DNA of 35,911 nucleotides, from NCBI GenBank assembly GCA_016783155.1, contig JADHXB010000006.1:1-35911 (forward strand), given 5' to 3'. The position numbers were made by a program, and so were the translations under genes. Shown piece after piece: positions 1 through 35,911 of this stretch. Each line of letters begins with the position of its first letter. Position 1 is the first letter of the stretch. Under the pieces are notes generated by a model that was given only the letters and a program-made list of their open reading frames with translations, did not search any database and was not told the origin of the DNA. The stretch is from Dehalococcoidia bacterium. Lineage in GTDB: Bacteria; Chloroflexota; Dehalococcoidia; GIF9; UBA5629.

Positions 1-2903
1 AGACCAGCTGAGCGGCGCATGGTCTGTAAACGCCGTACCACCTCGCGAGCGATTCCTTCAGCCTCCAACTCTGGCGATAATTCAGTAGCTACCGCGACCC
101 AGTAGTCACCCTCAGCAGCAGAAGCATAACCGGGGTCATCGCTAACCTCTTCCCCTTCACGGAATTCTACTTCCTTAACATTAACTTCGTCTAATATCTG
201 ATAGGTTAGCCTTTGCAAAGCCTTCTTTTCGCCGGCTGACCTTACCTTGACCAATGCCCTGGACAGTGGCTGGCGCACTTTTATGCCGGCTTTAGCTCTA
301 GCGGCACGCCCAAGGCTGCACACCGTCATAGCCAGACGGGTGGCTTCAACCAGTTCCGCGTCTATTTGAGTTCGATCCGGAACAGGAAAATCAGCCAGAT
401 GTACGCTTTCCACAGCTTTGGAATCAACAGAGCACACCAGATTCCGGTACATCTCTTCGGCAACAAAGGGCGTAAAAGGAGCTAGAAGCTTGGACAAGGT
501 AACAAGACAACCGTACAGCGTGGTATAAGCTGCCAGTTTGTCAGCATCGCTCTGGCTTTTCCAGAAACGGCGACGGCTACGCCTGACATACCAGTTGGAA
601 AGCTCATCTACAAAAGTCTCGACCTTCCGTCCTGCTGATGTAGGGTCATAATTGCTCAGAGCTTCATCTACATCAGCTACAAGCTGGTTCAGCCTGGAAA
701 GAATCCATCTATCCAAGTCGGAAAGCAATGGTGTGCCTGCTGATTTGGGGTCAAAGCAGTCAATATTGGCATAGATGACAAAAAAGGAATATATATTCCA
801 CAGGGTAAGCAGGAAATTGCGCAACACCTCAGCCACAGCGTCACTAGAAAAGCGGCGGACATTGCCAGCCGGGGCAGCCGTAAATAGATACCAGCGTAAA
901 GCATCAGCGCCGTAGCTATCAAGTACCGACCATGGGTCAACCACATTGCCCCTGGCCTTGCTCATCTTCTCACCTTCGGCATCCAGGATATGCCCCAGGC
1001 AGATGACGTTCTTAAAGCAAGGGCGGTCAAAAAGCAGGGTGGATATGGCATGCAAGCTGTAAAACCATCCGCGGGTCTGGTCAACTGCCTCAGAAATGTA
1101 GTCTGCAGAGAAACTCCGATTAAAAGCATCTTCGTTCTCAAATGGATAATGCCACTGGGCAAAAGGCATGGCCCCTGAGTCAAACCAGCAATCAATCACC
1201 TCAGTCTGCCGCTTCATCCTACCGCCACACTTTGAACAAGCAAAAGTAATGTCATCAACAAAAGGACGGTGCAAGTCCAGCGGCTCAACCAGCCCTTCGA
1301 GATTTGGCTTTGCTTTCAAGTCAGCGAGGCTACCGACGCATTCATAGCTGCTACAGTTTGAGCAACTCCAGATATTCAGCGGCGTACCCCAATAGCGCTC
1401 TCGGGAGAAAGCCCAGTCAACATTGTTCTCCAGCCAGTTACCAAAACGACCGTACTTTATATGCTCTGGATACCAGTTGATTTCGGCATTTCCAGAAATA
1501 AGCGCTTCTTTCTTAAGCGATGTCCTGATATACCAGGTTCTTTTGGCATAGTAGAGAAGTGGCGTTTCGCAACGCCAGCAAAACGGGTAAGTGTGGACTA
1601 TCCGCTCGCTGCGGTAGAGCAAGCTCGGTTCCCTTTCCTTGAGGTCTTCGAGAATAAGAGGGTCAGCTTCCTTGACAAACTTACCGGCAAAACGAGGATA
1701 AGTGCCGGTCATCTTGCCATCTAAATCTACAGGCTGGACAAAATCCAGCTCCTCACTTTTAAAAGCCTCAAAATCCACTTCACCGAAAGCCGGAGCAATA
1801 TGAACGATGCCCGTGCCTTCCTCCATAGACACGAAGTCAGTAGCAATTACACGGTAAACCAAGTCTTCTTTTGACTCCTGAACCTCAAACGCCGTGGTGA
1901 TACGTGTTACATCAGAGCTGATATAAGTTTGAGGCCGCCTTCTCTCTACTCCATTTTTATGAGGATTAAACAAAGGTTGGTACGTAGCATTTACAAGTTC
2001 ACTGCCCTTTAGTGTTTCTACTACCTTGTAACTACTCAGCCCAACATATTCAAGCAATGCTTTAGCGAGAATAAGATGCTCATTCTCCAACTCTACAACA
2101 GCATATTCAGCATCAGGAGCTACTGCTAAGGCAGTATTACCCGGCAGAGTCCACGGAGTTGTTGTCCAAGCCAGGAAAAAGGCAGGCTTATGCGAGAAAA
2201 GCCCTCCAAGCTTAAATACTAGTTGACGGTCACTAATTTCAGACCGCACCAGTGATTTGCTATCTAGTTTAAACTTTATGTAAACCGAGGGGTCTTCGGC
2301 ATCATCTCTGTAGCCCAGAGCCACCTCGTGGGAGCTGAGAGAGGTGCCGCACCGCGGGCAATGTGGAGTAACCTTATAGCCCTGATAAATCAAACCCTTG
2401 TCCCACAATTGTTTCAGCGCCCACCAGCAAGACTCAATATAGCTATCTTCGAGAGTCCTATAGGCATGTTCTAAATCCAGCCAGAAGCCAATGCGCTCAG
2501 TCATAGCTTCCCATTCCTTAAGATAACCGAACACACTCTCCCGACAATGGGCATTGAATTTAGCCACCCCATACTCCTCAATCTGAGCCTTGCCAGTGAA
2601 ACCCAGCATCTTCTCAACCTCCAGCTCCACCGGAAGTCCATGAGTGTCCCAACCTCCTTTACGTGGAGCATAATAGCCTTTCATCGTCTTGTATCTGGGG
2701 ATGACATCCTTAAAAACTCGCGACAGCACATGATGAATTCCGGGGCTACCATTGGCTGTAGGCGGTCCTTCATAGAGGGTAAATTGTGTGGCACCAAACC
2801 GAGTCTCGAGGCTTTTTTCGAAGATTTGGTGTTCTTTCCAGAAACTGAGGAGATTTTTTTCTAGCTGAGGAAAATTAACTTTGCTGCTTACCGGTCGGAA
2901 CAT
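1..2903 (-). CDS. ileS: Isoleucyl-tRNA synthetase, C-terminus beyond window
   Basis: Class I aminoacyl-tRNA synthetase that charges tRNA-Ile with isoleucine in the cytoplasm. The ATG at 2903 lies 2 nt after the jag stop, and 967 codons are present before the left window edge; full-length relatives are somewhat above 1,000 residues. Visible parts are the N-terminal signature region (TANGSPGIHHVLSR, residues 49-62), a CPRC pair, CP1 editing-domain sequence, a second CxxC pair, WFDSGAMPFAQWHYP, and the KMSKS-type loop EKMSKARGN (K646-A650), followed by an anticodon-binding domain. The class signature HXGH reads GIHH (G55-H58), a variant found in some IleRS2-type enzymes. It is the last visible gene of the rpsF operon. 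The identity is certain; the start is well supported. Confidence 0.97.
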   Translation of the reverse strand, partial: MFRPVSSKVNFPQLEKNLLSFWKEHQIFEKSLETRFGATQFTLYEGPPTANGSPGIHHVLSRVFKDVIPRYKTMKGYYAPRKGGWDTHGLPVELEVEKMLGFTGKAQIEEYGVAKFNAHCRESVFGYLKEWEAMTERIGFWLDLEHAYRTLEDSYIESCWWALKQLWDKGLIYQGYKVTPHCPRCGTSLSSHEVALGYRDDAEDPSVYIKFKLDSKSLVRSEISDRQLVFKLGGLFSHKPAFFLAWTTTPWTLPGNTALAVAPDAEYAVVELENEHLILAKALLEYVGLSSYKVVETLKGSELVNATYQPLFNPHKNGVERRRPQTYISSDVTRITTAFEVQESKEDLVYRVIATDFVSMEEGTGIVHIAPAFGEVDFEAFKSEELDFVQPVDLDGKMTGTYPRFAGKFVKEADPLILEDLKEREPSLLYRSERIVHTYPFCWRCETPLLYYAKRTWYIRTSLKKEALISGNAEINWYPEHIKYGRFGNWLENNVDWAFSRERYWGTPLNIWSCSNCSSYECVGSLADLKAKPNLEGLVEPLDLHRPFVDDITFACSKCGGRMKRQTEVIDCWFDSGAMPFAQWHYPFENEDAFNRSFSADYISEAVDQTRGWFYSLHAISTLLFDRPCFKNVICLGHILDAEGEKMSKARGNVVDPWSVLDSYGADALRWYLFTAAPAGNVRRFSSDAVAEVLRNFLLTLWNIYSFFVIYANIDCFDPKSAGTPLLSDLDRWILSRLNQLVADVDEALSNYDPTSAGRKVETFVDELSNWYVRRSRRRFWKSQSDADKLAAYTTLYGCLVTLSKLLAPFTPFVAEEMYRNLVCSVDSKAVESVHLADFPVPDRTQIDAELVEATRLAMTVCSLGRAARAKAGIKVRQPLSRALVKVRSAGEKKALQRLTYQILDEVNVKEVEFREGEEVSDDPGYASAAEGDYWVAVATELSPELEAEGIAREVVRRLQTMRRSAG

Positions 2904-2905
2904 GC

Positions 2906-3571
2906 TTAATGCTTCTTCAATAGAATAGCTACTTTTCGCATTTCGCCTTCACCCATGCTCTGGGTGGTGACATCCGGATGGTCAGCCAAAGCTAAATGAA
3001 TAATCCGACGCTCATCTGCAGGCATAGGCTCAAGCATTATCAAACGTCGGTTCCTTTGCACCTGCTCTGCCAAACGCAGAGCCAAGCTCTGCAATGATTC
3101 ATAACGGCGGTTTTTATAGCCAGCAACGTCAACATTTATCGGCACCCACATCTTCAACTTCTCGGCAACTATTAGCCTGACAACATACTGCAGAGAGACC
3201 AGAGTTTGACCACGGCGACCAATCAAGACACCAAGGTCATCGCCATCAATATTCAGAGTTACTGGCAATTCGCCGGTGGCTGATTGAGTCACAGAGACAT
3301 CGGCTGTTATTCTCATGGATTTAATAAGCGCCTCCGCGACTTCCTTGGCCACCTTAACTACATCACCCTTTTCACCCTTTTCAGCCTTTTCACCGGGCAC
3401 GGGTAGAAGTCTCACTTTTATTCTGGCTTCCGCAGCCCCCATCCCCAAGACCCCAGACCTGCCTTTCTTCAAGACTGTCACTTCCACCTGGTCTTCACTT
3501 GCACCCAATTGCTCCAGTGCTACCTGGGTGGCCTCATCAACCGTTTTTCCGCTTACTTCTAGCTCTTTCAT
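2906..3571 (-). CDS. jag: Jag/KhpB RNA-binding protein (Jag-N, KH, R3H)
   Basis: Single-stranded RNA-binding protein of the SpoIIIJ-associated Jag/KhpB family, normally encoded right after yidC. The 221 residues show the Jag N-terminal domain (start to about residue 55, with the GRSGVLGMGAAEARI turn), a KH domain with the loop IGRRGQTL (around 137-145), and a C-terminal R3H domain including EPMPADERRIIH. The start ATG overlaps the yidC stop by 4 nt (ATGA), implying translational coupling. A Glu/Lys-rich linker around residues 57-75 joins Jag-N to KH. The family affects cell envelope and division regulation in Gram-positive bacteria; the role here is inferred only from homology and position. 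Confidence 0.95.
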   Translation of the reverse strand: MKELEVSGKTVDEATQVALEQLGASEDQVEVTVLKKGRSGVLGMGAAEARIKVRLLPVPGEKAEKGEKGDVVKVAKEVAEALIKSMRITADVSVTQSATGELPVTLNIDGDDLGVLIGRRGQTLVSLQYVVRLIVAEKLKMWVPINVDVAGYKNRRYESLQSLALRLAEQVQRNRRLIMLEPMPADERRIIHLALADHPDVTTQSMGEGEMRKVAILLKKH

Positions 3572-4449
3572 CTCCCAAAAAGACCTCTCCTCTTCTTCTC
3601 CTCAGATGATGCCTGCTTTATCGTCTTAGACTGCTCAGCTGCCCGTTTCAAGACCTTCGACTGTTGCTCTGCAGGTATAGGTTTTTGGGCTAGAGATGTC
3701 TTTTGAGATGGCGCCTGCTTTGGTACAGACGGAGTCCTCAAATAGCCCCAGCCACCACTAACAAAATACTGGATTATGATCCCAAGTATATTTGAAACCG
3801 TCCAGTACAGAGCCAGGCCACTGGGGAAGGACAAGGTGAAAAATCCGAACATTAGTGGCATCATCATTGTAGTCATGCTGGTCATAGACTTCTGCCTTGG
3901 GTCAGCTGAAGGTGGCGTCACCATCTTTTGCTGCACCCACATAGTGCCACCCACCAGTATAGCCAGGATTAGATTAGGGTCTGGCCGCGACAGTCGAAGC
4001 CAGAGGAAATGCTCATTTAACGGCACTGCCTGACCAACCGCCGCCCAGGAGTAAAGATGCTGTGACAAATTCAGCAAGTTCTCCGGCGTAGCCGCCAATG
4101 CCTGCATAATAGACTGGTACAGGGCAATCCATATAGGCAACTGGATAAGCATAGGCCAAAGACAGCCAAGGGGATTTATCCCGGCTTCCTTATACAGCTT
4201 CATCGTCTCCTGCTGCAGTTTCTCTTTGCTTTTGGCGTATTTCTTCTGGAGCTCTTGAATTCTCGGCTGCAGCGACTGCATGGCTTTAGTAGATTGAGTC
4301 TGCCTTACTGTAAGCGGAAACAATATCAGTCGGACAATAACAGTAAGAACGATGATTGCTAATCCGAAGTTGCCACCCAACACAGTACACATAGCAATCA
4401 AGCTATTGAGTACCGGCTCAAGGATAATAGTATTCCACAGTTCAGCCAT
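3568..4449 (-). CDS. yidC: Membrane protein insertase YidC/Oxa1
   Basis: Inserts and folds proteins in the cytoplasmic membrane, alone or with SecYEG. At 293 aa it is the short, Gram-positive-type form without the large periplasmic domain of proteobacterial YidC. The first core helix carries the groove arginine (R40 in VIVRLILFPL). A charged cytoplasmic hairpin follows (QSTKAMQSLQPRIQELQKKY), then further helices with NPLGCLWPMLIQLPIWIALY and FPSGLALYWTVSNILGIIIQ. The tail from about residue 245 is basic (ending KKRRGLFGR), typical of YidC that binds ribosomes. It lies 8 nt after the beta-propeller gene and overlaps jag. Confidence 0.97.
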   Translation of the reverse strand: MAELWNTIILEPVLNSLIAMCTVLGGNFGLAIIVLTVIVRLILFPLTVRQTQSTKAMQSLQPRIQELQKKYAKSKEKLQQETMKLYKEAGINPLGCLWPMLIQLPIWIALYQSIMQALAATPENLLNLSQHLYSWAAVGQAVPLNEHFLWLRLSRPDPNLILAILVGGTMWVQQKMVTPPSADPRQKSMTSMTTMMMPLMFGFFTLSFPSGLALYWTVSNILGIIIQYFVSGGWGYLRTPSVPKQAPSQKTSLAQKPIPAEQQSKVLKRAAEQSKTIKQASSEEKKRRGLFGR

Positions 4450-4457
4450 AGTTAACT

Positions 4458-5696
4458 CTACTCAATTTCAGAATAACAAAAGCTCCAGACCTTCTCCCCG
4501 CTTTGCACATCTATACAATAGACACAGCGATTACTAGCATGGACATAAACCATGTTTCCTTCGGCATAAAGGGGAGCCTTTACCGGAACCTTTACCGAGG
4601 CGTCGACAGGCACAGGATCATGCTCCGGCTTTCCGCTGTCAGCCTTTAGCATGTACACCATCCCTGATTCTGAGGCTACTACAAGAATATTATCTACCAG
4701 CACCGGTGTTGACGCAATCGGGCCATCAGCAGTAAATTGCCACAGCTCCTCACCTGTACTAGCACTCAGGGCATATATTTTATTGTCTAGGCAACCAGCA
4801 TAAACCACACCATCCTTAACTACCGGAGTCGACCAGAACCAATTATCTCCGCCAAACGTCCACTTCACATCACCATTGGTAACATCAACAGCGTAAAGCT
4901 GATTGTCGAAAGCGCCGAAAAAGACATCATCTCCAGCAACTGCAGGGGACGAGGCAGCGGCTGCTGGTAATTCAATCTCCCATATAAGACTACCATCTAT
5001 TCTAGACAGGGCAAAAAACTTATGCGCATAGTTACTAATATAGACAACATTGTCTTTAATTGCTGGAGATGTCCATATTTTACCCTCAGTATCAAATGGT
5101 TGCTTCCATTTGTTACTCTCTCCATAAACCACGCCTAGCGCATAGACTTCACCTTCAGAGGTGCCCACATAGAGAGTATCCTCGACCACTACCGGGCTGC
5201 CAACAATAGCACCTATTGATTGAACACCACTCGGATAAGCCCACTCACCCTTTGACCGCAGTGGGACACCTTCCGCGTAACCGGGAGCCAGCCTATTTAT
5301 GGCCATCAGCTTGCCGCTGTCACCGGCATAGGTGCCAACACAAACCAAGTCTCCAATCACCACTGGTGTAGCATAGATACCTGCCCTCGGTGATGCTGGA
5401 ACGCAAGCGGGACCGCATATTGCCCCCGGAGACCCCGCAGTGGGAATGGGCAAGACCCATTCACCTTCACTTGGGAAAGGCAACCCCTGACTCCGAGCCG
5501 AAGGATCTATTGCCAACACTCTGCTATCCATCGACCCAAAATAAAGAATGCCATCATCACCGGCAAATCCAGACCATCCTTGGTGCGCTGGCCCACCACA
5601 GCCAATAGCGATTAGACCTAGCATAATAACGGAGAGTATCAGACTTAATACCTTCCTTATTTTGATTGTAAAGAAACCGGTCACATCGTTCACCAT
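4458..5696 (-). CDS. PQQ-like beta-propeller lipoprotein (BamB-like fold)
   Basis: Secreted, probably lipid-anchored beta-propeller of 412 aa. The N-terminus has a basic stretch (IKIRKV), a hydrophobic helix (LSLILSVIMLGLIAI) and a Cys in AIGCGG that fits a lipobox. The rest consists of repeated blades with the PQQ/BamB signature, e.g. GVVYAGCLDNKIYALSAST followed by GEELWQF, and GDVFFGAFDNQLYAVDVTNG with GDVKWTF. I chose the ATG at 5696; the frame is open to a TTG at 5705, and no Shine-Dalgarno sequence is clear for either. It is embedded between yidD and yidC. No catalytic motif is visible. A scaffold or folding role at the membrane beside YidC is an inference from position only. Confidence 0.8.
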   Translation of the reverse strand: MVNDVTGFFTIKIRKVLSLILSVIMLGLIAIGCGGPAHQGWSGFAGDDGILYFGSMDSRVLAIDPSARSQGLPFPSEGEWVLPIPTAGSPGAICGPACVPASPRAGIYATPVVIGDLVCVGTYAGDSGKLMAINRLAPGYAEGVPLRSKGEWAYPSGVQSIGAIVGSPVVVEDTLYVGTSEGEVYALGVVYGESNKWKQPFDTEGKIWTSPAIKDNVVYISNYAHKFFALSRIDGSLIWEIELPAAAASSPAVAGDDVFFGAFDNQLYAVDVTNGDVKWTFGGDNWFWSTPVVKDGVVYAGCLDNKIYALSASTGEELWQFTADGPIASTPVLVDNILVVASESGMVYMLKADSGKPEHDPVPVDASVKVPVKAPLYAEGNMVYVHASNRCVYCIDVQSGEKVWSFCYSEIE

Positions 5697-5717
5697 TAAC
5701 AACAAAAACTAATAAAT

Positions 5718-5927
5718 TTATGGCACTGGGTCATAGCCACCGCTAGACCATGGGTGACAACGCGCTAAACGTCTAGTCGTCAGCCAGCTCCCTTTAAGAA
5801 ATCCGTGTCTCTCAATTGCCTCATAAGCATAATGAGAACACGTGGGAGCAAATCGGCAAGCAGGTGGAGTAACCCGTGATACCGTAGATTGATACAGCTT
5901 AATTAACTCCAACACGAAGCGTTTCAT
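5718..5927 (-). CDS. yidD: Membrane protein insertion efficiency factor YidD
   Basis: Small (69 aa) protein of the YidD/DUF37 family, thought to assist YidC-dependent membrane insertion. The family core is complete: [20 protein letters not shown], then [12 protein letters not shown], with a C-terminal [13 protein letters not shown]. The N-terminal LELIKLYQ helix is amphipathic, as expected for peripheral membrane attachment. The ATG at 5927 overlaps the end of rnpA by 29 nt in another frame, the usual rnpA-yidD arrangement. Identity is unambiguous. Confidence 0.96.
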
Positions 5928-6258
5928 CTTTATCTGTTAAATGAGCTCGGAGTAGCAGCTTTTCCATCGACTTTTTGAGTTGATGATAGTCAGCAGCCGC
6001 TGCATTTGGCCGAGCAATAAACACTATATCCCATCCTGGTTTTACACTTGTTAAGCGAGCAATCTCTTTCAGCAAACGCCGCACTCTATTACGAACCACC
6101 GCCTTGCCGACCTCCTTAGCTACCGAAAACCCATACCGGCTAAACTCAAGCTCGTTAGGTAATGCCTTTATAACTATGAGACTATCTACCCAAGCTTTAC
6201 CTGATTTATAAACAATCAAATACTGGGCTCTTTTTGTTAAAGCCCATTTTTTTGCCAT
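5899..6258 (-). CDS. rnpA: Ribonuclease P protein component
   Basis: Protein subunit of RNase P, which cleaves the 5' leader of pre-tRNAs together with the RNA subunit (not in this window). The 119 residues show the family core [20 protein letters not shown], whose RNRVRR motif contacts RNA, and the following [11 protein letters not shown] strand. The N-terminus ([20 protein letters not shown]) is a divergent form of the usual start. The ATG lies 4 nt after the rpmH stop. The C-terminus overlaps yidD by 29 nt. Only the rpmH-rnpA-yidD-yidC-jag order is present; dnaA and dnaN are not alongside. Confidence 0.96.
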
Positions 6259-6262
6259 GCTG

Positions 6263-6403
6263 CTAAACTGGCGTCAATTTCCATCGCCCCTTGAGCCGCC
6301 TTGATTTCAATACCTTCTGCCCTCCTCGGGTTGCCATCCTAGCCCGGAAGCCATGCTTACGCTTCCGTGATATTTTCTTAGGCTGATACGTTCTCTTAGG
6401 CAC
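6263..6403 (-). CDS. rpmH: Large ribosomal subunit protein bL34
   Basis: A 46-residue, very basic protein that matches bL34: [20 protein letters not shown], then [20 protein letters not shown] and the end KLTPV. It starts with GTG at 6403, supported by an AAGGA Shine-Dalgarno about 9 nt upstream, and overlaps the rpsR stop by 8 nt. It sits directly before rnpA, the conserved order. bL34 lies at the peptidyl-transferase-proximal part of the 50S subunit. Confidence 0.97.
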
Positions 6404-6716
6404 TTTGCTCTTCCTTGGAAGCTACAACTTTATTTTCAAAAACTCCCTTAGGACCAATATGATCCGGAGTATAAGGCAATAAAGCTAGGTAGCGAGCTCT
6501 CTTTATGGCTAATGCCACGCGTCGCTGGTGCTTGGCACAAACGCCCGTCCGACGGCGCGGCTCAATTCTAGCCCGGTCAGAAACATACCGCCGTAATCTT
6601 GAGATGTCCTTATAATCTATTTCAGCCCTGTCAGTGCAAAAAGGGCAGACTTTGGGCTTGAAAACAAAGCGACGTCCCTTTTCTCTTGTCTCTCTAATCC
6701 CCGCACCTTCCTCCAT
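6396..6716 (-). CDS. rpsR: Small ribosomal subunit protein bS18, zinc-binding form
   Basis: 30S platform protein that pairs with bS6. At 106 aa it is longer than the common ~75 aa form. The first ~20 residues are a charged extension, followed by a zinc-ligand pattern with C24-P-F-C27 and C60-A-K-H63, the C+ form of bS18. The core [19 protein letters not shown] and [19 protein letters not shown] is typical. The start ATG at 6716 is forced by an upstream in-frame TAG; an AAGGAGG lies farther away than usual (about 13 nt), while a GAGGAAGG lies inside the first codons. It overlaps rpmH. Confidence 0.96.
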
Positions 6717-6752
6717 GCTCTAATCTATGCCTCCTTCTTAAAAGATACACTA

Positions 6753-7187
6753 CTAAAAAGGTAAATCTTCAGGCGCTACCTCTTCTTCAGAAGCTTCCAC
6801 AGCAGCTTCAACAGTGGCTTCCACAGGAGCTTCCTCACCAGGGAGTGGGGCTACCGCCTGCCTATCAAGGAACAGCACTCTATTAGCTATCACCTCAACG
6901 GTGACACGTTTCTGACCGTCCCGCCCTTCCCAGGAACGAGTCTGTAAACTGCCTTCAACGTAAACTCGCTGTCCTTTAGTCAAAAACTGATTGCAACTCT
7001 CAGCCTGCTTCTTCCAAGCAACTACAGTAAACCACTCTGTCTCTTGCCTTCGCTCCCCTTCAGACGTCGTGTAAACTCGACTAGTCGCAACACGGAACGA
7101 AGTCACCGGGTTGCCACTCGGTGTGAAGCGCATCTCCGGATCAGTGCCCACGTTCCCAATAAGCATAACTCTGTTTAAACTCACCAT
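6753..7187 (-). CDS. ssb: Single-stranded DNA-binding protein
   Basis: Coats ssDNA during replication and repair and recruits partners through its acidic tip. The 144 residues start with SLNRVMLIGNVGTDPEMRFT of the OB fold, continue with FRVATSR and TEWFTVVAWKKQAE, and end in the conserved tip EEEVAPEDLPF that binds DnaG, RecQ, PriA-type partners. The linker (about residues 112-136) is rich in Glu/Val/Ala instead of Gly/Gln. The ATG at 7187 is chosen because AAGGAGG lies 6 nt upstream; a TTG two codons earlier is open but badly spaced. It sits between rpsF and rpsR, the conserved bacterial order. Confidence 0.97.
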   Translation of the reverse strand: MVSLNRVMLIGNVGTDPEMRFTPSGNPVTSFRVATSRVYTTSEGERRQETEWFTVVAWKKQAESCNQFLTKGQRVYVEGSLQTRSWEGRDGQKRVTVEVIANRVLFLDRQAVAPLPGEEAPVEATVEAAVEASEEEVAPEDLPF

Positions 7188-7205
7188 AGCCAACCTCCTT
7201 ACACC

Positions 7206-7493
7206 TTAATCCGCCGATCTTATCAAGAGATGACGCAGAATCTTCCCGGAAAGCCGAAGACTCGCTTCTAGCTCCTTGGTCAAAGCTGGCTTCATTTTAA
7301 CCTTAGCCAACACATAATTCCCCTCCATAGACCGCTTTATAGGATAAGCCAACTTTCTTCTACCCCACTGATTTACCTCATCCACACTACCACCGACCTT
7401 ATTAACTAGCTCGCTCAGCTTGGTTATGAAGTCAGACATTTCCTCATCAATCACTTCCGGACTGATTATAAGCACCAGTTCATAACTAGACAT
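7206..7493 (-). CDS. rpsF: Small ribosomal subunit protein bS6
   Basis: 30S platform protein, partner of bS18. The 95 residues fit bS6: SSYELVLIISPEVIDEEMSD, then the WGRRKLAYPIKRSMEGNYVL core that contacts bS18. I chose the ATG at 7493, with GAGG 9 nt upstream, over a GTG at 7502 whose Shine-Dalgarno would be too close. It is the first gene of the long minus-strand operon. The predicted leader is only about 26 nt, too short for the structured S6:S18-binding leader known in many bacteria, so that autoregulatory element appears absent. Confidence 0.97.
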   Translation of the reverse strand: MSSYELVLIISPEVIDEEMSDFITKLSELVNKVGGSVDEVNQWGRRKLAYPIKRSMEGNYVLAKVKMKPALTKELEASLRLSGKILRHLLIRSAD

Positions 7494-7525
7494 TCGTATC
7501 ACCCTCGAAATTCAAAAGTTGACAC

Positions 7526-7555
7526 ATTATAGCATATCAAGGAAAATAGCCACAA
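7526..7555 (-). promoter_or_regulatory. Promoter of the rpsF-to-ileS operon
   Basis: On the minus strand TTGTGG (7550-7555) is followed after 18 nt by a perfect TATAAT (7526-7531), preceded by TG at the extended -10 position (TGCTATAAT). The predicted start near 7519 leaves a 26 nt leader before the rpsF ATG. It is the only strong sigma-70-type promoter seen for this ten-gene block. Confidence 0.75.
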
Positions 7556-7580
7556 GCCTACGAGCAAAGCTAGCCGCCCC

Positions 7581-7609
7581 TTGCATTTTATTCGCTTCTG
7601 GCTTATATT
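7581..7609 (+). promoter_or_regulatory. Promoter of ychF
   Basis: TTGCAT (7581-7586), an exact 17 nt spacer, then TATATT (7604-7609). The predicted start near 7616 gives a leader of about 15 nt that still contains AAGGA in front of the TTG start codon. It is divergent from the rpsF promoter, with about 25 bp between the two -35 elements. Confidence 0.7.
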
Positions 7610-7630
7610 TCTTACAAAAAGGAACCGTCT

Positions 7631-8731
7631 TTGGAAATCTGCATCATCGGGCTGCCCAAGAGCGGCAAGACAACGATTTTCAATGCCTTAACCAAGGGAA
7701 AGGCTGACACTAAAACTTACGCCACAACTGCCGCAACTCCTAACATTGGAGTGTCTAAGGTGCCAGAACCTAGACTGCAAGTTCTGGACAGAATATTCCA
7801 TCCTAAGAAGGTAACGCCGGCTGAGGTCAAATATGCTGATATTGCCAGCGCAGCTAAAGGCTTAGACAAGGGAGATGGAATTGGTGGCCAGTTCCTTAAC
7901 TATCTAAGTAACGCTGATGCATTGCTCCAACTAGTCCGAGCCTTTGAGGATGAAAACGTGCCTCATGTAGATGGTAGTATCGACCCGAAACGCGATATAG
8001 CTACGATAGACTTGGAGCTTGTCTTCTCTGATTTGACCATAATTGATAGAAGGCTGAAGCGACTTGAAGATTCTTTGAAGGGTGCTAAGCCATCAGAACG
8101 CGACCTGCTCCTGAAAGAGCAAGCTCTACTTCAAAAGATCAAGTCAGAATTAGAAAAGGATGTACCGATCTGGCAGCAAGGTTTAACTGCTGAGGAATTT
8201 AGAAGCCTGGCCAACTACCAGTTTCTCACTGCCAAACCTATGCTATTGGTCATCAACGTTGGAGAGAATCAGTTAGCACAGGCTTCTTCCCTCGAAGCTG
8301 AAATACGCTCAGCATACTCCCACTCTCAATTCGAGGTAGTCGTCTTATGTGGTAAGTTGGAAATGGAATTAACCCAACTCAGCGATGATGAAGCTGTAGA
8401 ATTTCGTAATGCTCTGGGCCTGACTGAGCCGGCAGTTGATCGCATAATCAGACTTTCCTATCAACTCCTGGGGTTAATCTCTTTCTTCACCACCGTCTCC
8501 GAGGAATTAAAATCCTGGACAATCACCAAAGGAACAACTGCCTTAAAAGCCGCTGGCAAAATCCATTCCGACATCGAAAAGGGATTTATACGGGCGGAAG
8601 TTGTAGGTTTTAACAATTTAGACAAATGCGGCAGCCTGGCTGAAGCCCGAAAACACGGCCTGCTCAGACTAGAAGGCAAAACCTACACCGTGCAAGACGG
8701 TGATATAATAACCTTCCTGTTTAACATTTAG
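7631..8731 (+). CDS. ychF: YchF/Obg-like ribosome-associated ATPase
   Basis: TRAFAC-class P-loop NTPase of the YchF/OLA1 group, which prefers ATP and binds ribosomes. The 366 residues show G1 GLPKSGKTT near the start, the family NxxE motif (LLVINVGEN) in place of NKxD, and a C-terminal TGS domain ending GKTYTVQDGDIITFLFNI. The start is TTG at 7631 with AAGGA 7 nt upstream. The G3 motif, normally DIAG, reads DIAS (D70-S73), and the following segment is AAKGLDKGDG instead of LVKGASKGEG. The gene stands alone behind its own promoter, divergent from rpsF. Family assignment is firm; the effect of the G3 change is unknown. Confidence 0.94.
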   Translation: MEICIIGLPKSGKTTIFNALTKGKADTKTYATTAATPNIGVSKVPEPRLQVLDRIFHPKKVTPAEVKYADIASAAKGLDKGDGIGGQFLNYLSNADALLQLVRAFEDENVPHVDGSIDPKRDIATIDLELVFSDLTIIDRRLKRLEDSLKGAKPSERDLLLKEQALLQKIKSELEKDVPIWQQGLTAEEFRSLANYQFLTAKPMLLVINVGENQLAQASSLEAEIRSAYSHSQFEVVVLCGKLEMELTQLSDDEAVEFRNALGLTEPAVDRIIRLSYQLLGLISFFTTVSEELKSWTITKGTTALKAAGKIHSDIEKGFIRAEVVGFNNLDKCGSLAEARKHGLLRLEGKTYTVQDGDIITFLFNI

Positions 8732-8815
8732 AGGAAACCGCCCTCATTCAAAATTATGTCACTTCAAGAGAACTATAAGTGGTGTCGCCATCTTCAACAT
8801 CCTCATCTTAGATGG

Positions 8816-8821
8816 TATAAT
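8816..8821 (+). promoter_or_regulatory. Extended -10 promoter before the PEP-synthase-like gene
   Basis: A perfect TATAAT preceded by TGG (TGnTATAAT). A weak -35 (TTCAAC, 8793-8798) lies 17 nt upstream. The predicted start near 8828 gives a ~31 nt leader holding AAGGAGG just before the ATG. It may drive the whole 8859-16322 block, since later gaps are 55 nt or less. Confidence 0.6.
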
Positions 8822-8858
8822 ACTCCCACAGAGAGCAATTCGAACAACAAGGAGGGAT

Positions 8859-11126
8859 ATGAAACAAGGGACAAAGGTTATTGTTTGGTTTGACGAAGTA
8901 ACCAAGGATGACATTCCTCTAGTAGGTGGCAAGGGGGCCAACTTGGGTGAGATGGTTCATGCTCGGATACCGGTGCCGCCAGGTTTCATCGTCACCGCAG
9001 ATGCCTATTTCAAATTCCTAAAAACTAGCAAGGTTATAGACGAAATCAGTGGATACCTTGAAGGCTTGGATGTTAACGATAGCAAAAAGCTTCAAGAAAT
9101 ATCAACCATCATTAAGGATAAGATTTCCAGCATACCTATGCCGCCTGACACGGTTAAGGAGATTAAAGACGCTTATCACAAACTAGGCCAAGGACTGGTA
9201 GCTGTCCGTTCCTCAGCCACAGCCGAGGACTTGCCCGAGGCTTCTTTCGCCGGGCAACAACGCACCTTCCTCAACATTCAAGGGGAAGATGCGGTAGTGG
9301 CGGCAGTACAAGGCTGCTGGAGTTCCCTGTTTGAACCAAGGGCTATATTCTACAGACAGCAGCAAGGTTTTGACCACCTCAAGGTTGGTATTGCCGTACC
9401 AGTGCAAATAATGGTGCAATCGGAGGCATCAGGAGTCCTATTCACGATAGAGCCACTGAGCAACGACACAATGAAAATCCTCATTGAAGCAATTTACGGG
9501 CTGGGTGAAGCTATTGTTTCCGGTGAAGTCACTCCTGACCAGTATTTGTTGGATAAGAGCAAAATTAGGATTCTTGACAAGCAAATTCACAAACAGGAAT
9601 GGCAACTGGCAAAGAATACAAAGGCACCAGCAGGCGAACTGGAACAGAACATTAAGATAAATGTCCCAGCCTCAAGACAAACTCTACAAAAGATAACCGA
9701 CGAGGACATAGTCGCTTTAGCCAAATTGGGCAAGACTATTGAGAACTTATATAAAACCCCACAGGACATTGAGTGGGCAAAACAAGGAACACAGCTATTC
9801 ATCCTTCAAACGCGGCCTGTGACCACCCTGAAACCAAAAGAAGAGATTAAGACAGCTCCTAAAATAGAAGCTCAAGCAATTTTAACCGGCGTTGCAGCCA
9901 GTCCAGGTATAGCCGTTGGCAAAGTTAGAATTTTACCTGAATCATCACAGATAAATAGAATTCAAAATGGTGACGTTCTTGTAGCCGAAATGACAACTCC
10001 GGACTTTGTACCAGCAATGAAACGGGCTGTTGCTATAGTCACTGACCGTGGCGGTAGAACTGCTCACGCTGCCATTGTCAGCCGTGAGCTAGGTATCCCT
10101 TGCGTCGTGGGTACAGAGGTGGCAACCAAAACTCTAAGCGATGGCCAGGAAATCACTGTGGATGGCTCACGGGGAGAAGTCTACGCTGGCAGGGTAGCAG
10201 AGCCAACAAAAACCGCTCCTGTAGTTGTTACTCAGAAACGAATAAAGACAAAAACCAAAGTCTATGTAAATCTGGCTGAGCCAGAACTAGCCGAGACTGT
10301 GGCTGCAAGACATGTAGATGGAGTCGGCTTGCTTAGAGCTGAGTTTATGATTGCACAGATTGGTGGGCATCCTAGATACATGCTGCACGAGGGGAAGGGA
10401 GAGCAGTTCATGGAAATGCTGGCTCGAAACATTACCACTTTCGCTAAGGTTTTCCACCCTCGGCCTGTAGTTTACCGGACTACAGATTTCAAAACCAACG
10501 AGTACAGGAACCTGCGCGGTGGGGACAAATATGAGGAATTTGAGGAGAATCCCATGCTCGGCTACCGTGGCTGCTCCAGATATACACGAGAAACTGAGGT
10601 TTTTAGACTCGAAGTAGAAGCTATCAAGAAAGTAAGCCAGTACTACGATAACCTATATGTCATGATTCCATTCGTCCGCTTCGTAGATGAAATGGCCAGG
10701 ATAAAGAGGTTCCTCGTAGCCGAGGGGCTATATCAGTTCCCCAATTTCAAATTGTGGATGATGGTCGAAGTGCCATCAAATGTCTTTCTCATAGACAAAT
10801 TTATAGACGTTGGCATTGATGGTGTCTCCATCGGTTCTAACGACTTAACTCAATTAATTTTAGGGATAGACAGAGACAACCCCAAGCTAGCCCCACAATT
10901 TGATGAGAGAAACGAGGCAGTGCTCATGGCTATAGAAAAAGTCATTAAGGTTTCGGTCAGCAAGGGCATCACTTCTTCCATCTGCGGACAAGCACCTTCA
11001 GTCTACCCAGAACTTACCGAGAACCTGGTGAAATGGGGCATCACCTCAGTTTCAGTAAGTCCTGACATGATTGACGAAGCAAGACGTATTATTGCTGCTG
11101 CTGAAGCGAAACTTAGCCAGACATAG
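8859..11126 (+). CDS. ppsA: Phosphoenolpyruvate synthase (pyruvate, water dikinase)
   Basis: Three-domain phosphotransferase that makes PEP from pyruvate and ATP, the gluconeogenic step that fits a pyruvate-forming POR. The 755 residues contain an N-terminal ATP-grasp domain (VGGKGANLGEM; AVRSSATAEDLPEASFAGQQ), a swivelling phosphohistidine domain (GGRTAHAAIVSRELG, H403), and a C-terminal PEP/pyruvate TIM barrel (EVPSNVFLIDKF; SIGSNDLTQLILGIDRDN; CGQAPS with C709). It starts at an ATG 4-5 nt after AAGGAGG. E. coli PpsA is 792 aa, so this is full length. Pyruvate phosphate dikinase is less likely, because its length and insertion pattern differ. Confidence 0.93.
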   Translation: MKQGTKVIVWFDEVTKDDIPLVGGKGANLGEMVHARIPVPPGFIVTADAYFKFLKTSKVIDEISGYLEGLDVNDSKKLQEISTIIKDKISSIPMPPDTVKEIKDAYHKLGQGLVAVRSSATAEDLPEASFAGQQRTFLNIQGEDAVVAAVQGCWSSLFEPRAIFYRQQQGFDHLKVGIAVPVQIMVQSEASGVLFTIEPLSNDTMKILIEAIYGLGEAIVSGEVTPDQYLLDKSKIRILDKQIHKQEWQLAKNTKAPAGELEQNIKINVPASRQTLQKITDEDIVALAKLGKTIENLYKTPQDIEWAKQGTQLFILQTRPVTTLKPKEEIKTAPKIEAQAILTGVAASPGIAVGKVRILPESSQINRIQNGDVLVAEMTTPDFVPAMKRAVAIVTDRGGRTAHAAIVSRELGIPCVVGTEVATKTLSDGQEITVDGSRGEVYAGRVAEPTKTAPVVVTQKRIKTKTKVYVNLAEPELAETVAARHVDGVGLLRAEFMIAQIGGHPRYMLHEGKGEQFMEMLARNITTFAKVFHPRPVVYRTTDFKTNEYRNLRGGDKYEEFEENPMLGYRGCSRYTRETEVFRLEVEAIKKVSQYYDNLYVMIPFVRFVDEMARIKRFLVAEGLYQFPNFKLWMMVEVPSNVFLIDKFIDVGIDGVSIGSNDLTQLILGIDRDNPKLAPQFDERNEAVLMAIEKVIKVSVSKGITSSICGQAPSVYPELTENLVKWGITSVSVSPDMIDEARRIIAAAEAKLSQT

Positions 11127-11162
11127 CATTGCAACGAAGCAGGAAAATAAACTTAAGTTTTG

Positions 11163-12197
11163 ATGGTCAATCTGAACATTCGGCAGCGGATAGAGGAATC
11201 TGAAAACAGCCTTTCCTCATACGCGGCAAAAAGCAGGTTTAGCCGAGGCAGACTCAAATGGGAGGAACCTTGCCCAATACGCACAGATTTTCAGCGGGAC
11301 CGCGACCGCATCATTCACTCCAAGGCTTTTCGTCGCCTCAAGCACAAAACCCAGGTCTTTATTGCACCATCGGGTGACCATTATGTAACACGGCTGACAC
11401 ATACTTTAGAGGTTTCACAGATCGCCAGAACTATATCCAGAGCGCTGAACCTTAACGAGGATTTGACAGAGGCTATTGCTTTAGGACATGACTTAGGCCA
11501 CACCCCATTTGGTCATGTCGGTGAGCAAGTTCTAGATGAGCTTTGCCCCGGTGGATTCAAGCATAACGAGCAGAGTTTAAGGGTAGTCGATTTACTGGAA
11601 AAAGACGGTCAAGGACTGAACCTAACCTGGGAAGTGAGAGATGGCATCTTGAATCATTCCAAGAGCGGGATTGAGATACTTGGAGAAGGATGGACAGATA
11701 TTGGTACTATCGAAGGCCAGGTAGTAAAGATGGCTGACATTGTTGCTTATGTCAACCACGATACTGCCGACGCAATCAGAGCTGGCGTTATAGCTGAAAA
11801 CGAGCTGCCTGCCTCCGCAATCAGGCTTCTCGGTCACACTTCTTCTCAGCGGATTAACACACTGGTCTCCGACATCGTCAGCTATTCCTTGGCTCATATG
11901 GGCGACGTCAACCTGACAAAGGCGGTCATTGGAATAAATACAGAAATCCTAGAAGCAGCTAACAGCTTGCGTGAGTTTCTTTTTGACAAGGTGTATAATC
12001 CCAGCTTAGCTAATAAAGATACAGCAAAGGCACAAAAAGTAATACGTCTGCTGTACTCCTATCTCCTGAAACACGAAGCTACGTTGCCAAGAGAATATGC
12101 CCTGCGCGATGACACTGTAGAACGGAAGATTGCTGACTATATTGCCGGCATGACAGACCAGTATGCAATAAGGACTGCCAAAGAAATCTCATGCTGA
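11163..12197 (+). CDS. dgt: Deoxyguanosinetriphosphate triphosphohydrolase-like HD protein
   Basis: HD-domain dNTPase of the Dgt type-2 family (344 aa), which splits dNTPs into deoxynucleosides and triphosphate. Metal ligands are visible as H80 in THTLEV, H109-D110 in GHDLGHTPFGH, and an Asp in MADIVAYVNHD. Before these are RDRDRIIHSKAFRRLKHKTQ and HYVTRLTH, typical of the family. The ATG at 11163 is preferred over a TTG one codon earlier; no good Shine-Dalgarno is close. It lies 36 nt after the PEP synthase gene and 53 nt before dnaG, and linkage with dnaG-rpoD suggests dNTP control around replication. Confidence 0.93.
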   Translation: MVNLNIRQRIEESENSLSSYAAKSRFSRGRLKWEEPCPIRTDFQRDRDRIIHSKAFRRLKHKTQVFIAPSGDHYVTRLTHTLEVSQIARTISRALNLNEDLTEAIALGHDLGHTPFGHVGEQVLDELCPGGFKHNEQSLRVVDLLEKDGQGLNLTWEVRDGILNHSKSGIEILGEGWTDIGTIEGQVVKMADIVAYVNHDTADAIRAGVIAENELPASAIRLLGHTSSQRINTLVSDIVSYSLAHMGDVNLTKAVIGINTEILEAANSLREFLFDKVYNPSLANKDTAKAQKVIRLLYSYLLKHEATLPREYALRDDTVERKIADYIAGMTDQYAIRTAKEISC

Positions 12198-12250
12198 AAG
12201 GAAAAACTGCTTTTAGCCAGGAGTTTGAAACAGGTGATTGAGTTTTTGAA

Positions 12251-14116
12251 ATGAGTGTGATTGATGATGTAAAACAGAGACTGGATATTGTGCAGGTCGT
12301 CTCTGAATATACAAACTTACAGAAATCGGGCCGAAGTTATAAGGCATTATGTCCGTTTCATAGTGAAAAGACCCCATCGTTTTTTGTATTCCCCGAGCGG
12401 CAGAGCTGGCACTGTTTTGGAGCTTGTGGTACCGGTGGAGATATCTTCTCATTCATCATGAAGAAAGAAGGCGTTGATTTTACACAAGCACTACATCTTT
12501 TAGCTAATAAGGCAGGAGTTTCCTTGGTTGCTCTGACAACCCCAGAGAAGCAGACTCAAAACAAAGAGAGGGAAAGATTATTTGAAATAAATGAAGCCGC
12601 CGCCGAATATTACCACCACCTGTTGTTGAACACTTCTGTGGGCGAGATAGCAAGGAACTATGTGGCTAAACGAGGGCTATCACCTGAGACAATTAAGAGC
12701 TTCCAGCTAGGTTTCGCGCCAGACGGCTGGGAAACTATAAAACAGTACTTAAAGGGCAAAGGATACGAGGAAGCAGATCTGTTAGCTGCTGGTCTATTGG
12801 TAGAACGGGATGACAAAAACAGCTACGACCGATTTCGCAGTCGTTTAATATTCCCTATTCGGAACATCCAGGGAAAGGCTATAGGCTTTGGTGGCAGGGC
12901 ACTAGACGATTCTCTGCCTAAATATCTAAACTCTCCCCAAACACCAGTTTTCGACAAGAGCAGCAGCCTCTACGGGATTGACCATGCCAAAATAGCCGCA
13001 CGTCAGAAAGACCAGGCAGTAATTGTAGAAGGTTATATGGATGTTCTAACAGCCCACCAGCATGGATATGATAACGTAGTTGCCTCCATGGGGACATCTA
13101 TGACTGACAAGCAGCTGGCTATTCTTAAAAACCTGACCAAGAATTTAATACTGGCTCTTGATGCAGACACCGCAGGAGAAGAAGCCATCTCACGAAGCGG
13201 TGAGATGATAGATAAGATGCTACCAGTACCACCATCATTTTACGGGTGGGTAAAATATGAGGATGCTCACAACGCGGAAGTAAAGATTCTAGTCTTACCT
13301 CAAAACAAAGATCCAGACGATATAATCAAAGAAGATGATTCACAGTGGCAAAAGCTGATAATAGATGCTAAACCCATGATTGGCTTCATCCTTGAAACAG
13401 TAATTGCTAAAGTTGATCTAGCAAGTGCCAGAGATAAGTCTCTGGCTGTAGAAAAACTTCTGCCGCTGCTTTTCGAGATGCATGACCCGTTGCGGCAAGC
13501 CCACTATGTGGAAAGACTTGCCAAATTATTGAAAATTGATGAGCGCATTTTAGTCGATACATTGAGACGGTTCAGCATTATCGAAAGAAAACGAAAAACA
13601 ACCAAAAACATGAAGGCTTACACACCTATAGTCCCCGCTATCATTTCATCCAGTCCCCTTGAGCAATATTGCTTAGCTTTGTTGCTTCAGTATCCGGAGC
13701 TTAAGGCAGAAAGTGCGGGACTATCACCTGACTATTTTGAGAGCAGCGAAAACAAAGTGTTGTTTGTAAAATGGAAGCAAAGTGATGACCTTGCCTCTCT
13801 TGAGAATAGGCTCGACAGCGCTCTTCAAGAGTATTTGCAGAGCCTCATGTCTAGAGTCTTCCCCCCAACACTCAAAGAGAGCGAGGCAATTCGGCGTGAA
13901 ACCATCGATGACTGTGTTCTTCGCCTACAAGAGAGAAGGTTGAGAAACTTAGAGGTTGAAAAACAAGAACTTTTGGCTATTGAAGCTGAGACGGGTGGAA
14001 CAGCAGCACAATTAGCTAAACTAGAAGAGCAAGGCTTGGAAGTCAGTAAACAGCTTAGAGAGGTCTTCACCAAGCAAAAACATCGCCGACAATTAGCAAG
14101 GAGGGATGGGCAATGA
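12251..14116 (+). CDS. dnaG: DNA primase
   Basis: Makes RNA primers at the replication fork. The 621 residues contain a CHC2-type zinc domain (C34, H37, C55, C59), a Toprim catalytic core with E260 in VEGYMDV and the metal pair D304/D306 in [11 protein letters not shown], the [18 protein letters not shown] segment, and a C-terminal helicase-interaction region (about 470-620). The second zinc pair is [10 protein letters not shown], so the last two Cys are three residues apart where E. coli has two. The gene ends in a 4 nt ATGA overlap with rpoD, as in the classical macromolecular synthesis operon. The matching DnaB is at 28.5-29.8 kb. Confidence 0.97.
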
Positions 14117-15681
14117 CCTCAGATAGCGATGAAAGGCTTCTGTCCTATTTCCCTAGGAAACGCAGAAGCAAATTGGACTCCGAGGATATTCTTGGCGTTG
14201 ATGATGAATCACTTATAAACCCGGATAATACTTGGGAAACTTTCGACAAATATGAGTCTGAAGAAGATACTGCCCAAATCGCTTTCCCATGGGAAGACGA
14301 AGAGGATGCTGAACTTGAAAATGAATTGGCAGGTAAGGAAGAGAAAGAGGATGAGTCACCGATTGGTCTTGAACTAGAGCATGTTGAGCACGAAACCATT
14401 GATGACCCAGTTCGTATGTATCTCCACGAGATTGGCAAAGTCTCACTGCTCACTGCAAACGATGAGAAGGTGTTGGCTAGCAAAATTGAGGAGGCCAAAT
14501 ATCTGGAAAAGATTGAAGCGCTTTACTTTCAGCGCCATGGCGAATATCCGTCAACAGTTGATATAGTAATATACTTGCTCCGTCATTTGCTTGCATCACA
14601 ACCATTGATCTCCATTCTTAGCAAAAGACTTAAGCTCGCTGCTACAGACAACTTCATCATGAGAATTCACGATCCAAAGCTGCGGTCAGCCATTGATAAA
14701 GTGATTGACCAAGAATTAGTGGAAGCTATTGCTAAGGACACCAATAAAAGCGCTCCCGAGGTTGAACAAAATTTTATAAGCTTCTCTACAGACAGTCGAC
14801 TCCTACCCGCAGAATTAGTCAAGCTCATAGGAGAAAAAACTACCTGGAAGCAGTTAGAATCTCTGGTCGCCGAGCCCGTCAAGCCCGAATTCCTCTCTCA
14901 GCTCCATGCACATACTCAGGAATTTAAAGCCCATTTCACTAAAGTAAAAAAAACAGCAAGGAAATCAGAAAGACACCTTACTGAAGCAAATCTACGCTTG
15001 GTGGTCAGCGTAGCCAAGAAATATGTAGGCCACGGGATGCCACTCCTTGACCTTATCCAAGAAGGGAATATCGGGCTAGTCCGCGCTGTGGAGAAATTTG
15101 AATATCGAAAAGGGTATAAATTCAGCACTTATGCTACTTGGTGGATTAGGCAAGCTATTACCCGAGCTATAGCTGACCAAGCCCGCACCATTCGTATCCC
15201 GGTGCATATGGTAGAAACTATCAATAGACTGCTAAAAGTCAACCGCCGCTTATCTCAAGAATATGGGCGTGAACCAAGTTACGAGGAAATTGGTAAGGGC
15301 ATGGAAATATCTTCAGACAGAGTAAGAGAAATCCTGAAGTTATCTCAGATGCCGATATCTTTAGAGATGCCCATAGGCGAAGAGGAAGACAGTCACCTCG
15401 GCGATTTCATTGAAGACCGAGCTACCTTACCACCAGCCGATGTCGCCTCGCAAGAATTGCTTAAGACACAATTAAACAAAATACTCTCTGAACTCACTGA
15501 CAGAGAGAGAAAGGTCATACTACTCAGATTCGGTTTGGAGGACGGACGAGCCCGAACCTTAGAGGAGGTCGGCAAGGAATTTAATGTAACCCGAGAGCGA
15601 ATCCGTCAAATCGAGGCTAAAGCACTCCGCAAACTACGTCATCCCAGCCGAAGCCGAAAGCTTAAAGACTATCTGGAATAA
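14113..15681 (+). CDS. rpoD: Primary RNA polymerase sigma factor (sigma-70/RpoD)
   Basis: Housekeeping sigma factor, 522 aa. Region 1.2 is [20 protein letters not shown] (about 96-115). A ~165-residue non-conserved insertion separates it from region 2, which starts [18 protein letters not shown] (about 289) and includes [17 protein letters not shown]. Region 3 follows, then region 4 with [20 protein letters not shown], the -35-binding helix-turn-helix. The N-terminus is acidic (many Asp/Glu, residues 15-90), as in region 1.1. AAGGAGG precedes the ATG, which overlaps the dnaG stop. Promoters of the TTGACA/TATAAT type elsewhere in the window are consistent with this factor. Confidence 0.98.
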
Positions 15682-15716
15682 GCCAGCATAATATCCTGGC
15701 TGCTAGGAGGAACTAA

Positions 15717-16322
15717 ATGAGACTGATTAAAGGGATAATCATGGTCATTGGCGTAATCGGGGTTATGGTCATCTTTGCCCTGATTATAGGCTACTATCTT
15801 TACTCGCTTTCGCCTCCAATCCAAGCGAAGGTAATACCAGTGATGGGAAGCCCCGAAGCAGTCCAAAGTTTTGACCAGAAACTAGATGCGCTCGAAAGCC
15901 AAATCAAAGCCGCGGTTAACGCTGGGGAAAGTAAACAGGTAAGCTTGGTAATCACCGAGAACGAAATCAATTCCAAGTTTGCTCAAATGCTAGCCGAAGG
16001 CAAGCTGTCACCATTGAAACGTGTATTGATTAACTTCGGTGACGGCTATTTCTTAACTTATGCGGTGGTAGATACTCCTGGAATGGACGCTAGAACGGGC
16101 TTAATGGGACGAGTGGAGATTATAGAAGGTAAACCCAAAGTAGTAATAGATGAGTTCAATTTGGGCAAATTACCCCTACCGAAATCTGTAAACAGCAGGG
16201 CTGAACAACTGATGAATATCATAGTAAGCCTGCAATTACCTGAGGTGTCTCTGAATATAACCAGTGTTGAAATCAAAAATCGCGAGTTGACTGTCACTGG
16301 AACTACCAAAACCATGAAGTAA
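15717..16322 (+). CDS. Membrane-anchored protein of unknown function after rpoD
   Basis: A 201-residue protein that I do not recognise with certainty. One N-terminal transmembrane helix (about residues 5-30, IIMVIGVIGVMVIFALIIGY) is followed by an extracytoplasmic domain of alternating strands. The phrase LVITENEINSKFAQMLAEGK and the overall layout resemble YpmS/DUF2140- or DUF2993-like proteins, some of which are BPI/LolA-type lipid binders; that is an inference from style, not a motif match. There is a strong AGGAGG 7 nt before the ATG. It follows rpoD by 35 nt, is probably co-transcribed with it, and converges on ffh with an 8 nt gap. Confidence 0.75.
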   Translation: MRLIKGIIMVIGVIGVMVIFALIIGYYLYSLSPPIQAKVIPVMGSPEAVQSFDQKLDALESQIKAAVNAGESKQVSLVITENEINSKFAQMLAEGKLSPLKRVLINFGDGYFLTYAVVDTPGMDARTGLMGRVEIIEGKPKVVIDEFNLGKLPLPKSVNSRAEQLMNIIVSLQLPEVSLNITSVEIKNRELTVTGTTKTMK

Positions 16323-16330
16323 AAGTTACC

Positions 16331-17662
16331 TCACCGCCCCAGCATACCCATCAAGTTTTTAGGCAGTTTTCCTTGTGCCGCCATTTTAGCTAGTTTTTGC
16401 ATCTGGTAGAATTGATTCAGCAATTGATTGATGTCCCTGGTTGTTGTTCCACTGCCCTGCGCGATACGCCGCCTTCGACTCCCATTAACAATAGCTGGGT
16501 TACACCTCTCTTCTGGAGTCATTGATAGGATAATAGCCTCAATTTTTCGCATCTGGCTCTCCTCACCACCTTGAGGGATACTGGAGGCAAGTTTCGAAAA
16601 ACCAGGTAACAATTCAACTAATTGAGTTAGTGACCCCATTTTCTTAAGCTGACGTAACTGCCCCAAAAAGTCTTCAAGATTGAACTCCATGGTGCGCATC
16701 TTTTTCTCTAGCTGCTTGGCATGCCGCTCGTCAAAAACCTTCTCTGCCTTCTCAATGAGAGTAAGTACATCCCCCATACCCAAAATGCGAGATGCCAAGC
16801 GATCTGGATAAAAAGGCTCAAGTGCACTTGCTTTTTCGCCGGTGCCAATGAATTTTACTGGAATTCCCGTGACGAACTTGATGGAAAGAGCAGCACCACC
16901 CCGAGCATCCCCATCCATCTTAGTCAAAATAAGCCCGGTCAAGCCGATACTCTTGTTGAACTCCTCAGCTGTGTTTACTGCATCCTGACCGGTCATAGCA
17001 TCAACTATCAATATCACCTCTGAAGGGTGAATTTCAGATTTCAGTTGTGCCAGTTCCTTCATCATTGCTTCATCAACGTGAAGACGTCCTTGAGTATCAA
17101 TAATCACCCAAGTAGCTGCCATCTCTTGGGCTCTCTTTAGAGATCGGCGGCAGATAGCTAACGGTGCCGCCTTAGCATTCTCACTTGAGACCGGTATGTC
17201 CAACTGTTTACCCAGCATCACTAACTGATCAATAGCAGCCGGTCGGCGCGTATCAGCAGCCACTAGCAAAGGATGCTGTCCAGTGCTTTTAAGATGCAGA
17301 GCCAACTTAGCTGCTGTAGTAGTCTTCCCCGAACCCTGCAAACCGACAAGCATGGCAATAGAAGGTGGCCGACTAGCTGCCACAAGATGATTACGCTCCT
17401 TACCTAAGATATTTATGAGTTCTTCGTTAACAATTTTTATGATTTGCTGAGCTGGAGTGAGACTCTCCAATACCTGGGTGGTCAAAGCCCGCTCCCTTAC
17501 ACCAGCAAGAAAACTTTTCACCACTTTAAAATTAACATCGGCTTCCAGAAGAGCTAAGCGTATCTGCCGCAAAGCTTCATCAATATCTTTTTCACTGAGC
17601 CTCCCCCTACTGCCGAGGCTACTGAATACCTTGCCTAGTTTTTGGGTCAGGACTTCAAACAT
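16331..17662 (-). CDS. ffh: Signal recognition particle protein Ffh
   Basis: GTPase that binds 4.5S RNA and signal peptides and delivers ribosomes to FtsY and SecYEG. The 443 residues show the N domain, G1 GLQGSGKTTTAAKLA (107-121), ADTRRPAAIDQL, TKMDGDARGGAALS, and a C-terminal M domain with the RNA-binding helix pair (SRRRRIAQGSG) and a Met-rich end. The G3 motif DTAG reads DTQG (D189-G192). The start ATG at 17662 has no Shine-Dalgarno, and its predicted promoter leaves a leader of only about 8 nt. The neighbouring plus-strand gene converges 8 nt away. Confidence 0.97.
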   Translation of the reverse strand: MFEVLTQKLGKVFSSLGSRGRLSEKDIDEALRQIRLALLEADVNFKVVKSFLAGVRERALTTQVLESLTPAQQIIKIVNEELINILGKERNHLVAASRPPSIAMLVGLQGSGKTTTAAKLALHLKSTGQHPLLVAADTRRPAAIDQLVMLGKQLDIPVSSENAKAAPLAICRRSLKRAQEMAATWVIIDTQGRLHVDEAMMKELAQLKSEIHPSEVILIVDAMTGQDAVNTAEEFNKSIGLTGLILTKMDGDARGGAALSIKFVTGIPVKFIGTGEKASALEPFYPDRLASRILGMGDVLTLIEKAEKVFDERHAKQLEKKMRTMEFNLEDFLGQLRQLKKMGSLTQLVELLPGFSKLASSIPQGGEESQMRKIEAIILSMTPEERCNPAIVNGSRRRRIAQGSGTTTRDINQLLNQFYQMQKLAKMAAQGKLPKNLMGMLGR

Positions 17663-17676
17663 CAGCCATCTATAGC

Positions 17677-17705
17677 ATTCTACTTAGGACTGTCTCTACA
17701 GTCAA
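17677..17705 (-). promoter_or_regulatory. ffh promoter, nearly leaderless
   Basis: On the minus strand TTGACT (17700-17705), an exact 17 nt spacer, then TAGAAT (17677-17682). The predicted start near 17670 is only about 8 nt from the ffh ATG at 17662. The inverted repeat GACTGT-N4-ACAGTC (17688-17703) lies inside the spacer and -35 box and could be an operator. Confidence 0.65.
17688..17703. repeat. Inverted repeat in the ffh promoter spacer
   Basis: GACTGT (17688-17693), 4 nt CTCT, ACAGTC (17698-17703): a perfect 6-bp dyad overlapping the -35 box and spacer of the ffh promoter. It may be a regulator site or chance; there is no T-run, so it is not a terminator. Confidence 0.5.
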
Positions 17706-17750
17706 TTGTGATACAATAAAAGCAGGGTTGCAAACCATAAAGCCAACCTC

Positions 17751-17759
17751 TGCGATAAT
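17751..17759 (+). promoter_or_regulatory. Extended -10 immediately before the RecB-like gene
   Basis: TGCGATAAT (TGnGATAAT) ends 6 nt before the ATG at 17766, which would start transcription at or next to the A of the start codon. No Shine-Dalgarno is present. An alternative extended -10, TGATACAAT (17709-17717), would give a ~42 nt leader, also without a Shine-Dalgarno. Confidence 0.45.
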
Positions 17760-17765
17760 TTAAGT

Positions 17766-18530
17766 ATGTTTGAAGCTTCTCCATTCAGGCTGAACATGTT
17801 CCAGCTGTGTCCACAGCAATACAAGTTCTATTACGATCCTGAAATCAGAAAAGCCTACAGAAAGCCACGGCCTTATTTCACTATGGGTGACCACGTACAC
17901 GCCGCGCTAAAAGATTTCCTCTCCGTGGTCCCGGTTAGTGAGCGAAATCCGTCAAAACTTGAAAATCTGCTGCGAGAGAAATGGCGGCGTTATCGCAAGG
18001 GATTCAATGACAGGAAAGATGAGAAAAGATGGGGTGAAAAAGCTCTCAACCAGCTACGCTGGTTTGCTCAAAATCAGGACATATCAGGTACGCCATTTAT
18101 GGTAGAAGATTATCACAGTGTTGAAGTTACCAGTAACATAATTTTAAAAGGCAAAATAGACCGGGTGGATAAGGAAGCCGACGACAGTCTGCACATCATC
18201 GATTATAAGACCGGTAAGATGCCGGCTGAAATAAATCAAATTCAGCTCCACATTTACGCCCTTATTCTTTCCAGGAAACAAGACTTGCCGCTCAAAAAAG
18301 CTTCTTATCTTTACCTGGGAGCTGGCAAATTCCGAACTATCGAGCTGACCGCCACCGATTTAGCACAAGCCACTTCCTATATAACCGACATGGTTGACAG
18401 GATATGCAAGGAAAGAGAATATCCAGCCACCCCCAATACCTACTGCTGGAACTGTGATTTCCTCGAGATATGCCCCAGTAAAGCAGAGGCAGCCAAATTC
18501 ACCGCCAACGAAGACGAGTTAGATTTCTAA
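17766..18530 (+). CDS. PD-(D/E)XK nuclease of RecB/AddB/Cas4 type with Fe-S cysteines
   Basis: Predicted DNA nuclease of 254 aa. The PDDEXK_1 core is clear: LKGKIDRVD supplies the first Asp, and HIIDYKTGKM the D-x-K motif; a QIQLHIYALIL helix follows with the conserved Q/Y. One Cys near the start (C15 in QLCPQQYKFYY) and three near the end (C227, C230, C236 in YCWNCDFLEICPS) match the 4Fe-4S clamp of AddB and Cas4. There is no helicase domain, so it is a stand-alone nuclease. It is followed 16 nt later by a truncated SbcC, hinting at a former DNA end-processing operon. No Cas genes or CRISPR array are nearby, which argues against Cas4. Confidence 0.88.
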   Translation: MFEASPFRLNMFQLCPQQYKFYYDPEIRKAYRKPRPYFTMGDHVHAALKDFLSVVPVSERNPSKLENLLREKWRRYRKGFNDRKDEKRWGEKALNQLRWFAQNQDISGTPFMVEDYHSVEVTSNIILKGKIDRVDKEADDSLHIIDYKTGKMPAEINQIQLHIYALILSRKQDLPLKKASYLYLGAGKFRTIELTATDLAQATSYITDMVDRICKEREYPATPNTYCWNCDFLEICPSKAEAAKFTANEDELDF

Positions 18531-18546
18531 TAATTAATGCAGAAAC

Positions 18547-19371
18547 ATGATTCCAGTCAGACTCGCACTCAAAAACTTCATGTGTTACCGAGACAATATG
18601 CCACCATTGTCTTTCGACGGCATACACGTGGCCTGTCTTTCCTGTCTTTGTGGTGATAATGTTAATGGTAAATCAGCACTTTTTGACGCCATAACCTGGG
18701 CACTATGGGGCAAATCCCAAACCAGGAATGACGATGACCTGGTTCACCTGGGACAATCCGAGATGGAGATAGAGCTAGAGTTCTTCTCCAGCGAACAACG
18801 ATATCGAGTCATCCGCAAGCATACTAAGAAACCCAGCAAGACACGTGCTGGACAGACTATCCTAGAACTTCAGATAGCTAACAATGGAGCTCTCAGGCCT
18901 ATTTCTGGTAATTCGCTGCTGCAAACCCAGCAGAAGATAATCGAGATTCTGAACTTGGATTACGAGACATTCAAGAACAGCGTCTTCCTTCGCCAAGGAC
19001 ATGCTGACGAATTCAGTATCAAGCGCCCTGGGGAGCACAAAGAGATACTCGCCAACATCCTCGGCTTATCTCATTATGATGAGCTTGAGAGAAGAGCCAA
19101 AGACATAGCCAACGATAGAAAAATCGAAGCGGGTATGCTTGAGAATGCTATCAATGAAATCGAACTTCAACTTGCAACTAAACCTAAACATGAGGATGAG
19201 ATTAGAAAAATACAGAACGAAATCAACCAACTTGAAGCAGGCAGAAAATCTGCAAACGTATGTTTGACACACACAAGCAATGAAAGCTACCATACATGCT
19301 TGTTCGCCTCGAAAAATCGAAGACAAATAAGGAAGGCCAAAGAAATCCTCTGTGAACACAAAGCTATATGA
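18547..19371 (+). pseudogene. sbcC: SbcC/Rad50 N-terminal fragment, truncated in the coiled coil
   Basis: The first ~235 of 274 residues match the N-terminal ATPase lobe of SbcC/Rad50: a start strand LALKNFMCYRDN, a Walker A GDNVNGKSA (G36-A44), a Q-loop VFLRQGHADEF, and entry into the coiled coil (IRKIQNEINQLEAG). The frame then turns into unrelated sequence (about residue 236 onward) and stops at 19371. The long coiled coil, zinc hook and C-terminal lobe with signature motif and Walker B are absent; intact relatives are 800-1,000 residues. The 3' end overlaps the porG start by 20 nt. There is no sbcD next to it. The reading frame is open throughout, so expression of a short ATPase-lobe protein cannot be excluded. 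Confidence 0.8.
19264..19293 (+). promoter_or_regulatory. Possible promoter of porGDAB in the sbcC tail
   Basis: A perfect TTGACA (19264-19269), 18 nt spacer, then the poor -10 TACCAT (19288-19293). It lies just after the point where SbcC similarity ends, about 50 nt before the porG GTG, so it could have come with the por operon when the two segments were joined. Confidence 0.35.
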
Positions 19372-19930
19372 GATTAGATGGCATGGGCGGGGCGGACAGG
19401 GAGCTGTAACAGCCGCTAAGATAGTGGCACAGGCAGCCTATCTTAAAGGATGCCAAGGGGTAACCGCGGCACCATCATTCGGCGCTGAAAGAAGGGGCAT
19501 TCCAGTAAGTGCCTTAACCAGAATTTCCACAGAACCAGTAATGGTCATATCTCAAGTGGAAAAACCAAATGCGGTAGTAGTTCTGGACCACACCTTACTG
19601 AAATACAAGGAAGTAATCAGCGGCTTAAGCAGCGGGGGATGGCTGGTAGTAAATTCATGGCAACATCCCAAGGAACTTAACATCAAAGGCGATTTTAACA
19701 TTGCCACCGCCGATGCCACTAAAATCTGCCGGGAACTGGGGCTGATGGTCGGCGGACTTCCAATGGTGAATACTGCCATGTTAGGCGCTTTTACCCGTGC
19801 TACACAAATAGTGGATATGCCCAGCATTAAAAAAGTAATCAGGGAAAGATTTACCAATAACGCTGTTGACATTAACCTCGCAGCCATTGAGAAGGCATAC
19901 GAGATAACCAAACTAGAGAGAATAAAATAA
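19352..19930 (+). CDS. porG: 2-oxoacid:ferredoxin oxidoreductase, gamma subunit
   Basis: Gamma subunit (192 aa) of a four-subunit pyruvate/2-oxoacid:ferredoxin oxidoreductase. It has EIRWHGRGGQGAVTAAKIVA at residues 7-26, the family signature, then FGAERRGIPVSAL, and GGLPMVNTAMLGAF toward the end. The start is GTG at 19352, inside the end of the truncated sbcC frame; no ATG is available in frame nearby. Shine-Dalgarno-like AAGGAAGG lies too far upstream to be convincing. It is first in a porG-D-A-B set with gaps of 9, 13 and 13 nt. Substrate (pyruvate or another 2-oxoacid) cannot be settled from sequence. Confidence 0.93.
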   Translation: MNTKLYEIRWHGRGGQGAVTAAKIVAQAAYLKGCQGVTAAPSFGAERRGIPVSALTRISTEPVMVISQVEKPNAVVVLDHTLLKYKEVISGLSSGGWLVVNSWQHPKELNIKGDFNIATADATKICRELGLMVGGLPMVNTAMLGAFTRATQIVDMPSIKKVIRERFTNNAVDINLAAIEKAYEITKLERIK

Positions 19931-19939
19931 CACAAGACC

Positions 19940-20215
19940 ATGAGAACCAGGGATTGCAAGCATATCTGCGATGAGTCATCACCAGCTATTGGCGAAGCCG
20001 GCAAGACCGGCGAGTGGCGCAGCCTGACGCCGGTGATACACCATAACAAGTGCATCCCGGCTAAGCAAAAGAAGCAATCATGCTTTCTATGCTGGCTTTA
20101 TTGTCCAGATGCTATCATCAAGAAAACCATACCCATCCAGATAAACCTGGAATACTGCAAAGGATGCGGAATATGCGTGCAGGTATGCCCGGCAAAAGCT
20201 ATAACCATGGCATAA
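19940..20215 (+). CDS. porD: 2-oxoacid:ferredoxin oxidoreductase, delta (2[4Fe-4S]) subunit
   Basis: Ferredoxin-like electron-transfer subunit of 91 aa. The second cluster motif is canonical (CKGCGICVQVCPAKAI). The first is stretched: CIPAKQKKQSCFLCWLYCPD gives C-x9-C-x2-C-x3-CP, where the usual spacing starts C-x2-C, so about seven residues are inserted after the first Cys. The N-terminus carries two further Cys (C6, C10) in RDCKHICDE. It passes electrons from the catalytic alpha/beta subunits to ferredoxin. The neighbours porG and porA are 9 and 13 nt away. Confidence 0.92.
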   Translation: MRTRDCKHICDESSPAIGEAGKTGEWRSLTPVIHHNKCIPAKQKKQSCFLCWLYCPDAIIKKTIPIQINLEYCKGCGICVQVCPAKAITMA

Positions 20216-20228
20216 TGAAGAAAAGGCT

Positions 20229-21482
20229 ATGCCCAAGACAAGAAGAGCCAGTGCTTCTTTGACAAAGAAAGCTAACAAAGCCAACATACGACTGCTGGAC
20301 GGCAATCAAGCTGCGGCCGAGGGTGCCAAACTCAGCCGTGTCCAGGTCATTGCCGCCTACCCAATCACGCCACAAACACCTGTTACCGAAGCACTGTCTG
20401 AATTTGCCGAGAGAGGCGATCTCAAGGCTGAATACGTCGCCGTCGAGAGTGAACACAGTGCCATGGCCGTATGTACTTCAGCCTCCATGGTAGGAGCCAG
20501 AACCTTCACCGCCACAAGCGCCCATGGTTTAGCCTACATGCATGAGATGCTGCACTGGGCGGCCGGAGCACGTCTCCCGGTGGTGCTCGCCTGCGTTAAC
20601 CGTGCCATCGGAGCACCCTGGAATGTACTCAACGACCAACAAGACTCCATATCCCAGCGTGATACCGGCTGGATACAAATATATGCCCGAAACAACCAGG
20701 AGATTTTGGATTCTATCATCCAAGCCTATAAGATTGCGGAAAGTGTGTACGTGCCTGTTATGGTCTGCTTCGACGGCTATGTTCTATCCCATACCGAAAT
20801 GCCGGTGGATGTACCATCGCAAGAGGACGTGGATAGATTTCTACCTCCATATAAACCGCACACCATACTTGATCCGGCCAATCCCAAGAACTATAACCTC
20901 GTAACCCTCGCCGACCCCAGAGCTAACGCTGATGGTGTTCTCTGCCACGGATATATGGAGTTAAGATATCTCCTCCAGGAAGCTTTGCAAAACTCCGCAG
21001 AAACAATAATCAAGGTAGGACAAGAATTCGGCGAGTTATTTGGCAGGAACTACGCCAACATGTTCTGGAAAGATAACCTGGACGATGCTGATATAGTCAT
21101 TGTCGCCATGGGCAGCCTGGCGATGGAAGCAAAGGTGGCTATGGGCATGCTTCGGGAGGATGGACTTAAGGTCGGTGTTCTGGGCTTGAGGATGTTCAGA
21201 CCATTTCCTAAAGCCGCTTTGGTAAAAGCACTCGAAAAAGCTCGCCTGATTGTGGTTTTTGATAAGAATATCAGCTACGGCTCTGAGGGAGCTACCTCCT
21301 CAGAAATCAAGTCAGCTCTTTATGGGAGTCAGATAAAAGCAGCTGTAAGAAACTTCATCGTCGGACTGGGTGGTCGCGATATCAAAGCAAGAGAATTAGC
21401 AGACGCAGTACGAAAATCGCTGCCTTCACTGAAAACAGGCGCTTTAAACATCGAATATCCTGAATGGATATGCTACATTTAA
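20229..21482 (+). CDS. porA: 2-oxoacid:ferredoxin oxidoreductase, alpha subunit
   Basis: Large catalytic subunit, 417 aa, which together with beta binds thiamine pyrophosphate and converts pyruvate (or another 2-oxoacid) plus CoA to acyl-CoA, CO2 and reduced ferredoxin. Family landmarks are DGNQAAAEGAKLSRVQVIAA then YPITPQTPVTE, EYVAVESEHSAMAVC, FTATSAHGLAYMHEML, and NDQQDSISQRDTGWIQIYA, the loop near the substrate. A C-terminal transketolase-C-like domain follows (VAMGSLAMEAKVAM, VGVLGLRMFRPFP). The first ~18 residues are a Lys/Arg/Ala-rich extension. AAAGG sits just before the ATG. Confidence 0.95.
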   Translation: MPKTRRASASLTKKANKANIRLLDGNQAAAEGAKLSRVQVIAAYPITPQTPVTEALSEFAERGDLKAEYVAVESEHSAMAVCTSASMVGARTFTATSAHGLAYMHEMLHWAAGARLPVVLACVNRAIGAPWNVLNDQQDSISQRDTGWIQIYARNNQEILDSIIQAYKIAESVYVPVMVCFDGYVLSHTEMPVDVPSQEDVDRFLPPYKPHTILDPANPKNYNLVTLADPRANADGVLCHGYMELRYLLQEALQNSAETIIKVGQEFGELFGRNYANMFWKDNLDDADIVIVAMGSLAMEAKVAMGMLREDGLKVGVLGLRMFRPFPKAALVKALEKARLIVVFDKNISYGSEGATSSEIKSALYGSQIKAAVRNFIVGLGGRDIKARELADAVRKSLPSLKTGALNIEYPEWICYI

Positions 21483-21495
21483 GAGGTTTTTAATT

Positions 21496-22398
21496 TTGAA
21501 AGTTAATGCTGTCAACCTGACTGAAACGGAATACGTACTGCCCGGCAACAGGACATGTCCGGGCTGCGCCTTAACTCTTGCCTATCGCCACATTCTAAAG
21601 GCATTAGATGGCCAGGTCATTGTAACGGTGCCAGCCAGCTGTCTCACCGTATTGCATGGCATGTACCCAATAACGTCGGTCAATGTGCCTTGTGTGAATA
21701 CGCCGTTTGCTTCCACCGGAGCATCGGCAACTGGACTGGTTGCCGGACTCAGAGCTACGGGCAGAAAGGAAATTACCGTATTGGCAATGGCCGGCGATGG
21801 CGGCACTCATGACATAGGAATCCAGTCGTTAAGCGGGGCTGCGGAAAGACAGGAGGATTTTATATACATCTGCTATGACAACGAAGGCTATATGAACACT
21901 GGCAATCAACGCTCAGGCTCAACGCCTCTCGGTGCTATCACAGGCACCACGCCTATCCTTGGCAAGCGTCAGAACCCGAAGGACATAGCTGCCATAATGG
22001 AAGCTCATTGCCTGCCGTATATCGCCACTTCCAATTCCTCTTATCCCCTAGACCTATACGAAAAGGTCAGAAAAGCAAAAGAGATAAAGGGCACCAGGTT
22101 CATTCATGTGTTTGCACCTTGCGCTCCCGGATGGCAATTCCCCTACAGCGATACCATCAAAATCGGCCAGCTGGCAGTAGAAACAGGGTTGGTTGTGCTC
22201 TATGAGGTTGAAAACGGCATTTTTCGCCTTACTTCTGCCAGCGAGTCCCTTGCCCGAAAGGGTAATCTAAAGCCAGTAAGAGAATATTTAGCTAAGCAGG
22301 GAAGATTCAAGAACATTGCCGAAGAGCAAATCTCTCAATTGCAGGACTGGGTAAACACCCGATGGGAGTGCTACATTGACCGAGCAACTAACTTTTAG
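21496..22398 (+). CDS. porB: 2-oxoacid:ferredoxin oxidoreductase, beta subunit
   Basis: TPP-binding beta subunit, 300 aa. CPGCALTLAYRHIL near residue 21 and a Cys in VNVPCVNTPF are the proximal Fe-S ligands. The TPP/Mg motif is MAGDGGTHDIG with the matching YDNEGYMNTGNQRSGSTP. The C-terminal part (HVFAPCAPGWQFP) is typical of POR-type beta subunits. The start is TTG at 21496 behind AAGAGG; the next in-frame starts would cut the N-terminal strand. It ends the por set, followed by a 199 nt gap holding the lysA promoter. Confidence 0.95.
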   Translation: MKVNAVNLTETEYVLPGNRTCPGCALTLAYRHILKALDGQVIVTVPASCLTVLHGMYPITSVNVPCVNTPFASTGASATGLVAGLRATGRKEITVLAMAGDGGTHDIGIQSLSGAAERQEDFIYICYDNEGYMNTGNQRSGSTPLGAITGTTPILGKRQNPKDIAAIMEAHCLPYIATSNSSYPLDLYEKVRKAKEIKGTRFIHVFAPCAPGWQFPYSDTIKIGQLAVETGLVVLYEVENGIFRLTSASESLARKGNLKPVREYLAKQGRFKNIAEEQISQLQDWVNTRWECYIDRATNF

Positions 22399-22533
22399 CC
22401 TTCAAACGACACCTCAGACTCAACATCCTAAGACACTTAGAAAATAATTTACCGTTTTTTCACCCGGCAAAGCAGTTTTGTCGAGCTCCACACTGACACC
22501 ACACAAAAACCGCTCTGAACCATAGACTAGGAG

Positions 22534-22563
22534 ATGACAGCCTAACTACAAGGATAGTATAAT
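22534..22563 (+). promoter_or_regulatory. Promoter of lysA-holB-ricT
   Basis: ATGACA (22534-22539, one mismatch to TTGACA), 18 nt spacer, perfect TATAAT (22558-22563). The predicted start near 22570 leaves a ~28 nt leader without a clear Shine-Dalgarno. The rest of the 22399-22597 gap shows no hairpin or other feature. Confidence 0.65.
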
Positions 22564-22597
22564 GCTTATATCTGTTGATAGCTGTGATTTTGTTTAA

Positions 22598-23923
22598 ATG
22601 CACCAAAGCGATTTATCGAAGCTTTCCCTGTTTCCACTAACAAAGGATATTGACAGTCGCGGTCACCTTCATATCGGTGGCTGTGACTGCGTTGAGCTGA
22701 CTAAGAAATTCGGCACGCCCCTCTATGTCTTCGACGAGGTCACTCTTCGCTCCAAGTGCCAGGAATTCAAGACCGAGTTCACCAAGCGCTATTCGAACAC
22801 ACTGATTATATACGCATCTAAGGCTTTCCTGAACCGGGCTCTAGCTATCATTTTCAAAGAAGAAGGCCTGGGATTAGATGTCGTTTCCGGTGGAGAATTG
22901 AGCGTGGCGCAATCAGTAGATTTTCCCTGTGAAAAGGTATGTTTCCATGGAAATAATAAGACTGCCGATGAGCTGAAGCTGGCTCTGGATTGGGGAATCG
23001 GACGAATCGTAGTTGACAATTTCGATGAGCTGGAACTGCTTAACTCATTGGCCCATAAGACGGGAGCTAAACAGACTATTCTAGTCCGCCTTAATCCGGG
23101 AGTTGACCCACATACTCACCGACATACTACGACCGGCATACTGGATAGTAAATTTGGCTTTCCTCTAGCCACCGGACAGGCTGAGACGGCAGTAGTCAAG
23201 GCTATGTCAGCCACCAACCTTGATCTCGTGGGACTCCATTTTCACCTCGGCTCACCAATACCCGATACTTCTTCTTATCAGACAGCCATAAGCCTTGTCC
23301 TTAACTTCGCCAAGGAGATGAAAGCCAAGTGTGATTTTCACCTTGCTGAACTCAGCCCCGGTGGTGGTTTTGCCGTCAAATACACAGTAGACTCTAAGAC
23401 ACCAGGCATAGCTGATTATGCAGAAGCTATAACCGCCAAGGTGAAAAGTCTAGCCACTGAGCTTGACTTGACATACCCAAAGCTAATTATCGAACCCGGG
23501 AGAGCCATCGTAGCACAGGCAGGTGTGGCTTTATATACTGTTGGTTCGGCAAAAGAGATTCCCGGAGTGCGGAAATATATATGTGTAGACGGCGGTATGG
23601 GAGATAATATTCGCCCGGCTCTTTACGAAGCACGGTATGAAGTTTTAGTGGCAAACAAGGTAAGTGATAACGAACCAACCAATGTTACCATCGCTGGCAA
23701 ATATTGTGAGTCAGGTGACATTCTGGCCAGAGATGTGAGCATGGCTCCCTTCTCAACAGGAGATATCATCGCTATACCAGTCAACGGCGCTTATTCTATC
23801 CCCATGTCAAGCAACTATAATATGATTCCCAGGCCAGCCATTGCAATGGTCAAAGACGGCAAAGCTCGCCTCATTCGAAAGCGCGAAAGCTACAAGGACT
23901 TAATGAGACTAGACTCAATTTAG
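22598..23923 (+). CDS. lysA: Diaminopimelate decarboxylase
   Basis: PLP enzyme that makes L-lysine from meso-diaminopimelate, the last step of lysine synthesis. The 441 residues belong to fold-type III decarboxylases: PLYVFDEVTLRSKC, the PLP lysine K75 in IYASKAFLN, GLDVVSGGELSVA, the specificity helix region VRLNPGVDPHTHRH, HFHLGS, EPGRAIVAQAG, and the active-site C370 in YCESGDILARD. A separate meaning (arginine or ornithine decarboxylase) is unlikely because of the DAP-type Cys-Glu-Ser-x-Asp motif. The gap to holB is 7 nt. Confidence 0.96.
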   Translation: MHQSDLSKLSLFPLTKDIDSRGHLHIGGCDCVELTKKFGTPLYVFDEVTLRSKCQEFKTEFTKRYSNTLIIYASKAFLNRALAIIFKEEGLGLDVVSGGELSVAQSVDFPCEKVCFHGNNKTADELKLALDWGIGRIVVDNFDELELLNSLAHKTGAKQTILVRLNPGVDPHTHRHTTTGILDSKFGFPLATGQAETAVVKAMSATNLDLVGLHFHLGSPIPDTSSYQTAISLVLNFAKEMKAKCDFHLAELSPGGGFAVKYTVDSKTPGIADYAEAITAKVKSLATELDLTYPKLIIEPGRAIVAQAGVALYTVGSAKEIPGVRKYICVDGGMGDNIRPALYEARYEVLVANKVSDNEPTNVTIAGKYCESGDILARDVSMAPFSTGDIIAIPVNGAYSIPMSSNYNMIPRPAIAMVKDGKARLIRKRESYKDLMRLDSI

Positions 23924-23930
23924 AAGAGAT

Positions 23931-24971
23931 ATGTGGCAAACAATTGGTCAACCAAAAGCTTTAGCCTTACTTGAACGTAGCCTTCAAACTGGTGAATTGG
24001 CCCATGCTTACCTTATTGTAGGAGCACCACACATAGGCAAGATGACCTTAGCATCCGATTTAGCCAAAGCAGTGAACTGTCAAGGGAAGGAGTCACCATG
24101 TGGTGAGTGCCAGTCCTGCCGCAGGATTGCAGATGGAAAGCATGCCGATATTACAATCATAAGTTTGAACTCAGCCAAAGGCTCAGGAGAGACAAAATCA
24201 AGGGTTGAGATCAGCATCGATGATATTAGAGAACTTCAACACAGTGCCAGCCTGCCGCCGTACGAGGGAAAGTGCAAGGTCTTCATTATCGATGGTGCTG
24301 AATATCTATCTACCGAAGCAGCCAACTGCTTGCTCAAGACTATAGAAGAGCCGCCGCCTCACATAATGATACTTCTCCTGACTGCCGAAGAGTCACAGCT
24401 CCTGTCCACTGTAGTCTCGCGCTGTCAGCGGATAGAATTAAAGCCAATTTCAAGCGAGGAAACAGAAAGGGTGCTTATCGAGTCCCACGGCGTTGATAGT
24501 GATAGGGCAAAACTCTTAGCCCGATTGTCCCAGGGTTGCCTCGGTTGGGCACTAAGAGTCTCAATAGACGATAGTTATCTCGCACAGCGGAATCAAAGGT
24601 TAGCGGAGATGTTTTCTATCTTAAGCGCTGGCTGGGAAGAGCGCTTCAGCTGCGCTGCTAAGCTCGGTAATGAGCGTAAGTCAGCCGAAGAGACAATAAA
24701 ACTTTGGCTTGTCTGGTGGAGAGATGTGATGTTGACTAAATGCGGCTGTAAACACACCACCAATATTGACTACATCTCAAAGCTTGAGAAGTGGGCACAG
24801 GTGCTAAGTTTATTGGAGATCAGGAATTTCATCGATAGCTTGCGACAATCTTTAAACCAAATTGCCGTAAATGCCAACCTTCGCTTGATATTCGAGATAT
24901 TAATGCTTAACATGCCTAAAAAGGAGGGGGCACTGGGTAATACAACACTACCCACGCCCGTGAGCCAATAA
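23931..24971 (+). CDS. holB: DNA polymerase III delta-prime subunit
   Basis: Clamp-loader subunit, 346 aa, AAA+ fold. It has AHAYLIVGAPHIGKMTLA (P-loop G31-T39), a four-Cys zinc module (C50, C57, C60, C63), the Walker B region KVFIIDGAEYLSTEAANCLL, KTIEEPPPHIMILLLTAEE, and the SRC motif in VVSRCQRIE. The P-loop has His where a middle Gly is usual, in keeping with delta-prime often being a poor ATPase. The stop overlaps the ricT start by 1 nt. In many bacteria holB and the PSP1 gene ricT are adjacent, as here. Confidence 0.95.
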   Translation: MWQTIGQPKALALLERSLQTGELAHAYLIVGAPHIGKMTLASDLAKAVNCQGKESPCGECQSCRRIADGKHADITIISLNSAKGSGETKSRVEISIDDIRELQHSASLPPYEGKCKVFIIDGAEYLSTEAANCLLKTIEEPPPHIMILLLTAEESQLLSTVVSRCQRIELKPISSEETERVLIESHGVDSDRAKLLARLSQGCLGWALRVSIDDSYLAQRNQRLAEMFSILSAGWEERFSCAAKLGNERKSAEETIKLWLVWWRDVMLTKCGCKHTTNIDYISKLEKWAQVLSLLEIRNFIDSLRQSLNQIAVNANLRLIFEILMLNMPKKEGALGNTTLPTPVSQ

Positions 24972-25804
24972 TGCCAGAAATAGCCGGAGTTCGCTTTCAT
25001 CAAGCCGGTAAGGTCTATTATTTTGACGCTGCGGATATCCCTCTGGAAGTAAATGACAATGTGGTGGTTGAGACCAGCCGTGGCCACGAATTGGGCAAGG
25101 TGGTTATCTCACCAAAACAAGTCATCTTCAGTGAAATAACTGAACCACTGAAACCAGTGATCCGTAAGGCACAAGCCGAAGACATAGAAAAAGCCCAACA
25201 GCAACAAAAAAGGGCAACTAATGCCATAGCCAAATGCCGAGAGCTAGTAGAAAAACTCAAATTACCAATGAAACCGATCTCAGCTCAGTATAATTTAGAT
25301 AGAAGCCATCTCACCATCTTCTTCAGCGCCGAAAAAAGGGTTGATTTTCGTGAGCTTGCTCGAGAGCTAAGCCGCGATCTGAAAACCCGCGTTGAATTAA
25401 GACAAGTTGGGGCTAGAGACGAGGCAAAGTTAATCGGTGGCTTAGGTAAATGTGGTTTCCCCTTATGCTGTACCACCTTCCTCAGCGAGTTTGAGCCAGT
25501 TTCCATCAAGATGGCTAAGGAGCAAGATATCGCGCTCAACCCGATGAAAACATCTGGTGTCTGCGGCCGACTTCTCTGCTGTTTGAACTATGAATATGAG
25601 CAATACCGAGCTATGAAAGAAAAAATGCCATCATTGCGCCAGGAGGTGTCCACAGCCTTGGGAAAGGCTAAAGTAGTCAGTTGTAATCCACTTAAAGAGA
25701 CGGTAACAGTAGAATTAGAAACGGGTGTTACCGTAGAATTACCGCTCAGCCAGATAGATTGGCGCGAAAAGCCAGCAGACGATAAGCAGCAGACAAAAAG
25801 TTAG
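24971..25804 (+). CDS. ricT: PSP1-domain protein RicT/YaaT
   Basis: 277-residue PSP1 protein. In Bacillus, RicT belongs to the RicA-F-T complex with Fe-S clusters that influences RNA maturation and developmental phosphorelay. The conserved core is present: RGHELGKVV, RVDFRELARELSRDLKTRVE, LRQVGARDEAKLIGGLGKCG, and the Cys cluster CGFPLCCTTFLSEF plus SGVCGRLLCCLNYEY. An ATG overlaps the holB stop. It converges on the HNH gene, the two stops being 2 nt apart, with no terminator between. RicA and RicF are not seen in the window. Confidence 0.95.
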   Translation: MPEIAGVRFHQAGKVYYFDAADIPLEVNDNVVVETSRGHELGKVVISPKQVIFSEITEPLKPVIRKAQAEDIEKAQQQQKRATNAIAKCRELVEKLKLPMKPISAQYNLDRSHLTIFFSAEKRVDFRELARELSRDLKTRVELRQVGARDEAKLIGGLGKCGFPLCCTTFLSEFEPVSIKMAKEQDIALNPMKTSGVCGRLLCCLNYEYEQYRAMKEKMPSLRQEVSTALGKAKVVSCNPLKETVTVELETGVTVELPLSQIDWREKPADDKQQTKS

Positions 25805-25806
25805 AT

Positions 25807-26310
25807 TTATTGAGGAATGTATTTTTGCCACTCAGTATGCACACGGAGATGCTGGAAGGGCACATAGAAGCCATCGTTGTGTGGTGATCTGGGTTGATGA
25901 AGGAGTGGCATTCCGGCCTCAATGGGAGTCCTTCCAGCCTTCCGACGATTACAAGGTATGCAGGCACTTACCACATTTTCCCAGCTATGCTCCCCACCAC
26001 GCCGCCTTGGTCTAACATGGTCTAGAGTGAGGTCCTTACTTTCTCGACCGCAATATTGACAAACATACTTGTCACGATTGAAAACCTCAAGCTTGGTCAA
26101 CTTCCGTTGCTGCCACGGCCGCCTGATAAAATAAACGAGGCGAATCACAGAGGGGATGTCGAAGGCATCATCAACAGAATGAAGGCTACCACGCCCGTTC
26201 TCTAAAACCTCAGCCTTGCCACGAAACAGCAAAATTACAGCCCTGCGTACTCTGCAGACATTAAGCGGTTCATAATTCTGATTAAGTACCAAGACTGGTG
26301 AGTTTACCAT
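25807..26310 (-). CDS. HNH endonuclease family protein
   Basis: 167-residue predicted nuclease. The first ~75 residues (VLVLNQNYEPLNVCRVRRAV onward) form the N-terminal part seen in a widespread group of stand-alone bacterial HNH proteins. The HNH module follows: C84-Q-Y-C87, then the catalytic LTLDHVRPRRRGG (H98), WENVVSAC and C117-x2-C120 with NRRKAGRTP. AGGAAAG lies before the ATG. It is last in the rplI-dnaB-dnaD-dnaC-like operon, 58 nt after the tandem ATPase. No intron, intein or phage context is visible, so a cellular repair or housekeeping role is more likely than homing; this is inferred. Confidence 0.9.
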   Translation of the reverse strand: MVNSPVLVLNQNYEPLNVCRVRRAVILLFRGKAEVLENGRGSLHSVDDAFDIPSVIRLVYFIRRPWQQRKLTKLEVFNRDKYVCQYCGRESKDLTLDHVRPRRRGGEHSWENVVSACIPCNRRKAGRTPIEAGMPLLHQPRSPHNDGFYVPFQHLRVHTEWQKYIPQ

Positions 26311-26368
26311 GTTTCTTTCCTAGCCAATTTGGGCTATTTTAGCAAGAAAATCTTTGACCTACAACAGC

Positions 26369-27799
26369 CTAAGACAAGCGGCCTCGCCGTTGATAGCGTT
26401 GCTGGGGCTTGGATTCACTAACACGCGGGGCTTTTATATCACCTCGATAATCAGGTGCATTGATATTTAAGACGAGACTGAGGCTAGGGTCAACCATACG
26501 AGAGCTAATGCGTCTCTCAATCTCATCCAAGGAAAAACAGGTGGTAATCACCGTGGCTAACCTGGCATTATAGCGATAGTTTATTAGCTGATACAGCTTT
26601 TCCTGAGCCCATGGCGTGGCTGCTTGTTCACCAAAATCATCAAGGATAAGTACCGGAGCCTTTTTAATTTCCTCAAAGGATTTATCATAGGAAGCTCTGC
26701 TCTCGGGATTAAAAGTAGAGCGCAAATAATCGAGGAGGTCAGTAACCACAATAAACAGGACTGATTTACCCTCCCGGCGCAGATGATTGGCAATGGCAGC
26801 TGCCAGGTGTGTTTTGCCACAACCGTTGACGCCCATGAAAATTAACCAGCCTTCCGGAGATTTAGCAAAGTTGACGGCATTTCGGTGGGCTTGCTCCAAG
26901 CTCTGGCGCTCTTCAGGCGACAGATTCAACGACTTATAATCAAAATTGTTGAAGTTCTTTTTACGCAATGCCTCTAGCTCTATGCTACTAAGCTGCTCCA
27001 AAGTCAGTGCAGATTTCCCCTGAATTACACATATATTGCATAGCTCGGGGTCAGCTAGATGCCCCCGTAACCTTTCATCAAACTCTTCAATCGGCACATC
27101 GGTTGTTATTACTGTAGGCAAGCAAGAATTGAAACGGTAATTGAGCAACTGCTCCAATTTTCCCTTAGCCCAAGGGGTGGTAGCTGTCATAGTTAAGTCA
27201 TCCAAGATCAAAAGCGGTGCATTTTTCACGCGCTCAAACAATTCGTCATGAGCAATATCACTGCTGGGACTGAAGGCATTCCGAAGGTGGTCCAGGAGGT
27301 CAGCGGCACCTATGTAAAAAGCGGGCTGCTCCAGGCTCAGTCGGTAATTGGCGATGGCACAGGCTAGATGTGTTTTACCACAACCGCTCGGGCCAACCAG
27401 GATCAACCATCCCTCCGGCTCGCTGGCGAAGGATTTGGCAGCTTCGTAGGCCCGCGTGAAATTCTGCTGTAATGCTGTTTCATCATATCTGCCAGCCAGC
27501 AAGAGGTTATCGAATGTTAGCCGAGACAAGACACCAAGATTACTGTAACGTTGAAGTTGAGCCAGCTTCTCCCTTTTCAACTCCTGACGCCTGCACTTGC
27601 AGGGCACAACTCGACTGAAATCAGGACGTCCCGAAGCTGATAGAGGATGTACGAAACCAGCTCCTTTACATATTGGGCAAGCTGAGTCAGACGAGCTTTT
27701 TTCTACCGACTCACCGCTTGACCATGTGTCCGTACTTGCCCCTGACGTACTTCTCGCGGTCGTCCTCTTTTTTAAAATCTCTCCGAGGTTTTCCATCAT
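26369..27799 (-). CDS. Tandem DnaC/DnaI-like AAA+ helicase loader (two ATPase modules)
   Basis: A 476-residue protein with two DnaC/IstB-type AAA+ modules in one chain, likely loading the DnaB helicase encoded nearby. Numbering is from the ATG at 27799. A zinc motif (CPICKGAG with PCKCRR, about 41-70) precedes module 1, with Walker A GPSGCGKTH (136-144) and Walker B PLLILDDL; module 2 has GVNGCGKTH (323-331) and PVLILDDF. Module sequences are alike, e.g. EGWLILVG and EGWLIFMG, pointing to duplication. Sensor-1 is ITTDVP in module 1 and ITTCFS in module 2, where ITTN is usual. The arginine-finger position is RLRGHLADP in module 1 and RISSRMVDP in module 2. The start overlaps the DnaD-like gene by 89 nt; AAGG precedes it. 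An in-frame start at 27838 is open but less likely. Confidence 0.88.
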   Translation of the reverse strand: MMENLGEILKKRTTARSTSGASTDTWSSGESVEKSSSDSACPICKGAGFVHPLSASGRPDFSRVVPCKCRRQELKREKLAQLQRYSNLGVLSRLTFDNLLLAGRYDETALQQNFTRAYEAAKSFASEPEGWLILVGPSGCGKTHLACAIANYRLSLEQPAFYIGAADLLDHLRNAFSPSSDIAHDELFERVKNAPLLILDDLTMTATTPWAKGKLEQLLNYRFNSCLPTVITTDVPIEEFDERLRGHLADPELCNICVIQGKSALTLEQLSSIELEALRKKNFNNFDYKSLNLSPEERQSLEQAHRNAVNFAKSPEGWLIFMGVNGCGKTHLAAAIANHLRREGKSVLFIVVTDLLDYLRSTFNPESRASYDKSFEEIKKAPVLILDDFGEQAATPWAQEKLYQLINYRYNARLATVITTCFSLDEIERRISSRMVDPSLSLVLNINAPDYRGDIKAPRVSESKPQQRYQRRGRLS

Positions 27800-28430
27800 C
27801 TTTACCTTCGACAGCCCATCGTTCCAAAATACGAGCAATATATTTCCAGCTACGCTTATTTAAGGAAACAGCCTCCTTAAAAGCACTCTCAATCCAATCT
27901 GCCGGGTAAAGCTTCTCTGCCTCTTGAAGCTCCTCGGCAATCATGGGCGTAAGCATGCCTATGTTTTGTTCATAAAGGCTGAAAATGTCCGGCGGCGTAG
28001 CTTCCGCTACCTCACCTTTCCTGTGTGCCAAAACCAACTGGGGAAAATCGCCTTGCTGAATTTTACTGATCGCCTCCTTCGCAGCTTCGCTATTAATGAA
28101 ATAAACATCTTCAGGTTGCCCATCTCTGTCAAGCCTCAGGTGGAGCATGGTACCATGCTCCACCGCTTGTTCCAGCGCCAGACGAAGTACCTCATCTTTG
28201 GGTTTAGTTCCTTCACCTATACCACTAATAAGGACAGGGTCAGACAAGAGCTCGTTATAGGTTACAAACTGAGGATAACCACGACGACGACTGAGCAACC
28301 AGAAAACGTGCAATATAGTTTTGAGCTCGGCAACACCATCGATCTTCGGCATTACCACGGTGAAGAATAAATTAGGTATTGGAGTAACCTCAGCCCTTGC
28401 TGGAAAACCAGAAAACGGTTTCTTAGTCAT
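27711..28430 (-). CDS. DnaD-like replication initiation/restart protein
   Basis: 239-residue DnaD/DnaB_2-domain protein. Residues ~25-115 look like the DnaD N-terminal winged helix (LKTILHVFWLLSRRRGYPQF; ALEQAVEHGTMLHL). The C-terminal domain (about 145-215) includes DIFSLYEQNIGMLTPMIAEE and the family YxxxIxxxW motif in WKYIARILERWAVEG. A basic tail (KKEDDREKYVRGKYGHMVKR) may bind ssDNA. It lies between dnaB and the tandem DnaC-like gene, matching the DnaD-DnaI-helicase teamwork known in Firmicutes, and overlaps the latter by 89 nt. Role inferred from family and position. Confidence 0.88.
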   Translation of the reverse strand: MTKKPFSGFPARAEVTPIPNLFFTVVMPKIDGVAELKTILHVFWLLSRRRGYPQFVTYNELLSDPVLISGIGEGTKPKDEVLRLALEQAVEHGTMLHLRLDRDGQPEDVYFINSEAAKEAISKIQQGDFPQLVLAHRKGEVAEATPPDIFSLYEQNIGMLTPMIAEELQEAEKLYPADWIESAFKEAVSLNKRSWKYIARILERWAVEGKDDGKPRRDFKKEDDREKYVRGKYGHMVKR

Positions 28431-28451
28431 GCTTCTTCATCCCCACAATAC

Positions 28452-29822
28452 TTAAGCTGCTTCCAGCTCTGGTTGTGCATCTTCGAACCTGGCTGTCTTA
28501 GAATCAAAACGTAATTTGACCTCACCTGTAGGACCATTACGATGTTTGGCTATAATGATATCAGCCTTATCTTCTTCATAGGGCTCTATCCCCATGTCAT
28601 GAGTTTTTCCCCATTCATCTTTAGTGAAATACATTGCATCACGAGAGATAAATAGAACCACGTCAGCATCTTGCTCGATACTGCCGCTATCCCTGAGGTC
28701 GGAAAGTTGAGGTTTGTGCGATGTTCGCCATTCTATAGCTCGGCTAAGTTGTGAAATAGCCAATACAGGTGCATCTATCTCACGAGCCAGTGCCTTCAAC
28801 GAGCGTGTTATCTCACTCAGCTCCTGTACTCGACCTTCCCTTCTTGACTCTCCCTGTATTAGCTGGAGATAATCAACAATAACCAGGTCAACAGTGTGCT
28901 CACGATGAAGTCGCTGTGCCTTACCTCGCATCTCCACTACCCGCATTTGGGGTGAATCATCAATATATATCGGCGCTTCGGAGAGGATACCGCTGGCTTC
29001 CATAATTCTTCTCTCTTGTTTTTCTGTATATGTCCCCAACCGGACACTTCTAGAATCTACGTTGGCCTCATTAGCCAAAAGGCGCTGGACGACCGCCTGT
29101 CGAGACATCTCTAAGCTAAACATAGCCACACAGGCTTTCTGGTTAACAGCCGTGTTTCTGGCAATGTTTAGAGCTAAAGTAGTCTTACCTGCGCTTGGTC
29201 TAGCACCCAGAACAATCAAGTCAGAACGTTGTAACCCCCCTAACATATCATCTATGGCAGCGAAGTATGTAAGGACGTGCGGAATCGCCTCTTCCCTAGG
29301 CTGAGCTGGTCCAGCTTCTTCGAAATACTGACTGAGAACCTGGCGAATAGGCACAAAATCCTGACGGCTTTGCCGCTGCCTTGTCTTAAACAGAATGTCC
29401 TCCGCCCTATTTATAGCAACATCAACCTCAGAATCAGCTTCATAACCAAGAGCAGTAATCTGGCTACCGGCGCTGATAAGTCGTCGCATTACGGCCAATC
29501 TGGACACAATCTGTCCGTAATACTCAATATGAAGGGATGTCGGTACCATGGAGATCAAATGGCTTAAATAAGCAGCCCCACCAGCCTCTTCTAGCCTGCC
29601 TTTCTGGGCTAGTTCGTGAGCTACGGTTATCTGATTTATGCCCTCATTACGTTGGTAAAGGCTGAAACAGACATCATAAACCCACTGATTTTCCGGCGTA
29701 AAGAAGTCATCCGGCCTAAGGAAATTAGAAATCTTGAATATGCCCTCACTATCAATAAGCAGAGAACCAAGCACTGCTTTTTCAGCTTCAACATCATGTG
29801 GGGGCGAGTTTTCGCTAATCAT
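28452..29822 (-). CDS. dnaB: Replicative DNA helicase DnaB
   Basis: Hexameric 5'-3' fork helicase, 456 aa. The N-terminal primase-binding domain is [20 protein letters not shown] onward; the RecA-like domain has Walker [17 protein letters not shown] (about 205-220), [19 protein letters not shown], Walker B region [12 protein letters not shown], and [18 protein letters not shown]. The ATG at 29822 is chosen because the usual N-terminus starts there; a TTG seven codons upstream would add an atypical basic leader. It overlaps the rplI stop by 8 nt, the usual rplI-dnaB order. No intein is present. Confidence 0.97.
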
Positions 29823-30279
29823 TTTGAGTCGTCTCTTCCTCAATAACCACTTTAACTTTAAATTTAGCCTCAGTACCTGTGCCCAAGTTAATAATTACGT
29901 CATAGCTGCCGAGATGATGCAAAGGCTCCTCTAGCTCAATTTTTTTCTTGTCGATCTCGAAACCAGCGAGACTGGAAAGTTCACCAGCTATACTAGCAGT
30001 GGTAATAGCACCATGAAGGCGACCTTTGGTGCCTGCTTTAGCCTTGAAATGTAATTCTTTCCCCTCCAGCTCCTGAACTATCCTGCTCAGTTCCTCACGC
30101 TGGCGAGCCTGACTCTCTCCCTTCTCATCAGACAGGACTTTAGCTGCCTTTATTGCCGAGGATGTTGCCGGTAAAGCCATGCCTTTAGGAAAAAGGAAGT
30201 TCCTGGCATAGCCATCAGCAACTTCTTTTATCTCCCCCCTCTTCCCCTTAGGTGCATCCTTTAGAAAAATAACCTTCAT
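29815..30279 (-). CDS. rplI: Large ribosomal subunit protein bL9
   Basis: 50S protein near the L1 stalk base. The 154 residues start [20 protein letters not shown], with the conserved [18 protein letters not shown], a central helix, and a C-terminal domain ([20 protein letters not shown]). AGGAG lies 8 nt before the ATG. It heads the dnaB-dnaD-dnaC-like-HNH operon. The 205 nt upstream hold a dyad but no convincing -35/-10 pair. Confidence 0.97.
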
Positions 30280-30300
30280 TCTCTAACTCCTATCTAGATT

Positions 30301-30320
30301 GAAATTGGTTTAACAATTTC
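30301..30320. repeat. Inverted repeat in the rplI leader
   Basis: GAAATTG (30301-30307), 6 nt, CAATTTC (30314-30320), a perfect 7-bp AT-rich dyad starting 22 nt upstream of the rplI ATG. It could be an operator or a weak RNA hairpin. No T-run follows on either strand. The rest of the 30280-30484 gap is AT-rich with no gene seen; a second short dyad at 30441-30454 is noted separately. Confidence 0.45.
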
Positions 30321-30484
30321 CAAGGATACCAGAAGATGCAAGCTGTAACCATATTTTATAATTTCTGCCTAAATTTTGCCTAGCGTTAGCAAGGTGTTTC
30401 AACAGCAAATTCCAAAATTTTTTTGCTGCAGACTAGTAGCCGCTGGCCGCAGCGCAAAGCTTAAAAACACATGCCCTAAGACAA

Positions 30485-31696
30485 CTAGCCTGAGAATTCA
30501 TCCTTAACCCCGGCTAGAGCTTGAGGTTCACTTAGAAGGTCAACAACCGTCATAGCTAGAGCCTTAGCTGCATCTAGCAGCCCATTATGACCTGACTCGG
30601 AGGCAGCAGCTACGGCAAAATCTGCCGAATGCAGTAGCACGTCGGGGGAAACGATAGCAACGGAGGGATGAATGGCAGGTATAACCTGACTGACATTACC
30701 CATGTCAGTGCTACCGAAACCGAAGTGAGGTTCAAAAGGTTCCACCTTTCGACCCAAAGATTCCAGGTTCTGAGCAAATAGCTGCGCCAAGGCCAAGTTA
30801 TTTTTCATTGGAGCATAAACTATCTCACTCCACCTATAATCCAATCTGGCACCTGTAGCTAGAGCCGCCCCTTCGAAGCAATTTAGAACCTTTTGCTTCA
30901 ACTCACCAAGGTAAGCATCATCCGTAGCACGGACGAGGAATTTAGCTGCTGAATATGCTGGGACTACATTAGCCGCCTCACCACCATGCGTAATTATGCC
31001 ATGAATCCGAGCCCTGTCCTTGATATGCTGGCGAATCGAATTGACAGCATTGAACGACAAAATCATAGCCTCGAGAGCATTTACCCCCCGTTCAGGATAG
31101 GCGGCAGCATGAACTGCCTTGCCAAAGAATTCGACCTCCAGGCCAATACAGGCCAGCGCTTCAGCAGTCGCCACATTATGCGCCCCAGGGTGAATTATCA
31201 TAGCTACATCAACTCCATCAAAAACACCTTCCCTCAACATGGGCACTTTACCACCAAAAAGCTCCTCTGCGGGTGTACCGAAAACGACAACTGCTCCACC
31301 ACAATTGTCGATAACGCATTTACAAGCCACAGCAGCTCCTACCGCTGAAGCAGCTATTATATTGTGTCCACAGGCATGTCCAATTTCAGGCAAGGCATCA
31401 TATTCAGCAAACAAAGCGATTACAGGTTTATTGCTGCCATAAACTGCCTTAAAAGCGGTAGCTAAACCCCCAACACCGTTTTCCACCTGAAAGCTGTTTC
31501 CTGCCAAGTAATCGGTCAACCAAGCCGATGCCCTCTTCTCTTCAAAACCCAGTTCGGGGTTGGCATGAATCTTGAGGCTTAATTTAATGAGTTCCTGACG
31601 CTGCTGCTCTACCTGCCTGTTTACCTCGGACCTAAGTGACGCCTTTGTCAAAGTCTTTTTCACCACTCCTTGACTTGCCCCCCCACAAGTAGCCAT
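30485..31696 (-). CDS. M20-family amidohydrolase/peptidase
   Basis: Cytoplasmic di-zinc amidohydrolase, 403 aa. Metal-site sequences are EYDALPEIGHACGHN (H107, C109, H111) and GTPAEELFGGK (E144, E145); the dimerisation domain includes GKAVHAAAYPERGVNALEAM. The pattern fits the AbgB/HipO-like branch of M20 (aminoacylase, p-aminobenzoyl-glutamate or hippurate hydrolase types); the substrate cannot be told. The ATG at 31696 has GGAG 4 nt upstream, but a perfect TATAAT overlaps this start on the same strand; if that is the -10 box, a downstream GTG (31666 or 31663) would be the true start. The first ~20 residues are not conserved-looking. It is transcribed divergently from DUF177. Confidence 0.9.
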   Translation of the reverse strand: MATCGGASQGVVKKTLTKASLRSEVNRQVEQQRQELIKLSLKIHANPELGFEEKRASAWLTDYLAGNSFQVENGVGGLATAFKAVYGSNKPVIALFAEYDALPEIGHACGHNIIAASAVGAAVACKCVIDNCGGAVVVFGTPAEELFGGKVPMLREGVFDGVDVAMIIHPGAHNVATAEALACIGLEVEFFGKAVHAAAYPERGVNALEAMILSFNAVNSIRQHIKDRARIHGIITHGGEAANVVPAYSAAKFLVRATDDAYLGELKQKVLNCFEGAALATGARLDYRWSEIVYAPMKNNLALAQLFAQNLESLGRKVEPFEPHFGFGSTDMGNVSQVIPAIHPSVAIVSPDVLLHSADFAVAAASESGHNGLLDAAKALAMTVVDLLSEPQALAGVKDEFSG

Positions 31697-31772
31697 TATA
31701 CTCCAAGCGGCCGGTACATTCTACCTAAGTTCAATCGGATACAAGCCATTCTCTGCCGATAATTACACTAGC

Positions 31773-31801
31773 TTGACTTTAAAAATATCTCAACTTATAA
31801 T
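31773..31801 (+). promoter_or_regulatory. Promoter of the DUF177-rpmF-FabD-like block
   Basis: TTGACT (31773-31778), exact 17 nt spacer, perfect TATAAT (31796-31801): the best sigma-70 match in the window. The predicted start near 31808 gives a ~22 nt leader before the ATG at 31830. Confidence 0.8.
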
Positions 31802-31829
31802 GAATCAAGTTCTTAAATCTTAAGACAAA

Positions 31830-32339
31830 ATGTACATTAACGTTGCTCAGTTACTCAAGGAACCAACAGGCTCAAGCCGTAGCTTCCAAATAGACGAGAG
31901 CCTTGGTACGGACGACATAAATTCTGTTAAGGGTGAGGTAACCTTAATCCGCACCAATCGCGGTATCATGGCTAAAGCTGAGATGACAGCAGGCGTGACA
32001 GGAATTTGCAGTCGGTGCCTCAAACCGATTGACTATGATGTAAACTATGACTTTAACGAGGAATGTCTCCCTAGCGTAAGTACTTCCGAAGGTTTATCTT
32101 CACCTGATCAGACCGATAATATTAATATAGACGAGAGCCACATGCTGGACTTAAGCGAAATAATACGCCAATATACCTTGCTGACTATGCCGATCAAGCC
32201 GCTTTGCCGTCCAGACTGTGCTGGAATCTGCCCATCCTGCGGACATAACCTTAATCAAGGCTCCTGCCAATGTCCGTCTCATGCCCACGACCAGCGCTGG
32301 TCCAAACTAATCCACTTGGGGAGGGAAAGTAAAACCTAA
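31830..32339 (+). CDS. yceD: DUF177/YceD family protein
   Basis: 169-residue YceD-family protein, linked in bacteria and plastids to 23S rRNA/large-subunit metabolism. Visible motifs are GICSRCLKPIDYDVNYDFNE (first CxxC), LDLSEIIRQYTLLTMPIKPLC, and the Cys-rich end GICPSCGHNLNQGSCQC, likely a zinc site. The stop abuts the rpmF ATG with no gap, the conserved yceD-rpmF pairing. A strong promoter precedes it. Confidence 0.94.
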   Translation: MYINVAQLLKEPTGSSRSFQIDESLGTDDINSVKGEVTLIRTNRGIMAKAEMTAGVTGICSRCLKPIDYDVNYDFNEECLPSVSTSEGLSSPDQTDNINIDESHMLDLSEIIRQYTLLTMPIKPLCRPDCAGICPSCGHNLNQGSCQCPSHAHDQRWSKLIHLGRESKT

Positions 32340-32540
32340 ATGGCGTTACCGAAGAGAAAATATGCAAAATCACGGCAAGGGAAAAGGCGCAGTCACCTCG
32401 CCCTGAGCATCCCTAAACTGGTTGATTGCCCTCAATGCCATGCTCCCAAATTACCTCATCATGTCTGTCCCACCTGCGGTACCTATGCAGGAAGGGAAGT
32501 GATTAAGACTAAGGCCCCAAAGAAAACACCCGGCCAATGA
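32340..32540 (+). CDS. rpmF: Large ribosomal subunit protein bL32, zinc form
   Basis: 66-residue 50S protein. It begins MALPKRKYAKSRQGKRRSHL and has four zinc Cys (C30, C33, C43, C46) in DCPQCHAPKLPHHVCPTC. It immediately follows yceD. In many bacteria rpmF is followed by plsX-fabH-fabD-fabG-acpP; here plsX, fabH and fabG are missing and a 100 nt gap leads to a degenerate FabD. Confidence 0.97.
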   Translation: MALPKRKYAKSRQGKRRSHLALSIPKLVDCPQCHAPKLPHHVCPTCGTYAGREVIKTKAPKKTPGQ

Positions 32541-32599
32541 TTCCTAGCCTTGGAGACATAACCGGCGCGGAAAAATGTTGGACAAGTGAGGCAAAGAAA

Positions 32600-32647
32600 A
32601 TGATTGCCCCCTTAGTGAACTTGAATTACAAGGAGGAAACATGGTAG
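32600..32647 (+). other. Possible 15-codon upstream reading frame overlapping the FabD-like start
   Basis: ATG at 32600 behind GTGAGG opens a short frame MIAPLVNLNYKEETW that stops at 32645-32647, just past the FabD-like ATG at 32641. Its codons contain the AAGGAGG of the next gene. It could couple translation or be chance; nothing identifies a product. Confidence 0.25.
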
Positions 32648-33585
32648 AAGCAATAAAAGTCGCTTATGTTTTCACCGGACAGGAATCTCATTCTGTAGGC
32701 ATGGGTTTAGACCTTTATGTTCATTACTCTTCAGCCAGGGAAGTTTTCGATGAAGTTGACAAAGCTTTGGGTTTCCCTCTGTCGCATCTATGCTTTGAAG
32801 GCCCTGAAGACGACCTCAAGCAGACCGTCAATGTCCAGCCAGCCGTATTAGCCACAAGCATTGCCTGCCTGAGAGCAGCTCAGGAGGTTAGCAACAATGG
32901 CATACCAGAGCCAACCTTCGTCGCTGGACATGACATGGGCACCTACGCAGCTCTGGTAGCTGCTGGTGCTCTCAGTCTGTCTGATGCCGTGCGCTTGATT
33001 CGCGAGAGAGGACGATTAATGAACGAAGCCGGGCAGAGAACAGCCGGCGGCATGGTATCTATGGCCGGCCTGGATATAGAAGTCTTCAAGAACATCTGCT
33101 TCTCCACAGGTGTTGAGATTGCCTATATAGACGCTCCGGACCAGGTCACCATCAGCGGCACTCAGGAAAGCCTGACCAAAGCCAAGAGGCTAGCGCAGAT
33201 AAAAGGGGCTCGCCGCATTATACCCCTAAGAGTAAGCGGGCCTTTCAATTCCTCGCTTATTGAGCCAGCCATAACAAGATTAAGAAATGCCATTTCCGAG
33301 TTTACCTTCAATAAACCATCAATTCCGGTTGTGGCTAATGCTACTGCCCAGCCGCTTACCGACCTGGAAGCGATAAAGGAGGAGCTGGTTAGCCAGATTG
33401 TCCGCCCAGTTCAATGGCAGCAATCTATTGAAAATATGATCGCCCGAGGAGTAACCACCTTCTTTGAGATGGGGCCTGGTGAGGCACTGACCAAGTTGAT
33501 TAAGCGAATCAGCCCCGGAGCACAGACCTTTAACATCAGCAGCGCTCAAACCATCAGTGAAATAACAAGCTGGCGCAGAGGATAA
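32641..33585 (+). CDS. FabD-like (malonyl-CoA:ACP transacylase fold) protein lacking catalytic Ser and His
   Basis: A 314-residue protein with the full FabD fold: YVFTGQESHSVGMG at the start, VNVQPAVLATSIACLRA, RERGRLMNEAG, VTISGTQESLTKAK, VVANATAQPLTD, VRPVQWQQSIE and FFEMGPGEALTKLI. However the nucleophile elbow GHSxG is AGHDMGTYAAL (D98 for Ser92 of E. coli) and the general-base motif FHS is PFNSSL (N203 for His201). The oxyanion Gln (Q14), substrate Arg (R123) and the QW Gln remain. AAGGAGG precedes the ATG. Normal transacylase chemistry should be impossible; a binding, scaffold or changed-reaction role is inferred. The partner candidate is the ACP-like protein at 34370, which has also lost its active serine. 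Confidence 0.9.
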   Translation: MVEAIKVAYVFTGQESHSVGMGLDLYVHYSSAREVFDEVDKALGFPLSHLCFEGPEDDLKQTVNVQPAVLATSIACLRAAQEVSNNGIPEPTFVAGHDMGTYAALVAAGALSLSDAVRLIRERGRLMNEAGQRTAGGMVSMAGLDIEVFKNICFSTGVEIAYIDAPDQVTISGTQESLTKAKRLAQIKGARRIIPLRVSGPFNSSLIEPAITRLRNAISEFTFNKPSIPVVANATAQPLTDLEAIKEELVSQIVRPVQWQQSIENMIARGVTTFFEMGPGEALTKLIKRISPGAQTFNISSAQTISEITSWRRG

Positions 33586-33597
33586 CAACTGGCACAC

Positions 33598-33903
33598 CAT
33601 AATGTATGGGCTGCGCTTAATCAGATTGTTAGAACTCAGGGTGCGAATAGCCAAGATGCTGAAACGCAGCCCACCCTACAGAACCACTACCACCTGTGAT
33701 AACTGCGTCAAGAAATCCACCTTAATCTCCAATGCCCTCAGCCTATTTATCGATTATATCCGTCACGATTTCCAAAAGGTCGACCCACAATCCAGGAAGC
33801 ACATTGTAAATCAAGGCAATTCTTCAACCTGCCACCACAACCACCCAAGGCAAAAAATGGCGTTACTTGCCATCTATGTCTTGAGGAATTAATATCAGAA
33901 TGA
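33598..33903 (+). pseudogene. Decayed or frameshifted small Cys-containing ORF between FabD-like and nusB
   Basis: The 314 nt between FabD-like and nusB has no intact recognisable gene. One frame is open from an ATG at 33602 to 33892 (96 codons, includes TTCDNCVKKS) but has no Shine-Dalgarno and an odd composition. Another frame is open from 33703, lacks any start codon, and ends at 33901-33903 in a 4 nt ATGA overlap with nusB; it reads NLPPQPPKAKNGVTCHLCLE at the end and carries the GAGGAA that serves nusB. The coding look of that end and the CDNC in the other frame suggest a small zinc-ribbon gene broken by frameshift. Identity unknown. Confidence 0.35.
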
Positions 33904-34352
33904 CTGGATTTAGACGTAAGGCCAGGATTATTGCCCTACAAACATTTTACGAGCTTGACTGTTCTACTCACAAGCCGAAGGAGATTCTGACTCGCTTACT
34001 GAAAGAAAAAGCCCTGCCTGATGAAGCCGCCGATTTTACCAGAAGCCTGGTTAACGGGGTTCTTCAGAACAAGAAGGACATAGATGATGTGATTCAAAGG
34101 TTCGCTCCCTCCTTTCCCGTCAATCAAATAGCCACCATAGACAGAAATATTCTCCGCCTTGCCATTTTTGAGATTTTATTCGATAATAGAGTTCCGGTTA
34201 AAGCGGCTATTAATGAAGCCGTTGAGCTGGCTAAGAGTTTTGGTAGTGATGCTTCTAAAAAATTTATCAACGGGGTTTTGGGTTCAGTAGTTACTGCCTG
34301 TATACAGCAAGGGGAACAACAAAAAGGGATTGAGGGAACTGAGCAAGCCTGA
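33900..34352 (+). CDS. nusB: Transcription antitermination factor NusB
   Basis: 150-residue all-helical NusB: RKARIIALQTFYELDCSTHK, FTRSLVNGVLQNKKDIDDVI, IDRNILRLAIFEILFDNRVP, and AAINEAVELAKSFGSDASKK then FINGVLGSVV. With NusE/S10 it binds boxA in rRNA leader transcripts. A C-terminal Gln/Glu-rich tail (from about 137) is extra. GAGGAA lies 11-12 nt upstream of the ATG, and a decayed frame ends in an ATGA overlap with it. It is followed 17 nt later by the ACP-like gene. Confidence 0.96.
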   Translation: MTGFRRKARIIALQTFYELDCSTHKPKEILTRLLKEKALPDEAADFTRSLVNGVLQNKKDIDDVIQRFAPSFPVNQIATIDRNILRLAIFEILFDNRVPVKAAINEAVELAKSFGSDASKKFINGVLGSVVTACIQQGEQQKGIEGTEQA

Positions 34353-34369
34353 ATCTCGAGAGGAAACGA

Positions 34370-34627
34370 ATGGCACTCATTTCAGAAAAGCTTAAGAAAA
34401 TGATTGCGGAGCAACTCGGCGTTGACGAGGAATCAATAGAGCCTTCAGCATCCTTCGTTGACGACCTCAATATTGACCCCCCGGATTTAGCCGAGCTTAT
34501 CACAGCCATCGAACAGGAATTCAGCAGGCCGGGACGAAAGCTGGAGATATCAGACGAAGATACCGATAAAATCGTTACCGTTCAGGACCTCATAGACTGC
34601 CTCCACGACTACGGCATAGAAGACTAA
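34370..34627 (+). CDS. Acyl-carrier-protein-like protein without the phosphopantetheine serine
   Basis: 85-residue ACP fold: EKLKKMIAEQLGVDEESIEP, ASFVDDLN, AELITAIEQEF, and LEISDEDTDKIVTVQDLID are very close to AcpP. The site that takes 4'-phosphopantetheine, normally DSL, is D36-P37-P38 (NIDPPDLAEL), so Ser is Pro and the next Leu is Pro. A ~5-residue insertion (RPGRK) sits before the third helix. AGAGGAAA precedes the ATG. The protein cannot be loaded with an acyl chain at the usual place. Helix II, the surface that docks onto partner enzymes, is otherwise kept. It probably works as an unmodified binding protein or is a slowly decaying copy. It is last in the block and converges with the MFS gene. 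Confidence 0.88.
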   Translation: MALISEKLKKMIAEQLGVDEESIEPSASFVDDLNIDPPDLAELITAIEQEFSRPGRKLEISDEDTDKIVTVQDLIDCLHDYGIED

Positions 34628-34749
34628 GTGTCCTTGGGAATCTCCATCTTAGCATTATAACCAAAGTACCATTCTAAACCTCTTGTTCTGCAGCAATCTG
34701 CCCAACCATAGGGATGCAGTCCACGGCGCCTGGTGTGCTGGCTGTCGGT

Positions 34750-35911
34750 TCACCTTTTCGTTTTTCTACAAGCCGCTATTACCACTATGGGAATAATGCC
34801 TAGCAAAGCCATGACGAACATTGCTGCAAAACTCCACCAGTAATTCCCGGTAATATCTCGAAGGAGGCCGACGAGAGCAGGGGCCAATACATTACCGAAA
34901 CCCTGGCAGGTTAATATAATGCCGAAGCCGACGCCACGAACTCGCTCAGGAACGATATCGGCAGGCATGGCAAATGATGCTGGAGTAAACAGTGCTATAA
35001 ATATCCCCATAGAAACGGCCAGCAGAGCAGCATGGTTTGTAAACCGGGGAATCAGAAACAGCATCAGGGCTATTCCTGCTAAGCCGATTACTGCGAACAG
35101 CCATTTTTTACCTATTCGATCAACCAGCTTGCCTACCAGCGCTGCCAGTACAATGGACCCGAACATGGGAGCGCTGGCAATGAGGCCAGCCTGAGCAACG
35201 TCTTTACCACTGCTGATAAAGTAATCCGGTGCATAGGTGAAGTATGAAATTGTGCACCCGGCAAAAAACGCCCATGCTATACCAACACACCATATTTTCC
35301 ATCCGGCTTCCTTTATTGCACCAAGCAGATTGCTCGATTCTAGCGTTTCCGATTGCTCGCCCTTTTTATCTCTGATAAAACTAATAAACAGCAGCAAAGC
35401 GACGGCACATAAAACAGCGCTGCCCCAGATTGGCACCTGCCATCCCAGACCATAGGCTAAAATGCCAGCAAAGTTCAGTGCCAGTATGGTACCCAGCGGG
35501 AAAGCGGTGTGGTATACTCCCATCGCCAGTCCTATCTCACGCCCGGCGAACCATGCCGTGATTATCTTTGGCAGTGCTACCACTACACCTGTCGCCCCCA
35601 GTCCAACTATCAGACGGCCAAGACTCAACACCAAGTAGCTATTTCCCATAGCTACTATAACTGTTCCCAGCATCATAATTGCCAGTGACACAGTGCCCGT
35701 TATCCTGACACCGAAGCGGTCCACCAGCAATCCACCGGGGATAGAAAGGACAATTGCCGGAAATAAAGCCAGGCTCATAAGCACACCAGCCTCGGCGTAG
35801 GAAATATGAAACATGTCAATTAAAATTCCCAAAATAGGCGGGATGCTCTGGAGTACAACCGCAAAAATCAAATAACAAAATGCGGCTGCCGCTATTATTT
35901 TCCAGCGATAT
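34750..35911 (-). CDS. MFS transporter, N-terminus beyond window
   Basis: Major facilitator superfamily permease. Some 386 codons are visible. The frame is open to the right edge (YRWKIIAAAAFCYLIFAVVL precedes the first in-window start-like codon at 35871), so the true start lies outside. The typical loop 2-3 motif is GGLLVDRFGVRITG; the second half has a matching GKLVDRIGKKWLF. About twelve hydrophobic helices are expected, and the C-terminus ends ACRKTKR. The general pattern is like the nitrate/cyanate/oxalate-formate type MFS families, but the substrate cannot be told. The 122 nt between it and the ACP-like gene shows no terminator or other feature. Confidence 0.88.
   Translation of the reverse strand, partial: YRWKIIAAAAFCYLIFAVVLQSIPPILGILIDMFHISYAEAGVLMSLALFPAIVLSIPGGLLVDRFGVRITGTVSLAIMMLGTVIVAMGNSYLVLSLGRLIVGLGATGVVVALPKIITAWFAGREIGLAMGVYHTAFPLGTILALNFAGILAYGLGWQVPIWGSAVLCAVALLLFISFIRDKKGEQSETLESSNLLGAIKEAGWKIWCVGIAWAFFAGCTISYFTYAPDYFISSGKDVAQAGLIASAPMFGSIVLAALVGKLVDRIGKKWLFAVIGLAGIALMLFLIPRFTNHAALLAVSMGIFIALFTPASFAMPADIVPERVRGVGFGIILTCQGFGNVLAPALVGLLRDITGNYWWSFAAMFVMALLGIIPIVVIAACRKTKR

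Follow-up and report, generated by a model that had tools for sequence, protein, structure and literature searches.

A conserved FabD/ACP-like pair without catalytic residues in the rpmF-nusB locus of Dehalococcoidia, kept in relatives lacking detectable FAS II

We analysed a stretch of 35,911 nucleotides (contig JADHXB010000006.1, here referred to as the window) from the genome G000, which measures 1.45 Mb, is 77% complete and belongs to an order of the Dehalococcoidia. Habitats from which MAGs of named relatives were obtained include deep lake water, lake sediment and a fen. The locus studied here contains, in this order, the genes yceD, rpmF and fabD, the remnant of a radical-SAM gene, nusB and acp (Table 1). 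The placement of nusB between fabD and acp was the same in all sequenced loci, and a FabD was found in every readable nusB locus of the uncultured family to which the window belongs (f1); in G080 this part of the sequence is masked by N. The neighbourhood of yceD, rpmF and fab genes is a common ancestral arrangement in bacteria (PMC5049393) and therefore does not count as separate evidence for a role in ribosomes.

The alignment of the radical-SAM remnant starts within the 3' end of the window fabD. A spurious ORF at 33602-33892 is included in this remnant. An intact radical-SAM gene was found in G055 and G056; G057, like the window, has a decayed remnant.

Table 1. Genes and remnants of the rpmF-nusB locus in the window
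Feature	Position	Strand	Basis and remarks
YceD/DUF177 (23S rRNA accumulation protein)	31830..32339	+	PF02620, 96.9 bits
RpmF (ribosomal protein L32)	32340..32540	+	TIGR01031, 82.9 bits; translation
FabD-like pseudoenzyme, 314 aa	32641..33585	+	motifs, profiles, alignment, selection, AlphaFold model
Radical-SAM gene remnant	33551..33889	+	~0.9 kb internally deleted; intact copy of 407 aa in G056
NusB, between fabD and acp	33900..34352	+	TIGR01951, 137.1 bits
ACP-like protein, 85 aa	34370..34627	+	PF00550, motif tables, four-helix model

The fabD frame was intact over its full length, as an earlier note on this DNA had claimed, and its translation contains the motifs VFTGQESH, AGHDMGT, RERGR, GPFNSS and VRPVQWQ as well as a WRRG motif at the C-terminal end. 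Catalysis by FabD depends on a Ser-His dyad. At the nucleophile position Ser was replaced by Asp98 (GHDMG for GHSxG, codon 32932-32934) and at the position of the catalytic His an Asn203 was found (FNS for FHS, codon 33247-33249). The GQGSQ motif was altered too, with Gly15 replaced by Glu (codon 32683-32685) and Gln17 by His, while its Gln14 and the malonyl-carboxylate-binding Arg123 were retained. All motifs and retained residues named in the earlier note were found as described, and the loss of the dyad supports its expectation that malonyl transfer should be abolished. The changes at positions 15 and 17, the Ser loss in the ACP of the locus and the lack of FAS II in sister genomes, described below, are not mentioned in that note.

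The protein scored 282.8 bits over residues 6-291 against the NCBIfam FabD equivalog TIGR00128 (cut-off 260.9) and was also matched by the Pfam family Acyl_transf_1. Since it passes the equivalog cut-off, annotation pipelines will call it an active ACP S-malonyltransferase. The codon of Asp98 (GAC) is two base changes away from any Ser codon. GAC at position 98 and AAT at position 203 were identical in three congeneric assemblies, which excludes a consensus error; together with the loss throughout the clade, these congeners also ruled out an isolated mutation or an assembly error.

We collected FabDs from the majority of the order's 84 genomes, which gave an alignment of 85 sequences. Ser98 was missing in 22 of these (Gly in 15, Asp in seven), here referred to as dead FabDs, and the remaining 63 carried both Ser and His. 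Every dead copy was located in the rpmF-nusB locus, 21 of them in f1 genomes and the last in G054, a genome of family f4. The FabD of G064 and a partial copy of G071, both outside the alignment, lacked Ser98 as well. Residue 203 of the dead rows was Tyr (12), Asn (5), His (4) or Ser (1). Gly15 was replaced by Glu or Asp in 21 of the 22 and Gln17 was changed in equally many, whereas Arg123 was kept in all and Gln14 in 21; R192 and K288 were fixed. Frame damage was found in none of the 22, the frames of the sister copies being open as well. Among the nearest relatives read outside the order (L140-L142, L144-L147) no dead copy was found, all having GHS and FHS or FHT.

The locus FabD of G054 (L068) reads GHGLGE and FYS, and the adjoining ACP keeps its Ser (DSSEF). 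The loss of Ser98 in this genome is perhaps parallel to that in f1. By parsimony two losses were counted (the f1 clade and G054), with a single loss not being rejected (AU p 0.33). The very diverged FabDs of family f2 (L050 in G015 and L129 in G014), with the motifs GYSLGE and PPQGPQ and a branch of 1.2, have kept Ser and His.

The distribution of residues at position 98 also bears on a changed catalysis, in which Asp98 would be the nucleophile, like the Asp of haloalkane dehalogenases, an idea raised in the earlier note, or in which the protein would be a hydrolase. Seven orthologues indeed carry Asp in the elbow. However, Gly is found there in fifteen others, residue 203 varies without pattern among Tyr, Asn, Ser and His, and the locus holds no hint of a substrate, and we regard this reading as very unlikely.

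The second altered protein of the locus is the ACP encoded two genes downstream of the window fabD. Its phosphopantetheine Ser is replaced by Pro37 (codon CCC at 34478-34480, DPPDL for DSLDL), so that the phosphopantetheine arm cannot be carried. The protein scored 39.9 bits against PF00550 (cut-off 20.8) and 65.5 against TIGR00517, below the cut-off of 70.45. Its predicted structure (pLDDT 83.8) has helices at residues 4-16, 37-51, 62-67 and 71-80. In the 21 aligned rows of locus ACPs without Ser, the residue was Pro in 19 and Gly and Ala in one each, and D39, E42 and E48 were nearly fixed, leaving the acidic helix II intact. The earlier note had suggested CoA, an acyl chain or ACP as ligands of the dead FabD. 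The retention of such a partner would favour a role in protein binding, although this partner could not carry the arm. An exception was the locus ACP of G070 (L062, 8499-8765) with an in-frame TAG after DPDDIA, which may be due to an error, to readthrough or to a broken gene.

Across family f1, purifying selection acts on both genes. For the dead FabDs dN/dS ranged from 0.03 to 0.17 (Nei-Gojobori, unsaturated pairs) and for the locus ACPs from 0.04 to 0.17 in most pairs; an omega of 0.46 between the ACPs of G061 and G063 came from very few changes. In almost every pair the dead FabDs had a lower dN than NusB and YceD. They were in general more strongly conserved than the ACP and stayed conserved over divergences that saturate dS. 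In ten genomes that have a live FabD in addition to the dead one, the dead copies were closer to each other in 42 of 45 comparisons, the pairs being non-independent, with a mean identity of 0.68 as compared to 0.58 for the live copies. The dN/dS values and the high conservation support the earlier proposal that the fold is maintained by selection to serve some other function. A recent pseudogene was ruled out by dN/dS and by the slower change relative to the live copies.

A related possibility is that both genes are leftovers of a former FAS II, intact only through recency or their position in the operon. The decay of the radical-SAM gene in the window and in G057 demonstrates that genes of this locus can die, and the stop codon in the ACP of G070 would fit as well. 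Nevertheless, the low dN/dS, the conservation past saturation of dS, the absence of damaged frames and an evolution slower than that of live FabDs make such a relic hardly credible.

FabF, AcpS and a canonical FabD were not found in thirteen sister genomes (G055, G056, G059, G061-G064, G069, G071, G073, G074, G081 and G082), which nevertheless keep the dead FabD/ACP pair. Several of these are nearly complete (G056 96%, G073 98%; G055, G061, G064 and G074 also within 91-98%). FabF was above the cut-off in twelve f1 genomes, each of which also had a FabD with Ser and His. In the fourteen genomes with only a dead FabD there was no FabF, just weak thiolase-like matches; for a gene that is in fact there, and with genomes treated as independent, the chance of FabF being hidden in all fourteen by incompleteness alone is ~1e-14. 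AcpS was likewise found in none of the fourteen except G000. The sole AcpS found in this genome (contig C9, L081, 7673-10633) lies beside an unusual ACP with the motif KSVNF and genes which, named by eye, we take to be a phosphate butyryltransferase and a butyrate kinase; this is not a FAS cluster. As G000 is 77% complete, the absence of FAS II from its own genome rests on the sister genomes.

True FabH was missing from the whole family f1 and is therefore useless as a marker of FAS loss; true AccA was also missing family-wide. The presence of FAS was patchy even within genera, with FAS in G057 and none in G055 and G056, and the tree of the FAS-cluster FabDs roughly parallels that of the locus FabDs. 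Taken together, this makes repeated loss of FAS likelier than transfer.

The earlier note had further proposed a search for a second, canonical FabD in the same genome. In the 77% of the genome at hand there was none, and the sister genomes were divided, nine having one and 13 lacking it. Compensation by a second FabD thus holds in the nine family genomes with live and dead copies together and fails in the 13. The same co-occurrence could be taken to indicate that the dead FabD acts as a prozyme, activating a live FabD or the FAS cluster. However, live FabD, FabF and AcpS are all missing from most genomes that carry the dead copy, and the dead copies there are unrelaxed, which renders this role highly improbable.

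The loss of FAS II has to be considered also for a ligand sensor, in which the dead FabD would bind malonyl-CoA or another acyl-CoA through Gln14 and Arg123 without turnover and report the acyl-CoA state through the ACP-like partner. The near-complete retention of both residues and the intact overall fold are in line with this. On the other hand, the Glu or Asp at position 15 might occupy the pocket and form a pair with Arg123, the two proteins are retained in genomes without FAS II, and no family member has a true AccA, although another carboxylase could make malonyl-CoA. We consider a sensor unlikely.

In the tree, the locus FabDs of families f1, f3 and f4 formed one clade, separate from the FAS-cluster FabDs (support 97/95). 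Four locus FabDs of the order, those of G083, G076, G077 and G053, still carry Ser and His. We defined 28 dead-typical residues, present in >=90% of the dead set and in <25% of the FAS-cluster and f2 FabDs. The live locus FabDs share 23 (G083), 18 (G076), 20 (G077) and 16 (G053) of them, including Arg133, Arg183, Arg269 and the C-terminal W-R. Many dead-typical residues are hence older than the loss of catalysis. Part of the sharing is simply shared descent. However, as these residues occur in live orthologues and were strictly held after catalysis had been lost, a second role of the locus FabD probably preceded that loss.

The locus of G083 has a live FabD beside an ACP with Pro, which suggests that the ACP lost its Ser before the FabD did. 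Based on this, the following order of events may be proposed. A bifunctional FabD and ACP would have been present at the locus until the chemistry passed to a separate FAS cluster equipped with a FabD and an ACP of its own. The locus ACP would then have lost its Ser, a loss shared with G083, followed by the Ser of the locus FabD. Finally, the FAS cluster would have been lost repeatedly with the locus pair staying in place.

The AlphaFold model of the window FabD (pLDDT 93.4) predicts a full FabD fold, with TM-scores of 0.90-0.93 and approximately 36% identity to known FabD structures (E. coli 1mla and the FabD-AcpP complex 6u0j). The protein thus has fold, profile (TIGR00128), Gln14, Arg123 and the position in the yceD-rpmF locus in common with FabD; it differs by lacking the Ser-His dyad, by Glu and His at positions 15 and 17 and by a partner ACP that is not chargeable.

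Human MCAT is nuclear encoded and also serves fatty-acid metabolism. In a Foldseek comparison the window FabD matched it (8csp chain 8) with TM-scores of 0.86/0.83 and an E-value of 3.1e-27. In the assembly of the small mitoribosomal subunit, MCAT has been described as a factor that sequesters h31 and blocks h42, its FabD fold being used there as a placeholder beyond the role as enzyme (PMC9892005). MCAT in the pre-small-subunit particles (8csp-8css) and the locus protein have the FabD fold in common, but the bacterial protein is not known to touch a ribosome and is not basic. The dead FabDs carry the clade-specific basic residues R133, R183, R269 and K285 without an overall basic shift; their mean net charge of -6.8 and pI of 5.3 are like those of live FabDs. 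There was thus no increase in positive charge that would suit the binding of RNA, which speaks against a direct contact with RNA.

The mitochondrial ACP (mt-ACP) sits on pre-large subunits together with MALSU1 and L0R8F8 (PMC8492066), where its role is structural. With mt-ACP and with bacterial ACP (PF00550, TIGR00517; E. coli AcpP) the locus ACP would share the four-helix fold and the acidic helix II, and it differs from them by the replacement of Ser with Pro, Gly or Ala, the absence of phosphopantetheine and the low TIGR00517 score. A further case for comparison is Mycoplasma and JCVI-syn3A, where FAS II is gone and ACP is kept. In these, AcpS charges the ACP and PlsX draws on it (PMC6609329), in contrast to the f1 genomes without FAS, which lack both the ACP Ser and AcpS and have kept FabD too.

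We are highly confident that the locus encodes a conserved non-catalytic FabD/ACP pair that is kept in relatives without detectable FAS II. A pair free of catalysis that is kept even there points to some other important job. It seems probable to us that FabD and ACP form a structural or regulatory module, either by direct binding between the two or through a partner shared by both. Binding would occur via the retained fold and the retained acidic and basic surfaces, and, by analogy with FabD:AcpP, R192 and K288 of FabD may contact D39, E42 and E48 of the ACP. A combination of basic and acidic residues is the kind expected at a FabD:ACP contact.

Such a module could also be centred on the ACP and act in signalling or as a scaffold outside ribosomes, with a partner accepting apo-ACP (Rel/SpoT or a chromosome-organising complex) and FabD as a stabiliser. 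The acidic helix II is kept, and in E. coli MukB is stimulated to the same extent by AcpP in its apo and holo forms, SpoT, IscS and SecA being listed as further partners (PMC8602292). Yet the locus is without any linked gene for a partner of this type, and the stronger conservation of the dead FabD relative to the ACP argues that FabD is not a mere accessory. We think this unlikely, though less so than a relic, a prozyme or an Asp nucleophile.

The precedents of MCAT and mt-ACP together with the yceD/rpmF/nusB locus lead us to put a ribosome-linked module first. That the whole chain holds, including a step in ribosome assembly or translation comparable to that of MCAT and mt-ACP, is offered tentatively, with less than even confidence. 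It is weakened by the inherited nature of this neighbourhood, by the charge of the dead FabDs, which did not turn basic, by the TAG in the ACP of G070 and by the dead FabD next to a Ser-bearing ACP in G054. More doubtful still is the reading that the pair might be a dedicated catalysis-free module of ribosome biogenesis which outlived fatty-acid synthesis, reflecting an old function that FabD and ACP have outside metabolism. If true, it would be the same old function shown by MCAT and mt-ACP in mitochondria, and it may exist in ordinary bacteria, masked by catalysis.

Pseudoenzymes and moonlighting ACPs are already known kinds of proteins. In the open-licence literature searched, with most subscription journals lying outside, neither a FabD pseudoenzyme nor a joint loss in FabD and ACP that was maintained while FAS II disappeared was found to have been described. 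Non-metabolic roles of FabD and ACP are hard to study as their removal stops fatty-acid synthesis. Here, evolution has kept both proteins without the chemistry, which makes their other roles directly testable and relates the pair to the question why MCAT and ACP are found on mitochondrial ribosomes during assembly.

As to the membranes of the 13 genomes without FAS, archaeal-type lipids as a replacement were rejected, with no GGGP synthase above the cut-off. PlsX would have no holo-ACP substrate in G055 and G056, as AcpS was not found there. The plsX gene itself is kept in both genomes (L083 in G055), and in G056 it has a PlsY-like neighbour (L082, G056:C3, 7154-8152 and 3318-3944).

Follow-up and report, generated by a model that had tools for sequence, protein, structure and literature searches.

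The human mitochondrial transacylase MCAT and the mitochondrial ACP, a pair homologous to the one described here, retain their chemistry, and Escherichia coli AcpP keeps both Ser36 and its carrier role. These proteins also work outside lipid synthesis: MCAT helps to assemble the small ribosomal subunit in human mitochondria (PMC9892005), the mitochondrial ACP is part of the MALSU1 module on large-subunit ribosomal precursors (PMC11452305), and in E. coli the apo-ACP surface does a real job, as apo-AcpP binds and activates MukB, apo- and holo-AcpP stimulate the MukB ATPase alike, and AcpP binds SpoT and IscS (PMC8602292). ACP work beyond acyl carrying is hard to test where fatty-acid synthesis (FAS) is essential too, and the Dehalococcoidia family treated here, the GTDB family f1, appears to offer a natural separation of the two. 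The window is a stretch of 35,911 nucleotides (contig JADHXB010000006.1 of assembly GCA_016783155.1), and its operon has the following features:

31830-32339, forward strand: yceD (DUF177), operon neighbour (Pfam PF02620)
32340-32540, forward strand: rpmF-like gene (ribosomal protein L32), named only by its sequence and its place after yceD; conserved in relatives
32641-33585, forward strand: altered FabD, a malonyl-CoA:ACP transacylase homologue with the nucleophile Ser replaced by Asp and the His by Asn (TIGR00128, motif, tree, selection, model)
32932-32934, forward strand: residue 98 of the altered FabD, Asp in GHDMG, at the position of the FabD nucleophilic Ser (GHSLG)
33247-33249, forward strand: residue 203 of the altered FabD, Asn in GPFNS, at the position of the FabD catalytic His
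33656-33888, forward strand: frameshifted radical-SAM remnant between fabD and nusB (tblastn), in the stretch 33602-33892
33900-34352, forward strand: nusB (rRNA transcription antitermination), operon neighbour (Pfam and TIGR01951)
34370-34627, forward strand: Ser-less ACP, an acyl carrier protein orthologue without the phosphopantetheine Ser, reading DPPD (profiles, orthologues, selection, model)
34478-34483, forward strand: codons CCC (34478-34480) and CCG (34481-34483) for P37 and P38, at the E. coli Ser36-Leu37 positions

The Ser-less ACP is encoded by an ORF whose start codon lies 17 bases past the end of nusB and whose product has 85 amino acids. Pfam PF00550 matches it across the entire model (39.9 bits, cut-off 20.8) and the NCBIfam acyl carrier protein model NF002148 scores 78.3 bits (cut-off 71), while the TIGR00517 equivalog, at 65.5, stays below its cut-off of 70.45. 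It resembles AcpP in fold, length, acidity and operon position, and retains, in E. coli numbering, E41 and E47 of helix II together with F50, I59 and Q71; unlike AcpP, it has Pro for Ser36, has lost Leu37, carries V40 to A and M44 to T, and occurs in a family where AcpS was not found in several members. The motif in the window is NIDPPDLAEL. The first-pass annotation had read DPPD in place of DSLD in this gene, which the ORF translation and the codons bear out, and had proposed that the product is unable to carry phosphopantetheine, a view supported by the absence of the attachment Ser. The mutational route that it suggested, from TCC CTG to CCC CCG, is unlikely, position 2 probably being no longer Leu by then: P38 more likely derives from Ser than from Leu, since a congener of the window genome has the codons CCA TCC (DPSD) and the Ser-keeping branch of the family has DSAD or DSSD.

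The upstream gene has a comparable history. TIGR00128 recognizes the altered FabD with 282.8 bits (cut-off 260.9), and like FabD it has the whole fold, the oxyanion Gln and an Arg, invariant in 20/20 rows of the FabD alignment, which in FabD binds the malonyl carboxylate. In contrast to FabD, the operon proteins of f1, those of genus g12 and genome G029 excepted, carry D or G in place of the nucleophile, often lack the catalytic His too, and have gained an acidic residue after the oxyanion Gln, the position being E or D in 16/16 dead rows of alignment A2 and G in 4/4 intact ones (GQGS to GQ[ED]S). Judged from these residues, the altered FabD is catalytically dead; neither this nor the absence of FAS genes from many f1 genomes had been noticed in the first-pass annotation. 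The AlphaFold2 models keep both folds, with four helices and a pLDDT of 83.7 for the Ser-less ACP and a pLDDT of 90.5 for the altered FabD, the latter reaching a TM of about 0.9 against solved FabDs. The nearest structures to the models are ACP and FabD entries, including the crosslinked FabD-AcpP complex 6u0j, and MCAT (PDB 8csp) was found from the altered FabD both by sequence and by fold.

An ACP match was obtained in 27 of the 30 f1 genomes, 26 of which were taken as having orthologues; G012, whose weak match was to a different ACP, was left out. The first-pass annotation had raised the question of motif conservation, and the loss of Ser proved to be conserved: it was replaced by Pro, rarely by Gly or Ala, in every genus with an orthologue except g12, the forms including DPPD, DPSD, DPED and DPDD, and the two g12 genomes keep it (DSADLAE and DSSDLAE). 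Outside f1, all 24 of the 24 Dehalococcoidia ACPs compared keep the Ser, mostly as LNADSLDLVELI; in the class as a whole, 370/393 genomes match the family model, and a sample of these was read. A plasmid search returned ordinary ACPs only, of less than 60% identity, and the open-access literature searched contained no account of a housekeeping AcpP without the Ser, nor of f1 having lost FAS.

The order yceD, rpmF, fabD, radical-SAM, nusB, acp recurs across f1, and the core of fabD, radical-SAM and acp is shared by loci L128 (G110) and L126 (G151), of the same taxonomic order, so that the Ser-less ACP is a vertical orthologue rather than a stray paralogue. A maximum-likelihood tree groups those operon FabDs of f1 that lack the Ser in one clade (98/93, 23 rows) amid intact operon FabDs; other FabDs of the family, which are intact, belong to separate FAS clusters. 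The pairing of the two altered proteins is loose: G029 combines a Ser-less ACP with an intact FabD, L126 a Ser-bearing ACP with a FabD reading GHG, and the Ser-less ACP locus of G026 has no altered FabD. At that last locus (L066), a 2044-aa ORF on the opposite strand takes the place of yceD, rpmF and fabD, a rearrangement or a chimeric contig.

In relatives, a full-length radical-SAM gene separates fabD from nusB (L064 and L091 match Pfam Radical_SAM there), and the best named match of the remnant in the window is AmmeMemoRadiSam, below cut-off. We rejected the radical-SAM gene as a functional partner because a different family of the order has it beside intact FabD and ACP, and because it has decayed in the window, where the Ser-less ACP and the altered FabD have not. 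An acp-rnc-smc order that would point to SMC was likewise rejected, as the ORFs past the ACP in L089 look, by eye, uracil-DNA-glycosylase-like and RNase-J-like.

The remaining FAS genes are unevenly kept. FabF exceeded the cut-off in 12/30 f1 genomes against strong matches in 53/54 other genomes of the order, the lone exception being 68% complete; AcpS was found in 14/30 and PlsX in 17/30 (E 0.001). Neither FabF, AcpS nor an intact FabD was found in 14 f1 genomes (G001, G002, G005-G010, G015, G017, G019, G020, G027 and G028), absences that rest on completeness estimates, most of the genomes being MAGs. Among those 14, G002, G005, G007, G010, G019 and G020 are at least 92% complete (92-98%), G005 with 8% contamination; in G005 the altered FabD ends near a contig edge past which the ACP would lie, and in the other five the Ser-less ACP is the sole PP-binding match. 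The first-pass annotation had held that a genome with no other ACP would imply an assembly error, which fails on these relatives, where it is the absence of the remaining FAS genes that leaves the Ser-less ACP on its own. In the window genome, a 77%-complete MAG, FabF was not found by profile over cut-off. Its one AcpS lies on contig 9 close to another, small ACP that has the Ser (L125, positions 70000-84542 of that contig in G000) whose neighbouring ORFs look, by eye, CoA-transferase-like, acyl-CoA-ligase-like, kinase-like and phosphotransacetylase-like; with no FAS genes seen beside it, this second PP-binding match was rejected as a FAS carrier. An ACP also adjoins AcpS on contig 14 of G021.

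As for lipid supply, PlsY was found in 30/30 f1 genomes and FakA in 27/30, and because both remain where FAS was not found, the gene content suggests that the FAS-less lineages scavenge fatty acids, as has been described for sediment Dehalococcoidia (PMC11650866). That a widespread family of Dehalococcoidia is likely to be auxotrophic for fatty acids is interesting by itself. Archaeal-type lipids as a replacement of FAS were rejected, no PcrB/GGGPS match over cut-off being found in f1. Most f1 genomes have several matches to PlsY-family acyltransferases, with up to 11 in G029, which is unusual for a normally single-copy gene.

An artefact is one explanation for the DPPD motif, the window genome being a fragmented MAG (1.45 Mb, 77% completeness). 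We give an assembly or sequencing error practically no credence, however, as the same codons occur in a contig of another assembly (L063, JACNGQ010000207.1), and the remaining orthologues of the family outside g12 also lack the Ser; the situation that the first-pass annotation had named as fatal to its reading, DSL in the relatives and a unique copy in the window, is not what the family presents. L063 is 99.6% identical to the window DNA over 2002 bp and is filed in a MAG labelled Planctomycetota, and is therefore probably mis-binned. A second deflationary explanation is that both genes are decaying relics of a FAS since lost and hitch-hike between rpmF and nusB; in its favour are the decay of the radical-SAM gene between them in the window and an in-frame TAG in the Ser-less ACP gene of G016. 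This explanation is largely refuted, and we consider it very improbable. By the simple counting method of Nei and Gojobori applied to close genome pairs, dN/dS was 0.04-0.12 for the Ser-less ACP and 0.03-0.17 for the altered FabD in informative pairs, within the range of rpmF, nusB and yceD; a value of 0.45 for the ACP in G007-G009 comes from four changes, too few to read. Both genes are under purifying selection. The values are equally low, far under 1, in pairs with no detectable FAS (G019/G020, G027/G028 and G007/G010), the ORFs remain open in nearly all genomes, and the loss is common to a clade and hence not recent.

Since both proteins are dead yet conserved, even where no FAS genes were found, they probably have another, structural job, and we hold it likely that the Ser-less ACP and the altered FabD are a former FAS pair retained for a carrier-independent protein-protein role. 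According to this proposal, both trace back by vertical descent to the AcpP and FabD that serve housekeeping in Dehalococcoidia, and have lost carrier and transferase chemistry in most of f1 (Ser to Pro, rarely Gly or Ala; FabD nucleophile to Asp or Gly, with the His often gone). Lipid synthesis was then probably taken over by another FAS cluster, which had a Ser-bearing ACP of its own, so that the old pair was freed, and several lineages would later have lost FAS entirely, probably living by scavenging, with the two proteins kept for their other role; the order of these events is our reconstruction. Purifying selection would have maintained the genes for another function of both proteins, original or later acquired, for which their folded surfaces suffice. 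The Ser-less ACP would be, as the first-pass annotation had suggested, an apo-only protein-protein adaptor; it is strongly acidic and would act most likely together with the altered FabD, to which it presumably binds, and the role of the pair is probably structural or regulatory. Any partner of the pair would reveal a phosphopantetheine-independent role.

Two further readings of that role follow the described systems. In a more specific form of the proposal, the altered FabD would bind immature rRNA and the Ser-less ACP would be placed in a subunit adaptor module, as in human mitochondria. The operon neighbours yceD, rpmF and nusB agree with the mitochondrial precedents cited above, and yceD has been connected with 23S rRNA accumulation (PMC5049393); what links the present pair to the ribosome, in contrast to the human pair, is gene neighbourhood. 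Relatives whose FabD and ACP are intact share this gene order, which therefore predates the loss of chemistry, and for that reason we judge a ribosomal role improbable. It is accordingly doubtful, if attractive, that the loss of FAS laid bare a carrier-independent role of FabD and ACP in bacterial ribosome assembly, with the dead pair left in the yceD-rpmF-nusB operon. Alternatively, the Ser-less ACP could serve an SMC-type ATPase, SpoT/RSH, IscS or another of the common moonlighting partners of ACP, with the altered FabD kept for a separate reason. The E. coli interactions make this conceivable, but it leaves unexplained why a dead FabD is kept beside the Ser-less ACP in nearly all genomes, and we regard it as unlikely. 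Besides the retained pair, which we continue to favor, another unusual ACP was seen in the class: in G130, of family f22, an ACP domain (DSSDLAELI) lies in frame within a BamB-like beta-propeller protein (L137, 3921-5351), which may be a genuine insertion of the domain or an assembly error, and the same genome has a normal ACP elsewhere (L138).
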